A stretch of 64,000 nucleotides of DNA. Source: Actinomycetes bacterium. GTDB taxonomy: Bacteria > Actinomycetota > Acidimicrobiia > Acidimicrobiales > RAAP-2. Positions 1-64,000 of this stretch are shown one piece after another. The translations under genes and the position numbers were made by a program. The stretch spans positions 1-64,000 of the forward strand of contig JAJZBX010000009.1 of NCBI GenBank assembly GCA_021846325.1. The letters run 5' to 3'. Within the stretch, counting starts at the first letter, position 1. Each line of letters starts with the position of its first letter. The notes beneath the pieces were generated by a model, which saw nothing but the letters and a program-made list of their open reading frames with translations, ran no database searches and was not told the DNA's origin.

Positions 1-61
1 ATTTGACGAGCGCCACCGCCTCAGTTTTGAACTCGGAGGGATATCTGGTTTGACGGGCCAC
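1..61 (-). CDS. IS3-family transposase OrfA, N-terminal fragment (continues past the left edge)
   Basis: On the minus strand a GTG at 59-61 opens a frame whose first 20 codons read MARQTRYPSEF, then KTEAVALVK. This is the typical start of IS3/IS911 OrfA, the helix-turn-helix DNA-binding protein that binds the element's ends. A strong ribosome binding site (AAGGAAGGAG) lies about 6 bases upstream. The gene is cut by the window edge, not visibly broken. OrfB, normally made by frameshifting, would follow to the left. The family call rests on the 20 visible residues and is fairly secure; the exact subgroup is not. Confidence 0.7.
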   Translation of the reverse strand, partial: MARQTRYPSEFKTEAVALVK

Positions 62-128
62 GGATGGCTCCTTCCTTTTGGGGCCTTCCCCAAAATTTAG
101 GTGTCCATCAAACCGTGGCAACTCCACA
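1..128 (-). mobile_element. End of an IS3-family insertion sequence, cut by the window edge
   Basis: The first 61 bases encode, on the minus strand, the N-terminus of an IS3-type OrfA transposase, so one end of an insertion sequence must lie just to its right. Read on the minus strand, the likely terminal inverted repeat begins TGTGGAGTTGCC near position 128 and runs toward the gene. A perfect hairpin, TTTTGGGG with CCCCAAAA and a 4-base loop (76-95), sits just before the OrfA ribosome binding site. The other end, OrfB and the target duplication lie outside the window, so the boundary at 128 is an estimate. Confidence 0.55.
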
Positions 129-380
129 CCCGTCTGACGGTCGAGTCAGGCTCCTCGGGGACACTGAATCAAATCAAAACTCCACCGGACGCCGAACGGA
201 TGGGCGATTGGAGCGTGTTGCAGTGATGAGTATCACAACGCCAGGCGAAGGGGACGCGCAACGATTTGTCAGATGCCACCACTCAGGCGATGCCACGCCA
301 AATTCGACATCGTGTGGGGTTGGCACGGTATGGGCTCTGGGCCTGGCGTCCCACGTCGCTCCAAAATTCTTCGACAACTT

Positions 381-456
381 TGGTGCGCCGGCCGGGACTT
401 GAACCCGGAACCTGTTGATTAAGAGTCAAATGCTCTGCCAATTGAGCTACCGGCGC
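381..456 (-). tRNA. tRNA-Lys (anticodon CTT)
   Basis: A full cloverleaf reads on the minus strand. The acceptor stem GCGCCGG pairs with CCGGCGC, the D arm contains TAGCTC, the anticodon loop is CTCTTAA, the T arm contains GGTTCAAGTCC, and the 3' CCA is encoded. It lies 38 bases downstream of the aldehyde dehydrogenase gene on the same strand, with its own -10-like TAGACT 6 bases before its 5' end. Confidence 0.95.
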
Positions 457-462
457 ACCCCG

Positions 463-468
463 AGTCTA
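463..468 (-). promoter_or_regulatory. -10 element of tRNA-Lys
   Basis: TAGACT on the minus strand ends 6 bases before the first base of the mature tRNA. It matches the TANNNT hexamers seen before many protein genes in this window. No convincing -35 box is visible. Confidence 0.5.
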
Positions 469-494
469 TACCGGCACCCGCGGACCGCTGGGGG

Positions 495-1919
<1,425 letters not shown>

Positions 1920-1926
1920 GGTTCCC

Positions 1927-1952
1927 CCTCGGGGCGCGAGCGGGCCCCGAGG
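1927..1952 (-). promoter_or_regulatory. GC-rich hairpin in the aldehyde dehydrogenase leader
   Basis: A perfect 9-bp stem (CCTCGGGGC with GCCCCGAGG, 8-base loop) lies 8 bases before the ATG and takes up part of the ribosome binding site. A TAGATT hexamer upstream at about 1955-1960 could be the -10 box, placing the hairpin inside the transcript. It may limit translation; no ligand is suggested. Confidence 0.4.
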
Positions 1953-2003
1953 CAGAATCTACACGGGTCCGTCGAAAGTAGTGACGTGACGCGCCGAAGT
2001 CAG

Positions 2004-2081
2004 TGGGGTGAGCGACGGGGGTCGAACCCGCGACCTCCAGGACCACAACCTGGCGCTCTAACCAACTGAGCTACGCCCACC
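2004..2081 (-). tRNA. tRNA-His (anticodon GTG)
   Basis: The cloverleaf is complete on the minus strand: acceptor stem GTGGGCG with CGCTCAC, anticodon loop TTGTGGT and T arm GGTTCGACC. It has the histidine-specific extra G at -1 opposite discriminator C73, and an encoded CCA. A -10-like TACTGG lies 8 bases upstream. Confidence 0.95.
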
Positions 2082-2147
2082 AAGAACTTCCAGTATGGCA
2101 CAGCGCTTACTTCGCGGCCCGTGGCGCACCGTCACCGTATTCTTCGG

Positions 2148-2153
2148 TACGCT
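2148..2153 (+). promoter_or_regulatory. -10 element of tRNA-Arg
   Basis: TACGCT ends 8 bases before the 5' end of tRNA-Arg. The same hexamer is found upstream of proA, thrB and aroG here. No clear -35. Confidence 0.5.
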
Positions 2154-2161
2154 TCGATCAC

Positions 2162-2235
2162 GCCTCCGTAGCTCAACTGGATAGAGCAGACGGTTTCTAC
2201 CCGTCAGGTTGCGGGTTCGACTCCTGCCGGGGGCA
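2162..2235 (+). tRNA. tRNA-Arg (anticodon TCT)
   Basis: Acceptor stem GCCTCCG pairs with CGGGGGC (one G-U pair), the D arm contains TAGCTC, the anticodon loop is TTTCTAC and the T arm contains GGTTCGACT. It reads rare arginine codons AGA/AGG. Unlike the other three tRNAs here, its 3' CCA is not encoded (ACGT follows), so CCA must be added by the nucleotidyltransferase. Confidence 0.95.
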
Positions 2236-2385
2236 CGTATGGCGATGCCGTTTCAAACGCAAGCTCCGAGTGTGCGGTCAGCGAGGTTCGACCGTCGCGG
2301 CCGCTCGTGCATGTCGGGTTCGACACGTCACGAGCGTGACCCGGTGGCGCCCCACGGCTCGGGATCAAAGGGCAACGCCGTTTCA

Positions 2386-2868
2386 GTGACAAGTCGGGTT
2401 GTCATTGCGTCCACCGTCTCGATCGTCCTAGCGGGGACTATCGCCGTGACCTCGGCGTTCGCGGGCGTCGCGAAGCCGGCACGGCTGATTGTTCCCCGTG
2501 GCGCAACGGCGCTGTACTGGAGTTACCCGATGCCGTTGCCATCGGGAACCCACGACGGCACGATCAGGATCACCAACCCCAACACCATCGCTCGCGTGCT
2601 CGACATGGTGAATGCCTTGCCGGTCTCGACGTACCGCGCGGATCAAATCTGTCCAATGGACATCATGGTCCCCGATGTCCTTCGTTTTTCGCGATCGACC
2701 GCGGCCGCGGCGTTCGCGGTCGTGGTCTTCCAATTGGGCGGCTGCCCCACGGCGACCGTCTATCGGCACGGCGTTGCGCAGCGTCCGACGCTCGGTGGCT
2801 GGTCGCTGCCAAACCAGTACGCCGCCATCGAAAAGGTGATGTCACCGCGGGGTCAACCTCTCGCGTAG
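2386..2868 (+). CDS. Hypothetical exported protein
   Basis: I do not recognise this family. From the GTG at 2386 the 160-residue product begins with a hydrophobic stretch (residues about 4-27, ending AVTSAFAGVA), which reads as a signal peptide or membrane anchor. The rest is a small mixed domain with two cysteines (ICPMD and GGCPT) that could form a disulfide outside the cell. The start is uncertain: the frame stays open upstream into the tRNA-Arg gene, and there is only a weak AAAGGG site. It sits alone between tRNA-Arg and a convergent exported repeat protein. Confidence 0.5.
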   Translation: MTSRVVIASTVSIVLAGTIAVTSAFAGVAKPARLIVPRGATALYWSYPMPLPSGTHDGTIRITNPNTIARVLDMVNALPVSTYRADQICPMDIMVPDVLRFSRSTAAAAFAVVVFQLGGCPTATVYRHGVAQRPTLGGWSLPNQYAAIEKVMSPRGQPLA

Positions 2869-2963
2869 CTGCGGTGTCGAGGCGCTGACCACCTCACCGT
2901 CACGCCGTGGCGAACATCGGCCGCATCGTCAGTCGTGTGGCGCGTTGCGTTGTGGAAATTGGT

Positions 2964-4145
2964 TCACGTGACCCTGGGGATTCGTGGCGTCCACTCGACC
3001 CCACCGTCGGCGGTTTCCCACAGCGTTGAGGTGTTTCCGTAATTGGCGAATGGCTCAAGGATGACGCCGCGTTGTGCGCTGAAGAAGATGGGCGCTTGCG
3101 TCGAGCTGCCCGTGTTGCCAATCGCTGGCGAGGCGAGCCGCCAACGTGCTCCACCGTCTCGGCTGACGAGCAGCGCCGTCCGATCACCCGAAATGAACAG
3201 CGAGTTCGTGGGTGCCGCGACCACGGCGCCCACGTACCCGGCGTTGAGCACGGGACTCGAGCAGCTTCGGCGACTCGGCGTGATGCAGTCGGTCATGACC
3301 TTCCACGAGCGCCCGCCGTTGGTCGAACGCAGCACCGACTTCAGTTCTTCGCCAGCGCTCGCTTCGGTGGCGCATACGGCGTAGAGCGAAGCGCCGCGGC
3401 CCGCCGCAATCGATATGGACATGACGTTGAGGTCCCGCGGCATCGCGCACGAAATCACGCGGTGGGACCACTGTGCGCCGCCGTCGGCGGTGATCCAGAA
3501 CGACGTTCGCCCGAGATTGCTCGAGCCACCCTGCGGGGCTGACTCGAGTATCGCGCGTCGAGAACTGACGCGCAGTAGAAAGGTCTGTCCGTTCGCCACG
3601 GCCCGAAATTGACGCGGCGCAATCGCCCGCGACGGCGTGGCTAGCGACTGCCAGCTGCGACCGCCATTGGAGGACGTTCGCAAGTCGAGTTGACAACGCA
3701 GTGATGCCGAGCCCGGGGAACAGGCCGACTCGAGCATCCACACCGATGTACCGACGATATCGATGGCGAGCACGGCGGCGCGTTGTACGCTTCGGGTCCA
3801 CGTACGACCTCCATCGTGCGTGGTGAAAAGACCCGGCCCGTAGAGAAATCCGTTTCCGTTGGCGCCGAACACCACCGCGGTGGGTCCGAACGAGTCGTTG
3901 CAGTTCCACGACGTCACCGCCGTGAGGGGACCGAAGGTCGCCCCCCCGTTCGAGGTCGGTCCGGCCATGTCGGTGCAGGTCGTCGCGGTGGTTCGGGTGA
4001 AGACGCCGATCCCACTGTTCGGTGTGGCGAAGGCGACGAGTGTCAGCTGTTCGTTCGCTGAACTCGACGTCGACGCGCTCGCCGGTTGCGTGAGCAGCAT
4101 CAACGCCGACGCGGTCAGGGCGAGACGCCCAATGAAGCTCGACAC
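2964..4145 (-). CDS. Secreted BNR/sialidase-like repeat protein (predicted beta-propeller)
   Basis: From the GTG at 4145 the product is 393 residues. It has a signal peptide (about residues 1-25, ending QPASA) and at least five BNR/Asp-box-like motifs, such as DGGRTWT, NGGRSWQ, NGGRSWK, DGGARWR and DGGVEWT, spaced like blades of a beta-propeller. These repeats occur in sialidases, Vps10-like and Ycf48-like proteins; no sialidase active site is evident, so an enzymatic call is not justified. Eight cysteines suggest disulfides outside the cell. The frame extends upstream into tRNA-Pro, but the chosen GTG is supported by a TACCGT hexamer exactly 6 bases upstream, implying a leaderless mRNA. Confidence 0.75.
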   Translation of the reverse strand: MSSFIGRLALTASALMLLTQPASASTSSSANEQLTLVAFATPNSGIGVFTRTTATTCTDMAGPTSNGGATFGPLTAVTSWNCNDSFGPTAVVFGANGNGFLYGPGLFTTHDGGRTWTRSVQRAAVLAIDIVGTSVWMLESACSPGSASLRCQLDLRTSSNGGRSWQSLATPSRAIAPRQFRAVANGQTFLLRVSSRRAILESAPQGGSSNLGRTSFWITADGGAQWSHRVISCAMPRDLNVMSISIAAGRGASLYAVCATEASAGEELKSVLRSTNGGRSWKVMTDCITPSRRSCSSPVLNAGYVGAVVAAPTNSLFISGDRTALLVSRDGGARWRLASPAIGNTGSSTQAPIFFSAQRGVILEPFANYGNTSTLWETADGGVEWTPRIPRVT

Positions 4146-4151
4146 GTGGTG

Positions 4152-4157
4152 ACGGTA
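4152..4157 (-). promoter_or_regulatory. -10 element of the BNR-repeat gene (leaderless)
   Basis: TACCGT on the minus strand, six bases (CACCAC) before the GTG start. This places transcription start at or next to the start codon. Confidence 0.45.
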
Positions 4158-4185
4158 CCACCACCGTGGGCTCGTACGGCCATCC

Positions 4186-4263
4186 TGGTCGGGGCGCCCG
4201 GATTCGAACCGGGGACCTCGTGCTCCCAAAGCACGCGCGCTAACCAAGCTGCGCTACGCCCCG
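4186..4263 (-). tRNA. tRNA-Pro (anticodon TGG)
   Basis: Complete cloverleaf on the minus strand: acceptor stem CGGGGCG with CGCCCCG, D arm TAGCGCAG, anticodon loop TTTGGGA, T arm GGTTCGAAT, and encoded CCA. The C at position 1 is typical of bacterial tRNA-Pro. The 203 bases to the right (4264-4466) hold no gene that I can support; they contain a short direct repeat, CTACGTGGG (about 4271 and 4289). Confidence 0.95.
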
Positions 4264-4434
4264 CCCCTGTTACTACGTGGGTCACGCTACTACGTGGGGT
4301 GCGCGTCACTCGCTCGAGCGATGGCACCGCGGTGACCCAGTGGAGTGAAGCGACCTTCGCGCACGGCCACCGGTGCGCGATCTGGCGAGAGGCGAGTGCG
4401 CCGACCACGCCCGCTGCCGCGGTCGGTGACGCCC

Positions 4435-4440
4435 TAGGGT
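4435..4440 (+). promoter_or_regulatory. -10 element upstream of the MDMPI-like gene
   Basis: TAGGGT lies 26 bases before the TTG start. This gene has a leader with a ribosome binding site (AAAGGA), in contrast to the leaderless genes nearby. Confidence 0.4.
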
Positions 4441-4466
4441 GAAGGCGAGTGGCGAAAGGATGAGGG

Positions 4467-5291
4467 TTGGGAGATTCCGTAGCCTACGCGTGGATCGTTG
4501 ACGCGCTAGAGGAGACGTGGCGCACCATTGACGGCGTCGTGCGCCCCCAAGCACCGTTGGCGTACGACGCGATGACGCCGTGCCCGGGCTGGAGCGTGCG
4601 CGACGTGCTGAGCCATCTGCTCGGATTCGAACAGGTGCTCAATGGCGCGACGCCGCCGCGCTTCCAGGGTGAGTACCCACCGTACGTGCAGAACGACATC
4701 GGACGGCTCAATGAGGCTTTTGTCCAAGCCAATCGCGATCGACCCGGCATCGACGTCCTCAATTCGTTTGTTCGCGCGACGCAGGAGTCGCTCGCGCGAC
4801 TGCGAGCCCTGGCTGGTGACGATTGGGATCGCGTCGGCTGGAGTCCCGAAGGTGAACGCCCCTACCACCGTTTCCAAGAGACGAGGGTGTTGGACAGTTG
4901 GATACATCTACAAGACATCCGAGACGCTCTACTCGAACCCGCGGACGACCACGGACCGGCGGAGGAGATCGTCGTCAACCGGTTCGAGGCGGCACTCCCG
5001 TTCGTCGTTGGCAAGAAAGTTGGTGCGCCTGACGGGTTCACGATGCAACTGAATTTGGGCGGGCGCGCCGGTCGCACGATCACGTTGGCGGTCGCGGACG
5101 GTCGTTGTCGCCCGGTCAGCGCCTTGGTCACGCCGCCCACGCTCGAGATGAGCACGCCCGTTGCCCTGTTCTGGCGCCGGGCCGCCGGCCGGATTAGCGC
5201 CGACGCCTTTTTGGGTGCGTCGGCGACCGACGTACGAGGCGATCACGCATCGGCTCGCGCCTTCGCGCAGGCGCTGCGGGTGATGATTTGA
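4467..5291 (+). CDS. Maleylpyruvate isomerase-like, mycothiol-dependent (DinB-fold) family protein
   Basis: A 274-residue protein of the actinobacterial family related to mycothiol-dependent maleylpyruvate isomerase. The N-terminal domain (about 1-165) has the family pattern: PCPGWSVRDVLSHLLG, with a metal-ligand histidine near residue 52, and later ETRVLDSWIHLQDIRDAL, with the second histidine. The C-terminal part resembles the small SCP2-like/MDMPI C-terminal domain. Members use or are thought to use mycothiol, so this supports an actinobacterial host. The true reaction is unknown; many members are only annotated by fold. Start: TTG with AAAGGA 9 bases upstream. Confidence 0.8.
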   Translation: MGDSVAYAWIVDALEETWRTIDGVVRPQAPLAYDAMTPCPGWSVRDVLSHLLGFEQVLNGATPPRFQGEYPPYVQNDIGRLNEAFVQANRDRPGIDVLNSFVRATQESLARLRALAGDDWDRVGWSPEGERPYHRFQETRVLDSWIHLQDIRDALLEPADDHGPAEEIVVNRFEAALPFVVGKKVGAPDGFTMQLNLGGRAGRTITLAVADGRCRPVSALVTPPTLEMSTPVALFWRRAAGRISADAFLGASATDVRGDHASARAFAQALRVMI

Positions 5292-5309
5292 TCGCCATCG
5301 GCTAGGCGG

Positions 5310-5315
5310 TAGGCT
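5310..5315 (+). promoter_or_regulatory. -10 element of tig
   Basis: TAGGCT 10 bases before the tig ATG, leaving at most a few untranslated bases. Confidence 0.4.
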
Positions 5316-5325
5316 GGCTGCTCCT

Positions 5326-6678
5326 ATGCGCGCCACCGCCTCTCCCGGGGATACCAACCACGTCAAGCTCGTCGTCGAAGTGGACGAGGTCGAAATGTCC
5401 GACGCCATCGACCGAACTGCGTCGACACTCGCCAAACAGGTGTCGGTCAAGGGATTCCGCAAGGGTAAGGTGCCCAAGAGCGTCCTGATTGCCCACATTG
5501 GCGGCGCCGACGTCTTGCGGGGCGAAGCGATCCGCGAGTCGATTCCCGACTTTTACGCCCGGGCCGTCGCCGACGCCGCGATCGACCCGATCAGCGAGCC
5601 GACGATCACCGTGACCGCCGGGGAAGACCACGGTGAGCTCGTCTTCGAAGCCGACGTCGAGATCCGACCCGAAGTGGTAATCAGCGGGCAGGGCGGCTTG
5701 CGGGTAACCCTGCCGTCGCCCCAAGTCACCGACGTCGAAGTCGACGCCCAGATCGACCAGTTTCGCGAGACTGACGCCACCCTGCACGACGTGGACCGTC
5801 CCATCGTGACGGGCGATCTGGTGACGATGGACGTGCACGTGACTGAGGTAGGCGCCGAAGGCGAGCCGTTCGAGATGAACGACTTCATGTACACCGTTGG
5901 TTCGGGTGCCATCACGAGCGGCGTGGACGAACTGATTCTCGGACTGCGGGCCGGCGAGGACCTGACCGTGAGTGGCACGGGGCGCAGCGGCAATGACGCG
6001 ACGTACGTGCTGCACCTGAAGCAAATTAAAGAACGCGTGCTGCCCGAATTGAGCGATGAGTGGGTGGTGGAGAACACCGAATGGACCTCGGCCGATGAGA
6101 TGCGCGACGCACTGCTCGACCAGATGCGCCGACGCAAGGTCGCCGAGGCGCGCTACGCACAACGAGACGCCGCCCTCGTCGCCCTGGGCGAATTGGTCGT
6201 CGAGGGCGACGCACCCGAGTCGCTGGTGGTGAGTGAGACCAACGAACGGCTGCACAACCTAGGGCAGCGACTGGCTGAGCAGAAGCTCGACTTTGAAACG
6301 TTTCTCCAGATTACGAATCAGTCCGCCGACTCGCTTCTCGCGACCCTGCGCGAGGACGCCGCTCGGGCAGTGCGGATCGATTTGGCGCTGCGAGCACTCG
6401 TACGCGCGGAGGGACTCGAACCGACGGAACAGGAGATTGACGACGAGTTCGAGCGAACAGCCGCGTCGATGGGCGTCGCGGTCGACGTACTTCGCGCCAA
6501 CCTGCACGACACCGGCCGCACCGTGGCGTTCGTCGCCGAAGTCGCCAAGATGAAGGCGTCTCGATGGCTGCTGGACAACGTGACGTACGTTGATCCGGCG
6601 GGACTGGAAATCGATCGTGGGCTGCTACGTGACGACGAAACCCCCAACGACGACGAGACCTCCATCGCCGACGCGTAA
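5326..6678 (+). CDS. tig: Trigger factor, ribosome-associated chaperone and prolyl isomerase
   Basis: 450 residues with the three trigger-factor domains. The N-terminal ribosome-binding domain carries the signature GFRKGKVPKSV (residues about 45-55), close to the family GFRxGKxP loop that docks at the ribosome exit tunnel. A shortened PPIase (FKBP-like) domain covers about 150-240, and a long helical C-terminal domain forms the cradle. It binds nascent chains as they leave the ribosome. The C-terminus is acidic (DDETSIADA). clpP and clpX follow, the classical tig-clpP-clpX order linking folding with degradation. ATG start with a -10-like hexamer just upstream. Confidence 0.97.
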   Translation: MRATASPGDTNHVKLVVEVDEVEMSDAIDRTASTLAKQVSVKGFRKGKVPKSVLIAHIGGADVLRGEAIRESIPDFYARAVADAAIDPISEPTITVTAGEDHGELVFEADVEIRPEVVISGQGGLRVTLPSPQVTDVEVDAQIDQFRETDATLHDVDRPIVTGDLVTMDVHVTEVGAEGEPFEMNDFMYTVGSGAITSGVDELILGLRAGEDLTVSGTGRSGNDATYVLHLKQIKERVLPELSDEWVVENTEWTSADEMRDALLDQMRRRKVAEARYAQRDAALVALGELVVEGDAPESLVVSETNERLHNLGQRLAEQKLDFETFLQITNQSADSLLATLREDAARAVRIDLALRALVRAEGLEPTEQEIDDEFERTAASMGVAVDVLRANLHDTGRTVAFVAEVAKMKASRWLLDNVTYVDPAGLEIDRGLLRDDETPNDDETSIADA

Positions 6679-6687
6679 GGTGGAGTC

Positions 6688-7296
6688 GTGATTGAACACT
6701 TTCGTGCCCAGAATTATTTGGTTCCTACCGTTGTCGAGTCATCGAACCGAGGCGAGCGCGCCTACGACCTCTACAGCCGCCTGCTGCGCGAGCGCATTAT
6801 CTTTCTCGGCACACCCATCGACGACACGGTCGCGAATCTGATCTGCGCCCAGATGCTCTTTCTCGAGTCCGAGGATCCCGAGAAGGACATCAACCTCTAT
6901 ATCAATTCGCCCGGCGGGGACATCACGGGTCTGCTCGCCATCTACGACACGATGAAGTACATCAAGCCCGATGTTTCGACATTTTGCTTCGGTCAGGCGG
7001 CGTCGGCCGCGGCCGTTCTGCTCGGCGCTGGCGCCAAGACCAAGCGCTACGCCTTGCCCCACGCCCGGGTGCTGCTACACCAGCCGTGGGGTGGCGTCGG
7101 TGGCCAAGCGTCCGACATTGAGATCCAGGCGCGCGAAATCTTGCGCATGAAGGACATGCTCAACCAGATGTTGGCGAACGACACCGGTCAATCGGTGGAG
7201 CGAATCACCAAGGACACCGATCGAGATTTCATCATTGGCGCCGATGAGGCGGTCGAATACGGCCTGATTGACGAGGTCATCAGCGCGCGTCCGTAG
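6688..7296 (+). CDS. clpP: ATP-dependent Clp protease proteolytic subunit
   Basis: 202 residues, the normal ClpP length. It forms the double-ring serine peptidase that degrades proteins unfolded by ClpX. The catalytic serine is Ser106 in FGQAASAAA, the histidine is His131 in [10 protein letters not shown], and the aspartate lies in the KDTDRD segment near residue 180. The segment INSPGGD is the substrate-strand motif. GTG start, 9 bases after tig. Many actinobacteria carry a clpP1-clpP2 pair; only one copy is here, so a second would have to be elsewhere. Confidence 0.97.
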
Positions 7297-7323
7297 GTTC
7301 CCGCTTTCGCAGTGGCTGACTCC

Positions 7324-7329
7324 TAGGAT
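7324..7329 (+). promoter_or_regulatory. -10 element of clpX
   Basis: TAGGAT in the clpP-clpX gap, followed by a short leader and a clear GGAGG site (7349-7353) before the GTG. This suggests clpX can be transcribed apart from clpP. Confidence 0.4.
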
Positions 7330-7360
7330 GGTTCTGTCAGGTCGTGGCGGAGGATAATCG

Positions 7361-8617
7361 GTGGCAAAGTTTGGCGAAGGCAGCGACCTCATCAAGTGCA
7401 GTTTCTGCGCGAAGGGTCAAAAGCAGGTCAAGAAACTCATCGCGGGTCCCAGCGTGTACATCTGCGACGAGTGCATTGATCTGTGCAATGACATCATTGC
7501 CGACGAGTTCGGTGACCGTCCGGAGTTCGTTCTCGACGCGCTACCGACGCCGCGAGAGATCTCGTCGTTTCTCGACGACTTCGTGATCGGCCAGGTGGAA
7601 GCGAAGAAGATCCTCGCCGTAGCCGTCTACAACCACTACAAGCGCATCCAGACGGGACCGCTGCACGATGACGACGTCGAAGTCGCTAAGTCCAACGTCC
7701 TGCTGCTCGGCCCCACCGGGTGCGGCAAGACGTTCTTGGCTCAGACCTTGGCGCGGATGCTCAACGTGCCCTTCGCGATTGCTGACGCCACCGCGTTGAC
7801 CGAGGCGGGCTACGTGGGTGAGGACGTCGAGAACATTTTGCTCAAACTGTTGGCGGCGGCCGATTTCGACGTCAAGCGGGCCGAGCGCGGAATCATCTAC
7901 ATCGATGAGATCGACAAAATTGCGCGCAAGGCTGAGAATCCTTCGATCACCCGTGACGTGTCGGGAGAGGGAGTGCAGCAAGCACTCCTGAAGATCCTCG
8001 AAGGTACGGTCGCGAGTGTCCCACCCCAGGGCGGCCGCAAGCATCCGCATCAGGAATTCATCACCATTGACACGTCAAACATCCTCTTCATTTGTGGCGG
8101 AGCTTTCGCCGGTCTCGAGTCAATCGTCGAACGGCGATTGGGCAAGAAGTCAATCGGTTTCAACGCCCCCGTTGAGTCCAAGCGCGCGGGCGACATCGAA
8201 CTCTTCCGACACGTGTTGCCCGAAGACCTCATGAAATTCGGTCTCATTCCCGAATTCATCGGACGCCTACCGGTCATCGGTGCCGTGCAGCAACTGGATC
8301 GGGCCATGCTCATCCAGGTGCTCACCGAGCCCAAGAACTCGCTGGTCAGGCAGTTTCAACAGGTGCTCGCGATGGATGGCGTCGAGTTGGTCGTCGAGCC
8401 CGACGCGCTGTCGGCGATCGCCGATTTGGCGCTCCAGCGCGGTACCGGTGCCCGGGGCCTGCGCTCGATATTGGAGAGCGTGCTGCTCGAGACGATGTAT
8501 GACGTGCCCGGCCGTAGTGACGTCATCCGCTGCGTGGTCACCGGGGAGACCGTGCGAGACCGAGTGGCGCCGAGCTACGAACTACGAAAGACGACGCGTA
8601 CTCGTCGCGCGAGTTAG
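7361..8617 (+). CDS. clpX: ATP-dependent protease ATPase subunit ClpX
   Basis: 418 residues. The N-terminal zinc-binding domain has four cysteines (CSFC and CDEC, residues about 12-40) for substrate and adaptor recognition. The AAA+ module has Walker A GPTGCGKT, Walker [10 protein letters not shown], the pore loop GYVGED, and sensor regions ending with GTGARGLR. ClpX unfolds tagged substrates and feeds them to ClpP, encoded just upstream. GTG start preceded by GGAGG. The C-terminus is basic (TTRTRRAS). Confidence 0.97.
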
Positions 8618-8620
8618 GCC

Positions 8621-9949
8621 GTGCGCTTCGAGACGTACGGTGCGGCGCTGGCGTGGCTGGAATCGCACGTCGACTTCGAGCGGGTGTCGCCAAACCGACG
8701 CACGCCACCCACCCTGCAGCCGATGGTCGATACGCTCGCGCTGCTCGCTGAGCCGCACCACGACTACCCGTCGATTCACGTGACGGGAACGAACGGCAAG
8801 GGCACCACGACGACGTTGGCCAGTGCACTGTTGCGAACGACGGGCTTGCGGGTGGGAACCTTCACGAGCCCGGACCTTCACGCCGTCAACGAGCGAATCG
8901 CCGTGAACGGCGATCCCATCGACGACGAAACGTTTCGGGGGCTGCTCGGACGACTCGCCGACGTGGAGGCCGTCAGCAAGATCGTGCTCACTCGATTTGA
9001 ACTGCTGAGCGTGGCGGCGCTACTGCACTTTTCCGACGAGGGCGTTGACGTCGCGGTGATCGAAGTGGGACTCGGCGGCACGTGGGATTCGACCAACGTG
9101 ATTGACGGTGCGGTCACGGTGCTGACGAACGTCGATCTGGATCACACGGCGGTGCTCGGTCCCACGATCGGCGATATCGCACGAGACAAAGTTGGCATCT
9201 TTCGCCCGGGCGCCGTGGCGGTCGTCGCCACGGCCAACGCCATCGTGGTGGACATTGCCCGGCGCCGCGTCGAGGACGTCGGTGCGACGCCGTGGTTCCT
9301 CGGCGACGAGTTCGATCTCGAACGTAACGACCTCGCGGTGGGGGGACGACTCGTAACCGTGCGAACTCCCTTCGCGCACTACGACGAGATCGGCCTCTCA
9401 CTTCACGGCATTCATCAGGGGATGAACGCAACAACCGCCATCGTGGCCGTGGAAGCATTTCTGGGGCGCGCCCTGGGTGAGGAGGTGGTGCGCACGACGC
9501 TCGGTCGCGCACGCATGCCGGGACGCATGGAGGTATTGACCCATCACCCGATGCTGGTCGTCGACGGCGCGCACAATCCGGCCGGGATTGCGGCGCTGGT
9601 GTCGACCCTTGACGGTGCGTTCCACGTCGAGGGGGAGCGTCGTTGCGTCGTGGGCATGCTGACGGGGCGCAACGTTGATGACATGGTGGCGCCACTCGTG
9701 TCCATCGGATTCACGGAGTTCCACTGCTGCGCCCCACAGTCGCCCCGAGCCGTCGAGGCAGCGGCGGTGGCCGCGGCCGTGCGACGCCACGGCGGCGTCG
9801 CCTTCGAGCACCGAACGAGCAGCGCGGCGTTGGCGCACGCTCGCGAGCGATCGACCGACGATGACCTCATCGTGGTGACCGGTAGTCTCTACGTCGTCGC
9901 CGAGGTGCGTGCCGAGGTCCTGCGTATCGCGACTCGGCACGCCAGCTGA
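8621..9949 (+). CDS. folC: Bifunctional folylpolyglutamate synthase/dihydrofolate synthase
   Basis: 442 residues of the Mur-ligase-like FolC family. It joins glutamate to dihydropteroate and adds further glutamates to folates, using ATP. The P-loop is GTNGKGTTT (residues about 48-56), followed by the omega-loop region FTSPDLHAVNERI. The C-terminal ligase domain carries DGAHNPAG, the signature of this family. GTG start, only 3 bases after clpX, so translation is probably coupled. Function is secure; whether both activities are kept cannot be judged. Confidence 0.95.
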   Translation: MRFETYGAALAWLESHVDFERVSPNRRTPPTLQPMVDTLALLAEPHHDYPSIHVTGTNGKGTTTTLASALLRTTGLRVGTFTSPDLHAVNERIAVNGDPIDDETFRGLLGRLADVEAVSKIVLTRFELLSVAALLHFSDEGVDVAVIEVGLGGTWDSTNVIDGAVTVLTNVDLDHTAVLGPTIGDIARDKVGIFRPGAVAVVATANAIVVDIARRRVEDVGATPWFLGDEFDLERNDLAVGGRLVTVRTPFAHYDEIGLSLHGIHQGMNATTAIVAVEAFLGRALGEEVVRTTLGRARMPGRMEVLTHHPMLVVDGAHNPAGIAALVSTLDGAFHVEGERRCVVGMLTGRNVDDMVAPLVSIGFTEFHCCAPQSPRAVEAAAVAAAVRRHGGVAFEHRTSSAALAHARERSTDDDLIVVTGSLYVVAEVRAEVLRIATRHAS

Positions 9950-9955
9950 GACTGT

Positions 9956-9961
9956 TAGATT
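9956..9961 (+). promoter_or_regulatory. -10 element of ndk
   Basis: TAGATT, 8 bases before the GTG of ndk; no ribosome binding site in between, which suggests a near-leaderless mRNA. Confidence 0.4.
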
Positions 9962-9969
9962 GCAACGTC

Positions 9970-10383
9970 GTGAATCGAACTCTGGTCATCGTCAAGCCCG
10001 ACGCGGTCGAACGGGGACTGGTCGGCGAAATTGTCGGCCGTCTAGAACGCAAGGGACTGCGATTCGTTGCGGCAACCTTTGGAACCCTGGACCGTTCCGT
10101 CGCGGCGCTCCATTACGCCGAACACGAGGGGCGGCCCTACTACGACGGGCTACTGGACTTCATCACCCGCGGACCCGTCTTGGTGGCGGTCGTCGAGGGG
10201 CCCACCGACGCGTGGCGGGTTGTTCGTTTGATGATGGGCGCGACGAATCCGCTCGACGCGGCGCCGGGAACCATTCGCGGCGACTTGGCTACCGTCATGG
10301 CGGAAAATCTCATCCACGGCTCGGACTCGGCCGAATCGGCTCGTCGTGAGATCGATATTTTCTTTCCCCACCTCGGTTCCTAA
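9970..10383 (+). CDS. ndk: Nucleoside diphosphate kinase
   Basis: 137 residues, the standard length. It transfers the terminal phosphate from ATP to other nucleoside diphosphates through a phosphohistidine. The N-terminal VKPDAVERG is the family motif, and the active histidine is in NLIHGSDSAESA (residue about 116). It supplies NTPs and dNTPs. GTG start, with no ribosome binding site but a TAGATT hexamer 8 bases upstream. Confidence 0.97.
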   Translation: MNRTLVIVKPDAVERGLVGEIVGRLERKGLRFVAATFGTLDRSVAALHYAEHEGRPYYDGLLDFITRGPVLVAVVEGPTDAWRVVRLMMGATNPLDAAPGTIRGDLATVMAENLIHGSDSAESARREIDIFFPHLGS

Positions 10384-10414
10384 CCGTGGCTGGTCGACGC
10401 GGACCAACTTGCCC

Positions 10415-10420
10415 TAGCCT
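10415..10420 (+). promoter_or_regulatory. -10 element of the mreBCD-mrdA operon
   Basis: TAGCCT, followed by a leader of about 40 bases with a small stem (GAGGT at 10431 with ACCTC at 10446) and an AAAGGG site before mreB. It is the only promoter-like site seen for the cluster. Confidence 0.4.
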
Positions 10421-10464
10421 TACGTTGTGTGAGGTGGCGCCTGCAACCTCGTTAAAGGGTTTCT

Positions 10465-11496
10465 ATGGTTGATAGTCGGTTCTCGTTGCTCGGTCGCGAT
10501 ATGGCAGTCGACTTGGGTACCGCCAATACGCTGGTCTACGTGCGCGGCCGCGGCATCATCTTGAACGAGCCGTCGGTGGTAGCGGTCGACGTGAAGGATG
10601 GTAAGCCGCTGGCGGTGGGTGCCGAGGCGAAACGGATGATCGGGCGAACCCCGAGCAATATCCAGGCGATTCGACCGCTCAAGGATGGCGTCATCGCAGA
10701 TTTCGAGATCTGCGAGAAGATGCTCCGTTACTTCATCCACCGAGTACACCAACGGAGGTTTGCCAAGCCCCGTATGGTGATATGCGTCCCGTCGGGGATC
10801 ACGGGGGTCGAGCAACGAGCGGTGATGGAGGCCGCGGAGTTCGCCGGCGCTCGCAAGGCGTACATCATTGAAGAGCCGATGGCCGCCGCGATTGGGGCCG
10901 GCCTGCCGATTCACGAGCCCAGCGGCAACATGGTCGTTGACATCGGGGGTGGCACGACCGAAGTGGCGGTCATCTCACTGGGCGGCATCGTGACGAGTCA
11001 ATCAATCCGGGTCGGCGGGGACGAACTCGACGAAGCGTTAGTGGCGTTCGTCAAGAAGGAGTTCCAGCTCGCCCTCGGCGAGCGCACCGCCGAGGAGATC
11101 AAGATTCAGCTCGGTTCGGCGTATCCGCTCGAGCAAGAGCTGCGTGCGGAGATACGCGGTCGCGATCTGGTGACGGGGTTGCCGAAGACCGTCGTCATCT
11201 CGACCGAGCAGATTCGTCAGGCGATGGAAGAGCCGGTGCAGGCCATCGTGGACGCCGTCAAGGTGACACTCGATCGAACCCCGCCGGAATTATCATCTGA
11301 CCTGATGGAGCAGGGTATCGTCTTGACCGGAGGTGGTGCGCTCCTCAACGGGATCGCCCAGCGACTGGAGGTTGAGACGAACATGCCAATCATCGTGGCG
11401 AACGACCCCCTGAATTGCGTGGCCCTCGGCAGCGGGATGTGCCTCGAAGAGCTCGAGACGTTCTCTCGCATGTTGAAGTCCAGCCCGTCTCGTTAA
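10465..11496 (+). CDS. mreB: Rod shape-determining protein MreB, bacterial actin
   Basis: 343 residues of the actin/Hsp70 superfamily. Phosphate 1 motif is AVDLGTANT near the N-terminus, phosphate 2 is VVDIGGGTTEVAV (about residue 155), and the adenosine motif is VLTGGGALL. MreB polymerises on the inner membrane face and directs lateral cell-wall synthesis. The first gene of mreB-mreC-mreD-mrdA, with the next gene 3 bases away. Its presence suggests a rod-shaped cell that elongates by lateral growth, unlike polar-growing corynebacteria, which lack MreB. Confidence 0.97.
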   Translation: MVDSRFSLLGRDMAVDLGTANTLVYVRGRGIILNEPSVVAVDVKDGKPLAVGAEAKRMIGRTPSNIQAIRPLKDGVIADFEICEKMLRYFIHRVHQRRFAKPRMVICVPSGITGVEQRAVMEAAEFAGARKAYIIEEPMAAAIGAGLPIHEPSGNMVVDIGGGTTEVAVISLGGIVTSQSIRVGGDELDEALVAFVKKEFQLALGERTAEEIKIQLGSAYPLEQELRAEIRGRDLVTGLPKTVVISTEQIRQAMEEPVQAIVDAVKVTLDRTPPELSSDLMEQGIVLTGGGALLNGIAQRLEVETNMPIIVANDPLNCVALGSGMCLEELETFSRMLKSSPSR

Positions 11497-11499
11497 CGC

Positions 11500-12318
11500 G
11501 TGGTCAGCGACCGTTCTAGACGGCGGGCGTGGACGCTCGGAGTGGGAACGCTCGTCGTGGTTACGGCGCTCTACCTCACGGTGGGCGTGGTGTCGGGACT
11601 GCGCAGCGTCGCCAACCTCGTGGTGGCGCCATTCAGCTGGACGATCGATGCCGTGGCGCGTCCCATCGGCCATCTTTTCGCCGGCGCCATCAACTACAGC
11701 GACGTGGTCGCGCAGAACGAGCGTCTGCGCTACGAGTTGGGCCGAGCTCAGCAGCGGGTCAACGAGTCCTGGGCGATGCAGCGCCAGTTGACACAGTTGA
11801 CGACGGAACTTCACGTGCCCTTCGTCGGATCGCTGTCAACGGTGGCGGCACAGGTGGTCAGTTTTTCACCGACGAACTTCGTGGCGACCTTCGATATCTC
11901 CAAAGGCCGCGACAGCGGCGTACTCGACGGCATGCCGGTCGTCGCGAACGGTGGGCTCGTCGGCACGGTCATCTCAACGACGCCTCGCGGCGCGACGGTG
12001 CGGATGATCACCGACGTCTCATCGTCGATAGGGGTGACCTACGGCAACGGTCACCAATCGATGGTGATCGGTGGTGGTGGAGTCAACAACGCACTGTCGG
12101 CGACGGGCGTAGATCTCACGTCGGCGCTACCGGTCGGCACCGTACTGGCCACCAATGGGCTAAGTGGCGGCCTCTATCCGCCCGGACTTCCCGTCGCCCG
12201 CGTTGCGCACGTCGCGCTGACGCCGGGTTCGACGACCTACAACGTGACGGTGGCTCCCACCGCCGACCTGCACCACCTGTTCTACGTGGACGTTGTTCTG
12301 TGGGAGCCGTCTACGTGA
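11500..12318 (+). CDS. mreC: Rod shape-determining protein MreC
   Basis: 272 residues with one N-terminal membrane segment (about 13-32), a coiled coil (about 65-105, containing NERLRYELGRAQQRV) and the paired beta-barrel periplasmic/extracellular domain typical of MreC. It links MreB filaments to penicillin-binding protein 2 outside the membrane. GTG start 3 bases after mreB; its stop overlaps the mreD start (GTGA). Confidence 0.92.
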   Translation: MVSDRSRRRAWTLGVGTLVVVTALYLTVGVVSGLRSVANLVVAPFSWTIDAVARPIGHLFAGAINYSDVVAQNERLRYELGRAQQRVNESWAMQRQLTQLTTELHVPFVGSLSTVAAQVVSFSPTNFVATFDISKGRDSGVLDGMPVVANGGLVGTVISTTPRGATVRMITDVSSSIGVTYGNGHQSMVIGGGGVNNALSATGVDLTSALPVGTVLATNGLSGGLYPPGLPVARVAHVALTPGSTTYNVTVAPTADLHHLFYVDVVLWEPST

Positions 12319-12824
12319 CGCGAGCGATTGTTCCAGTCGCGTTCGTCACGTTGGCCATCGTCGGTATCCAACTCGCCGTGCTCTCCGCGCTGCGGGTCGA
12401 TGGCGTCGTCGTGATGCTCGTGTGGCTCTGGCCGTTCGTCGTCGGGTTGACCGGCTATACCGGTCTCGCGATCTGGAGCGCGGTGTTGTCGGGCCTGTTC
12501 TTTGACACCCACAGTGCTGCGCCGTTCGGTCTGACCATCGTGGTCGCCGTGGCGCTGGCGTACTTCGCGTCTCGCCTCGGTCGCGAGGGCGTCGGTGACC
12601 TGGAGTCCGCGGCGTGGTGGGTGACGCCGGTGCTGGCCGCTCTGGCGGGACTGTTGGCGCCAGCGTGTTACGTGATGTTGGGCTACGTCGAACTTAACTT
12701 CGGACTCTGGCGCGGCAGCGTGCTCGCGAGTATGGAGGTGAACGCGGTTGCCTTCTTCATTCTCGCACGCCCGAGCGCGCGCTTGGCTCGTCGACTGGCG
12801 CGCACCGAGGGGCGGCGACGGTGA
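12315..12824 (+). CDS. mreD: Rod shape-determining protein MreD
   Basis: 169 residues, very hydrophobic, with about five membrane segments, followed by a basic tail (RLARRLARTEGRRR). MreD is a small polytopic partner of MreC and diverges fast, so the call rests on size, topology and its position between mreC and mrdA. The start is GTG at 12315, overlapping the mreC stop by 4 bases. A longer open frame from 11529 exists but overlaps nearly all of mreC and is not the gene start. Confidence 0.88.
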   Translation: MTRAIVPVAFVTLAIVGIQLAVLSALRVDGVVVMLVWLWPFVVGLTGYTGLAIWSAVLSGLFFDTHSAAPFGLTIVVAVALAYFASRLGREGVGDLESAAWWVTPVLAALAGLLAPACYVMLGYVELNFGLWRGSVLASMEVNAVAFFILARPSARLARRLARTEGRRR

Positions 12825-15025
12825 AGCGGTCGTGGCGCGAGCGACCGACGGGATCGCTGTTTTCACGTCTCTGGCGACCGTGGGAGACGCTGAATCCGCT
12901 GCGGCGACGCGGTCGCTCGATCAACGTGCGCCGGACCGTTGGCATCCGAGACCTAGTGGCGTCGCCCGACGAAATCGAGGTCCGTCCCGAGCGTCGCTGG
13001 CGAATCATCGGTGGGTTCTTCGTTCTGCTGTTACTGCTCTTGATCTACCGGCTCTTCACGTTGCAGATTCTCGATTATCGAACGGCCGTCGCCACGGTCG
13101 ACGCGAACTCCCTGCGAGTGAGCACGATTCCGGCGGCGCGCGGTCTCATCGTTGATCGATACGGCCGACCACTGGTGACCAACGCGATGACCACCGAGAT
13201 CCAACTGTCGCGGGCGGAGGCCACGCTGGATCCGGCGATCAAGGGAACGTTGTCCGTGCTGACCGGCGTGAGCATCTCCGCGATCAATGCCGCGCTCAAC
13301 AACGTGCAGTACAACCCGTACCAACCGGCGCCGATCATGATGAACGCGCCGAGCGACGTGGTGCAGTTCATCAAGCTGCACCCCAGCGAGTTTCCGGGCG
13401 TCACGATATTGAGCGTCGCTCGGCGGTCGTACCCCAACGGTGGCACGGTCGGGTCCCAGGTCCTGGGCTACGTGGGTCCGATCACCGGGGCGGAGATCGC
13501 CGCCCACCCGAACCAGGGTTATCAGACGGACTCCCAGATCGGTAAGACGGGCATCGAGGCCTTCTACGAGCAGTACCTGCGGGGTCACGACGGCACCCAA
13601 ACGCTCGAGGTCAACGCGTTCGGCAACATCCTCGGCGTGGCGAAGACGACGCCTCCCACGAGCGGTGACACCGTCGTCTTGAATATCGACGAGGGTCTCC
13701 AGCGAGCCCTCGACGGCTACCTGGCCCAGCAGGTGCTCCTCGATCGCAAGACCTTCGACCCGGTGTCGCACCGCTACCCGCAGGCGGTCAACGGCGCCGC
13801 GGTCGTCTTGGATCCCAACACGGGCGCCGTGCTGGCGATGTCGAGTTTCCCGTCCTACAACCTCAACTCCTTCGTCAACGGGCTGTCGCAGAAGACCTTC
13901 AACAGCCTGATGAAGGTTGGCGCGTTCAACAACTACGCCATCCAGGGTCTCTACACTCCGGGTAGCACCTTCAAACTGGTCACCGCGACCGCGATGATGC
14001 AGACGGGCATCTTGTCTCCCAACACCCTGGTGAACGACACCGGTATCTACGTCGTGCCAGGGTGTCTGCAGGGCGGGCACGGCTGCGTCTTTCATGACGC
14101 CGAGACCTACGGTAACGGACTGGTCAACTTGCCATTGGCGATCACGGTCTCGTCGGACTACTACTTCTACAACCTCGGCTACCTGTTCTGGATCCATCAG
14201 AACAAGTACGGTCAGACCGCCATTCAGAACGTCGGGCACCAATACGGCCTCGACCAATACACGAACGTTGACCTGCCCAATGAGGTCGTTGGCCGCATCG
14301 ACTCACCCGCGGTTCGCAAGCAGCTGCACGCACTGGCGCCCAAGGCGTTTCCAACCGTCGCCTGGTACACCGGGGACAACATCGAGATGGCCTTCGGCCA
14401 GGGTGCGACGGCGATCACGCCGCTGGCGCTCGCCGACGCGTACGCCACCTTCGCCAACGGCGGAACGCGCTACGCACCCGAAGTGGCCGCCGCCATCGTG
14501 AACCCCTCGGGCAAGCTCATCGAGCGCTATCAGCCACGGGTGTTGGGCCACGTCTACCTACCGCCGTCGGTGCGCGGGCCGATACTGCAGGGGTTCTACG
14601 GCGCGATCAACAATCCGCGGGGGACCGCGTACTACCCGTTCCACAAGATCGCGAACTTCTCACTGAGTCAGTACCCGCTCGGTGGCAAGACGGGAACGGC
14701 GTCGAACGCTCCCGGTATGGAACCGAACTCCCTGTTCGTCGGCTTTGGGCCGATCAATCACCCCAAGTACGTGGTGGTCTGCGTTATCGGCGAGGGTGGG
14801 TACGGCGCGAACGCCGCGGCACCGGTGGTGGCCGAGGCGTTCAACTACCTCGTCGCGCACCCCATCCGCCCGCTCTCACTGAAGCCGAAGCTGACGTTGC
14901 CAACGACGACGACTTCAACCACGTCGACCGTCGCCCACGCGGGGTCCACGACGACCTCGACCACGTCGACCGTCGCCCACGCGGGGTCCACGACGACCAG
15001 CCCGTCGGTGACGAAGGCCGGATAG
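12821..15025 (+). CDS. mrdA: Penicillin-binding protein 2, peptidoglycan transpeptidase of the elongation machinery
   Basis: 734 residues. A basic cytoplasmic N-terminus (about 1-65) precedes one membrane segment (about 66-87), then the dimerisation domain with ARGLIVDRYGRPL, then the transpeptidase domain. The active-site motifs are S382-T-F-K385, S444-S-D446 and K623-T-G-T. It crosslinks peptidoglycan during elongation together with MreBCD. GTG start overlaps the mreD stop. The C-terminus has a Thr/Ser-rich tail with two 14-residue repeats, unusual for PBP2. A rodA gene, often next in such clusters, is missing here. Confidence 0.95.
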   Translation: MKRSWRERPTGSLFSRLWRPWETLNPLRRRGRSINVRRTVGIRDLVASPDEIEVRPERRWRIIGGFFVLLLLLLIYRLFTLQILDYRTAVATVDANSLRVSTIPAARGLIVDRYGRPLVTNAMTTEIQLSRAEATLDPAIKGTLSVLTGVSISAINAALNNVQYNPYQPAPIMMNAPSDVVQFIKLHPSEFPGVTILSVARRSYPNGGTVGSQVLGYVGPITGAEIAAHPNQGYQTDSQIGKTGIEAFYEQYLRGHDGTQTLEVNAFGNILGVAKTTPPTSGDTVVLNIDEGLQRALDGYLAQQVLLDRKTFDPVSHRYPQAVNGAAVVLDPNTGAVLAMSSFPSYNLNSFVNGLSQKTFNSLMKVGAFNNYAIQGLYTPGSTFKLVTATAMMQTGILSPNTLVNDTGIYVVPGCLQGGHGCVFHDAETYGNGLVNLPLAITVSSDYYFYNLGYLFWIHQNKYGQTAIQNVGHQYGLDQYTNVDLPNEVVGRIDSPAVRKQLHALAPKAFPTVAWYTGDNIEMAFGQGATAITPLALADAYATFANGGTRYAPEVAAAIVNPSGKLIERYQPRVLGHVYLPPSVRGPILQGFYGAINNPRGTAYYPFHKIANFSLSQYPLGGKTGTASNAPGMEPNSLFVGFGPINHPKYVVVCVIGEGGYGANAAAPVVAEAFNYLVAHPIRPLSLKPKLTLPTTTTSTTSTVAHAGSTTTSTTSTVAHAGSTTTSPSVTKAG
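14907..14990 (+). repeat. Two tandem 42-bp repeats in the mrdA 3' end
   Basis: Two in-frame copies with a period of 42 bases (starting 14907 and 14949), with only two visible differences, followed by the first few bases of a third. Each encodes a Thr/Ser stretch ending TVAHAG. This looks like an extracellular linker or wall-exposed tail that can vary in copy number. Confidence 0.8.
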
Positions 15026-15047
15026 CGGCTCGCGCCACCCCAAGGTG

Positions 15048-15053
15048 TAGCCT
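15048..15053 (+). promoter_or_regulatory. -10 element of the RNase E/G transcript
   Basis: TAGCCT exactly 6 bases before a GTG at 15060. As for other promoters here this sets transcription start at about 15060, which gives the RNase gene a leader of about 260 bases, or a leaderless upstream frame (15060-15377). Confidence 0.45.
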
Positions 15054-15059
15054 GGTCCC

Positions 15060-15321
15060 GTGGGGCGTAGCTGTGCAGGGTGCACGGTACGCGTGAAAAC
15101 GCAGTGCTCGCGACGAAACGAATTGTCGCGAGCGAGTTTCGAGGACGACGTGATCCAATCCAGTTCGATGGTGTTGGTTGGCTTTCCAGTTCTCGCGTTC
15201 GTGACGATCGGTATCGTCGCGTGTTCCCTCAGCCCCGATGCCGCCGCGGCTATCCCGCGCGGATCCCAACGTCCTGATCGCTGGTGCGATCGGGCCCATC
15301 AGAACGCAAGGAGCGTCCGTC
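15060..15321 (+). promoter_or_regulatory. Long 5' leader of the RNase E/G gene with a strong hairpin
   Basis: These bases before the RNase start hold no recognised gene. They contain a perfect 9-bp hairpin (GCTCGCGAC at 15106-15114 with GTCGCGAGC at 15125-15133, 10-base loop GAAACGAATT) and a small GTGCA/TGCAC stem near 15073-15085. A 105-codon frame begins at the GTG at 15060, six bases after the -10, contains one hydrophobic stretch, and overlaps the first 56 bases of the RNase gene. I cannot recognise it. RNase E genes in other bacteria are often controlled by cleavage of such leaders, so autoregulation is a reasonable inference. Confidence 0.45.
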
Positions 15322-16944
15322 GTGAGCGACGAGAACAGCAAATCCGCAACTTCCCCAACCGGTCCCCGAATTGGTGACGTCCGTCCAGCACCACAAATAG
15401 GCGATACGCGTCCGGGGTCACCAACCAATGCAACGGGTGCCCCGACCGTTGGCGCTGGTGGTTCCGGGGGCTCTAGCAGTTCCCCCGGTGGCGCCCGTCG
15501 TCGGCGAGGTGGTCGCGGTCGTGGCGGACAGGGGGGACAGGGTTCGGCCAACGGCCGGGCCAATGGCGCACGACCCGCTGACGCCCCCGTCGAGGCGTCG
15601 GCGCCCGAGGCCAGCGAGTCAAGCGCGGGTCGGGTTCGTGGACGACGCCGCCGCGGCGGCGAGCGACACGCGCGAGCGCAGGGTCGATACCTCATGTGTG
15701 TCCACACGACCGCTGAGGCGACCCATATCGCGACGCTCGAGGGCCGTTCGATGGTCGAGTACACGGTGGCCAAGTCGGCCGACGAGACCAATCAGATCGA
15801 TGGCAACATCTACGTGGGACGGATCCAGAACGTGCTTCCCGGTATGGAGCTCGCTTTTGTCGATATTGGCATCCCTAAAAATGCCGTGCTCTACCGCGGT
15901 GACGTTACCTTCGACGACGACGACGTCGAAGGGGCCGCCTCGAACAACAAACGAATTGAGGAGATGATTCGGGCAGGCCAGACGATCGTCTGTCAGGTCA
16001 CCAAGAACGCCATCGGCGCCAAGGGCGCCCGCCTGACCCAGGAGGTCTCCCTGCCCGGACGCTTCGCCGTTCTGGTGCCGAACTCGTCCACCGTCGGCAT
16101 CTCGAAACGCCTGGCCGACGGTGAACGTCGTCGACTTCGCAAGATCATTGACGACGTCAAGCCCGAAGGGCACGGCGTCATCATCCGCACGGCCGCCGAG
16201 GGGGTCTCGGCCGACGACTTGGCCCGCGACGTGACGTCGCTGGCCGAGAAGTGGGCCGCCATCGAAGCCGAGGTCGCCAAGTCGAATCAGCCGCGCCTGA
16301 TCTATCGGGATCTGGATCTCGCGGTTCGCGTGCTGCGCGAGGAACTCAATGACGATTACCGGGGCGTGCTCATCGACGATCGTGACCTGTTCGAAAAGGT
16401 GCGCGAGTACGTCCTCGCGGTCAATCCCGAGCTGGCCGACCGAATCGAGTACTACGACCGAGCCAGCGAGGACCTACCGCTTTTCGAGCGCTACTTTGTT
16501 CACGAACAACTGCACCGAGCGCTCGATCGCAAGGTGTTCTTGCCGTCGGGCGGTTCGCTGATCATCGAACGTACCGAGGCGCTCACGGTCGTCGACGTCA
16601 ACACCGGCAAGAACGTGGGCAAGACGAACCTCGAAGAAACGGTCTTTCGCAACAACCTCGAAGCCGCCGAAGAGGTGGCGCGCCAGCTGCGTCTTCGCGA
16701 CATCGGCGGGATCATCGTGATCGACTTCATCGATATGGAGTCCAAGGGGAACCGCGACGCCGTGGCGTCGGCGCTTCGCCAGGCGCTGTCGCGCGACAAG
16801 ACCCGTACCCAGGTATTCGACATCTCCGAGCTCGGTCTGGTCGAAATGACCCGCAAGCGCGTCAACGAGGGTCTGCTGGAGTCGGTGTCGACGGTGTGCA
16901 CCGTGTGCGACGGGCGCGGGTTCGTGCTGTCGACGGGGCTGTAG
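15322..16944 (+). CDS. rng: Ribonuclease E/G family endoribonuclease
   Basis: 540 residues from the GTG at 15322, chosen because AAGGAG lies 10 bases upstream and the family core starts later. The N-terminal ~120 residues are low-complexity and rich in Gly, Arg and Ser (RRRRGGRGRGG), probably an RNA-binding arm. The S1 domain follows (YVGRIQNVLPGMELAFVDIG), then the DNase I-like catalytic domain with VIDFIDM carrying the magnesium aspartates, and the zinc-link CTVCDGRG. It cleaves single-stranded, A/U-rich RNA in mRNA decay and rRNA/tRNA maturation. It lacks the long C-terminal scaffold of E. coli RNase E; the extra domain is at the front, as in some actinobacteria. Confidence 0.94.
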   Translation: MSDENSKSATSPTGPRIGDVRPAPQIGDTRPGSPTNATGAPTVGAGGSGGSSSSPGGARRRRGGRGRGGQGGQGSANGRANGARPADAPVEASAPEASESSAGRVRGRRRRGGERHARAQGRYLMCVHTTAEATHIATLEGRSMVEYTVAKSADETNQIDGNIYVGRIQNVLPGMELAFVDIGIPKNAVLYRGDVTFDDDDVEGAASNNKRIEEMIRAGQTIVCQVTKNAIGAKGARLTQEVSLPGRFAVLVPNSSTVGISKRLADGERRRLRKIIDDVKPEGHGVIIRTAAEGVSADDLARDVTSLAEKWAAIEAEVAKSNQPRLIYRDLDLAVRVLREELNDDYRGVLIDDRDLFEKVREYVLAVNPELADRIEYYDRASEDLPLFERYFVHEQLHRALDRKVFLPSGGSLIIERTEALTVVDVNTGKNVGKTNLEETVFRNNLEAAEEVARQLRLRDIGGIIVIDFIDMESKGNRDAVASALRQALSRDKTRTQVFDISELGLVEMTRKRVNEGLLESVSTVCTVCDGRGFVLSTGL

Positions 16945-16970
16945 CCGCCGTCGCAGCGGCCGCCATCGGC

Positions 16971-16976
16971 TAGTAT
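16971..16976 (+). promoter_or_regulatory. -10 element of rplU-rpmA
   Basis: TAGTAT, 9 bases before the rplU ATG. The implied leader is only a few bases long. Confidence 0.4.
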
Positions 16977-16985
16977 GGAGTCCCT

Positions 16986-17297
16986 ATGTACGCCGTCATC
17001 CGAGTAGGAACCTCCCAAGAACGAGTCACCGAGGGACAGGTGGTGCGCGTTGACCTGCGCCCCGAGTCGGTGGGCACCGAAGTCGAGTTCGAAGCCGTCA
17101 TGTTGGTCAACGGCGACGAAGTCGTGGCCGGTCCGGCGCTGCGCGGCACGACGGTCACCGGACGTATCATCGGCGACGAGAAGGGTCCCAAGATCAGGGC
17201 CCTCACGTACAAGGCGAAGGCCAACCAGCGCAAGCGGTGGGGCCACCGGCAAAAGTACTCAACGGTTGAGATTACGTCAATCGCGACCAAGAAGTAA
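16986..17297 (+). CDS. rplU: 50S ribosomal protein L21
   Basis: 103 residues, the usual size. The N-terminus [18 protein letters not shown] and the C-terminal [19 protein letters not shown] match the L21 family, which binds 23S rRNA near L20. It pairs with rpmA 8 bases downstream, the normal arrangement. The C-terminal basic part contacts RNA. Confidence 0.96.
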
Positions 17298-17305
17298 GGA
17301 GCGAC

Positions 17306-17560
17306 ATGTCCAAGACCAAAGGTGGCGGTTCCACGAGGAACGGTCGCGACTCCAACGCCCAACGTCTCGGTGTCAAAGCCTTCGACGGCACGGCGGTGAC
17401 CCCGGGCAGCATCATCATGCGCCAGCGTGGCACGCAGTTCCACCCGGGTCGAAACGTCGGCATCGGCAAGGACGACACGCTGTTCGCGAAGGCCGAAGGG
17501 ACCGTGAAGTTCGGATTCCGCGCAGGACGCAAGTTGGTCGACGTGCGCACGGACCAGTAG
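17306..17560 (+). CDS. rpmA: 50S ribosomal protein L27
   Basis: 84 residues with the family core [17 protein letters not shown] and [11 protein letters not shown]. Its N-terminal arm reaches the peptidyl transferase centre. The ribosome binding site is AAGGAG before the ATG. The N-terminus is MSKTKGGG rather than the common MAHKKGGG, a small sequence difference with no sign of damage. A strong terminator follows 5 bases after its stop. Confidence 0.96.
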
Positions 17561-17565
17561 CACGT

Positions 17566-17621
17566 GGCACTAACGAAAAACACCCCCGGGCGATCGCTCG
17601 GGGGTGTTTTTCGTTAGTGCC
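17566..17621. terminator. Bidirectional intrinsic terminator between rpmA and the HU gene
   Basis: Two 27-base arms, GGCACTAACGAAAAACACCC and onward, form an almost perfect palindrome with one mismatch and a 2-base loop. The GC core (CACCCCCGGGCG with CGCTCGGGGGTG) is flanked by A5 on one side and T5 on the other, so it has a U-tract in both directions. It ends rpmA from the left and the HU gene from the right. Confidence 0.92.
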
Positions 17622-17627
17622 AGTCTC

Positions 17628-17903
17628 CTAGCCTTTGACGGCCTTCTTGAAGGTCGAGCCGATCGAGACCTTCGGCGCCTTGGAGGCGCTGACCTGGATG
17701 GCCTCGCCGGTCTGGGGGTTGCGGGCCGTACGCGCCTTGCGCTGGACTCGCTCAAAGGAGACGAAGCCCGACAGGACGATCTTCTCGCCCTTCGACACGT
17801 TCTTCACGACGACGTCCTCAAAGGCCTTCAGCACCTCGGCTACCGTGTTCTTGGCTGCGCCACTCTCGGCAGCAATTGCATCTACCAACTCGGCCTTGTT
17901 CAC
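17628..17903 (-). CDS. hup: Histone-like DNA-binding protein HU
   Basis: 91 residues, the size of a classical HU without the Lys/Ala-rich tail found in mycobacterial and streptomycete HupB. It has MNKAELVDAIA, the hydrophobic core, GFVSFERVQRKARTARNPQTGE (the DNA-bending arm with the invariant NPQTG turn) and a C-terminal KAVKG. It compacts and bends DNA as a dimer. GTG start with AAGGAG 7 bases upstream. Confidence 0.96.
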   Translation of the reverse strand: MNKAELVDAIAAESGAAKNTVAEVLKAFEDVVVKNVSKGEKIVLSGFVSFERVQRKARTARNPQTGEAIQVSASKAPKVSIGSTFKKAVKG

Positions 17904-17963
17904 CGGTCGACTCCTTACTCTTCACTAAATCGGACTGGGGATTCCCAGTAACCGGAGCCATCT

Positions 17964-18043
17964 TTATCGAAGAAAGCCTGAAATTAAGGGATTTTCGATA
18001 AGTTTTCCCCTTGGCGCCAGGTAAGGACTGAATAAAGTACCTG
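17964..18043 (-). promoter_or_regulatory. AT-rich HU upstream region with two inverted repeats
   Basis: The 206-base gap between the divergent HU and aminotransferase genes is the most AT-rich part of the window. It holds TTATCGAA/TTCGATAA (17964-17971 and 17994-18001) and CAGGTA/TACCTG (18018-18023 and 18038-18043). A TACTTT on the minus strand (18034-18039) may be the HU -10 box, which would put the first repeat in its leader. Protein operators or RNA stems are both possible. Confidence 0.3.
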
Positions 18044-18097
18044 ATCGAACCGTGAATCACGCGTGTCTCGATGCCAGAACGGCGATGAGCAGCACTC

Positions 18098-18103
18098 TAC
18101 GAT
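18098..18103 (+). promoter_or_regulatory. -10 element of the aminotransferase gene (leaderless)
   Basis: TACGAT followed by exactly six bases (GGAACG) and the ATG. Confidence 0.45.
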
Positions 18104-18109
18104 GGAACG

Positions 18110-19483
18110 ATGCAGCACATCGATCGCGATCGTTTGGCCCTTCTCACCTCGTCGGAAGTGGCTCGTTACGAGCGAGAACATCCGCGCTCTCGCCGCCTCT
18201 ACGACGAGTCCTCACACCTCTTTGGACGGGTCCCCATGACCTGGATGAACAAGTGGGCCGGCGGTTTCCCGCTGGGCTTTTCGAGCGCTCACGGCGCGAC
18301 CATCACCGATCTGGACGGCCACGACCTCGTCGACTTCGCCCTCGGTGACACCGGTGCGATGGCGGGGCACTCGCCCGCGCCACTCGCGCGAGCCGTCCAC
18401 CAACGGCTCGCCGTCGACGGTGGGGTTACCACGATGTTGCCGACCGAGGACGCCCAGTGGGTCGCGGCCGAGCTGGCGCGCCGCTTCGGACTAGCCCAGT
18501 GGTCCTTCACGCTCTCGGCCACGGACGCGAATCGCTGGCTCTTGCGACTCGTGCGCCTGGTCACCCGTCGACCCAAGGTGTTGGTCTTTTCCTACTCGTA
18601 TCACGGCACCGTGGACGAGACCTTGGTCATTGTGGATCGCGACGGCCGAGCGGTCTCTCGACCCGGTAACGTCGCGCCCGCCGTCGATCCGACTGAGACG
18701 ACGCGCGTGGTTGAGTTCAACGACCTCGACGCACTGGAGCGTGAACTAGCCGCCGGTGACGTGGCGGCGGTGCTGAGCGAGCCAGCGATGACCAATATTG
18801 GCATCGTGCTGGCGGCGCCGGGGTTTCTCGACGGCGTGCGCGCACTGTGCGACCAAACGGGTACGTTGCTGATCCTCGATGAGACGCACACCTTTTCGGC
18901 GGGTCCCGGCGGCGCGACGCGGCGCTTTGGCCTTCGACCCGACGCCGTGACGATCGGTAAGTCGCTCGGTGGCGGCGTGCCGTGTGGTGCCTACGGCCTC
19001 ACGTCGGAACTGGCCGATCGGGTCGTGGCTGCGGTGACCTCGGGCGATGGCCCCGTGGACCTGAACGACGTCGGCGGAGTTGGCGGAACGTTGGCGGGCA
19101 ACCCGCTGAGCCTGGCGGCGATGCGCGCGGTGCTCGGTGAGGTGCTGACCGATGACGCATTTGTCCCCATGGAGCGTCTGGCCACGTCCTTCGCCGACGG
19201 CGTGCGGAGAACGATCGACGCCTTTGACCTCCCCTGGTCGGTGAGTCAGCTTGGCGCGCGCTGTGAATACCGGTTCGCCCGACCCGCTCCGGTTAATGGT
19301 GGTATCTCGGCCGCCAGCGCCGACCCGTTGCTTGAGGAGTACCTGCACCTCTTCGGGGTGAACCGTGGGGTGCTCCTCACGCCGTTTCACAACATGGCGC
19401 TCATGTGCCCCGCGACCACAGCGGTCGACGTCGCGGCGCACCAGCGCATCTTTGACGAGGCGCTCACCACGCTGCTGGCGTAG
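18110..19483 (+). CDS. Class III PLP-dependent aminotransferase, glutamate-1-semialdehyde aminomutase-like
   Basis: 457 residues. The fold-type I core shows YHGTVDE (substrate loop), LILDETHTF (the Asp that holds the PLP ring nitrogen) and TIGKSLGGGVPCGAYG with the PLP lysine at residue 284. This last motif is close to HemL-type aminomutases. It is not embedded with heme genes, and its N-terminus (residues 1-60) is longer than in HemL, so a related aspartate-aminotransferase-family enzyme of unknown substrate is more likely. Transcribed alone, apparently leaderless, between HU and obgE. Confidence 0.85.
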   Translation: MQHIDRDRLALLTSSEVARYEREHPRSRRLYDESSHLFGRVPMTWMNKWAGGFPLGFSSAHGATITDLDGHDLVDFALGDTGAMAGHSPAPLARAVHQRLAVDGGVTTMLPTEDAQWVAAELARRFGLAQWSFTLSATDANRWLLRLVRLVTRRPKVLVFSYSYHGTVDETLVIVDRDGRAVSRPGNVAPAVDPTETTRVVEFNDLDALERELAAGDVAAVLSEPAMTNIGIVLAAPGFLDGVRALCDQTGTLLILDETHTFSAGPGGATRRFGLRPDAVTIGKSLGGGVPCGAYGLTSELADRVVAAVTSGDGPVDLNDVGGVGGTLAGNPLSLAAMRAVLGEVLTDDAFVPMERLATSFADGVRRTIDAFDLPWSVSQLGARCEYRFARPAPVNGGISAASADPLLEEYLHLFGVNRGVLLTPFHNMALMCPATTAVDVAAHQRIFDEALTTLLA

Positions 19484-19502
19484 GGGCAAACCGGGGGCCT
19501 CG

Positions 19503-19508
19503 TAGGAT
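19503..19508 (+). promoter_or_regulatory. -10 element of obgE-proB (leaderless)
   Basis: TAGGAT followed by six bases and the GTG of obgE. Confidence 0.45.
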
Positions 19509-19514
19509 TGGGGG

Positions 19515-20879
19515 GTGTCCGCCTTTGTCGATTCCGCACAGTTGCACGCCAAGGCTGGCGACGGCGGCGCGGGTTGCGTGAGTTTTCGTCGTGAGGCCCA
19601 CGTGGCCAAGGGTGGACCCGACGGCGGCGATGGCGGGCGCGGCGGCGACGTGTGGCTCGTGGCCGATCCCAATCAGGCGTCTCTGCTGGGCTTTCGCGAT
19701 CACCCCTTTCGGCGAGGATCCGATGGTGCCCACGGCACCTCGAAGCGCCAGCACGGTGCGCGGGGCCAGGACCTCGACGTGGCGGTGCCGGTGGGCACCG
19801 TCGTACACGACCGTGACGGCACGGTGCTGGTGGACCTCGCGGGCCCGGGCGACCGGTGGCGCGCGGCCGAAGGGGGCCTGGGTGGCGCGGGCAACGCGCG
19901 CTTCCTGTCGAATCGACGGCGGGCGCCCGCCTTCGCCGAGCAGGGCGAGCGGGGCCAAGAGTGCTGGCTGAATCTCGAACTGAAGCTTCGCGCCGACGTC
20001 GCCTTAATTGGCTTTCCCAACGTCGGCAAGTCGACGCTCATCGCGCGCGTCTCGGCGGCGCGTCCGAAGATAGCTGACTATCCCTTCACGACACTGGTGC
20101 CCAACCTCGGTGTCGTGCGGGTCGGCCGTCGAACGTCGCGACCCGAGGACGCCACGGAGTTCGTCATGGCGGACATTCCGGGTCTTATCGAGGGAGCGGC
20201 CCACGGCCGCGGGCTCGGCCACGACTTTCTGCGCCACGTGGAATACGCGACCGTACTGTGTGTGCTGTTGGACCGCTCACCGAACGCGTCGATCCCACCG
20301 AACGAGCAGCTCGAGGTGCTGCTGGGCGAGTTGGGCGAGTACCGCGCCGACCTGTTGGGACGCCCGCGGGTGGTGGTTGGATCCAAGTCGGACGTCGCGC
20401 TGGGCGAGTTCAACGTGCCCGACGCCCTCCCCATTTCGGCCGTCACCGGCGATGGCGTGTCGGCACTGGTCGAGCGGCTCGCTGAACTGGTGAGCCTGTC
20501 GCGGCTCGACGCGGCGAGGGAGGCCACCCACGAGGTCGTGGTGCACGCGCCCGTCGCCGACGACGTTCGCGTAGTGTCTGATGGTCCTCACGCGTGGGAG
20601 GTACTCGGTCGCACCGCGACCCGGGCGGTGCGATTCCAGGACCTGACCGATGACGAGGCGCTCGCCGAGATCGTCAAGCGGCTGCGGGCGATTGGCGTCG
20701 ATCGTCTCCTCGCGCGAGCGGGCGTTCTTGATGGCGACGTCGTACGGGTCGGTCCGCTCACCTTCGAGTGGTGGCGAGACGCCGTCGGCGCCGGCCTGGA
20801 CCGTGGCGATCACCATCGAGCGACCCGGCGAGAACGGCTCGCTCGCCACGGTCGACTGGACGACGATGACGACTCGTAG
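19515..20879 (+). CDS. obgE: GTPase Obg/CgtA, ribosome assembly and stress response
   Basis: 454 residues in three parts. The glycine-rich Obg fold (about 1-158) has GDGGAGCVSFRREAHV. The G domain has the P-loop GFPNVGKST, G3 DIPGLIEGAAHGRGLGHDFLRH and G4 SKSD (a variant of NKxD). A C-terminal OCT domain (about 340-420) follows, then an acidic end (DDDDS). Obg binds the 50S subunit and links growth to nutrient state. GTG start. Its last 14 bases overlap proB, so the two are translationally linked. rplU-rpmA, its usual neighbours, lie just upstream beyond HU. Confidence 0.95.
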   Translation: MSAFVDSAQLHAKAGDGGAGCVSFRREAHVAKGGPDGGDGGRGGDVWLVADPNQASLLGFRDHPFRRGSDGAHGTSKRQHGARGQDLDVAVPVGTVVHDRDGTVLVDLAGPGDRWRAAEGGLGGAGNARFLSNRRRAPAFAEQGERGQECWLNLELKLRADVALIGFPNVGKSTLIARVSAARPKIADYPFTTLVPNLGVVRVGRRTSRPEDATEFVMADIPGLIEGAAHGRGLGHDFLRHVEYATVLCVLLDRSPNASIPPNEQLEVLLGELGEYRADLLGRPRVVVGSKSDVALGEFNVPDALPISAVTGDGVSALVERLAELVSLSRLDAAREATHEVVVHAPVADDVRVVSDGPHAWEVLGRTATRAVRFQDLTDDEALAEIVKRLRAIGVDRLLARAGVLDGDVVRVGPLTFEWWRDAVGAGLDRGDHHRATRRERLARHGRLDDDDDS

Positions 20880-21930
20880 TGTGGTCGTCAAGATCGGCAC
20901 GTCCTCGGTGACCAACGCCGACGGCGGGGTCGACTACGAGGTGCTGGTCAAGGTGGCGGCCGACGTGGTGAACCTGCGTGACGCCGGCTGGTCGGTCGTG
21001 GTCGTGACCTCGGGGGCGATCACCGCGGGGTGGGCCGAGGTTGGGGCGGGACGTCGTCGACCCAATGACGCCGCGACCCTGCAGGCCGTCTCGGCGGTCG
21101 GTCAGCCGAGTCTCATGCACGCGTGGCGCAACGCATTCGGCGAGGCGGGGGCGATCGTCGGCCAGGTGCTCTTGGCGCCGCTCGACTTCTCGCACCGCGG
21201 CCAGTATCTGCACGCTCGCGGGACGCTCGAGGCGCTGGGTGCCCTGAACGTGGTGGCGGTGGTGAATGAGAACGACGCCGTCGCCGATGAAGAGATCCGA
21301 TTCGGTGACAACGACCGGCTGGCGGCTCTCGTGGCGAATCTGGTTGCGGCCAGCCACTTGGTCCTGCTGACCGACACGCCGGGGCTCTTGACCGCTGATC
21401 CACGCCTGGATCCCTCGGCCACCTTGATCGACGAGGTGCGGGCGATCGACGCGGCCATCGAGGGCCTCGCCGGCACGAGTCGTTCCGGGGTCGGCAGCGG
21501 GGGAATGTCGTCCAAGTTGGCGGCGGCGCGCATGGCCACCTGGTCGGGGGTCACGACGGTTATCGCCTCGGCGCGGGTCGATCATCCCGTGCGTCACGCG
21601 CTGGAACAAGGCGGCGGGACCATCTTTCACGCTCGGGCCGAGCGACTCTCGGCGCGCAAGGCCTGGATCGCCTTCGCCGTCGCGAGTCGCGGGACCCTCG
21701 TCATCAACCAGGGCGCCCTCCAGGCCCTCGAGCATCACGGTCGCAGCCTGTTGCGCGTCGGCGTGGTCGAACACCGGGGCAATTTTGTCGAGGGCGACGC
21801 CGTCGACATCGTCGGCCCCGATCGCGACGTGGCGGCCAAGGGCCTGGTTCGCGTTAGCGCCGACGCATTTTTGGAAAGCGACGACGTGGTCGTGCATCGC
21901 GACGACCTCGTTTTGCTACGACGTCCCTAG
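20866..21930 (+). CDS. proB: Glutamate 5-kinase
   Basis: 354 residues from the ATG at 20866, which lies inside the end of obgE. It phosphorylates glutamate, the first step of proline synthesis. The amino-acid-kinase domain (about 1-250) has VVKIGTSSVT, VTSGAITAG, VNENDAVADEEIRFGDND and GTSRSGVGSGGMSSKLAAA. A C-terminal PUA domain (about 265-350) is present, as in longer ProB enzymes. proA follows 19 bases later. An upstream in-frame extension inside obgE is not likely to be used. Confidence 0.95.
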   Translation: MTTRSVVVKIGTSSVTNADGGVDYEVLVKVAADVVNLRDAGWSVVVVTSGAITAGWAEVGAGRRRPNDAATLQAVSAVGQPSLMHAWRNAFGEAGAIVGQVLLAPLDFSHRGQYLHARGTLEALGALNVVAVVNENDAVADEEIRFGDNDRLAALVANLVAASHLVLLTDTPGLLTADPRLDPSATLIDEVRAIDAAIEGLAGTSRSGVGSGGMSSKLAAARMATWSGVTTVIASARVDHPVRHALEQGGGTIFHARAERLSARKAWIAFAVASRGTLVINQGALQALEHHGRSLLRVGVVEHRGNFVEGDAVDIVGPDRDVAAKGLVRVSADAFLESDDVVVHRDDLVLLRRP

Positions 21931-21937
21931 CGTCCGT

Positions 21938-21943
21938 TACGCT
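21938..21943 (+). promoter_or_regulatory. -10 element of the proA operon (leaderless)
   Basis: TACGCT, six bases, then the ATG of proA. It overlaps the short proB-proA gap, so proA and the genes behind it may have their own promoter. Confidence 0.45.
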
Positions 21944-21949
21944 ACGTAG

Positions 21950-23185
21950 ATGGTTTCGTCGGCTCTCGAGCGCCAAGGCGCCGACGTTCGGCGTGCGGCG
22001 CGCGACCTTGCGCAGGCTAGTGACGACGCCCGACGCGCGGTCTTGCTCGCGGTGGCCAAGACCCTGTCATCGCGACGTGAGGAGTTGCTTTCGGTCAATG
22101 CCCAGGACGTGGCGAACTACGTTGAGGGCGGCGCCGGACTCGACCGGCTGCGCCTGAGCGACGCCCGGATCGAGGCTATGGTCCAAGCCCTGCGTGACCT
22201 CGCCGCGGCGCCCGATCCGCTCCAGGAAACGCTCGATCACGATGTTCGACCCAATGGTTTGCGCGTCGAGCGCGTGCGGGTCCCGCTCGGCGTTGTCGGC
22301 GTCGTGTACGAAAATCGCCCGAACGTGACCAGTGACGTCGCGGGCCTGTGCGTGCGCAGTGGCAACGCGGCCTTTTTGCAAGGCTCGGCGTCGGCGTGGC
22401 GATCCAATCAGTTCATTGTCGACCTGTGGCGCACGGCCTTGCGCGCGGCCGGGCTCCCCGCCGACGCCGTGGCCCTGGTTGAAGACCGTTCACACGAAGC
22501 CGTCGTCGCGTTCATGCAGCTCACGGGCGTCTTGGACTGTCTGATACCGCGCGGCGGGCCCAGCCTGATTGCCGCGATGCGCGAGTACGCTCGGGTTCCC
22601 TACGTGCTCGACGGCGACGGCAACTGCCACATATTCGTTGACGACTCGGCCGATTTGGCCATTGCCCTCGACATCGTGGAGAACGCAAAAACGTCGCGGC
22701 CGGGCGTTTGCAACGCGGTCGAGACCGTACTGGTGCACGAAGCGATTGCCGCAAGGTTCCTGCCGAGTCTCGCCGAACGTCTGACCACGGTGGAGCTTCG
22801 CGTCGACGAGCGAGCCGGGACGGTACTGCGCGGGGCCCGACGCGCAACCGACGAGGACTTCGTTACAGAGTTCCTCGATCTCATCCTCGCGGTGAAAGTC
22901 GTCGATTCCATCGACGAGGCAATCGACCACGTCGCGCGCTACGGTAGCGGGCACAGCGAGGCCATTGTGACCTCGAGTGAGCAGAACGGCGACTCGTGGG
23001 TGCGCCGGGTTGATGCCGCGGCGGTGCTCGTGAACGCTTCGACGCGCTTCGTCGACGGCGGTGAGTTGGGGCTGGGTGGCGAGGTGGGGATATCGACGCA
23101 GAAACTCCACGCGCGCGGACCCATGGGCCTGCGTGAGTTGACGTGCCTCAAATGGGTGATACGCGGAGAAGGGCAAATCAGATGA
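21950..23185 (+). CDS. proA: Gamma-glutamyl phosphate reductase
   Basis: 411 residues of the aldehyde-dehydrogenase-like ProA family. It reduces gamma-glutamyl phosphate with NADPH to glutamate semialdehyde, the second step of proline synthesis. It shows VYENRPNVTSD, IPRGGPSLI, the catalytic cysteine in SRPGVCNAVET (residue about 252), and the C-terminal motif RFVDGGELGLGGEVGISTQKLHARGPMG split across the end. Its stop overlaps the ATG of the next gene (ATGA). Confidence 0.96.
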   Translation: MVSSALERQGADVRRAARDLAQASDDARRAVLLAVAKTLSSRREELLSVNAQDVANYVEGGAGLDRLRLSDARIEAMVQALRDLAAAPDPLQETLDHDVRPNGLRVERVRVPLGVVGVVYENRPNVTSDVAGLCVRSGNAAFLQGSASAWRSNQFIVDLWRTALRAAGLPADAVALVEDRSHEAVVAFMQLTGVLDCLIPRGGPSLIAAMREYARVPYVLDGDGNCHIFVDDSADLAIALDIVENAKTSRPGVCNAVETVLVHEAIAARFLPSLAERLTTVELRVDERAGTVLRGARRATDEDFVTEFLDLILAVKVVDSIDEAIDHVARYGSGHSEAIVTSSEQNGDSWVRRVDAAAVLVNASTRFVDGGELGLGGEVGISTQKLHARGPMGLRELTCLKWVIRGEGQIR

Positions 23186-24129
23186 GTTCACTCGATCCGC
23201 GCCAGGAACTGGCGACCCGTCTAGGGCTGGCGAGTCTGCCGCCGGTCAACTTTGCTTCGGCGGCCGAGGTGCGCACGCGACTCGGCGAACGCGACTACCT
23301 GAGTGACGACGCGATTGCGTCGGCGGTGTTTCTCGCTGATCGATTGGCCAAACCCGTGCTGGTTGAGGGGCCGGCCGGCACCGGCAAGACCGCCCTCGCC
23401 CAAGCGGTCGCCAACGCGATCGGATCTCGACTCGTACGCCTCCAATGCTACGAGGGCCTCGACGAGTCCAAGGCGCTCTACGAGTGGAACTATCGCAAGC
23501 AACTGCTGCGGATTCAGGCCGGTCGACCCGAGGGCGAATCGGCCCAGTCGTGGAACGACCTCGAAGAGGACATTTTCTCGGACCAGTTTCTGCTCACCCG
23601 ACCACTGCTCGAGGCGATCTCGGCGACCGATCCCGTGGTGCTGCTCGTGGACGAGGTGGATCGCGTCGAACTGGAGACTGAGGCGCTGCTGCTGGAGATC
23701 CTCTCGGAGTATCAGGTATCGATCCCCGAGCTGGGAACGATCCGCGCCAAGCAGATCCCCCTGGTCTTCTTGACGTCGAACAACACGCGCGAACTATCCG
23801 AAGCGCTCAAGCGCCGATGCCTCTACCTCTATATTGGCTATCCCGACGTGTCGCGAGAGCGCGACATCATTCTCGCGCGCGTTCCCGGCATCTCGGCGAG
23901 CCTGGCCGAGCAGATCGCCGAAGTCGTGCGTTCCCTGCGCACGCTCGACTTGAAGAAAGCACCATCGGTTGCCGAGACGCTGGACTGGGCGCGAACCCTG
24001 GTGATTCTCGGGCGAGAAGAGATCGCGATGGAGGATGCCGCGGGCACCCTACACGTCGTGCTGAAGTACCAGTCCGACATCGAACGAGCCACCAGAGAGC
24101 TCTTCAGTCGCTCGGCCAACCTTGCTTAG
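23182..24129 (+). CDS. MoxR-type AAA+ ATPase
   Basis: 315 residues from the ATG at 23182. The AAA+ core has Walker A GPAGTGKTA (about residue 60), Walker B VVLLVDEVDR, sensor 1 FLTSNNTREL and arginine-finger region KRRCLYLYIGYP. MoxR ATPases act with VWA-domain partners to insert metals or remodel complexes; the next gene is such a partner. The ATG overlaps the proA stop, and the stop overlaps the next start, so the three are one operon. The client protein is unknown and no methanol- or CO-dehydrogenase genes are nearby. Confidence 0.92.
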   Translation: MSSLDPRQELATRLGLASLPPVNFASAAEVRTRLGERDYLSDDAIASAVFLADRLAKPVLVEGPAGTGKTALAQAVANAIGSRLVRLQCYEGLDESKALYEWNYRKQLLRIQAGRPEGESAQSWNDLEEDIFSDQFLLTRPLLEAISATDPVVLLVDEVDRVELETEALLLEILSEYQVSIPELGTIRAKQIPLVFLTSNNTRELSEALKRRCLYLYIGYPDVSRERDIILARVPGISASLAEQIAEVVRSLRTLDLKKAPSVAETLDWARTLVILGREEIAMEDAAGTLHVVLKYQSDIERATRELFSRSANLA

Positions 24130-25534
24130 CGTCCTGGCGGCGTTCGTCGGCGAACTGCGCGCCGCCGGACTGCCCGTGTCGATGACCGAACACCTCGATG
24201 CCGCCGGGGCTCTGGGCGTCATCGACCTCGGCGACCGCCGCGAGGTCCGCGACGCGCTGGCGGTGACCCTCGTCAAAAACGGTGACCACCTGCCGGTATT
24301 CGACACCGCGTTCGACGTCTTCTTTTCCATTCGCGGTTTCGACGTGCCGCTTCCCGACAAGGCCGCCGACCGTGACGAGCTCGACGGGGCCGCCGGTGAC
24401 ACCACGGGCCCCTCGGTCGGTGATGGGGGTGGCGCGTCGTCCCTGAGCGCAGAAGAGCTCGCCAGCCTCTTGTTCCGGGCGCTTCGCGACAGTGACCAGT
24501 CGTTACTGGTGCGCGGTGCACGGGCGGCGGTGAACCGCTACGCGGGCTTCGAGCCGGGTCGGCCGGTCGGTGGCACGTACTACCTTTACCGAACACTGCG
24601 CAGCCTCCAGCTCGATCGACTCGAGGAACTGCTGGTGGCCGAGCGCGACGCACCAGACGACTTGTCGCATCGACTTGCTTCCGATGACGCGCGAGCGCGT
24701 ATCGAGTTGCTCAAGCGTGAGGTCGAGCGAGCGATTCGCGAGCACCTGGTCGAGGACCGGGGCACGGCGGCCCTCGCCAAATCGGTGCGCAAGCCACTGC
24801 CCGAAGACGTCGACGTCATGCACGCGAACCGCGACGAGCTCGCCCAACTGGAGCGGGCCCTTCGTCCCCTCAGTCGCAAGTTGGCTACCCGCTTGGCCCG
24901 GCGGCGACGACGTCGCCGCCGAGGACCGGTGGACCTACGTCACACCGTTCGTCGAAGCCTTTCGACTGGTGGTGTTCCCCTGGACCTTCGTTTCAAGCCG
25001 CCGCGTCCAGCCAAGCCGGAGATCATCGTGATTGCCGACGTGTCGGGCTCGGTGGCGTCGTTCGCACGATTCACCCTGCATCTCGTTCACGCCATCAGTA
25101 CGCAGTTTTCTAAGGTGCGTAGTTTCGTATTCGTGGACGGGCTCGACGAAGTGACCGAGTACTTCGACGGTGTCGACGATCCCGCCCAGGCCGTGGCGCG
25201 CATCAACGCCGAGGCCGACGTCGTCGCGTTCGATGGTCATTCGGACTACGGACGGGCGCTGCTCTCGTTTCACGAGCGCTTCGCGCGCGACGTGAGTCGG
25301 CGCACCACGGTGTTGATATTGGGTGATGGGCGCAACAACTACCACCAGGCGCACGCCGAGGTCGTGGCCGACTTGGGCCGGCGCGCGCGCCACGTCTTCT
25401 GGCTGAATCCCGAACCCGTCAGCTACTGGAACAGCGGTGACTCGATCATTGATCAGTACGCGCCGTACTGCGAGCGCGTCGTGGAGTGTCGAACGCTGCG
25501 TCAGCTCGAAGCCTTCGTCGGCGGTTTGGTGTGA
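24122..25534 (+). CDS. VWA-domain protein of the CoxE type, MoxR partner
   Basis: 470 residues from a TTG that overlaps the end of the MoxR gene. The N-terminal half is helical and polar, and a block of arginines (ARRRRRRRRGPVD, about residues 257-269) precedes the C-terminal von Willebrand factor A domain. The MIDAS metal site DVSGS (about residue 305) is intact, as is a distal HSDYGRAL threonine-equivalent region. CoxE-like proteins pair with MoxR ATPases in cofactor insertion. No signal peptide, so it acts in the cytoplasm. Target unknown. Confidence 0.88.
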   Translation: MLSVLAAFVGELRAAGLPVSMTEHLDAAGALGVIDLGDRREVRDALAVTLVKNGDHLPVFDTAFDVFFSIRGFDVPLPDKAADRDELDGAAGDTTGPSVGDGGGASSLSAEELASLLFRALRDSDQSLLVRGARAAVNRYAGFEPGRPVGGTYYLYRTLRSLQLDRLEELLVAERDAPDDLSHRLASDDARARIELLKREVERAIREHLVEDRGTAALAKSVRKPLPEDVDVMHANRDELAQLERALRPLSRKLATRLARRRRRRRRGPVDLRHTVRRSLSTGGVPLDLRFKPPRPAKPEIIVIADVSGSVASFARFTLHLVHAISTQFSKVRSFVFVDGLDEVTEYFDGVDDPAQAVARINAEADVVAFDGHSDYGRALLSFHERFARDVSRRTTVLILGDGRNNYHQAHAEVVADLGRRARHVFWLNPEPVSYWNSGDSIIDQYAPYCERVVECRTLRQLEAFVGGLV

Positions 25535-26217
25535 GTGGCTGGACGATGGAGCCGCCGTCGGGCTTTCGCACGCTCGGGGTGCGACCGAGCGGATCCCAAC
25601 TCGTGCTCGTTCGTCACGGCGAGGCCACCTGCAATGTGGAGGGACTGGTGGGCGGACCGGCTGGCTGTCGAGGGCTCACGCGGCGCGGGCGCGCCGAGGT
25701 GACGGCGCTCGCCGAACGACTCGAGCGAACCCGAGAGCTCGGCGACGTCGTCGCGCTCTACACCTCGACGCTGCCGCGCGCCATCGAGACCGCGGCGCTG
25801 CTCGCGAGCGCACTACCGGTGGGCCTGGAAGCCGTCGCGGACTGTGACCTGTGTGAGCTGCACCCCGGTGACGCCGACGGCATGACGTGGGCAGAGGTGG
25901 TGGCCAGTTTCGGTGCTCCCGACTGGGACAATGACCCGAGCCAGCCGTTGGCTCCCGGTGGCGAATCATGGCTCGACTTCTACGATCGCTGCGTGAGGAC
26001 CTTCGCGCGCATCGCGGCCGCCCACCCCGGTCAGCGCGCGCTCCTCGTGGTGCACGGGGGTGTGATCGAACAGCTGATCAAGCTGGTTAGCGGCGCCGAC
26101 GCCGCGCGACGGCTCGGGCTGCGCACCGAGCACGCGTCGATGACCGAGGTGGAATTTCGTGCCAGCTCGCACCGACTCCTGCGTTATAACGATCGGGCGC
26201 CGTTGGTCGAGGCGTAG
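25531..26217 (+). CDS. Histidine phosphatase superfamily protein (phosphoglycerate mutase-like)
   Basis: 228 residues from the GTG at 25531, overlapping the VWA stop (GTGA). The catalytic RHG is in [15 protein letters not shown] (about residue 29), with the second arginine in STLPRAIET, and the second histidine in [12 protein letters not shown]. The family includes phosphatases and mutases with many substrates; the one here cannot be told. Its tight coupling to MoxR and VWA genes suggests a shared task. Its last 34 bases overlap the 3' end of the convergent aroG gene. Confidence 0.9.
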
Positions 26218-27566
26218 TTCTGCAAGAACTCGGACACGTGAAAGGCCAAATCCAGACTCTGGGTCGCGTTGAGCCGGGGATCGCAGATGGTGGTGTAGTT
26301 GAGCTCAAGATCGGACTCGTCTAGTCGAGACCCGCCACCGAGGCATTCGGTCACGTCATCCCCGGTGAGTTCGATGTGCAGACCACCGGGCCACGTGCCG
26401 AGTTCTTGATGAACCCCAAAGAACTGGGCGGTCTCGGCCAGGACGTCGTCAAAATGACGCGTCTTTTGCCCACCGACTACGCGGAAGGTGTTGCCGTGCA
26501 TGGGGTCACAGGCCCACACCACGTTTCGTTCGTCGTCGCGCATCGCCTCGACCAAGGGTGGTAGGGCTCGCCCGATCTGCTCGACACCCATGCGCGAGAT
26601 GAGGGTCAGGCGGCCCGCCACGTTGGCCGGGTTGAGCACGTCAACGAGTCGGCGAAGTTCGTCAACGCCCATCGACGGTCCGACCTTGAGACCCAGCGGA
26701 TTAGAGACCCCACGAAGAAATTCGACGTGGGCGCCATCGAGCTGGCGCGTACGGTCACCGATCCACAACATGTGCGCCGAACAGTCGTACCAGTCACCAG
26801 TCAAAGAGTCGCGTCGGGTGAGCGCCTGCTCGTAGGGCAGGATCAGCGCTTCGTGACTGGTGTAGAACTCGACACCCTGCAATGCGGAGTCGTCGTGGAG
26901 ATCGATGCCGCAGGCCCGCATGAACTGCAGTGCGCGTTCGATCTCGTCGGCGATCATCGCGTAGCGCTTGCCCTCGAGCGAGTTGGCGACGAACTCCTGG
27001 TTCCACGCGTGCACGCGTGAGAGGGCGGCGAACCCGCCGGTGGTGAAGGCGCGAAGGAGATTGAGGGTGGCCACGCTCTGGTGGTACGCGGCGAGGAGAC
27101 GATCGGGGTCGGGACGCCGACCCGACGCCGTGAACTCGTCCGAGTTGACGATGTGGCCGCGGAACGCCTCGAGACGAACACCGTCGCGCTCCTCGTAGTC
27201 GTCGGAACGAGGCTTCGCGAACTGCCCGGCGATGCGGCCCACCTTGATCACGGGTACGCCCGCGGCGTACGTGAGGGCCACCGCCATTTGCAAAATGACC
27301 TTCAACTTGTCGCGAATCGCGTCGGCGGAACCCTCGTCGAATGACTCGGCGCAATCACCGGCCTGGAGCAGGAAGGCGCGTCCGCGCGCGACGTCGCCCA
27401 GGTGCTGTTGCAGGCGGCGAGCCTCGCCGGCGAAGACGAGGGGCGGCTTGGCGGCCAACTGACGTTCTACACGTTCCAGGTGCTCAGCGTCCGGCCACGC
27501 GGGACTCTGGTGGACACGACGAGAGCGCCACGAAGTAGTCGACCAGTCGTTCGTCGTACTCGGCAT
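26184..27566 (-). CDS. aroG: Class II 3-deoxy-7-phosphoheptulonate (DAHP) synthase
   Basis: 460 residues, like the 462-residue mycobacterial enzyme. It condenses phosphoenolpyruvate and erythrose 4-phosphate, the first step of the shikimate pathway. Class II hallmarks are [10 protein letters not shown] (metal-binding Cys), [14 protein letters not shown], and the C-terminal GGSRLDE and [13 protein letters not shown]. The ATG at 27566 is chosen over longer starts because TACGCT lies exactly 6 bases upstream and the family begins here. Divergent from nadD and convergent with the phosphatase gene, whose 3' end it overlaps by 34 bases. Confidence 0.96.
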
Positions 27567-27572
27567 CACTTC

Positions 27573-27578
27573 AGCGTA
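27573..27578 (-). promoter_or_regulatory. -10 element of aroG (leaderless)
   Basis: TACGCT on the minus strand, then six bases (GAAGTG), then the ATG at 27566. Confidence 0.45.
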
Positions 27579-27644
27579 GAGCGTGATCGCTAGAGCGGGC
27601 AATCGGCGAATGATCGCGACCCCGGTGGGTGCTGACATCCCCGT

Positions 27645-27650
27645 TAGGCT
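27645..27650 (+). promoter_or_regulatory. -10 element of nadD (leaderless)
   Basis: TAGGCT, six bases (TGACGC), then the GTG of nadD. Confidence 0.45.
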
Positions 27651-27656
27651 TGACGC

Positions 27657-28220
27657 GTGACAGTCCGGCGCATCGGTCTCTTCGGAGGGACCTTCGACCC
27701 GCCGCACTTCGGCCACGTCGCCGCGTTACGCGCGGCCGCGAGGAGCCACCGCTTCAACCAGATTGAGGTGACCGTCGCCGGGGATCCGTATCAAAAGAGC
27801 GCGCGCGGCCCGGTGCGACCGGCGCCGCTGCGTCTCGCCATGGCGAGCGCCGCATTCAGCGGTCTGGAGTTGGTGGAGGTATCGGATCGCGAGATCCGCC
27901 GCAGTGGACCCTCCTACACGATCGATACCGTTCGTGAGCTGCTGGCCGACGCCGACGAGGTGGATCTGATCATTGGCGCGGACCTGGTGACCCAACTTGA
28001 CCAGTGGCACGACGCCACGACGTTGCGGACCCTGGTGCGCGTGGGCATCGTGCCTCGACCCGGCGACGCGATTGGGGTTCCGCGCGGTTGGATCACCTAC
28101 GAGATCGCGATGGCGCCGGTTGATCTGTCAAGTTCTTACATCCGTGACAGCCACCCGAGTCACGAAAGTCTGCGAGATTTCGTGCCCGACGCAGTTATTC
28201 CGCTGTTCGAAGGTTTCTGA
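27657..28220 (+). CDS. nadD: Nicotinate-nucleotide adenylyltransferase
   Basis: 187 residues. It makes deazido-NAD (nicotinate adenine dinucleotide) from nicotinate mononucleotide and ATP, in NAD synthesis. The nucleotidyltransferase motif is [11 protein letters not shown] (residues about 9-19), and the C-terminal ISSTxxR-type motif appears as [12 protein letters not shown] start without a ribosome binding site. Followed by a small membrane protein and rsfS, the usual actinobacterial neighbourhood. Confidence 0.94.
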
Positions 28221-28238
28221 GGGTAAGGTTTGGTCGTC

Positions 28239-28412
28239 ATGGCGGTTCGAAACTTCGATGTGACCAGTTCGCGTTCCGCGCGCTACGCGGTTGCCCCACC
28301 GCGGCGCCGGGCGGACGTTCGCCGCACGAAACAACGTTGGGCAGTCGTCGCCGTGGCCGGCGTGACCATGCCGTTCGTGGCCGTTCTCGTCGTGCTTGGG
28401 GTGGCCCACTGA
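28239..28412 (+). CDS. Small single-span membrane protein
   Basis: 57 residues from the ATG at 28239, with GGTAAGG 9 bases upstream. The first 34 residues are polar and Arg-rich (PPRRRADVRRTKQRW), and the last 22 form one membrane helix (VVAVAGVTMPFVAVLVVLGVAH). Arg-rich side first implies an N-in, C-out topology. I do not recognise a family. It fills the space between nadD and rsfS, which in other actinobacteria often holds small or unrelated genes. Its stop lies just before the rsfS reading frame. Confidence 0.6.
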   Translation: MAVRNFDVTSSRSARYAVAPPRRRADVRRTKQRWAVVAVAGVTMPFVAVLVVLGVAH

Positions 28413-28435
28413 GCGAGCTGGCCCCCAGCGCGGCC

Positions 28436-28807
28436 GTGACCCGCGGTGTCTTCGATGTCTACGTGGAACGTCTGGTGGACGCTGCGTTGCGTGGCGCCGA
28501 GGAGAAGTCGGCGATCGATCCGGTGGTGCTCGACCTACGTCGATTGGTGGACTCGTTCGACGCACTCGTGATCGCGTCGGGTGGCTCCGATCGCCAGGTG
28601 CGATCAATCACCGAAGAGGTCGAGCGCGTCGTCGCCATGACGACGGGGGTTCGGCCCCTTCGCGTCGAGGGCTTCGCGGAGGCACAGTGGGTCGCGCTCG
28701 ACTACGGCGACGTCATCGTCCACGTCTTCGATCTCGCGTCGCGCGACTACTACGATCTCGAGCACCTGTGGAGCGCGGTGACCGCCTTTCGGGCGCCTAC
28801 CCGTTGA
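28436..28807 (+). CDS. rsfS: Ribosomal silencing factor RsfS
   Basis: 123 residues from the GTG at 28436. RsfS binds L14 on the 50S subunit and blocks joining with 30S when nutrients are short. Matching features are DALVIASGGSDRQVRSITEEVE, VEGFAEAQWVALDYGDVIVHVF and the C-terminal YYDLEHLW. The start is not certain: a CTG at 28409 would overlap the upstream stop, and the GTG has no ribosome binding site; I chose it because the product then has the normal length. Its end overlaps the convergent lipoprotein gene by 11 bases. Confidence 0.9.
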   Translation: MTRGVFDVYVERLVDAALRGAEEKSAIDPVVLDLRRLVDSFDALVIASGGSDRQVRSITEEVERVVAMTTGVRPLRVEGFAEAQWVALDYGDVIVHVFDLASRDYYDLEHLWSAVTAFRAPTR

Positions 28808-29375
28808 GGAGTGACTGGTAGTCCGCCACGGTAACCAGCGTGGCCGGGGGACCGTTCGGCCGCGGCAGCCGCTCGGGTACGCCCGCGGCGGAGATTCGTA
28901 TGCCTCGCGTAGCGCCGACGTAGTACGCGGTCTTCACGATCTGGCCGATCGCCAATATGAGTTGTTGGCGAGGGATGGAGGCCATTGACCGTGCGATTTG
29001 GATGAGCCCGACGCCGTGCACGATCGTGGCTTGGGTGACCACGAGGTCGCTGGGTATGGCGCTCGTGTACCCGGTGCCGACCTCGATGTCGGTGGGGCCG
29101 AGGATGAGCTCGCGCAACACCGAGAAGAGCGTTGGCGGGGACGGCACGATTCGGCTAGACGGCGCGAGGTGGCCGGTCGCGTCAACCATGTACACCGGTT
29201 GGGTGATGAACACCACTCGGCCATTGTTGGTCCCGGGAATGACCTGGCCGAGTAGTCCGAGCGGCACCACCTTGGGGTTGATCGTGGACGGGCGCTGGGA
29301 CGTTGGTACCAACGTGCAGGCACTGAGGGCCAGTGAGGCCGCGAGACCCATCGCAACGACCCCGACGCGCGTCAC
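28797..29375 (-). CDS. GerMN-domain lipoprotein, short LpqB-like
   Basis: 192 residues. The signal peptide ends in a lipobox LSAC (Cys20), so it should be a membrane-anchored lipoprotein. The body fits a GerMN domain (about 50-185) with LILGPTDIEVGTGYTSAIP. In mycobacteria MtrA-MtrB is followed by LpqB, a lipoprotein with a GerMN domain plus a large beta-propeller that modulates MtrB. Here only the GerMN part is present. The GTG start overlaps the kinase stop by 4 bases, so it is in the same operon. Confidence 0.82.
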   Translation of the reverse strand: MTRVGVVAMGLAASLALSACTLVPTSQRPSTINPKVVPLGLLGQVIPGTNNGRVVFITQPVYMVDATGHLAPSSRIVPSPPTLFSVLRELILGPTDIEVGTGYTSAIPSDLVVTQATIVHGVGLIQIARSMASIPRQQLILAIGQIVKTAYYVGATRGIRISAAGVPERLPRPNGPPATLVTVADYQSLLNG

Positions 29376-30763
29376 TGGGCGAACTCCTCGGACACCGGTA
29401 AACAGATACGGATGCGAGCGCCACCCTCGGGACTCTCCATCGCACTGATCGTGCCACCGAAGGCGGCGACGTGATCGCGAACCAGCGCGAGACCCAGGCC
29501 GGTACCTCGAACCACGCCGCGGTCATTGGCGGCGCGCCCACGGTAGAAGCGCTCGAAGATCTGGTCGCGCTCTTCGGGAACGACGCCGGGTCCGGCGTCA
29601 TCGACGTTGATGATGAGTTGATCCTGCGCCATCTCGAGTCGGATGGCTACGACCCCGTGGGCGTAGCGCTCGGCGTTGGACACGAGGTTGGTCATCACCC
29701 GCTCGAATCGGCGCCGGTCCACGCTCACGGAGGGATCTCGAACGTCGGGGTCCACGATGATCTGGGGAACGGGCAAGCCATAGCGTTGCGCCGCGCTGCG
29801 CGCCGCCTGGCGAATGAGCTCGACCGCGGGCACGGTTTCGATGACGTGCGGGGCGGCACCGGCGTCGCTGCGGGCGATCTCGAGCAAGTCGTCGACGAGC
29901 GACTGAAAGATCGCGAGATCGGCGGTGAGTAGGTCGAGGCTCTCGCGCCCGGCCTCGGAGAGCTCGTCTCGGTGCTGTTGGAGCACCGACGTCGTGGTCG
30001 TCAGCGTCGTCAGCGGTGAGCGGAGCTCGTGGCTGACGTCGCTCGCGAAACGAGCGTCGCGTTCGAGCCGTTCGACGAGGCGACTCACCATCGAATTGAA
30101 CGACTCGGTCAACTGCTGGACTTCCTTGTCGGAGCGAGTGATGGACAGGCGCGTGGTGAAGTCACCGTCGGCGATCGCCACCGCCGCTTCGGAGACTCGT
30201 TCAATGGGTCGCACGGCGCGACGCGTGACCCATAGGCCCCCAGCGAGACCGATGAAGGACGTCAGTAGTGCGCCGAGGCCGAGCAACTTCACCAAGGTGC
30301 GTAGCGTGTTTTCGAGCCCCCCCAGGTCGAATACCTCGAATACCTGGGTCTCGACCGCCGGTATGGGGACGCCCACGACGAAGATGACGCGCCCCTGGAC
30401 GTCGAGGGTCTGCTGGACGACGTGGCCCCGGTCAACCAGGGCGATAATGGACGGCGTGACGTCGGCGGTGGCCGCGCCGTTGCTGCGCGAGAGCCACTGA
30501 TGGTGCGTGTGAACGAGCACGCTCGAGTTGGTTGCCTGTTCGATGGAGTTGAGCTGGTTGGCCAGATCTGGTGGTGACGTGTAGAGCGTGGAGCGAATCA
30601 GTGCCGCGTTGACGTAGCTCTGTCGCAGATCGGTCTGTTGCTGGTTGTTCACGAGCACGTGCTGAATGCCGATGAAGGTGATGGTGACGAAGACGGAACT
30701 GAGCAGCAGCGTACTGAGGCCGAAGGTGACGAGCAGGCGAAGACGTAGGCTCCGTCGTCGCAC
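29372..30763 (-). CDS. mtrB: Sensor histidine kinase, MtrB-like
   Basis: 463 residues. Two membrane segments (about 10-32 and 145-168) flank an extracellular sensor region, followed by a HAMP domain (about 170-222), a dimerisation/phosphoacceptor domain with the phosphorylated histidine in DVSHELRSPL, and the ATPase domain with NLVSNAERY (N box) and DAGPGV (G1). Motifs and the operon order response regulator-kinase-GerMN lipoprotein match MtrAB, which controls cell-wall metabolism in actinobacteria. The sensor region is shorter than in mycobacterial MtrB. Start GTG shares one base with the regulator stop. Confidence 0.88.
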   Translation of the reverse strand: MRRRSLRLRLLVTFGLSTLLLSSVFVTITFIGIQHVLVNNQQQTDLRQSYVNAALIRSTLYTSPPDLANQLNSIEQATNSSVLVHTHHQWLSRSNGAATADVTPSIIALVDRGHVVQQTLDVQGRVIFVVGVPIPAVETQVFEVFDLGGLENTLRTLVKLLGLGALLTSFIGLAGGLWVTRRAVRPIERVSEAAVAIADGDFTTRLSITRSDKEVQQLTESFNSMVSRLVERLERDARFASDVSHELRSPLTTLTTTTSVLQQHRDELSEAGRESLDLLTADLAIFQSLVDDLLEIARSDAGAAPHVIETVPAVELIRQAARSAAQRYGLPVPQIIVDPDVRDPSVSVDRRRFERVMTNLVSNAERYAHGVVAIRLEMAQDQLIINVDDAGPGVVPEERDQIFERFYRGRAANDRGVVRGTGLGLALVRDHVAAFGGTISAMESPEGGARIRICLPVSEEFAQ

Positions 30764-31437
30764 TAGAGGACCAGCTTGTATCCAGCCCCGCGCACGGTAA
30801 CCAAGTAGGTCGGATTGCTCGGGTCGGGCTCAATCTTCGTGCGCAACCGACGAATGTGGACATCCACCAAGCGGCTGTCCCCGAAGTAGTCGTAGCCCCA
30901 TACTCGTTCGAGGAGATCCTCGCGCGAAAGGACGCGTCCGTTAGCCGCCGCAAGATCGATGAGCAATCGGAACTCGGTGGAGGTGAGATGCAATTCGGTA
31001 CCGTCGTCGTGGCGTACGACACCCTCGTCGGGTACGACGTGAAGATTGCCAAGTTTGAAGGCGTTGGTGTTCTTGTCGGGACGACGGCGCAGGTGAGCGC
31101 GGACCCTCGCGAGCAGTTCCTCGGGAACAAAGGGCTTGGTCACGTAGTCGTCGGCGCCCGATTCGAGACCGAGTATCACGTCGGCGGTGTCGTCGCGTGC
31201 CGAGACGATGACGATGGGCAGGTCACTCGCGTCGCGAAGCGCCTGGCAGGTTTGAAAGCCCGTCATCCCCGGGAGCATCACGTCAACGATGGCGAGATCG
31301 GACGCCATGCGCTGGTTCAGGGCGATACCGACCTCACCCGACGGGGCGTCATCGACGACGAACCCCTCGCCCTCGAACATCAGTCGCAGCGCCGTACGGA
31401 TGTGGTCGTCATCCTCAACGATCAAGATTCGGGGCAC
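30763..31437 (-). CDS. mtrA: Response regulator, OmpR/PhoB family, MtrA-like
   Basis: 224 residues. The receiver domain has EDDDHIR, the phosphorylated aspartate in IVDVMLPGMTG (about residue 51), Thr/Ser in IVSARD and the lysine in YVTKPF. The C-terminal winged helix has GVVRHDD, LTSTEFRLLIDLAA and VDVHIRRLRTKIEPDPSNPT. It would bind DNA when phosphorylated by the next gene's kinase. GTG start with AAGGAG 5 bases upstream and a TAGTCT -10. Confidence 0.92.
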   Translation of the reverse strand: MPRILIVEDDDHIRTALRLMFEGEGFVVDDAPSGEVGIALNQRMASDLAIVDVMLPGMTGFQTCQALRDASDLPIVIVSARDDTADVILGLESGADDYVTKPFVPEELLARVRAHLRRRPDKNTNAFKLGNLHVVPDEGVVRHDDGTELHLTSTEFRLLIDLAAANGRVLSREDLLERVWGYDYFGDSRLVDVHIRRLRTKIEPDPSNPTYLVTVRGAGYKLVL

Positions 31438-31459
31438 AACACTCCTTCGCGTTAGGGCC

Positions 31460-31465
31460 AGACTA
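31460..31465 (-). promoter_or_regulatory. -10 element of mtrA-mtrB-lipoprotein
   Basis: TAGTCT on the minus strand, 22 bases before the GTG; the leader contains the AAGGAG site (31442-31447). Confidence 0.4.
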
Positions 31466-31496
31466 CCCAGGTCACGCGGCGGCGTCGGGCCATCGG

Positions 31497-31502
31497 TAAC
31501 GT
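31497..31502 (+). promoter_or_regulatory. -10 element of the xer gene (leaderless)
   Basis: TAACGT, six bases (GGTGGC), then the GTG. Confidence 0.4.
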
Positions 31503-31508
31503 GGTGGC

Positions 31509-32414
31509 GTGGCGGGGACGAAACGTGACGTCTCGTCGGGGACGTGGGAACTCGATGGTTTCCTCGCGATGTTGCGAGCGGCGGATCGGTCTCCCGCGAC
31601 CGTGCGGGCCTACGGCGGTGACGTGGCGAGATTCATCGAGTGGTGTGGCGCGCGCGGCGTGGCGGGGCCGACCGCCGTCGCACCACGGGATCTACGCTCG
31701 TACCTCGTCACGCTGACCGAGCGCGGCGACGCCCGGTCATCGATCGGACGTCGGCGCGCGTCGCTGCGCGCGTACTTCGCGTGGTTGAACGAACGAGGGC
31801 GATTGGCCACGGATCCGGCGCGTCGACTGATGGCCCCGCGTCCGTCGTCTCGACTACCCACGGTTGTCGTGCGCGAGCAACTCGAATCGTTGCTCGACGA
31901 CGACTGGGGGGACGACCGGTGGGCCCTGCTCGACCGCGCGGTCTGCGAGGTGCTGTACGGGTCGGGGCTGCGCGTCTCGGAGCTTTGCGGCTTGGACCGG
32001 TCGAGTCTCGACTGGTCGCGTCGGCTCCTGAGAGTGATGGGCAAGGGACGCAAGGAACGGCTGGTTCCGTTGCACGACCGGGGATTCGAGGCGGTGCGCG
32101 CATGGTTAGAGGCCGGCTGGCCCGAGGTGGCAACCGTAGCCTCGCCGCTCGAAGCGGTCTTCTTGAATCGACGCGGTCGGCGAATTGGGCCACGCGACGT
32201 TCGTCGAATCATCGATCGGCGCGTCGATCCCGGGCACGTCTACCCCCACGCACTGCGTCACACCTTCGCGACCCACCTGCTCGAGGGTGGCGCCGACCTT
32301 CGCGAAGTCCAAGTGCTCCTTGGGCACGAAAGTCTCACCACGACCCAGCTCTACACGCACGTGTCCAAGTCACGGCTGCAGAAGGTCCACCACCAGACCC
32401 ACCCGCGGGGCTGA
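31509..32414 (+). CDS. xerC: Tyrosine recombinase XerC/XerD
   Basis: 301 residues, the Xer length. The N-terminal core-binding domain (about 12-100) precedes the catalytic domain with Arg in GSGLRVSEL, Lys in GKGRKER, HALRHTFATH, and the C-terminal nucleophile tyrosine in TTTQLYTHVS. It resolves chromosome dimers at dif sites with FtsK (also encoded in this window). Not a phage integrase by its size, motifs and place before rpsB. XerC and XerD cannot be separated confidently; xerC is a tentative symbol. It points divergently from mtrA. Confidence 0.92.
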   Translation: MAGTKRDVSSGTWELDGFLAMLRAADRSPATVRAYGGDVARFIEWCGARGVAGPTAVAPRDLRSYLVTLTERGDARSSIGRRRASLRAYFAWLNERGRLATDPARRLMAPRPSSRLPTVVVREQLESLLDDDWGDDRWALLDRAVCEVLYGSGLRVSELCGLDRSSLDWSRRLLRVMGKGRKERLVPLHDRGFEAVRAWLEAGWPEVATVASPLEAVFLNRRGRRIGPRDVRRIIDRRVDPGHVYPHALRHTFATHLLEGGADLREVQVLLGHESLTTTQLYTHVSKSRLQKVHHQTHPRG

Positions 32415-32420
32415 GTCGGC

Positions 32421-32426
32421 TAGCAT
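32421..32426 (+). promoter_or_regulatory. -10 element of rpsB-tsf and downstream genes
   Basis: TAGCAT, followed by a leader of about 105 bases with the palindrome CGCTATAGCG (32453-32462) and a CCCAC/GTGGG stem. The rpsB leader could house S2 feedback control, but I see no match to a known motif. Confidence 0.35.
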
Positions 32427-32536
32427 AGACGGGCCCTCCCACCGTGGGTCGGCGCTATAGCGGGCTGAGGAGTTTCGTGAGGTCGCCGTCAGCGGTGCAC
32501 TTCTCAGCGACAGGAACCGAACGGAAGGATACGAAC

Positions 32537-33493
32537 GTGGCGTTAGTCACCCTGCAGGAGCTGTTGGATTCGGGCGTGCACTTTGGGCACCAGACCCGGC
32601 GGTGGAATCCCAAGATGCGCCGGTTCATTCTCGGTGAGCGCAATGGCATTTACCTGATTGACCTTCGCAAGACGCTCGCCGGCATCGAGTCGAGTTACAC
32701 CTACGTGCGCGAACTAGTGGCCGGCGGGGGGACCATCTTGTTCGTTGGAACCAAGAAGCAGACCCAGGGACCCATTGAGGACTACGCCAAGGCCTGTGGC
32801 ATGCCGTTCGTGAACCAGCGCTGGCTCGGTGGCATGTTGACCAACTTCGCCACGGTTGCGGGACGGGTGAAGCGAATGAGCGAGTTGCGTGCGATGCAGC
32901 GGGCCGGCGACTTTGACAACATGCCCAAGCGAGAGGCGCTACGTCACTCGCGCGAACTGGAGAAACTGGACCGAAACCTGAGCGGTATCGCGAATCTCGA
33001 CAAGGTGCCCGACGCGGTCTTCGTCATCGATACGAAAAAGGAGCACATTGCGGTCACCGAGGCCCGGAAACTGGGCTTGCCGGTGGTGGCCGTGGTCGAC
33101 ACGAACTGTGATCCCGACATCATCGACTACGTGATTCCGGGCAATGATGACGCGATTCGCGCCGGTGCCCTGTTGTGTCGATTGATGGCCGACGCCGTCA
33201 CCGAAGGTCGCTTCATTCGTCAGAACCGCGGGGCCGCGCTCAAGGCGGCTGGAGAAGCGGCCGCCGCCGCGCAGAGTGCCGCTGCCGCAACGGCTGACGC
33301 CAGCGCAGTCGAGCCGATCGCCGCAGACGTGGCGATCGACCCCGAGGTCGTTGCGCGAGACCGACCCGACGAGCCAGCCGTCGAGGCGCCCGTGGCGGCG
33401 CCCGTGGCGGCGCCCGTGGACGCGGAGGGTCTGGCCGACGAGGAAGCCGAGCGACGCCGCGGCGATGAGAACGAAGCGGCGGAACTGGCCTAG
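32537..33493 (+). CDS. rpsB: 30S ribosomal protein S2
   Basis: 318 residues from the GTG at 32537, chosen for the GGAAGGA site 9 bases upstream. The S2 core shows [38 protein letters not shown] and VDTNCDP. After about residue 232 there is a tail of 85 residues rich in Ala, Pro, Glu and Asp, including three VAAP repeats, which is longer than in most S2 proteins and should be disordered. tsf follows, the standard pair. Confidence 0.95.
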
Positions 33494-33530
33494 GTTGGCC
33501 GCCGCGCTGAACGATAAAGGAGAAGTCAAG

Positions 33531-34322
33531 GTGGCAATCACCGCGAAAGACGTCCAGGCCCTGCGCCAGCTCACCGGTGTCGGGATGATGGACGCCAAGC
33601 ACGCCCTTGAGGCGAACAATGGTGACATGGAGGCAGCCACGCAGTGGCTGCGCGTGCAGGGCTTGGCGTCGGCCGCGAAGCGATCGGGTCGCGTCGCCGG
33701 TGAGGGCGCCGTGGCCGTCGTGCGTGACGGGCGAGCTGCGGCGATCGTGGAGTTGCGCTGCGAGACGGACTTCGTGGCCAAGTCCGATGAGTTCGTGGCC
33801 CTGGTCGATGAAATGGCCGCCCGGGTGGCGGCCGACGGCGAGGCGACAATGGAGGAGTTTCGAGACCGTCTCGAGAAACTATTGACGACGTTGAAGGAGA
33901 ACATCGCAGTCGGGCGCGTGGTGCGCTTGGTGGCGGGCGAGGACGAAGTTGTTGAAACCTACCTGCACGCGCAAGCGGGTCGCGGGGTCAACGCCGTGGC
34001 GGTCGTGGTGCGCGGTGCCACCGAGGAAGTCGCACACGAGATCGCCGTACACATCGCATTCGCCAAACCGCAGTACCTCACGCGAGCGGAGGTACCGGCG
34101 GGCGAGGTTGACGCCGAGCGCGCCACGGTCGAGGAGATTTCTCGCAACGAAGGAAAGCCGCAGGCGGCCCTGCCCAAGATCATTGAAGGTCGATTGAATG
34201 GCTGGTTCAAGGAGCGAGTGCTGCTAGAACAGGCGTACGTGAAGGACGAGAAGCAGACCATCGAGCAGTTTCTGCACGGCGCCGCGGTCTCGGCGTTCGC
34301 GCAGGTGGTCGTCGGAGGCTGA
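33531..34322 (+). CDS. tsf: Elongation factor Ts
   Basis: 263 residues from the GTG at 33531, after AAAGGAG. The N-terminal UBA-like domain has VQALRQLTGVGMMDAKHAL, and the core has the TDFVAKSDEF motif that inserts into EF-Tu to release GDP. It recycles EF-Tu. The length is within the family range, with one shortened subdomain. pyrH begins 3 bases after its stop. Confidence 0.95.
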   Translation: MAITAKDVQALRQLTGVGMMDAKHALEANNGDMEAATQWLRVQGLASAAKRSGRVAGEGAVAVVRDGRAAAIVELRCETDFVAKSDEFVALVDEMAARVAADGEATMEEFRDRLEKLLTTLKENIAVGRVVRLVAGEDEVVETYLHAQAGRGVNAVAVVVRGATEEVAHEIAVHIAFAKPQYLTRAEVPAGEVDAERATVEEISRNEGKPQAALPKIIEGRLNGWFKERVLLEQAYVKDEKQTIEQFLHGAAVSAFAQVVVGG

Positions 34323-34324
34323 GC

Positions 34325-35035
34325 GTGCGACGAGTCGTCTTGAAGCTGTCGGGCGAAGCCCTGGCCTCGGCGGCGAGCGATGAGACGATCGATGCATCAA
34401 CCGTTGACTTTCTGGCACGCGAAATTGCGCGCGCCATGGAGGCCGGCGGTCTCGAACTAGCCGTGGTGGTGGGCGGCGGCAACATTTGGCGCGGCGCCAC
34501 GGGCGCGATGGCCGGGATGAATCGTGCTAACTCGGACCTGATGGGCATGCTTGGCACGGTGATCAACGCGTTAGCCCTGCAGGACGCGATTGAGAGCCAC
34601 GGTCGCGCCACGCGTGTCATGTCGGCCATTGGTATGGATCAAGTGGCTGAGCCCTACATCCGCCGTCGTGCTGTTCGACACCTGGAGAAGGGCCGCGTGG
34701 TCATCTTCGCGGCCGGCATGGGCAACCCGTATTTCACCACCGACACGCCGGCGGCCCAACGTGCCGCCGAGGTCGAAGCCGAGATCGTGCTGAAGGGTAC
34801 CCACGGCGGTGTCGACGGTGTCTATAGCGAGGATCCGCACGTGAATCCCGACGCCGTGCGTTTTGACGAGATCTCCTTTGACGACGTGATCGCGCGCAAC
34901 CTACGCGTCATGGACATGACCGCCATAACGTTCTGCCAAGACAACCAGTTGCCCATACGGGTGTTTGACTTGATGGCGGAGGGTAATTTGGGTCGCGCGC
35001 TCGCCGGGCACGCCGTCGGTACGCTGGTGAAGTGA
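34325..35035 (+). CDS. pyrH: UMP kinase
   Basis: 236 residues of the hexameric bacterial UMP kinase family, which phosphorylates UMP to UDP. It has VLKLSGEAL, GGGNIWRGATG and GTHGGVDGVYSEDP. Its GTG start follows tsf by 3 bases, and its stop overlaps the frr start. Standard rpsB-tsf-pyrH-frr order. Confidence 0.96.
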   Translation: MRRVVLKLSGEALASAASDETIDASTVDFLAREIARAMEAGGLELAVVVGGGNIWRGATGAMAGMNRANSDLMGMLGTVINALALQDAIESHGRATRVMSAIGMDQVAEPYIRRRAVRHLEKGRVVIFAAGMGNPYFTTDTPAAQRAAEVEAEIVLKGTHGGVDGVYSEDPHVNPDAVRFDEISFDDVIARNLRVMDMTAITFCQDNQLPIRVFDLMAEGNLGRALAGHAVGTLVK

Positions 35036-35604
35036 TGGCGGACGAACTGGTTGATCTGGTCATGGAGGAAACCCGCGACAAGATGGCGCGAGCCATCGAG
35101 CACGTCAAGGGCGAGTTCGCGTCGGTGCGAACCGGTCGGGCGTCCTCAGCGCTGATTGAGCACCTGCCGGTCGATTACTACGGTACCGAGACCCCACTGA
35201 AGCAGTTGGCGAACTTCTCGGTACCCGAGCCGCGACTGCTGGTGGTGTCACCCTTTGACAAGGGGGCGATGGGCGCGATCGAAAAGGCGATTGGCAACGC
35301 CGACCTGGGTCTTAGCCCGTCCAACGATGGCCACGTCATTCGACTGGTCTTTCCGACGTTGACCGAAGAGCGACGCAAGGGGTTCGTGAAACTGGTGCGC
35401 TCGAAGGCCGAAGATGGCAAGGTGGCGGTTCGCGGCGTGCGACGACACGCGCGTCAAGAGTTGGAGGCGCTCGAAAAAGACCACGGCCTGTCCCAGGACG
35501 ATATCGAACGCCTCGAAAAGGTGCTCGACAAGATGACCCAGGACGAAGTGGCCCAAATCGATGAGTTGTTGGCCCACAAGGAGCAGGAACTACTTGAAGT
35601 CTGA
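35035..35604 (+). CDS. frr: Ribosome recycling factor
   Basis: 189 residues from the ATG at 35035; a GTG one codon before (35032) would also work. It splits post-termination ribosomes with EF-G. Family motifs are VRTGRASSALIEHLPVDYYG, the hinge region, and RRHARQELEALEK. It ends inside the cdsA start, which lies in the last 11 bases of frr. Confidence 0.96.
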   Translation: MADELVDLVMEETRDKMARAIEHVKGEFASVRTGRASSALIEHLPVDYYGTETPLKQLANFSVPEPRLLVVSPFDKGAMGAIEKAIGNADLGLSPSNDGHVIRLVFPTLTEERRKGFVKLVRSKAEDGKVAVRGVRRHARQELEALEKDHGLSQDDIERLEKVLDKMTQDEVAQIDELLAHKEQELLEV

Positions 35605-36883
35605 CGACGGCTCCTTCTTCGACGAGGCCACGGGCGAGGTCCCCGCGGTGAGTTCGACGGACCCGCGCGTTACCTTCACTGGCGTCGAGCGGGCGGCCGA
35701 CGTGACCGAAACGTCGCCAGAAGCCTCGCTGCTTCCTCACTGGACCGAGGCGCCGACCGGTCAGGTGCCGATCGTTGTCGCGCGCGACGCGGCGAACCTC
35801 GACGATCCCTGGGCCGCCGTCCCGGCGCCGTCGTGGCGAGAGGGTGAGGCGGACTGGGTGGCGCACGAGGATCAGTTCGATGCGTCATTCCTGGCCGGCG
35901 AGGTGCGCGAAGACGTTTCACGGCCCTGGGAGTTCGCGGTGGCGCCTGACGTGCCGGTCGCCGAGGAGATCCTCGACGAGTCGCCGCGCCCCGAACCGGT
36001 TCACCGCACGAGGACTCGGCGGCCGGCCACGCACCAACCACTCGCCGGTCGAGCTGTTCGCCAGACGTCGCGCAACGTCTCACTGGCCACGCTGACCGGG
36101 GTGCTGTTGGCGGCGCTGGTGTCGATAACGTTCTTGGCCGGTGCGGTCCCCGTGGCGATTCTGGTGCTCGTGGCCCTGGGCCTCGCGACCGCGGAGGCGT
36201 ACGCGGGCTTTCGCCGTGCCGGGGCGCACCCGGCGACGGTTCTCGGCATCGTCGCCGTCGTGACGTTAGGCATCGGCGCGTACAACAAGGGGTTACCGGC
36301 GATCGGCGCGGTCACCGTGCTCCTCGTCGTGCTCGGCTTCGTGTGGTATCTCAGCGCCCACCAGTCGATCGATCCGCTCGACGGCATTGGCGCGACGATC
36401 TTCGTGTACTCGTGGATTGGCGTGCTGGGTTCGTACGCGCTGCTCCTCATCGCGCCGCGTTATTCGGTTGATCGACACGGCTTGGCGCTGCTGTTCGGTG
36501 CGGTACTGTTGACCGTCGCGAACGATTCGGGCGCACTCTTCATTGGTCGGTGGCTCGGACGGCGTCCGCTCAACCGGGTGCTGTCACCCAATAAGACCGT
36601 CGAGGGACTCATTGGCGGCACGCTGATCACGTTGGTGGTGGCGGTCGCACTGCTACCGAGGATCAGCCCGTGGACCCTGACCAAGGCCTTCGAGGTCGGA
36701 ATCGCACTCTCGGTGGTGGTGCCGCTCGGCGACCTATTCGAGTCGATGGTCAAGCGCACGTTGGGGGTCAAGGATCTCGGCCGAGTGCTACCTGGCCACG
36801 GTGGACTACTCGACCGTATCGACGGGCTGCTCTTCGCGCTGCCCACCATGTTCTATCTCGCGCACATCCTCAAGTTGGGCTAG
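35594..36883 (+). CDS. cdsA: Phosphatidate cytidylyltransferase with a long N-terminal extension
   Basis: 429 residues from a TTG at 35594, which has AAGGAG 9 bases upstream and lies inside the end of frr. It makes CDP-diacylglycerol from phosphatidate and CTP, the precursor of most phospholipids. Residues about 160-425 are polytopic membrane (around eight segments) and end with the signature SMVKRTLGVKDLGRVLPGHGG plus LLDRIDG. The first ~150 residues are acidic, Pro/Trp-containing and hydrophilic, with no family that I recognise; CdsA normally lacks this. Start choice seems firm because of the ribosome site. Confidence 0.93.
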   Translation: MKSDDGSFFDEATGEVPAVSSTDPRVTFTGVERAADVTETSPEASLLPHWTEAPTGQVPIVVARDAANLDDPWAAVPAPSWREGEADWVAHEDQFDASFLAGEVREDVSRPWEFAVAPDVPVAEEILDESPRPEPVHRTRTRRPATHQPLAGRAVRQTSRNVSLATLTGVLLAALVSITFLAGAVPVAILVLVALGLATAEAYAGFRRAGAHPATVLGIVAVVTLGIGAYNKGLPAIGAVTVLLVVLGFVWYLSAHQSIDPLDGIGATIFVYSWIGVLGSYALLLIAPRYSVDRHGLALLFGAVLLTVANDSGALFIGRWLGRRPLNRVLSPNKTVEGLIGGTLITLVVAVALLPRISPWTLTKAFEVGIALSVVVPLGDLFESMVKRTLGVKDLGRVLPGHGGLLDRIDGLLFALPTMFYLAHILKLG

Positions 36884-36887
36884 ATCG

Positions 36888-38054
36888 GTGTCCACGCGTC
36901 GAACTGTGGCGCTGATGGGTGCCACCGGGTCCATCGGTCGTCAGACCCTCGACGTGCTGCGTAGCGAACCCGACTCTTTCAATCTGGTCTCGGTCGCTGC
37001 CGGGACGCAGATTGGAAAACTGTGCGAGATCGCCGCCGAGTTTGGCGTACGGCGCGTCGGCGTCACTCGGCCGGAGGACTTCGTCGCCACACGTGAGCTG
37101 CTGGGTGATCACGTTGAAGTCGTGGTCGGTGGTGACGGACTGGCCGATCTCGCCGCCGACGCCGATATCGTGGTCAACGCGGTCGTGGGATTCGCCGGTT
37201 TGCCCGTCACGATGGCCGCACTGGCGGCGGGTCGCGTCCTGGCGTTGGCCAACAAGGAGTCCTTTATCGCTGCCGCACCGTTGGTCCAGCGCGTTCGCAT
37301 GACCCCGGGGGCACGGGTGTTGCCCATTGATTCGGAACACTGCGCCATCTACCAGTGTTTGGCAGATTCGTCACCCGAGCCGGGACACCCCGACGTCCGT
37401 CGGCTGCTCCTTACGGCGTCGGGTGGACCGTTTCGTGGTTGGTCCAAGGTGCAACTCGCTGCGGCAACGACCCAAGAGGCACTGCGCCACCCCACGTGGA
37501 CGATGGGACCGAAGATCACCATTGACTCATCCACCCTGATGAACAAGGGGCTCGAAGTCCTCGAGGCGTCGGCACTCTTTGGCATCGAAGCCAACCGAAT
37601 CAGCGTGGTGGTACATCCGCAGTCGATCGTGCACTCGATGGTGGAATACGTCGACGGGTCGGTTATTGCCCAACTGTCGCAACCCGACATGCGTCTGCCG
37701 ATCGCGTACTGCCTGGGCCGTCCGGTCCGCTTCGATCACTCGTGGGGGGCCATGGACTTCACCACGGAGCTCACGTTGAGCTTCGAACCGCCGGACCTCG
37801 ACGCCTTCGCCGCCATCCCGCTGGCCTACGCGGCGGCCCAACGCGGCGGCGCAGCCCCGGCGTGGCTGTCCGCGGCCAATGAAGTCGCGGTGGCGTCGTG
37901 TCTGCACGGCGAGATCAGGTGGGCCGATATCGTGCCTGTCGTGGCAACGGTGATGGATGGTCTTGATAGCGCGCCACTCGAGACGCTCGAGGATCTGATC
38001 GCGCACGATGAATTGGCTCGACGGCGAGCCCGGTCGGCCATTTCGGCGCTGTGA
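36888..38054 (+). CDS. dxr: 1-deoxy-D-xylulose 5-phosphate reductoisomerase
   Basis: 388 residues from the GTG at 36888. It makes 2-C-methyl-D-erythritol 4-phosphate with NADPH, the committed step of the MEP isoprenoid pathway. Motifs: GATGSIGRQTLDVL (NADPH), LANKESF, LPIDSEHCAI (metal site) and SGGPFRG. ispG, a later MEP step, lies 1.3 kb downstream. The gene sits 4 bases after cdsA. Confidence 0.96.
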   Translation: MSTRRTVALMGATGSIGRQTLDVLRSEPDSFNLVSVAAGTQIGKLCEIAAEFGVRRVGVTRPEDFVATRELLGDHVEVVVGGDGLADLAADADIVVNAVVGFAGLPVTMAALAAGRVLALANKESFIAAAPLVQRVRMTPGARVLPIDSEHCAIYQCLADSSPEPGHPDVRRLLLTASGGPFRGWSKVQLAAATTQEALRHPTWTMGPKITIDSSTLMNKGLEVLEASALFGIEANRISVVVHPQSIVHSMVEYVDGSVIAQLSQPDMRLPIAYCLGRPVRFDHSWGAMDFTTELTLSFEPPDLDAFAAIPLAYAAAQRGGAAPAWLSAANEVAVASCLHGEIRWADIVPVVATVMDGLDSAPLETLEDLIAHDELARRRARSAISAL

Positions 38055-39304
38055 TGACGTCGACGCGCTGGTCGGTGCTGCGATTCGTCGCGGGCCTCGG
38101 CGTCGTGGTCGCCCTGCTGACGTTCTGGGGCGGGTGGGCGCTGCCGGTGGTTATCTTCGCGATCATCTTGATGGTGGTGGGTCACGAGTTCGGTCACTTC
38201 GTGACGGCCAAGCGTGCGGGACTGTTGGTGAGCGACTTCTTCGTGGGGTTCGGACCGGTCGTGTGGGCAACGACCGTCGGCGAGACTCGATACGGACTGC
38301 GCTTGTTGCCGCTGGGTGGCTACGTGAAGGTGCCCGGTATGACCTGGGGTGAGCCGCTGGCCAGCGAACTCGAGGGTCGGACCTATCGAGCAGCGTCCTA
38401 TCCGCGCAAGGTCCTCTTCGCGTCGGCGGGATCACTGACGCACATGGTGATGGCGCTCGTGTTGGCGTGGGCGTCGCTGACCTTTGTCGGACTGCCATCA
38501 GCGAGCCACATCGGCATCGCCGGCTTCACCCACTGGGACGGTTACAAAGAAAACGCGGCCCAGCGAGCCGGACTGCAAGTCGGGGATCAAATCGTCTCGA
38601 TCGACGGACGGCGTATCACTGACGCCAACGTGCTGGTGAACATCGTGCACGATCACACGGGCCAGCGACTGCGAATCGTGGTGCAACGAAACGGACGTGA
38701 CCGGACCCTCTACGCGGTACCGGTCGACGGCCGTCGTCTGCGGGCCGGCGGTCAACCGGTAGCGACCGGTACACATCCCGTGGGGTACCTCGGCGTGTCC
38801 CTGCAGGATCAGATCGTTCACGCCTCGTGGTTGGGCGCCATTCCGACGTCGATCGCCAAAGTCGGACAGACCATCGCCTTGGCGGCTAAAGGTATTGTGC
38901 ACGTCTTCTCGCCCGGCGAGTTCGCGAGCCTGTTACACCAGGTGACCAACTCGGCGGCGGCATCCAACCCGACCGCGCAACTCAATCGCCCCCAGTCAAT
39001 CGTGGGCGTCGTGCGCGTCGCGGTTCAAAGTACCCAGCTGGGCGTGGGCGTGTTGCTGGAGATCCTCATGATCGTGAACGTCTTTGTCGGACTCTTGAAC
39101 ATGGTCCCGATGCTGCCGCTGGACGGTGGCTACGTGCTGGTGGCGACCTACGAGCGACTCCGGAGCCGTCGCGGCCGGCCGTATCACGCCGACGTGAATC
39201 GCCTGACCCCGATCGTGTACGCCTTCGCTACGGTATTGCTCGTGCTCTTCGCGAGCACGTTGTACCTCGATATCGTTCACCCCGTGGCCAATCCTTTCCA
39301 GTAG
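38054..39304 (+). CDS. rseP: Site-2 intramembrane zinc metalloprotease, RseP/Rip1-like
   Basis: 416 residues. The zinc motif HEFGH lies in the first or second membrane segment (about residue 43), a PDZ domain covers about 165-230 (RAGLQVGDQIVSIDGRRI), and the third zinc ligand is in NMVPMLPLDGGYV. It cuts membrane-bound substrates such as anti-sigma factors. The ATG at 38054 shares one base with the dxr stop; a GTG at 38051 is possible. It is often found next to dxr and ispG, as here. Confidence 0.93.
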   Translation: MTSTRWSVLRFVAGLGVVVALLTFWGGWALPVVIFAIILMVVGHEFGHFVTAKRAGLLVSDFFVGFGPVVWATTVGETRYGLRLLPLGGYVKVPGMTWGEPLASELEGRTYRAASYPRKVLFASAGSLTHMVMALVLAWASLTFVGLPSASHIGIAGFTHWDGYKENAAQRAGLQVGDQIVSIDGRRITDANVLVNIVHDHTGQRLRIVVQRNGRDRTLYAVPVDGRRLRAGGQPVATGTHPVGYLGVSLQDQIVHASWLGAIPTSIAKVGQTIALAAKGIVHVFSPGEFASLLHQVTNSAAASNPTAQLNRPQSIVGVVRVAVQSTQLGVGVLLEILMIVNVFVGLLNMVPMLPLDGGYVLVATYERLRSRRGRPYHADVNRLTPIVYAFATVLLVLFASTLYLDIVHPVANPFQ

Positions 39305-39341
39305 CGCTCGCGCGGTCGCGTCGAGACGGCAGAATGGGTAC

Positions 39342-40574
39342 ATGGACGTAACCGCGAGCCCCCTCACCCAACGACGACCGACGCGCCAAATAGTCGTGGG
39401 CACGGTCAAGGTTGGCGGGGGGGCACCGATCTCGGTTCAGTCCATGACGACGACCAAGACCGCGGACGTCGACGGTACCCTCCAACAGATCTACGCGCTC
39501 GCGGCGGCCGGGGCGGACATCGTTCGCTGTACGTGCAACGAGCGGGCGGCCGCCGAGGGGCTCGCCCAGATTGTCCCGCGCTCACCGGTCCCCATCATCG
39601 CCGACATCCACTTCCACGTGGAAATGGCGCTGGCCGCGCTCGAGGCGGGGGTGCAGGGACTACGTCTCAACCCGGGCAACCTTCGCAAACCTGAAGAAAT
39701 CAAACTCGTGGCCAGTGAGGCGCGCGATCGAGGCGTGCCAATTCGCATTGGGGTGAACGCGGGTAGCCTGCACCCTGAGATTTATGAACGCTTTGGTGGC
39801 GCGACGCCGGAGGCGCTGGTGGAGTCGGCCCGTCTCGAGTTGGCCTACTTCGACGAAGTTGATTTTCACGACGTCAAGATCTCGGTGAAGGCCTCATCCG
39901 TCGCGACCATGATCGCGGCGTACCGGCTGGCGTCGGCCACCTTTGACTACCCCCTGCACCTAGGGGTCACCGAGGCCGGACCCCTGCCCGGCGGACTCAT
40001 CAAGGGCACCGCCGGCATCGCAACCCTGCTCGCCGAAGGGATCGGTGACACACTGCGCTATTCGCTCACCGCGGATCCGGTCGAGGAGGCCCGCGCCGGA
40101 CGCCAACTACTCGAAGCGCTGGGACTGCGCGAGCGCCGAGGGCTCGACTTGATAGCCTGCCCCAGCTGCGGACGAGCCGAAGTCGACGTCATCCGCGTGG
40201 CGACCGAGGCTCAAGCGGCACTCAGCGCCCTCGACTTGCCGATTCAGGTGGCCGTGATGGGCTGCGTGGTCAATGGGCCGGGCGAGGCGCGCCACGCCGA
40301 CCTTGGTATCGCCGCCGGCAAGCACCGGGGCCACCTCTTCATTCAAGGTGAGATCGTTCGAGTGGTGCCCGAAGCCGACATGGTCGAAGCCCTCGTGGAC
40401 GAGGCCAAGAAGATTGCGGCCGAGGGCGTCACGGCTCGGCTCGCGGCGCGCGACCGGTCGGCCGCGGCCGAGGCCGCCGCCGACCGGGCGCTGCTGCTCG
40501 ACGATCAAGGCACCGACGTGAACCACGCGGGGGAGCGAATTGAGCGGATCCGACGTCGCGCGGACCGAGCGTGA
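39342..40574 (+). CDS. ispG: 4-hydroxy-3-methylbut-2-en-1-yl diphosphate synthase
   Basis: 410 residues. A 4Fe-4S enzyme that turns MEcPP into HMBPP, the penultimate MEP step. The TIM-barrel part has VGGGAPISVQSMTTT, RLNPGN and GVNAGSL; the cluster cysteines are in ACPSCGR and MGCVVNGPGE. The last ~40 residues are an Ala/Arg-rich tail not needed for the fold. The ATG lies 6 bases after CAGAAT, a weaker form of the leaderless promoter seen elsewhere. Confidence 0.96.
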   Translation: MDVTASPLTQRRPTRQIVVGTVKVGGGAPISVQSMTTTKTADVDGTLQQIYALAAAGADIVRCTCNERAAAEGLAQIVPRSPVPIIADIHFHVEMALAALEAGVQGLRLNPGNLRKPEEIKLVASEARDRGVPIRIGVNAGSLHPEIYERFGGATPEALVESARLELAYFDEVDFHDVKISVKASSVATMIAAYRLASATFDYPLHLGVTEAGPLPGGLIKGTAGIATLLAEGIGDTLRYSLTADPVEEARAGRQLLEALGLRERRGLDLIACPSCGRAEVDVIRVATEAQAALSALDLPIQVAVMGCVVNGPGEARHADLGIAAGKHRGHLFIQGEIVRVVPEADMVEALVDEAKKIAAEGVTARLAARDRSAAAEAAADRALLLDDQGTDVNHAGERIERIRRRADRA

Positions 40575-40582
40575 GGCTTCGC

Positions 40583-40588
40583 TAGGAT
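40583..40588 (+). promoter_or_regulatory. -10 element of proS
   Basis: TAGGAT, then a 20-base leader carrying AAGGAG (40604-40609) before the GTG. Confidence 0.4.
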
Positions 40589-40613
40589 TTCGCCACCCCT
40601 ACCAAGGAGAGTC

Positions 40614-42023
40614 GTGGCCTCACCGAACGCCCTCACCTCACAAGACGACGACTTTCCTCGCTGGTATCAAGACGTCGTAGCCAAGGCCGAGATGGCCGAT
40701 AACGGTCCGGTGCGCGGCACCATGGTGATCCGGCCCTACGGGTACGCGATCTGGGAACGTATGCAGAACGAATTGGACGCGCGCATCAAGGCCGCGGGGG
40801 CGCAGAACGCGTACTTCCCCTTGTTCATCCCCGAGAGCTACTTTGCGCGTGAGGCCGAACACGTGGAGGGCTTCAGTCCGGAATTGGCCGTCGTCACCCA
40901 CGCCGGCGGTGCGGACCTGACCGAGCCGATCGTGGTGCGACCGACGTCGGAAACCGTGATCGGTGAGTTCATGGCGAAGTGGGTTCAGAGCTACCGCGAC
41001 CTCCCGCTCCTGCTCAACCAGTGGGCGAACGTGGTGCGCTGGGAACTGCGGCCGCGTCTCTTCCTACGCTCGTCGGAGTTCTTGTGGCAGGAGGGACACA
41101 CCGCGCACGCCTCGTACGAGGAAGCCGCGTCGTACGCACGGCGGATCCACCTCGAGACGTACCTCGACTTCATCGTCAACGTCATGGCCGTGCCGGCGCT
41201 GGCCGGCATCAAGCCGCCGCGTGAGCGTTTCGCTGGCGCGATCAACTCACTGACGTGCGAGGCGATGATGCGCGACGGCAAGGCGTTGCAGATGTCCACG
41301 AGTCACGAGCTCGGGCAGAACTTCGCCCGCGCCTTCGGCATCGTCTTTCAGAGTGAGGACGGCCAGTCCGAGGTGTGTCACACGACGTCGTGGGGTGCCT
41401 CGACTCGACTGGTGGGGGGTCTGATCATGGCCCACGGCGACGATCGCGGCCTGGTCGTGCCGCCCCGGTTGGCTCCGGTGCAGGCCGTAGTCATTGCGGT
41501 ACGAGAGGACAACGACGTGCTGGACGCGTGCGGTTCTGTCAACGCCGCACTGCAGCGGGCGGGTGTCAAGTCGGTGATCGATCGAGGTCGAGGATCCTTC
41601 GGGCGACGGGTCACGGACTGGGAGATCAAGGGCGTGCCCCTGCGCGTCGAAATTGGACCCCGTGACCTGGCGAACCAGGTCGCGACGATCGTTCGTCGCG
41701 ACGACGGCGCCAAGGTTGTTGTCGGGCTCAACGACCTTGCGTCCACCGCGTTGACGTTGCTCGACGAACAGCAGGCCCAGCTCTTGGCGCTGGCCACGAC
41801 GCGCCGTGACGAGGCAACCACGGACGTCGAAACTATTGAGGACGCGATCGCGGCGGCCCAGAGCGGTTTCGCGCGTATCGAGTGGCGTCACCTCGGCGAG
41901 TCGGGTGAAGACCAACTCAACGAGGTGGCGGTGTCGGTGCGCTGCCTTCAGCGCCCAGACGGGACAACGCCCCAGAATCCGGACGAGGACAACCTGATCG
42001 CGGTGGTGGCCAAGTCGTACTGA
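40614..42023 (+). CDS. proS: Prolyl-tRNA synthetase, short archaeal/eukaryotic type
   Basis: 469 residues of class II. Motif 2 includes RLFLRSSEFLWQEGHTAH and motif 3 GGLIMAHGDDRGLVVPPRLAP; TSETVIG marks the proline pocket. There is no long insertion (editing) domain between motifs 2 and 3, and the protein ends in Tyr (AVVAKSY). Both are traits of the archaeal/eukaryotic-like ProRS rather than the ~570-residue bacterial type. It charges tRNA-Pro, one of which is encoded at 4186. GTG start. Confidence 0.95.
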   Translation: MASPNALTSQDDDFPRWYQDVVAKAEMADNGPVRGTMVIRPYGYAIWERMQNELDARIKAAGAQNAYFPLFIPESYFAREAEHVEGFSPELAVVTHAGGADLTEPIVVRPTSETVIGEFMAKWVQSYRDLPLLLNQWANVVRWELRPRLFLRSSEFLWQEGHTAHASYEEAASYARRIHLETYLDFIVNVMAVPALAGIKPPRERFAGAINSLTCEAMMRDGKALQMSTSHELGQNFARAFGIVFQSEDGQSEVCHTTSWGASTRLVGGLIMAHGDDRGLVVPPRLAPVQAVVIAVREDNDVLDACGSVNAALQRAGVKSVIDRGRGSFGRRVTDWEIKGVPLRVEIGPRDLANQVATIVRRDDGAKVVVGLNDLASTALTLLDEQQAQLLALATTRRDEATTDVETIEDAIAAAQSGFARIEWRHLGESGEDQLNEVAVSVRCLQRPDGTTPQNPDEDNLIAVVAKSY

Positions 42024-42044
42024 ACGACCGCCACCAGCAAAAAG

Positions 42045-42060
42045 GGCCAAACGGTTGGCC
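42045..42060 (+). other. Perfect hairpin after proS
   Basis: GGCCAA-ACGG-TTGGCC lies 22 bases after the proS stop. It has A5 on its left but no T run on its right, so it is a poor terminator for proS as read. Confidence 0.3.
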
Positions 42061-42082
42061 GTCGGAGCGTTGAGCGGCGGCG

Positions 42083-42112
42083 TTGCCCGCGACGGGTTGA
42101 GACTGCTACACT
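42083..42112 (+). promoter_or_regulatory. Promoter of the rimP-nusA-infB operon
   Basis: TTGCCC (42083-42088) and TACACT (42107-42112) with 18 bases between them. Transcription would start near 42119, giving a leader of about 90 bases with the terminator described next. Confidence 0.5.
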
Positions 42113-42149
42113 GAATCGACAGTCCGCCAAGGACGTTTGGACTCGTTTA

Positions 42150-42177
42150 AGCGCGGGCCTCGGGCCCGCGCTTTTTC
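42150..42177 (+). terminator. Intrinsic terminator in the rimP-nusA leader (attenuator)
   Basis: A 10-bp stem, AGCGCGGGCC with GGCCCGCGCT, a 3-base loop and T5 right after. It sits between the promoter and rimP, so transcripts would end after about 59 bases unless the terminator is bypassed. Upstream are two mutually exclusive small stems, GTCC/GGAC (42122-42134) and AGTCC/GGACT (42121-42143). This is either an attenuator or the end of a small RNA. Confidence 0.75.
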
Positions 42178-42209
42178 GTTGTCCCCGGCGACGCAGAGAG
42201 GAGATGACC

Positions 42210-42701
42210 ATGGATCTGGAGACACCCGTGGGATCACTCCTAGCCTCCCTGGGACTGGAACTTTACGATCTCGAGCTCGTCGCGGGATCCCTCAACGTGG
42301 TCGTAAGACGCGAGGGTGGCGTTGACGTGGACAGCCTGGCGCGCGCGAGTCGCGCCATCTCGGGCTGGCTCGATGAACACGATCCGATCGCGGGGCACTA
42401 CACCCTCGACGTATCCAGTCCGGGTTTGGAGCGACGTCTGCGTACGCCGGCCCACTTCGCGAGCGCCGTTGGTGAAGTCGTGACGTTGCGCGAGCATCGC
42501 GACGCCAGCGCCACCAGGCGGCTCGAAGGCGTTGTCGTGCGCACTGACGAGGATTCGGTGACCCTGGACGACGCCGAGCACGGTGAAATCACCGTGCGAT
42601 TCGACGCCATTGAGCGGGGCCGAACCGTCTTTCACTGGGGGCCCGACGTGACGGCTCCGAAGCGGTCCACTGCTTCGACGGCGAGCAAGAGAGGCAAGTG
42701 A
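42210..42701 (+). CDS. rimP: Ribosome maturation factor RimP
   Basis: 163 residues from the ATG at 42210; an ATG at 42204 is too close to the GAGGAG site. RimP helps assemble the 30S subunit. Motifs include LGLELYDLELV, DVSSPGLERRLRTPAHF and the C-terminal Sm-like domain. It heads rimP-nusA-ylxR-infB-rbfA-truB. Ends in a basic tail. Its stop overlaps the nusA ATG by one base. Confidence 0.92.
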   Translation: MDLETPVGSLLASLGLELYDLELVAGSLNVVVRREGGVDVDSLARASRAISGWLDEHDPIAGHYTLDVSSPGLERRLRTPAHFASAVGEVVTLREHRDASATRRLEGVVVRTDEDSVTLDDAEHGEITVRFDAIERGRTVFHWGPDVTAPKRSTASTASKRGK

Positions 42702-43804
42702 TGGCCAACTTTGAATTTCTCGAAGCGCTGGGACAGATCGCCCGCGACCAGAATATCGACGAGGGCGAATTGCTCATCGCCTTGGCCAACGCGCTGCTCG
42801 CGGCCTACAAGCGTCGTCCGGACTCGGCCGAAGATGCCGAAGTCGAGATCAATCCCGAGACCGGCGAAATCAAGGTGTGGGGCCTCGAGCTCGACGTCGA
42901 GGGCACCGTAACTCGCGAGTGGGACGCCACCCCCGAAGACTTTGGCCGGATTGCCGCGCAGACGGCGAAACAAGTCCTCATGCAGTTGATCCGCGACATC
43001 CAACGGCGCCAGATGTATGAGGAGTTCGCGAATCGCGAAGGCGACATCGTCTCGGGCACGGTGCAGCAGAACGACAATCGCTACACGCTGTTGGACCTCG
43101 GTAGGGTCGAGGCGCTCTTGCCGCAGGCCGAGCAGATTGCCTTCGAGCGCTACGATCACGGTGCTCGAATTAAGGTGTACATCGTCGAGGTTCGCAAAAC
43201 CAACAAGGGTCCACAGATCGTCGTGAGCCGGACGCACCCGGCGCTGGTCGCCAAGCTGTTCGAAATCGAAGTACCCGAAATTGCCAACGGCATCGTCGAA
43301 ATCAAGGCGATCGCGAGGGAGCCCGGTCATCGCTCCAAGATCGCCGTGGCGTCCAATGACGCCATGGTCGACCCAGTTGGAGCGTGCGTCGGCGCACGGG
43401 GCTCGCGGGTCCGCAACATCACGAACGAGCTTCGATCCGAACGCATCGACGTCGTGCCCTATAGCGATGACCCCGTCGCCTTCATCCAGGCCGCCCTGGC
43501 GCCGGCGCGGGTGCGTGAGGTTCAGCTCGACGACGACCAGGGAATCGCAACGGTGATCGTGCACGATCAGCAGTTGTCGCTGGCCATTGGCAAAGAGGGC
43601 CAAAACGCACGCCTCGCCGCTCGTTTGACTGGTTGGCGTATCGATATCCGCTCCGAGAACGAGGGGGTCGAAGAAGAGGTCGTCGACGAAGTGTGGACCG
43701 AAAACGACGTCGTGGTTGACGAGACGGTCCACGTGGAGAACGTCGGCGGCGAGCACCTGGCGTCAACCGACGGGTCGGTGCCCGCACTGGAGGATCAGGC
43801 ATAG
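42701..43804 (+). CDS. nusA: Transcription termination/antitermination factor NusA
   Basis: 367 residues. The N-terminal RNA-polymerase-binding domain (about 1-125) is followed by S1 ([23 protein letters not shown]), KH1 and KH2, the latter with [14 protein letters not shown] and [19 protein letters not shown]. It lacks the C-terminal acidic repeats of E. coli NusA, as in other actinobacteria, and ends in an acidic tail. NusA controls pausing and termination, so the attenuator before its own operon is of interest. Confidence 0.96.
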
Positions 43805-43815
43805 CGCCCCGTCGG

Positions 43816-44067
43816 ATGTGCGTCGTTTGCCGCTCGAGGCAAGCGGACACGTCGCTGCGGCGAGCTGGTCGGTGCAGCGACGGTACGTGGTACCTGGGCC
43901 GTGGCAATGGCCGAGGCGTGTGGTGGTGTCGCGACGGTGGTTGCGTCGCTCGACTGGGGTCGAGAGCGCTGTCGCGAGCGTTGCGGGTCGAGTTGTCCGC
44001 GGCCGATGTGGATGACCTGGTGGTGCTCGCTGGCCACGGGGCGGGTTCGCCGGGGCCGGGGTTGTGA
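43816..44067 (+). CDS. ylxR: YlxR-family RNA-binding protein
   Basis: 83 residues. The family motif MCVVCRSR lies at the very start, with a later WWCRDGGCV. YlxR (DUF448) is a small protein found between nusA and infB in many Gram-positive bacteria and proposed to bind RNA or DNA. The chosen ATG leaves nothing before the motif; related proteins have a few more residues (for example RxPxRxCVGC), so the true start may be a non-standard codon in the 11-base gap after nusA. Confidence 0.82.
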   Translation: MCVVCRSRQADTSLRRAGRCSDGTWYLGRGNGRGVWWCRDGGCVARLGSRALSRALRVELSAADVDDLVVLAGHGAGSPGPGL

Positions 44068-44080
44068 AAGAATGTGAGAC

Positions 44081-44099
44081 TGTGCGCGCGACGCGCACA
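44081..44099 (+). promoter_or_regulatory. Hairpin before infB
   Basis: TGTGCGCG and CGCGCACA form a perfect 8-bp stem with a CGA triloop. It ends 8 bases before the AAGGGA site of infB. Without a T run it is not a terminator; it may shape ribosome loading or mRNA processing. Confidence 0.4.
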
Positions 44100-44117
44100 T
44101 CGAAGTAAGGGAACGTT

Positions 44118-46799
44118 TTGGCGCTGAAGAAGATCCGGGTACACGAGCTCTCGAAAGAGCTCGGGATGACGAGCAAGGAGTTGCTGGCGCTCGCTCAGAA
44201 ATTGGGTATCGGCGCGTCGAGCCCGTCGGCGTCGATCGAAGACGCACAGGCAGACCGCATTCGGCGACGAGCCGACGCGGACGGCCTGCGCCGCTCCGTC
44301 CAGCCCGAGGAGTCCAAGGGCAAGTCCCCACGGGTGACCAAAACCTCCGCCGACGCCGATGTGACGACGTCCGCTGCGCCGGCCGCCGTCGCTGCCCCGA
44401 GCGCCACCGCTGAGTCGTCGGCGCCGCCCGCGGCGCCGGTACCCCCGACGCCACCGCCCGCGGCGCCGGTCGAGAGCGAGATCGTCGACGCCCCCCGCGT
44501 GGTGCGCAGCCGCGCCACCGTCCCCAAGCCCGTGCCTACGCGTACGGTCTCCCCAGACGGTCCGACCACGATTCGCCCGACGCAACGTCCCTCGACGGGC
44601 GACGGTGGTGACTCGTCGCAGCCGAGGCGTCCGCCACTATCGATGAGTGGCCGCCCCATTCCGCCGCCCCCCGGACGCCCACTTAGCCCTTCGGGCCGTC
44701 CCATCCCACCACCTCCCGGTGTTCGACGTCCCGTCAGTGGTGCGCCCAGTCGACCGGGCGGTCCCGGCGCGCGACCGACGTCGCGACCATCGGGGCCATT
44801 GCGATCTGGTGCGCCGCGCACCGGTGGCACCGGCTTTGGCGGTCCGAGAACCGGTCCCGGTTCGAGCGCCCCTTCGACACCGGGTCGCCCACCGGCTCGC
44901 GGGTCGGGCGGACCACGCGGATCCCAGCGCAAGGCGACTCGACGGCGCCGGCGCACCATTGAGGAGCTCGAGCCAACGCAGATGACGACGTGGCAACCGA
45001 GCAGTGCACCGGTGCCCGACGGCGAAATCATTATCGAGCGTGGCTCGACGGCCAAGGACGTTGGACCCAAGCTCAATCGCAGTGCCGCGGACATCATTCG
45101 ATTCCTCTTCTTGCAGGGCGAAATCGTGACGGCGGTGCAGGGACTCTCCGACGACATGATCGAGTTGTACGCGGCGGAGGTTGGCGCGTCGGTGCGCATG
45201 GTCGACCCCGGTGAACAACAAGAGGCGGCCCTCCTCGCTAAATTCTTCGACGAAGACGACCTCGACGACGAAATCGCGGCCGCTCCGCGGCCGCCCGTGG
45301 TGACCGTCATGGGCCACGTCGACCACGGCAAGACCAAACTCCTCGACCAGATTCGAAAGACCAATGTCGTGGCCGGCGAAGCGGGGGGCATTACCCAGCA
45401 CATCGGGGCCTACACCGTGTCGTGGCGCGGCCGGACCATCGCGTTCCTTGATACGCCCGGTCACGAAGCTTTTACCGCTATGCGGGCCCGCGGAGCCAAG
45501 GTCACCGATATCGTCATTCTGGTCGTGGCGGCCGACGACGGCGTGATGCCCCAGACGGTTGAGGCCATCGACCACGCCAAGGCCGCGGGAGTGGCGATCA
45601 TCGTGGCGCTGAACAAGATCGATCGTGCGGACGCGAACCCGGATCGGGTGCTCCAGCAGATCAGTGAACGAGGTTTGGTGCCCGAGAAGTGGGGCGGGGA
45701 CACCATCTGCGTCGAGATCTCCGCGCTGCAGGGCATTGGGATCGATGAATTGCTCGAACAGGTGCTGCTGGTCGCCGACGTGAGCGAACTCGTGGCCCGG
45801 CCGACGGGGCGTGCGGTGGGCACAGTGCTCGAGGCCAACCTCGAAGTCGGTCGGGGACCGGTCGCCACGGTCATGGTCCAAAAGGGACTGCTCGAAGTCG
45901 GCGATCCGGTGGTCGCTGGTGCCGCCTACGGCAAGGTCAAAGCGCTCATCAACGACCAGGGTCGACCGATCAAGTCGGCCGGCCCGTCGACACCGGTGCA
46001 GGTGCTGGGATTCAGCGAGCCACCGCTCGCCGGTGACGAGATGCGCGTGGCCGACGACCTCGGCCACGCCCGCTCACTGGCCGAAGCCCGCGCCCAGCGC
46101 GTGCGCCTCGTTGGCCACCAGCCGGTGGCCTCCTCGAGCGGCGCGCGGTTGGAGGACCTGTTCGAGCAGATTCAGCGAGGCGAGACCGCAACACTGAACG
46201 TCGTGCTGAAGGCCGACGTGCAAGGCTCGCTCGAAGCGTGTACCGAGTCACTTCGCAAACTCGAGCGCGACGACGTGAAACTGGTCATCGTGCACCGAGG
46301 GGTGGGGGGCATTACCGAGAACGACGTTCAGTTGGCCAAGGCCTCGAGCGCGACGATTATTGGATTTAACGTTCGCCCCGATCGGCGAAGTCGCGAGTTG
46401 GCCGAGTCCGAGGGCGTGGAAATTCGGACCTACGAGATCATCTACAAGTTGATCGAGGAGATCGAGGCCGCGATGCTAGGCCTGCTTTCGCCGGTCTTCG
46501 AAGAGGTCGTAACGGGCGAAGCGGAGGTACGCGAGATCTTCCGCGTGCCCAAGATCGGCGCCATCGCGGGCTGCTTCGTGCGAGAAGGTGTTATCACGCG
46601 CGGCTCCAAGGTTCGCTTCCTACGCGAGGGCACGGTGATCTGGAAGGGGACGATCACGTCGTTGCGTCGCTTCAAAGATGACGCTCGAGAGGTCCAGGCC
46701 GGCTACGAGTGCGGCATTGGACTGTCTGACTACCAGGACTTGAAAGACGGCGACGTGATCGAGACGTACGACGAGCGCGAGATCCCGCGCACGGTGTAG
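44118..46799 (+). CDS. infB: Translation initiation factor IF-2
   Basis: 893 residues from a TTG with AAGGGA upstream. Residues 1-55 form the IF2-N domain ([19 protein letters not shown]). A long Pro/Ala/Arg-rich linker (about 60-270) follows, with repeated PPPGRP-type units. The second IF2-N-like module and the GTPase domain start at about 398: G1 GHVDHGKT, G3 DTPGHEAF and G4 NKID. Domains C1 and C2 bind fMet-tRNA. The length and linker are usual for actinobacteria. Confidence 0.97.
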
Positions 46800-46801
46800 C
46801 T

Positions 46802-47161
46802 ATGGCTCACGCGAGCGGACACCACGCGTATCCGCGCACGGCACGGGTGAATCAGATCCTGCGCGAGATCATCTCGGATGAACTGGTGCGACTCTCGGAC
46901 TTCGATGAGGACTTGGGTCTCTTGACGGTCACCGGTGTCGATACGTCGAGCGATCTACGTCAGGCGGTGGTGTTCTTCGACTCACTCACCGAGGCGGCGG
47001 GCGCGGCCCTCGAAGAGCATCGCCGTCAACTGCAAGACGCGGTGAACCTCCAGACCCGTCTGAAGCGGACGCCGAAGCTGTCCTTTCGAGCTGATCCAGC
47101 GGTGGCTCGGGGCGAAGCAGTCGAGGAGATACTGCGTCGCCAACGTGACGATGACGACTAG
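46802..47161 (+). CDS. rbfA: Ribosome-binding factor A
   Basis: 119 residues of the KH-like RbfA family, which binds immature 30S subunits and 16S rRNA helix 1. It has RVNQILREIISDEL, LTVTGVDTSSDLRQAVVFF and LSFRADPAVARGEAVEEIL. Its last 11 bases overlap truB. Two bases separate it from infB. Confidence 0.93.
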   Translation: MAHASGHHAYPRTARVNQILREIISDELVRLSDFDEDLGLLTVTGVDTSSDLRQAVVFFDSLTEAAGAALEEHRRQLQDAVNLQTRLKRTPKLSFRADPAVARGEAVEEILRRQRDDDD

Positions 47162-48047
47162 CGGAATGGTGCTGCTGGACAAGCCGGGCGGCGTGACCAG
47201 TCACGACGTGGTGGCGCGGGTTCGTCGGATCATTGGCGAGCGGCGCGTGGGCCACGCCGGCACACTCGATCCGATGGCGACGGGCTTACTCATCGTCGCG
47301 ATTGGCCCGGCGACGCGCTTGTTGCGCTTCGTGCAGGTCGCGACGAAGAGATACCGCGGAACGGTCGAATTGGGCATCGCGACCGACTCGTTGGACGCCG
47401 ATGGCGTCGTGGTTGAACGGGCCGGCGTGCCCGACGTCGACCTAGACGCCGTACGCGCCGCGGCGGGGTCGCTTCTCGGTGCGCAGTTGCAGGTGCCACC
47501 GATGGTTTCGGCGCTCAAGATCAACGGTCGACGGTTGCACGAGTTGGCCCGTCGAGGACTTGAAGTAGACCGGGTCGCGCGCGAGGTTGTCGTCGAGTCG
47601 TTCAGTGTCGACGCCGGCGCCGATCAGCACCACTGGGACTTCGACGTGGTCTGTTCCACGGGAACCTACGTGCGGGTCCTGGCGAGCGAACTCGCGCACC
47701 GTCTCGGGACCGTCGGCCACCTCAGCGCACTGCGGCGAACGGCGATCGGGTCCCACGACGTGTCAGCGGCGCTGAGCCTTGAGGCCTTCGAAACCTCGAT
47801 CGCGGACCGACGTCCGCTGCTACCGCCGGCCGCCATGCTCGAGGGAGTGACGACGATCGTCGTCGGCGATGGAGATCGACAGCGGATCGTGCACGGCCAA
47901 CAGCTAGAAGTCGCCGACGGCGTTGCCGGCGACTGGCTGGCCGCGCTCGACCAAGCCGGCGAGCTCATCGCCGTGCTGGCCCGTCGTGGCGATCGCTGGC
48001 AGCCGTCGGTCGTGGTGACGTCGGACCTGGACGCGCCGCGCCGGTAG
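47151..48047 (+). CDS. truB: tRNA pseudouridine-55 synthase TruB
   Basis: 298 residues from the ATG at 47151, inside the end of rbfA; GTG at 47145 or ATG at 47166 are alternatives. It makes pseudouridine 55 in the T loop of all tRNAs. Catalytic aspartate in GHAGTLDPMATGLL, plus KRYRGTVELG and CSTGTYVRVLA. The C-terminus looks like a degenerate PUA-type domain. Confidence 0.94.
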   Translation: MTTSGMVLLDKPGGVTSHDVVARVRRIIGERRVGHAGTLDPMATGLLIVAIGPATRLLRFVQVATKRYRGTVELGIATDSLDADGVVVERAGVPDVDLDAVRAAAGSLLGAQLQVPPMVSALKINGRRLHELARRGLEVDRVAREVVVESFSVDAGADQHHWDFDVVCSTGTYVRVLASELAHRLGTVGHLSALRRTAIGSHDVSAALSLEAFETSIADRRPLLPPAAMLEGVTTIVVGDGDRQRIVHGQQLEVADGVAGDWLAALDQAGELIAVLARRGDRWQPSVVVTSDLDAPRR

Positions 48048-48050
48048 GTT
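48045..48050 (+). promoter_or_regulatory. -10 element of ribF (leaderless)
   Basis: TAGGTT, six bases (GACGAG), then the ATG of ribF; it overlaps the truB stop. Confidence 0.45.
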
Positions 48051-48056
48051 GACGAG

Positions 48057-49016
48057 ATGATCGTGTGGCACGACGGCGAGTACGTGGAGCTCGACGAGCG
48101 CCGCAGCGCCATTGCGATCGGCGTCTTTGACGGGCTGCACCGTGGCCATCAACGGGTATTGGAACGCACCCGAGCCCTATCGCGAGAGCACGGTTCGCGC
48201 CTCGCGGTGGTGACGTTCTTCCCGCACCCCATGTTGACGGTGCACCCCGATCGATCGCCCGCGGCGATCGATCGACTCGACCAGCGTCTGGAGGGCCTCG
48301 AACGGCTCGGCGTCGAACTCGTTCGCGTCTTGCACTTTGACGAACTGCTCGCGCTCGAGTCCGCGGAATCGTTTGTCGAACGAGTACTCGTCCACGACCT
48401 TCGCGCCGCCGACGTCGTGGTCGGCCAGGACTTCCGGTACGGCCACGATCGCGCTGGTGACATTGGAACGTTGACCCGTGCGGGGTTGCTCGACGACTTT
48501 CGCGTGCACGCCCTGACGCTGGCCGGTGACGAGCACCGGTGGTCGTCGACGGCTATTCGCCGCGCCGTGCAGTCCGGTGCGGTCACGCGCGCACGCACCG
48601 TGCTCGGCCGGCCGTTCACGCTGCGCGCCTCGGTCGTAGCCGGCGACGCACGAGGTCGAACGATGGGCTTTCCGACGGCGAATCTGGCGCTGGAGCCGGC
48701 CCAACTCTGTCCGGGAATCGGCATTTACGCGACGGCGGTGCGAACGCCGGACAACCAATGGTGGGCCGGCGCGACGTCCGTGGGCCGGCGACCTCAGTTC
48801 TACGACAACGCTGCCCAACTCGTCGAAGTTCATCTCGTGGACTTTGACGGTGACCTCTATGGCCGTACCATCGACGTCGCCTTTCTCGAGCGCCTTCGCG
48901 ACGAGGCCATCTACGGGTCCTTGGAGGAGCTCATCGCGCAAATTGGCCGTGACGTGGCGCGCAGCCGCGAATTATTTGCAACCTCGCACCCGTCGAGCTG
49001 GACGCTGCTAGGCTGA
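48057..49016 (+). CDS. ribF: Bifunctional riboflavin kinase/FAD synthetase
   Basis: 319 residues. The N-terminal FMN adenylyltransferase domain has GVFDGLHRGHQRVL and later WSSTAIRRAVQSG; the C-terminal riboflavin kinase domain has RGRTMGFPTANL and the YGRTIDVAFLERLRDE segment. It makes FMN and then FAD. Its position between truB and rpsO is common. Apparently leaderless. Confidence 0.95.
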   Translation: MIVWHDGEYVELDERRSAIAIGVFDGLHRGHQRVLERTRALSREHGSRLAVVTFFPHPMLTVHPDRSPAAIDRLDQRLEGLERLGVELVRVLHFDELLALESAESFVERVLVHDLRAADVVVGQDFRYGHDRAGDIGTLTRAGLLDDFRVHALTLAGDEHRWSSTAIRRAVQSGAVTRARTVLGRPFTLRASVVAGDARGRTMGFPTANLALEPAQLCPGIGIYATAVRTPDNQWWAGATSVGRRPQFYDNAAQLVEVHLVDFDGDLYGRTIDVAFLERLRDEAIYGSLEELIAQIGRDVARSRELFATSHPSSWTLLG

Positions 49017-49100
49017 AGACTCGGTCAGCGACGCTGATCGTGTGGGTCGTCAAGTGGGCGACTCGCAGCGGGACCCCCGACTCATAAGGCAAACGACGTT

Positions 49101-49358
49101 ATGGCTGAGAAGCAGCAGATCATCAAGGACTTTCAGGCTCACGAAACGGACACCGGCTCGCCCGAAGTCCAGATCGCGATCCTGACGGACCGGATCTCGC
49201 ACTTGACCGAGCACCTGAAGGTGCACAAGGGTGACCATCACACCCGACGCGGGCTCATGAAGCTCATTGGCCAACGCCGCCGCCTGCTCGATTACGTGCA
49301 GCGCGACGACGTGGAACGTTATCGCTCCCTGATCGGTCGTCTCGGCATTCGTCGCTAG
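49101..49358 (+). CDS. rpsO: 30S ribosomal protein S15
   Basis: 85 residues, with [42 protein letters not shown] and a short C-terminus (LGIRR). It binds the 16S rRNA central domain. The 84 bases before it contain two possible stems (a GGTCAGCG/CGCTGATC pair at 49022-49039 and GGGTC/GACCC nearby), which might be S15 feedback targets, but this is unproven. pnp follows. Confidence 0.96.
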
Positions 49359-49400
49359 CCGCCACGCCGACGCCGTCGGCGCGAACAGCGCATCCGATAC

Positions 49401-49457
49401 CTCGGAGGCCAGTGGAGAGCCGTCGCCCAAGTCGACGGTTGCCCACTGGGATCCGAG
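49401..49457 (+). promoter_or_regulatory. Long three-helix stem in the pnp leader (likely RNase III/PNPase control site)
   Basis: CTCGGA (49401-49406) pairs with TCCGAG (49452-49457), CCAGTGG (49409-49415) with CCACTGG (49443-49449), and CCGTCG (49420-49425) with CGACGG (49433-49438), closed by a 7-base loop. The two internal loops are symmetrical (2x2 and 4x4). The 19 base pairs lie between rpsO and pnp, exactly where E. coli and Streptomyces carry an RNase III-processed stem that controls pnp. Confidence 0.75.
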
Positions 49458-49486
49458 CGGACGCTGTCTACTGCTAAGGAGCAACC

Positions 49487-52009
49487 ATGACTGACGCGAT
49501 TCGCGTAAGCCGCCCGCTATCGGGCACCGATAAGACCTTGAGTTTTGAGGCGGGACACCTCGCCCAACTCGCCGACGGAGCGGTGCTGGCGCGCATCGGT
49601 GACACGATGCTGCTAGCGACCGTGACCGCCGCACGCACCGTGCGAGAAGGGATGGATTTCTTTCCGCTCACCGTCGACATCGAAGAGCGCGCTTACGCGG
49701 CCGGCAAGATTCCCGGGGCGTTCTTTCGTCGCGAGGGTAAGCCCTCCGATCAGGCCATCTTGATCTGTCGACTCATTGACCGGCCGCTGCGCCCCTCATT
49801 CCCCAAGGGTTTTCGCAACGAGGTGCAGGTCGTCGGCACGATCTTCAGCGCCGACCAGGAAAACCCGCACGACATTCTGGCGATCAACGCGGCCTCGGCG
49901 GCGTTGATGTTGTCGGGCATCCCCTTCGATGGACCGATTGGTGCGGTACGAATGGCCTACACCACCGACGGGACGTGGGTGGCGCACCCGACCTACGCCG
50001 AAGGTGACGAGTCGGTCTTCGAACTCGTCGTCGCCGGACGGGCGCTGAGCGCCGACGCCGAGGCCGACGTCGCGATCATGATGGTCGAAGCCGGTGGCAC
50101 CGAAGGATCGTTTGAGAAGTACGCGGCCGGCGCTCCCAAGGTTGACGAAGACGTTTTGGCGCTGGGGCTTGAGGCATCCAAGTTGTGGATCCGTGAGGCG
50201 ATCAACTTGCAGCGTGAGCTCGTGGACGCCTACGTAGCCGCTCGTGGCCCGATTGACATGATTCCGTACCAATTGGTGCGTGACTATCAAGATGACGTCT
50301 ACGCGCGCGTGGCCGCCGTCGGCGAGACGGCCCTGGACGCCGCCAACCGCATAAGCGACAAGCAGGCTCGCGCTGCCGCGCTCGACGCCGCGACGGCCAC
50401 CATCATTGACCAGTTGAGTGCGGAGTTCGCGGACCGGACCGGCGAGATCAAACCCGCGGTCAAGGCGATGACCAAGAAGTTGGTCCGTACGAGGATCGTC
50501 AAGGACGGCGTGCGCATCGACGGACGCGCCACGTCGGACATCCGGCCACTCAGCGCTGAGGTGGACCTGTTTCCCATGACGCACGGTTCGGCCCTGTTCC
50601 AGCGTGGTGAGACCCAGGTGGTGAACGTGACGACCCTGGGCATGCCGCGGTTGCGCCAGCAACTCGACACGATCAGCCCCGATGAATTTCGCCGGTACAT
50701 GCACCACTACAACTTCCCGCCGTACTCCACCGGCGAGACCGGTCGAGTTGGCATGCCCAAGCGGCGCGAAATCGGCCACGGCATGCTGGCCGAGCGAGCG
50801 CTCATCCCGGTGCTACCCAGTGAGCAGGACTTCGCCTATACGGTGCGAGTCGTCTCGGACATCATGCAGTCCAACGGCTCCACCTCCATGGCGTCGGTCT
50901 GTGGCTCAACGCTTTCGCTCATGGCGGCGGGCGTACCGATCAAGGCTCCAGTCGCCGGCATCGCCATGGGCTTGATCCACGACGAGGACGCCTACGTGAC
51001 GCTCACGGACATTCTTGGTGCGGAAGACGCCTTCGGCGACATGGACTTCAAGGTGGCGGGTACTGCGGACGCCGTCACCGCGTTGCAGCTCGATACGAAA
51101 ATTGACGGTCTGCCCGCCGAGGTGCTCTCCAACGCGCTTCACCAGGCTAAGCAGGCTCGTCTTCGGATCCTCGAGGTGATCACGGCGACCCTGGCGGCGC
51201 CGCGCGCCGAGGTGTCGGCGGTGGCCCCAAAGATCGTGTCCATCGAGATCCCGATCGACAAGATTGGTGAAGTGATCGGTCCCAAGGGCAAGGTCATCAA
51301 TACGCTCCAGCAGGAAACCGGTGCCGACATCGCGGTCGACGACGATGGTGTCGTGGGCACCGTGACCATCGGCGCCAAGGATGGTCGAGCCGTCGAAGAG
51401 GCGCGGCGTCGCATCGCGCTGATTCTGGACCCGCCGACCGCAGAGGTCGGGGCGGTCTACCCGGGTCGCGTCGTCAACATTGCGAAGTTCGGCGCGTTCG
51501 TCAGCCTGATGCCGGGACGCGATGGACTGCTGCACATTTCCAAGATGTCGCCGCTCAACGGTGGCCAGCGCATCGGCCAAGTAGAAGACGTGCTCGAGCT
51601 TGGTCAGGCCATTGAGGTTCGCGTTGACGACATCGACCCGCAGGGCAAGGTATCGCTTTCGCTGGCTGGGGAGTACGCCGACGCCGACGCCGGTGACGGC
51701 GCCAGCCGATCGCGTGCGCCTCGTGAGCGCAGCGACCGAGGTGACCGAGGTGACCGTGGTGACCGTGGTGACCGTGGTGACCGTGGTGACCGTGGTGACC
51801 GAAGTGACCGTGGTGACCGTGGTGACCGTGGTGACCGTGGTGGTCGAAACGGACGTGGCGGTGAGACCCCGCGGGTACCCGTTTCGGCGTTCGAAGCATC
51901 CTTCGAGGCTGAGTTGTCCGGTGACCTCGGCGATCTCGGTCCCGGTGACGTTACCTTTACCGACGAGGGCAGTGCCAGTCGACGAGGGCCGCGCCCTCGA
52001 CGTCGCTAG
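49487..52009 (+). CDS. pnp: Polyribonucleotide nucleotidyltransferase (PNPase)
   Basis: 840 residues. It degrades RNA from the 3' end with phosphate. Two RNase PH domains (about 10-225 and 335-555; the second has TTLGMPRLRQQLDT and RREIGHGMLAERAL) flank a helical domain, then KH (about 570-635, with IGPKGKVINTLQQETG) and S1 (about 640-710, with GAFVSLMPGRDGLLHISKM). The tail is unusual: a run of Gly-Asp-Arg triplets (about 750-790), a Gly/Arg patch and an acidic/basic end. Good AAGGAG site before the ATG. The basic, repeated tail likely binds RNA. Confidence 0.97.
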   Translation: MTDAIRVSRPLSGTDKTLSFEAGHLAQLADGAVLARIGDTMLLATVTAARTVREGMDFFPLTVDIEERAYAAGKIPGAFFRREGKPSDQAILICRLIDRPLRPSFPKGFRNEVQVVGTIFSADQENPHDILAINAASAALMLSGIPFDGPIGAVRMAYTTDGTWVAHPTYAEGDESVFELVVAGRALSADAEADVAIMMVEAGGTEGSFEKYAAGAPKVDEDVLALGLEASKLWIREAINLQRELVDAYVAARGPIDMIPYQLVRDYQDDVYARVAAVGETALDAANRISDKQARAAALDAATATIIDQLSAEFADRTGEIKPAVKAMTKKLVRTRIVKDGVRIDGRATSDIRPLSAEVDLFPMTHGSALFQRGETQVVNVTTLGMPRLRQQLDTISPDEFRRYMHHYNFPPYSTGETGRVGMPKRREIGHGMLAERALIPVLPSEQDFAYTVRVVSDIMQSNGSTSMASVCGSTLSLMAAGVPIKAPVAGIAMGLIHDEDAYVTLTDILGAEDAFGDMDFKVAGTADAVTALQLDTKIDGLPAEVLSNALHQAKQARLRILEVITATLAAPRAEVSAVAPKIVSIEIPIDKIGEVIGPKGKVINTLQQETGADIAVDDDGVVGTVTIGAKDGRAVEEARRRIALILDPPTAEVGAVYPGRVVNIAKFGAFVSLMPGRDGLLHISKMSPLNGGQRIGQVEDVLELGQAIEVRVDDIDPQGKVSLSLAGEYADADAGDGASRSRAPRERSDRGDRGDRGDRGDRGDRGDRGDRSDRGDRGDRGDRGGRNGRGGETPRVPVSAFEASFEAELSGDLGDLGPGDVTFTDEGSASRRGPRPRRR
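51734..51841 (+). repeat. Twelve tandem 9-bp repeats in pnp
   Basis: Twelve copies of GACCGTGGT or close variants (GACCGAGGT twice, GACCGAAGT once), all in frame, encode the Asp-Arg-Gly run of the PNPase tail. Nine copies are identical, which suggests recent expansion by slippage; changes in copy number would keep the reading frame. Confidence 0.9.
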
Positions 52010-52043
52010 GACGGTATCGGGCTCTCGTTCACCCATGAACGTC

Positions 52044-52088
52044 GCAACTCGCTCGTCATCACCGCACGGACGATGACGAGCGAGTTGC
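52044..52088 (+). repeat. Perfect 17-bp inverted repeat over the start codon of the membrane-protein gene
   Basis: GCAACTCGCTCGTCATC (52044-52060) and its exact reverse complement (52072-52088) flank an 11-base loop. The right arm includes the ATG (52073-52075) and the next four codons. No T run follows, so it is not a standard intrinsic terminator. In mRNA it would bury the start codon; in DNA it could be a protein-binding site. It begins 34 bases after the pnp stop. Confidence 0.8.
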
Positions 52089-54751
52089 CGTCCGAGCGGT
52101 GGTGGCGGCTACTGCATCGGCGCGACCAGTGGGCGCTGGCGGTCATGACCGTACTGCCGCTCATCGTGTTCGCGGTTCCGGCGCTGGCCGGCCACCCGGC
52201 CATCGCCCAGGACAACCTGATTCAGAACTTCCCACTTCGCGTACTCACCGGCGCGCAGTTGCGCGGCGGACACCTTCCCCAGCTGAATCCGTTGGCCAAC
52301 GCCGGTACGCCGCTGCTGGCCGGCATGAACGCCGGTTCCTTTTTTCCGTTGACCCTCTTGTTCGTGATTCCAGCACCAGTGGCGATATGGGTCGTGAACC
52401 TCGTGGCGACCTACGTCGGCGCCGCACTGGGTCTGTTCGCGCTGCTTCGCTGGTACCGCATCTCGACGTGGGCCGCGCTCGTGCCGGCGTTGCTCTACAC
52501 CTACACCGGCGCCATGAACGGCCAAATGGTGCACCTCGGGGTGATCGAGGGGTATGCGCTCTTGCCGTGGTACGTACTGACGATGGTGGTGCTGGAGCAA
52601 CGCGTTCGCGACTGGACCAGGTCAGCGGGTTGGCGCACCGTGGTGCGCGGCGCGTCGGCGCCCGTACTCGGCATCGCGGGACTCTGGGCACTGACGACCC
52701 TGTCCGGCGAGCCGCGCGCGATCGCCGAAATGGAGCTGCTCGGCGCCGTCGTGATGGCCGCCGTGCTGGTCGCGTCGGCGTCGAAGCGCACCTGGACGTG
52801 GCGCCAAGCGGGGTGGTTTCTTTTGGCCAACGTCGTGGGCATCTCGTGGGGCTCGCTCATTGGTCTTGCCCAGCTGCTGCCGGGCTGGTCGTTCATCAAC
52901 ATCTCGCAACGCACCGGCATTGGGTACGACTTTTTTGGGGCCGGTTCGTTGCCGGTTCGCTGGACATCGCTCCTGCTCATTCCGGACCTGCTGGGTGGCA
53001 ACGGGATCCTTCACCAGCCCTCGTTCTTCGTCTCATACAACTTGCCCGAGGTCTCGGGGTACGTCGGCCTCGCGGCACTGGTGGCGCTAGGCGCGTTTCT
53101 AGCTCGCCGGACGCGTCACGGATGGCCGAACGACGACCGGCCATTCGTTCTGTACGTCGTGATCGGCGTAGTGGGACTGTTTGCGACGTGGGGCTACTAC
53201 ACCCCGCTGGGTCATCTCTTCGACGCCCTGCCGCTCTTTGGCAGCACCAGGCTCCAGAGCCGCAACGTCATCTTGGTGGACCTCGCCGTGGTCGTGCTGC
53301 TGGGCTGGTGGCTGGAGCGGCTGAGCGAGCACGACGTCCAGCGAGCGGGACTCGCGAAGCGACGGTTGTGGCTCGCCCTGTTCGCACCGGTCGCCGCCGC
53401 GGCCCTGGCCGCTGCGATGCTGATCGATGGCGCCCCGGTGCTTCGCTATCTCGGCGCGTCGGCGTCGGCGTCACAACTCGCTCAGGACCAACGGCCGACG
53501 CTCGTCGCCCACCTGGTCGTCGCCCTCGCGTTGATCGTGGTCGTGGTGGGCTTGTCGCGACGCCGGCGCCGCGCGCGTACTGGTCTGCACGTCGTCATCG
53601 CCGTCGACGCACTGCTGTTCTTCGCCTTCGCGACGACGGGGCTCGCCGCCGGTCACGTCAACGTCATGCCCTCGCGAGCCTCGGTCATTGGACGACTCGG
53701 CGCCGAAGGCCGAGTGGCCTTCGTCGGGGCGCCGGGCGTCGACGCGACGCTCTACGACAGTCTTGGCTCACCCAATGTCAACGTGTTTACCGGCGTCGCG
53801 AGTATTCAGGGCTACGGCTCGCTCATTGACTCGCTCTACGGGCGCGTCACCGATACGCACCCGATGTTCAGCCTTGACGACTGCCAGTTGGCCGACGGCA
53901 GCTTTCGCCAGCTTCGACTCGCGACGCTCGTCGTCTCGGCCGACGCGCTGTCGAGAGCACTGCCATTCACCCCGACCGCGCCGTCGTGCCTCGAGTCGCG
54001 CACGAGCACGCGGTCCTCGTGGTACTTCGGTCGGGTCGAACGCGTCGCCACGGTGGACGTGCGCGTAGCGACGAGCGGTGCCACGACGTTTCGGGCACGG
54101 CTCCTGGACGTGACCGGTCGACCCGTTGGTCCCGTGGTGGTGGCGACCGGCTCGTCGGCGGTTCACTTCAATTTCACGGGCGTTGGCGAAGCGAGTGCCG
54201 GTGTCGTGATTCGATCAGTGAAGTCCGTGAACACGACGTCGGTCGTGGTGACGTCATCGGCGCCATCGCCGACGCGACGACAGCTCGCGACGCCGTTGCA
54301 GCGGGCGATCGCCGGTGCCGGTTGGCGACTCATCTCCATGGAGGGCGCCAACACGTTCCTGCGAGCGACCTCGGTGCGACCGAGTGCCTGGCTCGGTTCG
54401 CACGTGGGGACCGCGAAGGTCATCAGCGTTCGCGACACCTCTTGGGGTGATTCGTGGATCACGGTGCGCGCGAGCGCGCCAACCGTGCTCAAACGCTCAA
54501 TGGAGTGGATCCCCGGTTGGCGGGCCACGGCGACCAACGTCCGGACCCATCGGACCATTACCCTGCACGTCGTGCGATCGGGATTGATCCAGCAGGTGTC
54601 CGTCCCCCGGGGTACCTGGACGGTGTATTTCTACTACCACGCCCCACATATCGATGTCGGCTTGCTCGGCACCGCGATCGGGACTACGGGCTGGATCGGG
54701 GCCGTTGTCATCTGGGGGCGAACGCGGCGTCGAGGTAAGATGCCCGCGTGA
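52073..54751 (+). CDS. Large polytopic membrane protein, YfhO/GT-C-like
   Basis: 892 residues. About 12-13 membrane segments span residues 20-530, starting with WALAVMTVLPLIVFAVPALAG. An extracellular loop motif QDNLIQNFPLRVLTGAQLRGG, then LPQLNPLANAGTPLLAGMN, resembles the first loop of YfhO-type and GT-C glycosyltransferase-like proteins, where an acidic pair often sits. The last ~330 residues are soluble, beta-rich and probably outside. YfhO proteins are linked to sugar modification of wall polymers; the job here is unknown. The start codon lies in a 17-bp inverted repeat. Its stop overlaps dapB. Confidence 0.7.
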   Translation: MTSELPSERWWRLLHRRDQWALAVMTVLPLIVFAVPALAGHPAIAQDNLIQNFPLRVLTGAQLRGGHLPQLNPLANAGTPLLAGMNAGSFFPLTLLFVIPAPVAIWVVNLVATYVGAALGLFALLRWYRISTWAALVPALLYTYTGAMNGQMVHLGVIEGYALLPWYVLTMVVLEQRVRDWTRSAGWRTVVRGASAPVLGIAGLWALTTLSGEPRAIAEMELLGAVVMAAVLVASASKRTWTWRQAGWFLLANVVGISWGSLIGLAQLLPGWSFINISQRTGIGYDFFGAGSLPVRWTSLLLIPDLLGGNGILHQPSFFVSYNLPEVSGYVGLAALVALGAFLARRTRHGWPNDDRPFVLYVVIGVVGLFATWGYYTPLGHLFDALPLFGSTRLQSRNVILVDLAVVVLLGWWLERLSEHDVQRAGLAKRRLWLALFAPVAAAALAAAMLIDGAPVLRYLGASASASQLAQDQRPTLVAHLVVALALIVVVVGLSRRRRRARTGLHVVIAVDALLFFAFATTGLAAGHVNVMPSRASVIGRLGAEGRVAFVGAPGVDATLYDSLGSPNVNVFTGVASIQGYGSLIDSLYGRVTDTHPMFSLDDCQLADGSFRQLRLATLVVSADALSRALPFTPTAPSCLESRTSTRSSWYFGRVERVATVDVRVATSGATTFRARLLDVTGRPVGPVVVATGSSAVHFNFTGVGEASAGVVIRSVKSVNTTSVVVTSSAPSPTRRQLATPLQRAIAGAGWRLISMEGANTFLRATSVRPSAWLGSHVGTAKVISVRDTSWGDSWITVRASAPTVLKRSMEWIPGWRATATNVRTHRTITLHVVRSGLIQQVSVPRGTWTVYFYYHAPHIDVGLLGTAIGTTGWIGAVVIWGRTRRRGKMPA
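54736..54741 (+). promoter_or_regulatory. -10 element of dapB (leaderless)
   Basis: TAAGAT, six bases (GCCCGC), then the GTG of dapB, inside the 3' end of the membrane-protein gene. Confidence 0.45.
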
Positions 54752-55530
54752 AGCGCGTCGTGATCGTCGGTGGCGCGGGGCGAATGGGCCAAGCCCTCAC
54801 CGTCGGGTTGAACGCACTCGACGGCGTTGACGTCGTCGCCCTGGTCGACGTGACGCGACCGCTCGACACCCACGGCGCACGCTACCTCGAGCGTCTCGAT
54901 GAACTCGAGGCAACGGACGTCGACGCCGTCGTGGACTTCTCCGCACCGGCTGGCGTGGTCGGGTCGGCTCACTGGTGCGCCACGACGCGGGTTCCGCTGG
55001 TGGTCGGTGCGACCGGGCTTGGCGAGGAGGCGTGGGCCGCGTTGCGGTTGGCCAGCCACGAGACGACCGTGATCGTTGCGTCGAACTTCTCGGTCGGTGC
55101 GGCACTCGCCGAACGTTTCGCTGCGCTCGCCGCTCCATACTTCGATCGGGTCGAAATCGTCGAGCTCCATCACGATCGAAAGGCCGACGCCCCTTCGGGA
55201 ACATCGATCGCGACGGCCCGGGTGATCGCCGCGGCCCGCCGTCGGGCTGGCCGCGCGACCCAGGCCGACCCGACCGTGAGATTCACGGTTGCTGGCGCCC
55301 GCGGTGGCGACGTCGATGGCGTGCCGATTCACTCGGTTCGCCTGCCGGGACTCGTGGCCCATCAAGAGGTGCTGTTCGGTGCGCCGGGAGAGGGCCTCAC
55401 GATTCGCCACGACTCCTTCGATCGGGCCAGTTTCGTCGCCGGCGTCGCACTCGCGTTGGAACACCTGTCGCCCGACGCGGGTCTCATCGAGGGAATCACC
55501 GCGTTCATCGAAGAGGACGTGAGAACGTAG
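54748..55530 (+). CDS. dapB: 4-hydroxy-tetrahydrodipicolinate reductase
   Basis: 260 residues. It reduces the product of DapA with NAD(P)H, on the way to diaminopimelate and lysine. NADPH loop VGGAGRMGQAL at the N-terminus, DFSAPAGV, and the catalytic ELHHDRKADAPSGT (His-His-x-x-Lys). dapA follows 24 bases later, so DapB comes before DapA in gene order though after it in the pathway. GTG start overlapping the upstream stop. Confidence 0.95.
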   Translation: MKRVVIVGGAGRMGQALTVGLNALDGVDVVALVDVTRPLDTHGARYLERLDELEATDVDAVVDFSAPAGVVGSAHWCATTRVPLVVGATGLGEEAWAALRLASHETTVIVASNFSVGAALAERFAALAAPYFDRVEIVELHHDRKADAPSGTSIATARVIAAARRRAGRATQADPTVRFTVAGARGGDVDGVPIHSVRLPGLVAHQEVLFGAPGEGLTIRHDSFDRASFVAGVALALEHLSPDAGLIEGITAFIEEDVRT

Positions 55531-55542
55531 TCGCGACGCTGG

Positions 55543-55548
55543 TAAGTT
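55543..55548 (+). promoter_or_regulatory. -10 element of dapA (leaderless)
   Basis: TAAGTT, six bases (CACAAC), then the ATG of dapA. Confidence 0.45.
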
Positions 55549-55554
55549 CACAAC

Positions 55555-56451
55555 ATGGCGTCAACGCGATTCGGTAGGGTCCTGACGGCCATGGTGACGC
55601 CGTTTGGCGCGGACGGGTCCATCGACTTCGACGTTGCGGCGGCCCTCGCCCGATTCCTCGTCGAGGAAGGTAGTGACGGCTTGGTGCTGGCCGGATCGAC
55701 CGGCGAGGGATCGGCGCTCAGTGATGACGAGAAACTCGATCTCTTCGCCTGCGTGGCCCGAGCGGTAACCGTTCCGGTGCTGGCTGGTTCAACGTCCTCG
55801 GATACGGCGCACTCGGCGAACCTCACGTCGCGCGTGGCCGCGACCGGTGTCGCCGGCGTCCTGGCTACGACGCCCGCGTACGCGCGACCGAGCCAGCGGG
55901 GCATCGCGGGCCATCTTGGCGCCGTGGCCGACAGCACTGACCTGCCGATCATGCTCTACGACATTCCCGCTCGTACGGGCCGTAAGATCGCGTCGGCGAC
56001 GACCATTGAAGTGGTCCGCGCTCACCACAATGTGGTCGCGCTGAAAGATGCGTCTGGTGACCTACCCGCCGCTGCGCACACCAAGGCCGTGCTCGGCGAC
56101 GAACTCGATCTCTACAGTGGCGACGACGCACTGCTGCTGCCGTTCCTCGCGATCGGCGCCGTCGGGATCGTTTCGGTGGCCGCGCACTGGGCCGGGCGAG
56201 AGTTCGCCGAGCTGGTGCGGTGCGCTGGCGACGGCGACTGGGACGGCGCCCGCGCACTGAACGAGCGGCTGTTCTCGAGTTGCGCCTTCGAGTCCAGCGA
56301 GGCGGCGCCGAATCCCCAGCCGGCCAAGGCCGCGATGCGGGCACTGGGTCTGGCCGTCGGTCAGTGTCGGTGGCCGCTGGGACCGGCCGACGAGGCCCTG
56401 GATCAAGCGGCGCAATCGGTGATCGCCGGGCTACGGTCATTGCGTGGCTAA
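55555..56451 (+). CDS. dapA: 4-hydroxy-tetrahydrodipicolinate synthase
   Basis: 298 residues of the TIM-barrel aldolase family. It condenses pyruvate with aspartate semialdehyde. Motifs: GSTGEGSALSDDEK (pyruvate binding), the tyrosine in IMLYDIPARTG (about residue 140), and the Schiff-base lysine in VVALKDASGD (about residue 164). Diaminopimelate feeds both lysine and the cell wall. Its last 8 bases overlap the RNase J gene. Confidence 0.95.
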   Translation: MASTRFGRVLTAMVTPFGADGSIDFDVAAALARFLVEEGSDGLVLAGSTGEGSALSDDEKLDLFACVARAVTVPVLAGSTSSDTAHSANLTSRVAATGVAGVLATTPAYARPSQRGIAGHLGAVADSTDLPIMLYDIPARTGRKIASATTIEVVRAHHNVVALKDASGDLPAAAHTKAVLGDELDLYSGDDALLLPFLAIGAVGIVSVAAHWAGREFAELVRCAGDGDWDGARALNERLFSSCAFESSEAAPNPQPAKAAMRALGLAVGQCRWPLGPADEALDQAAQSVIAGLRSLRG

Positions 56452-58105
56452 GGAGCATGTGCGCGTAACGTTTCTCGGCGGTCTGGGCGAGATCGGACGT
56501 AATTGTTTGGCGATCGAGCAAGACGGTCGAATCGTGGTTATCGACGCGGGACTGATGTTCCCCGAGCCGACCATGTACGGCGTCGACCTCATCTTGCCCG
56601 ACTTCCGATGGCTGATCGAGCGTCGAGACCGGGTCGACGGTGTCGTCTTGACCCACGGGCACGAAGATCACACCGGGGCGCTTCGCTACCTGTTGAAGGA
56701 CGTGAACGTACCGGTCTACGGATCGGCGCTGACCCTCGGGTTCGCTCGGCACCGACTCAGCGAAGCCAAGATGGCTGGTTCGTGCACGTTCATCGAGGTG
56801 CACGACGGCGAACGGCGCCGGATCGGTCCCTTCGACTTCGAATTCATTCCGGTCACGCACTCGGTGCCGAGCGCTCACGCGCTAGCGATCCACACTGCCG
56901 TGGGCGTCGTCGTGCACTCGGGCGACTTCAAACTTGACCAGACGCCCATCGACGGTCGCCGCACCGATCTGTCACGGCTCGCGTCACTGGGCGATGAGGG
57001 CGTGACGTTGCTGCTCTGTGACTCAACCAACGCCGAAGAGCCGGGCTTTACGAACTCCGAACGGTCAGTTGGCGGCGCCCTTCGTCGACTGTTCCTGGAG
57101 CGGCCCGATCGCCGGATGGTCGTGGCGTGTTTCGCGAGCCATCTCCATCGGATACAGCAGATCATGGACGTGGCACGTGGTCAGGGGCGCAAGGTCGCCT
57201 TGATGGGCCGGTCCATGGAGGCCAACGTCAAACTGGCCCGCAAGTTGCACCTCCTGCACGCCGACGCCGCTGACTTCATCGACCTGGAGACCGTCGATCG
57301 GTACCCGCCCGGTGACGTCTGCGTCATCTGCACCGGCAGCCAGGGCGAACCCCTGGCCGCGCTGACCAAGCTCTCGCGCGGCGACGCGCGCTTCTTGCGA
57401 GTGGGCAGCTCGGACACTGTGATCCTAAGCTCGCACCCGATTCCGGGTAACGAGTGGTCCGTCGGGCGCGTCATCGATGACCTGCATCGCGCGGGCACCG
57501 AGGTCATCGACTCCAGTCAGGAGCCGGTCCACGCGTCGGGTCACGCTCGCCAAGGTGAGTTGCGAACGTTTCACCAGCTGGTTCGCCCGAGAAACTTCAT
57601 TCCCGTGCACGGCGAGTACCGTCACCTCGTCCATCACGCCGCGTTGGCCGAGTCGATGGGCCTGGCGCCCAAGCACATCTTGTTGTGCGAAGACGGCGAC
57701 CAGATCGACGTTCGCCTCGACGGCATCCGTCGGGCCGGCGAGGTTCCCGCGGGACTCCACTACATCGACGGATCGGCTGGCGACCTTGACGAACGTCCAC
57801 TGGAGGAGCGCCGGATGCTCGCCGAATTTGGCGTCCTGCTGCTCACCGCGGGGATCGATCGCGAACGCGGACGGCTGGTGCAACCGGTGCGCGTGACGGC
57901 GCGCGGCTGGTTCGACGGCGATACCGATCGCGAGCTCATTGCGGCGGTCACCGAGACGGTACGGGCGGCCCTGGACGAAGCGCTCGCCGAGGGGGAGCGT
58001 GACGAGAGCGCGCTCAACCGAGCGGCGCAACGAGCAGCCGGTCGGCTGCTCGGCCAACGTTTCCGCCGCCAGCCCGTGCTGCTCGCCGCGGTCGGGGTCT
58101 TCTAG
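56444..58105 (+). CDS. rnj: Ribonuclease J
   Basis: 553 residues. Metallo-beta-lactamase/beta-CASP nuclease with 5'-to-3' exo- and endonuclease activity. The zinc motif is THGHEDHTGAL (about residue 68), later HSGDFKLDQTP; the beta-CASP region includes SQEPVHASGHARQGEL and FIPVHGEYRHLVHH. A C-terminal domain of about 110 residues aids dimerisation. GTG start in the end of dapA, a common actinobacterial neighbour (dapA-rnj-ftsK). With RNase E/G and PNPase, the window encodes three central RNA-decay enzymes. Confidence 0.96.
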   Translation: MAKEHVRVTFLGGLGEIGRNCLAIEQDGRIVVIDAGLMFPEPTMYGVDLILPDFRWLIERRDRVDGVVLTHGHEDHTGALRYLLKDVNVPVYGSALTLGFARHRLSEAKMAGSCTFIEVHDGERRRIGPFDFEFIPVTHSVPSAHALAIHTAVGVVVHSGDFKLDQTPIDGRRTDLSRLASLGDEGVTLLLCDSTNAEEPGFTNSERSVGGALRRLFLERPDRRMVVACFASHLHRIQQIMDVARGQGRKVALMGRSMEANVKLARKLHLLHADAADFIDLETVDRYPPGDVCVICTGSQGEPLAALTKLSRGDARFLRVGSSDTVILSSHPIPGNEWSVGRVIDDLHRAGTEVIDSSQEPVHASGHARQGELRTFHQLVRPRNFIPVHGEYRHLVHHAALAESMGLAPKHILLCEDGDQIDVRLDGIRRAGEVPAGLHYIDGSAGDLDERPLEERRMLAEFGVLLLTAGIDRERGRLVQPVRVTARGWFDGDTDRELIAAVTETVRAALDEALAEGERDESALNRAAQRAAGRLLGQRFRRQPVLLAAVGVF

Positions 58106-58866
58106 TCGTCAGACTTGTCGGGTTCGCCGTGGTCGGCGTTGCGCCGACCGTCTCGCCAGTACGCCTTGTGACTGACCTCGTCGTCGGCGAGTCCGCGGTC
58201 TCGTAGGGCAACGCGCAACGCCCGCACGACGGCGAACTCCCCAAAGACGTAGGCGTGACCGGTGTCGGGCGGGAATGCGAACGCGCCCAAGGCACTGAGC
58301 AAGCCAGCCGGATCGTTGCGATGACGCCCGCGACGGTCGACGAAAATGCCCGTCACGCCGACGCCCTCATCGAACGTCGCGGTCAGTGCGTCTTGGTCAT
58401 GGTCGATCTCGACGATCACGACGACGCGTCCCGGCCCGTCGACGCTCTGGGCCAAGCGGTAGAACGCGGCGAGGCCGCTCACGTCACCCAGGAAGAGGTG
58501 CCAGTGCGCACGCTGATCGAGGGTGATCTTGCCCCGCGGGCCGATCACATCCAGCGTCGTCCCGGGGGCTACCGAACGCGCCCACGCGCTGCCGGCGCCG
58601 TCGTGGTTCGTGCTGATCCACAGCGTGAACTCGTGGTTGGTTGGATCGACCGATCGAACGCTGTAGCGGCGCCGGACGTGGTGCTCCCCATCGCGCAGTC
58701 GCACCATGACGTCGTTGCCGGGCTGCCCGGCCAGCGTCGGATCGCCGTGAAGCACCAGTTCGGTGAGCGACGGCGACAGTGGCCGTGCACTCACGACGGT
58801 GCAGACCGCGGCCGTGGCGTGCACCCTCGCCGCGAGCTCCGTGGAGGAACGATGGGGAGCGGACAC
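58102..58866 (-). CDS. Siderophore-interacting FAD-binding protein
   Basis: 254 residues of the ViuB/SIP family, flavoproteins that reduce ferric siderophores with NAD(P)H to free iron in the cytoplasm. FAD site in RRRYSVRSVDPTNHEFTLWI (Arg-x-Tyr-Ser-type), GSAWARSVAPG and IGPRGKI; the C-terminal NAD(P)-binding half has YVFGEFAVVRALRVALRDRG and YWRDGR, a family end motif. It lies alone on the minus strand between RNase J and ftsK, overlapping the RNase J end by 4 bases. No siderophore transport genes are nearby. Confidence 0.9.
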   Translation of the reverse strand: MSAPHRSSTELAARVHATAAVCTVVSARPLSPSLTELVLHGDPTLAGQPGNDVMVRLRDGEHHVRRRYSVRSVDPTNHEFTLWISTNHDGAGSAWARSVAPGTTLDVIGPRGKITLDQRAHWHLFLGDVSGLAAFYRLAQSVDGPGRVVVIVEIDHDQDALTATFDEGVGVTGIFVDRRGRHRNDPAGLLSALGAFAFPPDTGHAYVFGEFAVVRALRVALRDRGLADDEVSHKAYWRDGRRNADHGEPDKSDD

Positions 58867-58872
58867 GCCGCC

Positions 58873-58878
58873 AGCCTA
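58873..58878 (-). promoter_or_regulatory. -10 element of the siderophore-interacting protein gene (leaderless)
   Basis: TAGGCT on the minus strand, six bases (GGCGGC), then the GTG at 58866. No clear iron-regulator box is visible in the 104-base gap to ftsK. Confidence 0.45.
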
Positions 58879-58957
58879 CTGGGGTCACGTTGACTCGGCG
58901 GCGCGATCGGACCGCGACGCACGACGCGAATGGCCCAAGTGGCGAACCAGTGTTCGG

Positions 58958-58963
58958 TAGTTT
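58958..58963 (+). promoter_or_regulatory. -10 element of ftsK (leaderless)
   Basis: TAGTTT, seven bases (GGATGTT), then the GTG at 58971; this supports that start over upstream in-frame codons. Confidence 0.4.
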
Positions 58964-58970
58964 GGATGTT

Positions 58971-61355
58971 GTGGCGTCGGCTCAAAAACCCAAGAAGGCT
59001 CGGGCGCGCACGCAACCGCCGCGCGCGCGTGCGTCGCACGCGTCGCACGCTACGCCTTCACTGTGGCGCCGCCACCGTCGCGACGTGTGGGTCGTCGCCC
59101 TTGTCGTTCTCGGACTCTTCCTCGGTCTCGCCGAAGTCCACGCCCTCGGTGCGGTAGGACGTCCCCTGGCCCAGTTGGTGGGCGAGTTGATCGGCGTGGC
59201 TCGCGTGATCTTGCCGATTGCGTTGGTTGCCCTGGGCGTGACACTGGTGCGCGAACGCGTGGAACTCGACGCCGTTCGGCTGAGTTGGGGACTCGTGCTC
59301 GGCGTGATCGGCCTGAGTGGACTCGGTGACCTCGCGGGCGGGCGCCCCTCAATTCACGCGACCGCCGCGCAACTCGGTCACGCCGGCGGTTGGCTCGGGG
59401 TGCTGAGCGGCGGTGGGCTCGCTCGCGCGTTCGGATCGGTGGGGGCCGTCGTGGCGCTCGTGGCGGTATTGGTGATCGCGGTCATCGTCACCACCGGCGT
59501 AGGGTTGCGCACCCTCGTCACGGTGGTGGTGCGTTGGACGCGTGGCGCGGTGCGAGCGATGACGCGCTGGTGGATTCCAAAAAGTCAACCGCCGACGTCG
59601 GGCGCGGCGAGTCTGCGTACCGAGCCCGATGCGGTACCAGGGTCGCGTCGGCGCGATCGCACCGCGGTCGCGCCGACGGTCTCCGAGGAGGTCGATGCCG
59701 TCGACGACGGGTGGCCCGACGTCGACGGCATTGATTACGTCGATTCAGATCCACCCGAGGTACCCGACGTTGACACGGATCGAATCCCCGTGCGCAGTGC
59801 CGATCCGCCTCGAGCAGCGCAAGCCGCGCCCGCGGGGGAGTTCGAGCGGACGTGGATGCTGCCGCCGCTGACGTTGCTCGCACGAACGAGGGAGCAGCGA
59901 CAGGATCGCGCCAGCGTGGAATTGGCCGGCGCGGAGTTAGTTGAGGCCCTGGGCGCTCACGGTGTCGAGACGACGTTGGTCGGTTTCACCGTCGGCCCCA
60001 CGGTTACCCGTTTCGAGCTCGAGCTCGGCCCCGGGGTCAAGGTGGCGCGCCTCACCGCGCTGAGCAAGGACATCGCGTACGCCATGGCCACGCCCGATGT
60101 GCGGATCCTGGCCCCGATCCCGGGGCGCTCGGCGATTGGCGTCGAGGTGCCCAACCGTCACCGCACGCTCGTTGCCCTCGGTGACCTGCTCGCCACCGAT
60201 GAGGCGCGTGACGCCCGCGAACCGCTCGACGTGCCGATCGGGCGAGACATAGCCGGTCAAACGGTGATCCTGAATTTGGGCGAGATGCCCCACGTGCTCA
60301 TCTCGGGCGCCACCGGCGCGGGCAAGAGTTCGTGCATCAACGCACTCGTCACGTCCCTCGTCATCCGCGCGACACCCGAGCAGGTGCGACTCTTGCTGAT
60401 TGACCCCAAGCGCGTGGAGATGGGTCACTATCAGGACTTGCCCCACCTACTCGCCCCGGTGGTGGTCGATCCGAAGAAGGCCGCCGGCACGCTCGCCTGG
60501 GCGGTAAAAGAGATGGAACGGCGCTACGACGTGCTGGCCTCGTGCGGCGCGCGTGACATCACGGGCTATCACGAGATGATGGACCGCGGCGAGCTTGATC
60601 CGCCGCCCAGTCTGGCAGAAGAGGTTGGCGAGGCGATCGAGCGTGCGACGGGACTGGCCTCTGAGGTGCCCCGACGCGTTGGGCCCGAACGACTGCCCTA
60701 CATCGTCATCGTGGTCGACGAGTTGAACGACCTGATGATGGTCGCGGCCCGCGACGTTGAGGATTCGGTGGTGCGCATAGCCCAGATGGCCCGGGCGGTG
60801 GGGATACACCTCGTCCTGGCGACGCAGCGCCCGAGCGTCGACGTCATCACCGGCGTCATCAAGGCCAACGTACCCAGTCGCATGGCCTTCGCCGTCTCGT
60901 CACTGGCCGATAGTCGCGTGATCCTCGACCAGGCGGGTGCCGAGCGCCTGGTGGGCAAGGGGGACATGCTCTTGGTGACCGCAACCAGCAACATTGCGCG
61001 GCGCATTCAGTCGCCGTGGGTCTCGGAGGTGGAGGTCCAACGCGTCGTCGATTACTGGCGGGCCCAGGGTGGACGGACCGAGACCGTCGTGGCGCTCGAC
61101 GTGCCCGCAGAACGCTCCGGTGGAGGGCCGTCGGACGATGACGACGAACTGCTTCGCCAAGCCCGCGACCTCGTGATCCGCACGCAATCGGGATCCACCT
61201 CGATGCTCCAACGCAAGCTGCGCATCGGGTTTGCTCGAGCGGGACGACTCATGGACCTGCTCGAACAAGAGCACGTGGTGGCACCGGGCGATGGATCCAA
61301 GGCTCGTCGGGTGCTGATCGGCCGAGACGACCACGCGGCCAGCGGCGACGAGTAG
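58971..61355 (+). CDS. ftsK: DNA translocase FtsK/SpoIIIE
   Basis: 794 residues. A basic N-terminus, four membrane segments (about 38-180), an acidic Pro-rich linker (about 200-300), then the motor: alpha/beta domains with GATGAGKSS (Walker A, about residue 446) and IVIVVDELNDLMM (Walker B), and DLPHLL and ATQRPSVDVITG. The C-terminal winged-helix gamma domain (about 730-785) has TSMLQRKLRIGFARAGRL for reading polar DNA sequences. It pumps DNA at the septum and activates Xer, also in this window. Confidence 0.96.
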   Translation: MASAQKPKKARARTQPPRARASHASHATPSLWRRHRRDVWVVALVVLGLFLGLAEVHALGAVGRPLAQLVGELIGVARVILPIALVALGVTLVRERVELDAVRLSWGLVLGVIGLSGLGDLAGGRPSIHATAAQLGHAGGWLGVLSGGGLARAFGSVGAVVALVAVLVIAVIVTTGVGLRTLVTVVVRWTRGAVRAMTRWWIPKSQPPTSGAASLRTEPDAVPGSRRRDRTAVAPTVSEEVDAVDDGWPDVDGIDYVDSDPPEVPDVDTDRIPVRSADPPRAAQAAPAGEFERTWMLPPLTLLARTREQRQDRASVELAGAELVEALGAHGVETTLVGFTVGPTVTRFELELGPGVKVARLTALSKDIAYAMATPDVRILAPIPGRSAIGVEVPNRHRTLVALGDLLATDEARDAREPLDVPIGRDIAGQTVILNLGEMPHVLISGATGAGKSSCINALVTSLVIRATPEQVRLLLIDPKRVEMGHYQDLPHLLAPVVVDPKKAAGTLAWAVKEMERRYDVLASCGARDITGYHEMMDRGELDPPPSLAEEVGEAIERATGLASEVPRRVGPERLPYIVIVVDELNDLMMVAARDVEDSVVRIAQMARAVGIHLVLATQRPSVDVITGVIKANVPSRMAFAVSSLADSRVILDQAGAERLVGKGDMLLVTATSNIARRIQSPWVSEVEVQRVVDYWRAQGGRTETVVALDVPAERSGGGPSDDDDELLRQARDLVIRTQSGSTSMLQRKLRIGFARAGRLMDLLEQEHVVAPGDGSKARRVLIGRDDHAASGDE

Positions 61356-61382
61356 GCCCCTCGCCGACGTCGAGCGACCGCC

Positions 61383-61388
61383 TACGCT
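61383..61388 (+). promoter_or_regulatory. -10 element of thrB (leaderless)
   Basis: TACGCT, six bases (ATTTCC), then the ATG of thrB. Confidence 0.45.
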
Positions 61389-61394
61389 ATTTCC

Positions 61395-62240
61395 ATGTTC
61401 GCGCGCGTTCCCGCCAGTTCGGCCAATCTGGGGCCCGGTTTCGACACGCTAGCGGTTGCCCTCAATCGGTACGTGGAAGTCGATCTCCACGAGGCCGACG
61501 AGTTCTCCATCACGACGAGCGGCACGGGCGCCGGTCAGTTCGATGACGAACACCACCTCGCCGCAGTCGTGGCGGCGTCGGTGCTGGGCCACTACCGCTT
61601 CGCGCTGTCGGTCTTCTCCGAGATTCCACTCTCGCGGGGGTTGGGATCATCGGCGGCCGTCGCTCTCGCCGCGGCCGCCGCGGCCGGTGCCGCGGACCCC
61701 TTGGGTGTGGCCGTGCGGTGCGATGGGCACGCCGAGAACGCCGCGGCGTCGTGGCGCGGCGGGCTCGTCGTGGCCGACGCGCGTGATGGTGATGTCGTGG
61801 TCGCCGACTTGGCCCTTGACCCAGAGTGGCGGTTCGTGGTCGTCGTGCCCGACGTTGAGCTCGCGACGGCCGACGCGCGGCGGGTCTTGCCGTCACAGGT
61901 CCCCTTCGCCGACGCGGTGGCCAACCTGACGTCGCTCGGACTGTTGATCGCCGGTCTCGCCGATCATCGACGTTTCGTTGGTGGGTCGATGCGCGATCGT
62001 CTCCACCAGCCATTTCGCGCCGCCCTCCTGCCCTTCGCCGACGCGCTGATGGACGCGTTGCGCGCCGCGGGAGCGGTCGACGCCTGTTGGTCGGGGGCGG
62101 GGTCGAGCATGCTCGGACTAGTCAGCGTCGACCGGGCGGACGCGGTCGCCCGTGGGGTACGCCTGTTCCTAGGCGAGGCCGGCGTCGGGGCGGTGGTGGA
62201 GGTGCTCGAAGCGGATCGAACGGGTCTGGTCGTGCGTTGA
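61395..62240 (+). CDS. thrB: Homoserine kinase
   Basis: 281 residues of the GHMP kinase family. It phosphorylates homoserine for threonine synthesis. Substrate motif VPASSANLGPGFDTLAVAL at the N-terminus, the ATP loop SRGLGSSAAVALA (about residue 82), and the C-terminal SGAGSSMLGLV. Usually next to thrC and hom; here it stands apart and overlaps an RhtA-like exporter gene by 4 bases (TTGA). Confidence 0.94.
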   Translation: MFARVPASSANLGPGFDTLAVALNRYVEVDLHEADEFSITTSGTGAGQFDDEHHLAAVVAASVLGHYRFALSVFSEIPLSRGLGSSAAVALAAAAAAGAADPLGVAVRCDGHAENAAASWRGGLVVADARDGDVVVADLALDPEWRFVVVVPDVELATADARRVLPSQVPFADAVANLTSLGLLIAGLADHRRFVGGSMRDRLHQPFRAALLPFADALMDALRAAGAVDACWSGAGSSMLGLVSVDRADAVARGVRLFLGEAGVGAVVEVLEADRTGLVVR

Positions 62241-63127
62241 CGAGCCACCGGGACGCGCGTGCACGCACGGTGGCAGGCGTCGCGTTCGTGCTCGCGGGCG
62301 CGACGACAATCCAGTGGTCGGCGGCAATCGTCACGCCGGTGCTCGGTGCGATCGGTCCATCCGCGGCCACGGCGTGGCGCTACCTCGTCGGCGCGGTAGT
62401 GCTCGTCGCACTGACCCGCCCGCGGGTTCGCCACTGGTCACGATCCCAGTGGCTGGGGGCGGCGGCCCTGGGTGTGTCCACGGCAGTGATGAGCTTCTGC
62501 TTCTACCAGTCGATCGCTCGCATCACGCTGGGCAGTGCCGTGGCGATTGAGTACCTCGGCCCATTCCTCGTCGCGGCGCTCGGTCGACGCACGGCGCGTC
62601 ACCTCGTCCTGGTCGCCGTGGCCGGCGCCGGTGTACTCGCCCTCGCGCGACCCGGCGGTGGGGTGACGCTCGTCGGTGGGCTCTTCGCGCTCGGCTCGGG
62701 CGCGGGCTGGGCCGGGTACGCCTTCGCCTCGCGGCGGGTCGGTCACACGACCGACGGATTTCAGGGCCTCGCGGTGGCGATGGCGATCGCGGCGGTGCTG
62801 GCGTCACCGTTCGCGGTGGCGTCCTTTACGCGATTGTTCAGCCACGCCGCGATGACCGGTCGGATGGCGCTCGTTGCCGTGATGTCCATCGTCGTGGGCT
62901 TCGCGCTCGAGATGCAGGCGTTGCGACGGATTCGGCCGTCGGTGGTCAGCGTGGTTATCGCCCTCGATCCCGCCGTCGCCTTCGTGGTCGGGTGGCTGCT
63001 GTTGGGCCAGACGATATCGACCTGGGACATCGTCGGTTTGATCTGCGTCGTGGTCGCGGGCGTTGGGGTCACCTACGACGTCGCGAAGGCCGGCGAGGCG
63101 CTCGACCTCACCGGCGTGGGCGCCTAA
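62237..63127 (+). CDS. EamA-family transporter, RhtA-like (possible threonine/homoserine exporter)
   Basis: 296 residues from a TTG that overlaps the thrB stop. About ten membrane segments make two EamA repeats. The stretch AVAIEYLGPFLVAALGRR closely fits the RhtA signature (E. coli RhtA exports homoserine and threonine). Coupling to homoserine kinase strengthens that idea, but substrate is inference. GC-rich and normal in codon use. Confidence 0.83.
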   Translation: MTSHRDARARTVAGVAFVLAGATTIQWSAAIVTPVLGAIGPSAATAWRYLVGAVVLVALTRPRVRHWSRSQWLGAAALGVSTAVMSFCFYQSIARITLGSAVAIEYLGPFLVAALGRRTARHLVLVAVAGAGVLALARPGGGVTLVGGLFALGSGAGWAGYAFASRRVGHTTDGFQGLAVAMAIAAVLASPFAVASFTRLFSHAAMTGRMALVAVMSIVVGFALEMQALRRIRPSVVSVVIALDPAVAFVVGWLLLGQTISTWDIVGLICVVVAGVGVTYDVAKAGEALDLTGVGA

Positions 63128-63136
63128 CCGGGTCGG

Positions 63137-63142
63137 TAGGCT
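63137..63142 (+). promoter_or_regulatory. -10 element of miaB (leaderless)
   Basis: TAGGCT, six bases (AGTTCC), then the GTG of miaB. Confidence 0.45.
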
Positions 63143-63148
63143 AGTTCC

Positions 63149-64000
63149 GTGTCGACGCCGCGCACCTTCGCCATTCGCACGTTCGGCTGTCAGATGAACG
63201 AGCACGACTCTGAACGGCTCGCTGGTCTTCTGGTCGGCGAGGGGATGGTGCGCGCCTCCAGCGATGCCGAGGCCGACGTCGTCGTCTTCAACACCTGCAC
63301 CATCCGCGAAAATGCGGACCTGAAGCTCTACAGCGCGCTCGGCCACCTGAAGGCGATCAAGGCGTCGCGCCCAACGATGCAGATCGCCGTGGGGGGCTGC
63401 CTGGCCCAGCACGAACGCGAGCGGATCCTCGAGCGCGCCGGTTGGGTCGACGTGGTCTTCGGCACCCATAACCTGGCCGGTGCGCCGGCGCTGTTGGCGC
63501 GCGCTCGCGTGGAGGGCCCCATTGTGGACGTACGCGACGCACCCGATCCCGTGGCGAATCGCGACATGGCGCCGGCGTTGAGCGCCGTGCGCGACGTGCC
63601 CTGGGCGGCGTGGATGACGATCCAGACGGGCTGTGACAATTCGTGCAGCTACTGCATCGTGCCCGAGGTCCGCGGCGGCGAGATCAGCCGCCCGCTCGAC
63701 GACTTGATCGCCGAGGCGACGATGCTCGCGAGTTCCGGGGTGACCGAAATCACCGTGCTCGGTCAGAACGTGAACTCGTACGGGCGCGACCTGACCAAAC
63801 GACGGCCGCTGTTCGCCGAGCTCCTGCGCTCACTGGGCTCAGTGGAGGGGATCGAGCGGATTCGTTTCACCAGTCCCCACCCCAAGGACTTGCGGCCCGA
63901 GACGATTGAGGCGATGGCCGAGGTGGCGGCGGTCTGCCCACAGTTGCACCTACCACTGCAGTCCGGCTCGAACCGGGTACTGCGGGCGATGCGACGCGGC
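63149..64000 (+). CDS. miaB: tRNA-2-methylthio-N6-isopentenyladenosine synthase MiaB, N-terminal part
   Basis: 284 codons are visible and the frame is still open at the right edge, so the gene is cut by the window. MiaB adds a methylthio group at tRNA position 37 with two 4Fe-4S clusters. The N-terminal UPF0004 domain has its three cysteines in RTFGCQMNEHD, FNTCTIREN and VGGCLAQ, and the radical-SAM cluster is CDNSCSYCIVP (about residues 162-169). GLGQN-like LGQNVNSYG and LHLPLQSGS follow. GTG start, leaderless. Confidence 0.95.
   Translation, partial: MSTPRTFAIRTFGCQMNEHDSERLAGLLVGEGMVRASSDAEADVVVFNTCTIRENADLKLYSALGHLKAIKASRPTMQIAVGGCLAQHERERILERAGWVDVVFGTHNLAGAPALLARARVEGPIVDVRDAPDPVANRDMAPALSAVRDVPWAAWMTIQTGCDNSCSYCIVPEVRGGEISRPLDDLIAEATMLASSGVTEITVLGQNVNSYGRDLTKRRPLFAELLRSLGSVEGIERIRFTSPHPKDLRPETIEAMAEVAAVCPQLHLPLQSGSNRVLRAMRRG

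Follow-up and report, generated by a model that had tools for sequence, protein, structure and literature searches.

How a ribosome reaches a start codon that is buried in a perfect inverted repeat is the question raised by the gene that follows pnp in the window analysed here (the whole stretch of 64,000 nucleotides). The row of genes at this place, which we take from order and appearance to be truB, ribF, rpsO, pnp, a gene for a protein of 892 amino acids and dapB, was examined around the pnp junction. The polynucleotide phosphorylase gene pnp (49487..52009, + strand; stop codon TAG at 52007-52009) is preceded by AAGGAG and its product matches the Pfam families RNase_PH, PNPase, KH_1 and S1; the 892-amino-acid gene (52073..54751, + strand) starts with the ATG at 52073-52075; and dapB (54748..55530, + strand), identified by Pfam, has a start that overlaps the stop of the 892-amino-acid gene. 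The preliminary description had called the 892-amino-acid product a 'YfhO-like' membrane protein, a label that found no support in Pfam (no match at E 0.001) or NCBIfam (no match at E 10), and that is mentioned here only as the name first given to the gene. The sole match obtained, the Pfam family Leader_Trp at E 10, was below its own cut-off and was taken as chance. The 3' end of pnp (window positions about 51730-51850) contains a nine-base repeat encoding an Arg-Gly-Asp run, a low-complexity tail.

The inverted repeat consists of a left arm (52044..52060, + strand), a loop of 11 bases (52061..52071, + strand), within which the relatives described below can form 2-3 extra pairs, and a right arm (52072..52088, + strand) that includes the ATG, codons 2-5 and the opening base of codon 6 of the 892-amino-acid gene. 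As first described, the arms are 100% complementary (17/17 bp), the ATG lies within the right arm and no T run follows the hairpin. Exact inverted repeats with arms of at least 17 bases and loops of 3-30 were found at only two places in the 64-kb window (this one and 17565-17622) and at none in six first-order Markov copies of it; the segment 52030-52110 folds at -42.7 kcal/mol (z -4.19), a value that none of 200 shuffles reached. The inverted repeat thus exceeds what chance gives in this window. The other repeat, at 17565-17622, is perfect over 24 bp, carries T runs on both strands and is probably a bidirectional terminator. Hidden starts (probability of being unpaired at most 0.006) were predicted for 6 of 46 genes of the window, the 892-amino-acid gene included, the genes being called roughly and their starts picked by a rough rule. 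In the draft genome (2.28 Mb, 93.75% complete) the 17-mer sought as a possible dispersed copy occurs only at the two arms. Between 51500 and 52700, Rfam gave nine matches with E up to 1, all far under their gathering scores; the best plausible one on the hairpin was P37, with 22 bits against a gathering score of 50.

Relatives of the locus were collected by protein and DNA searches. The 892-amino-acid product matched in 36 of 61 genomes (some matches were weak or partial), and 25 of 30 inspected loci (L005-L034) have both pnp and dapB as neighbours of the gene; four of the remaining five are without one or both neighbours, and L034 comes from another family. A DNA search of 99 genomes of the genus, our own included, gave some match in 71, some of them short and elsewhere. 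The 76 junction loci compared are not all separate genomes (L009 and L056 come from one, as do L063 and L073), and the 49 rows of promoter type discussed below represent about 47 genomes. Four rows (L034, L086, L087, L024) were left out of the counts of promoters and T runs, of start-region z values and of changes in the tree; the tree did not include L073 and L074. The protein tree places the window in one clade with L006, L036, L038, L039 and L040 (98/92), whose sister group is L041, L043, L044, L046, L060 and L078 (98/88).

A covariance model found the full element in 6 of the 99 genus genomes, all of this one clade, with 37 candidates scored per genome under strict filters. Beyond these six strong hits, the model returned their weak mirror-strand hits and five weak hits in other genomes (E 2.3e-4 to 0.008), one of which, in G087, falls at the same junction (L097) with an alignment that spans the flanks and skips the start-codon stem. 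A model search of 17 further rows in which pnp appears to read through gave no match below E 0.01 besides L097. A dispersed repeat or MIRU-like element was rejected: the 17-mer is confined to the two arms and the strong model hits lie at one place per genome in 6 of 99.

An ungapped alignment of 115 columns covers the six junctions, and the element is at the same place in all six. Over the ATG, five of them form all 14 inner pairs and L006 has one mismatch among these; only the window and L040 also form all three outermost pairs, and they are the only two rows with DNA symmetry over all 17 pairs, the other four carrying mismatches or G-U pairs. Among 20 stem pairs, 11 are invariant, seven have changed on both sides and two depart by unpaired cells only. 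Over the whole 27-pair structure, none of 500 shuffles (which ignore the relatedness of the six sequences) reached seven double-changed pairs, and controls with slid partners gave 0-2; in the same 27 pairs and 500 shuffles the paired-cell share was reached by 2, the covariation score by 10 and the number of pair types by 15; the last two measures are weaker than the tally of double-changed pairs. Paired cells amount to 90.7%, compared with 33-46% when the partners are slid. In the window two letters of the right arm (codons 2 and 3) have been replaced and the left arm altered to match. The left arm of the window is 0.74 identical to that of the others, and those of the five relatives are 0.82 identical to one another; at four-fold sites of the 892-amino-acid gene the corresponding identities are 0.45 and 0.54. 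If the left arm is let drift as fast as four-fold sites, in a null that is crude because its starting point is the consensus of the five relatives, the probability of at least 15 Watson-Crick pairs is 1e-4; the window has 17. The predicted stem over the ATG folds and co-varies in all six members of the clade, leaving the start codon unpaired with a probability of only 0.0004-0.0007. A conserved RNA stem is thus well supported by the compared sequences. The preliminary description had proposed to look in relatives for both arms and the short frame described below, with compensating changes; all were present in the six clade genomes, and neither of the outcomes it had considered fatal (arms that are not conserved, a repeat dispersed through the genome) was found, the arms being conserved and the hairpin not dispersed. 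A small hairpin with a UUCG loop (52016..52033, + strand; alignment columns 11-28) is also formed in the five relatives, of whose seven pairs just the inner four can form in the window; it is included in columns 5-29, ahead of the start of the short frame, which are 0.88 identical among the five relatives.

Ahead of the ATG lies a short frame of 13 codons (52035..52076, + strand) that runs from the ATG at 52035 to the TGA at 52074-52076, overlaps the gene start in the form ATGA as first described, and holds the left arm in its codons 4-9. Its start is 25 nt past the pnp stop in all six rows (ATG in the window and L039, GTG in the other four), the TG and the following A being invariant. The frame has 12 codons in the five relatives and 13 in the window, and its stop overlaps the ATG of the gene in six of six: TGATG in five and ATGA in the window, where a C replaces the T of the relatives' stop and the frame ends at a TGA located one codon further on. 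Outside the stem, the identity of the window's short frame to the five relatives is 0.56 (columns 30-38) and 0.42 (loop), close to the 0.45 of four-fold sites, a drift that tells against a translated frame. All four bases occur at the third letter of codon 9 of the short frame, a four-fold site that is mostly unpaired. Since codons 4-9 sit in the stem, coding is inseparable there from pairing, and the stem largely accounts for the conservation of the frame; the third letter of codon 9, the exchange of ATG and GTG and the overlapping stop give only hints of coding. No Shine-Dalgarno motif was seen by eye before the short frame, and at the ATG of the gene such a signal is not consistent among the six. 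We infer that the short frame is translated.

The arrangement of the junction differs elsewhere in the genus. The sequence TANNNT, located about 12 nt ahead of the start, is a mark of leaderless genes, and such genes are common in Actinobacteria (PMC3160421). This box, tested for with a start codon required 2-9 nt after it in any frame, stands just ahead of the start codon in 45 of 49 other rows and in none of the six of the clade, and a T-rich run is present in the junction of 35 of the 49 and of none of the six. The hairpin served to define the six clade rows; a further 17 read-through rows were chosen by eye as being without terminator and promoter, which makes their zero count in this comparison circular, and they include L026 and L027 despite a terminator-like stem. 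A consensus scan found no promoter or terminator at the window junction, a weak result given that it called 6 terminators against a shuffle mean of 8.6. The six rows of the sister group are likewise without terminator and promoter at the junction. The clade seems, from these comparisons, to have exchanged an independent leaderless start for read-through from pnp and a locked start codon.

The start region (-40 to +60) of the six clade rows has z values from -3.75 to -6.82 (mean -5.26), compared with means of -0.33 in the 49 promoter-type rows and -3.08 in the 17 other read-through rows; values of -2 or lower were found in 6/6, 4/49 and 12/17 of them, respectively. A general rule by which read-through goes with a structured start was considered and set aside: the tree contains only three changes of arrangement, and with 2-3 independent pairs significance is unreachable. 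Some sister lineages have a strong stem within the first 20 codons and not over the start, so locking of the start codon may not be a common feature. In L041, L043, L044 and L046, inspected by eye, the stems lie in conserved codons and leave some mismatches uncompensated; they may be by-products of coding. In L060 and L078 a different stem, with about 19 pairs and a single bulge, holds the apparent GTG start in its left arm and, by eye, is kept in both with some G-U pairs. Another lineage, L014 and L015, also lacks terminator and promoter and has a stem with about 15-16 pairs within the first codons of the gene. At the L054 junction a 21-base unit beginning GTGAC is repeated several times at the gene start, giving several possible starts.

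Our best reading of these features (the predicted stem with its compensating changes, the overlapping stop, the missing box and T run), to which we give a probability of about 0.53, is translational coupling of the 892-amino-acid gene through the short frame, by unfolding or by reinitiation. The mRNA would continue from pnp into the gene, which is probable given that the junction shows neither terminator nor promoter, and the start codon would be paired within a stem of 14 to 22 pairs. A ribosome ending at the pnp stop would restart 25 nt on at the ATG or GTG of the short frame, or another would initiate there directly; it would read 12-13 codons, peeling off the left arm, and halt at the TGA that overlaps the ATG of the gene by 1 or 4 nt. 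Then the same ribosome would reinitiate at this ATG, or the exposed ATG would take a fresh ribosome. We infer four of these steps: that pnp and the gene share a transcript, that the short frame is translated, that the stem opens and that ribosomes reinitiate. Folding with the short frame held open frees the ATG well in three of the six (0.49-0.69), and leaves it at 0.12 in L038, 0.028 in the window and 0.007 in L039, where it is poorly freed because the released arm re-pairs downstream; folding with an initiating ribosome alone brought no change. These folds count against the reading, as do the equally hidden starts of other genes in the window. The preliminary description had left the choice between a translational switch and an incidental frame; the conserved arms, the short frame and the compensating changes favour the switch, with the coupling itself as the conjectural part.

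The same stem might instead serve the pnp message, as a stabiliser of its 3' end or as a cleavage site of the RNase III type, with the covering of the ATG as a side effect. Stems of about 20 bp suit 3'-end stabilisation or cleavage of double strands. Strong stems (score of at least 14) cluster at the junction across the genus, in differing places: 35 of 50 rows of type A, with L024 counted among them and L034, L086 and L087 left out; 5 of 6 clade rows, L006 missing the cut-off of 14 owing to its mismatches; and, among the remaining read-through rows, 7 of 17. Outside the junction, these loci have 0.005 (type A), 0.13 (clade) and 0.055 (others) such stems per kb. Nevertheless, 26 of 73 rows have no stem at this cut-off, and a role in the pnp message leaves unexplained why the stem is centred on the ATG, the stop overlaps it and the frame length is constant in the six. 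We regard this explanation as unlikely, if by no means negligible. Slightly more doubtful is a plain lock in which the short frame does no work and the stem is opened by a protein, an sRNA or ribosomes arriving from pnp: the stem does have better support than the short frame, yet the short start and the overlapping stop are kept in six of six even though the form of the stop has changed.

A palindrome bound as DNA by a dimeric regulator, the operator that the preliminary description offered as its alternative, would agree with the perfect symmetry in the window and L040, and symmetric changes preserve a DNA palindrome as well as an RNA stem. Single copies of the 14-base arm core, which would also suit an operator, occur at 8 further places in four of the six clade genomes, G094 having five, and no partner arm accompanies them at the places listed; the reversed control gave no place. 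The outer base pairs, however, switch identity among the relatives, two G-U pairs in L006 break the DNA symmetry, pairing extends into the loop in most relatives and the consensus scan saw no promoter at the junction; the G-U pairs and the outer-pair changes above all make the operator less likely than an RNA switch, and we consider it very improbable. An intrinsic pnp terminator without a U tract is the explanation to which we give the least weight. The hairpin is strong, GC-rich and occupies the place of the relatives' terminator-like stem; but a T-rich run directly after it is found in none of the six, the T runs that do accompany the other perfect repeat of the window are missing here, and stopping within the start of the next gene would silence a conserved gene.

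Coupling through the short frame, if correct for the clade, could belong to a wider pattern in the genus, in which the terminator of pnp and the leaderless promoter were lost and a new strong structure then came to gate the next gene. We consider this extension quite doubtful. If true, RNA processing or the flow of ribosomes from pnp would control the translation of a gene that had been independent, and in this clade a start-codon lock with a key frame of 12-13 codons could let PNPase, which is slowed when it meets stems at RNA ends and whose gene lies immediately upstream, set the output of its neighbour.

The principle of translational coupling is known; its instance in this small group of uncultured actinobacteria is new, and no literature on the pnp junction was found among the matches listed, which is weak ground for calling it absent from print, the searches having seldom been directed at the neighbouring genes. 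Leaderless starts with TANNNT (PMC3160421) are the arrangement of this gene in most other rows and are missing from the six. The clade is a natural and phylogenetically supported case of a gene that has apparently given up an independent leaderless start for coupled translation, the lock and its key frame being retained jointly. Coupling by unfolding and coupling by reinitiation have both been described and are still debated, as set out in PMC12548453; the great stability of the stem, the lack of a consistent Shine-Dalgarno signal and the minimal frame stopping on the ATG could help to discriminate between them. In the coat-lysis pair of MS2 and in rpmI-rplT, described in the same text, an inhibitory structure at the downstream start is opened by upstream translation, as predicted here; in those systems, however, the upstream frame is a full gene with a spacing of -50 or +52 nt, whereas at the pnp junction it has 12-13 codons and a spacing of -1 or -4 nt. 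The mycobacterial MIRU elements (PMC12548453, same text) similarly couple a short frame to a gene start through a -4 nt overlap; they are dispersed repeats, whereas the hairpin is found once per genome. The uORF-ppe2 pair of Mycobacterium tuberculosis is a further likeness: in PMC11260477, ppe2 has no Shine-Dalgarno motif, overlaps its uORF in the form AUGA and requires translation of the uORF, so that an actinobacterium, a short frame, the overlap and a downstream gene without a Shine-Dalgarno motif are common to both. According to the same text, the ppe2 region is controlled by a B12 riboswitch and the uORF has a Shine-Dalgarno motif of its own; the pnp junction differs in having no Rfam match near threshold and in placing the ATG inside a long stem.
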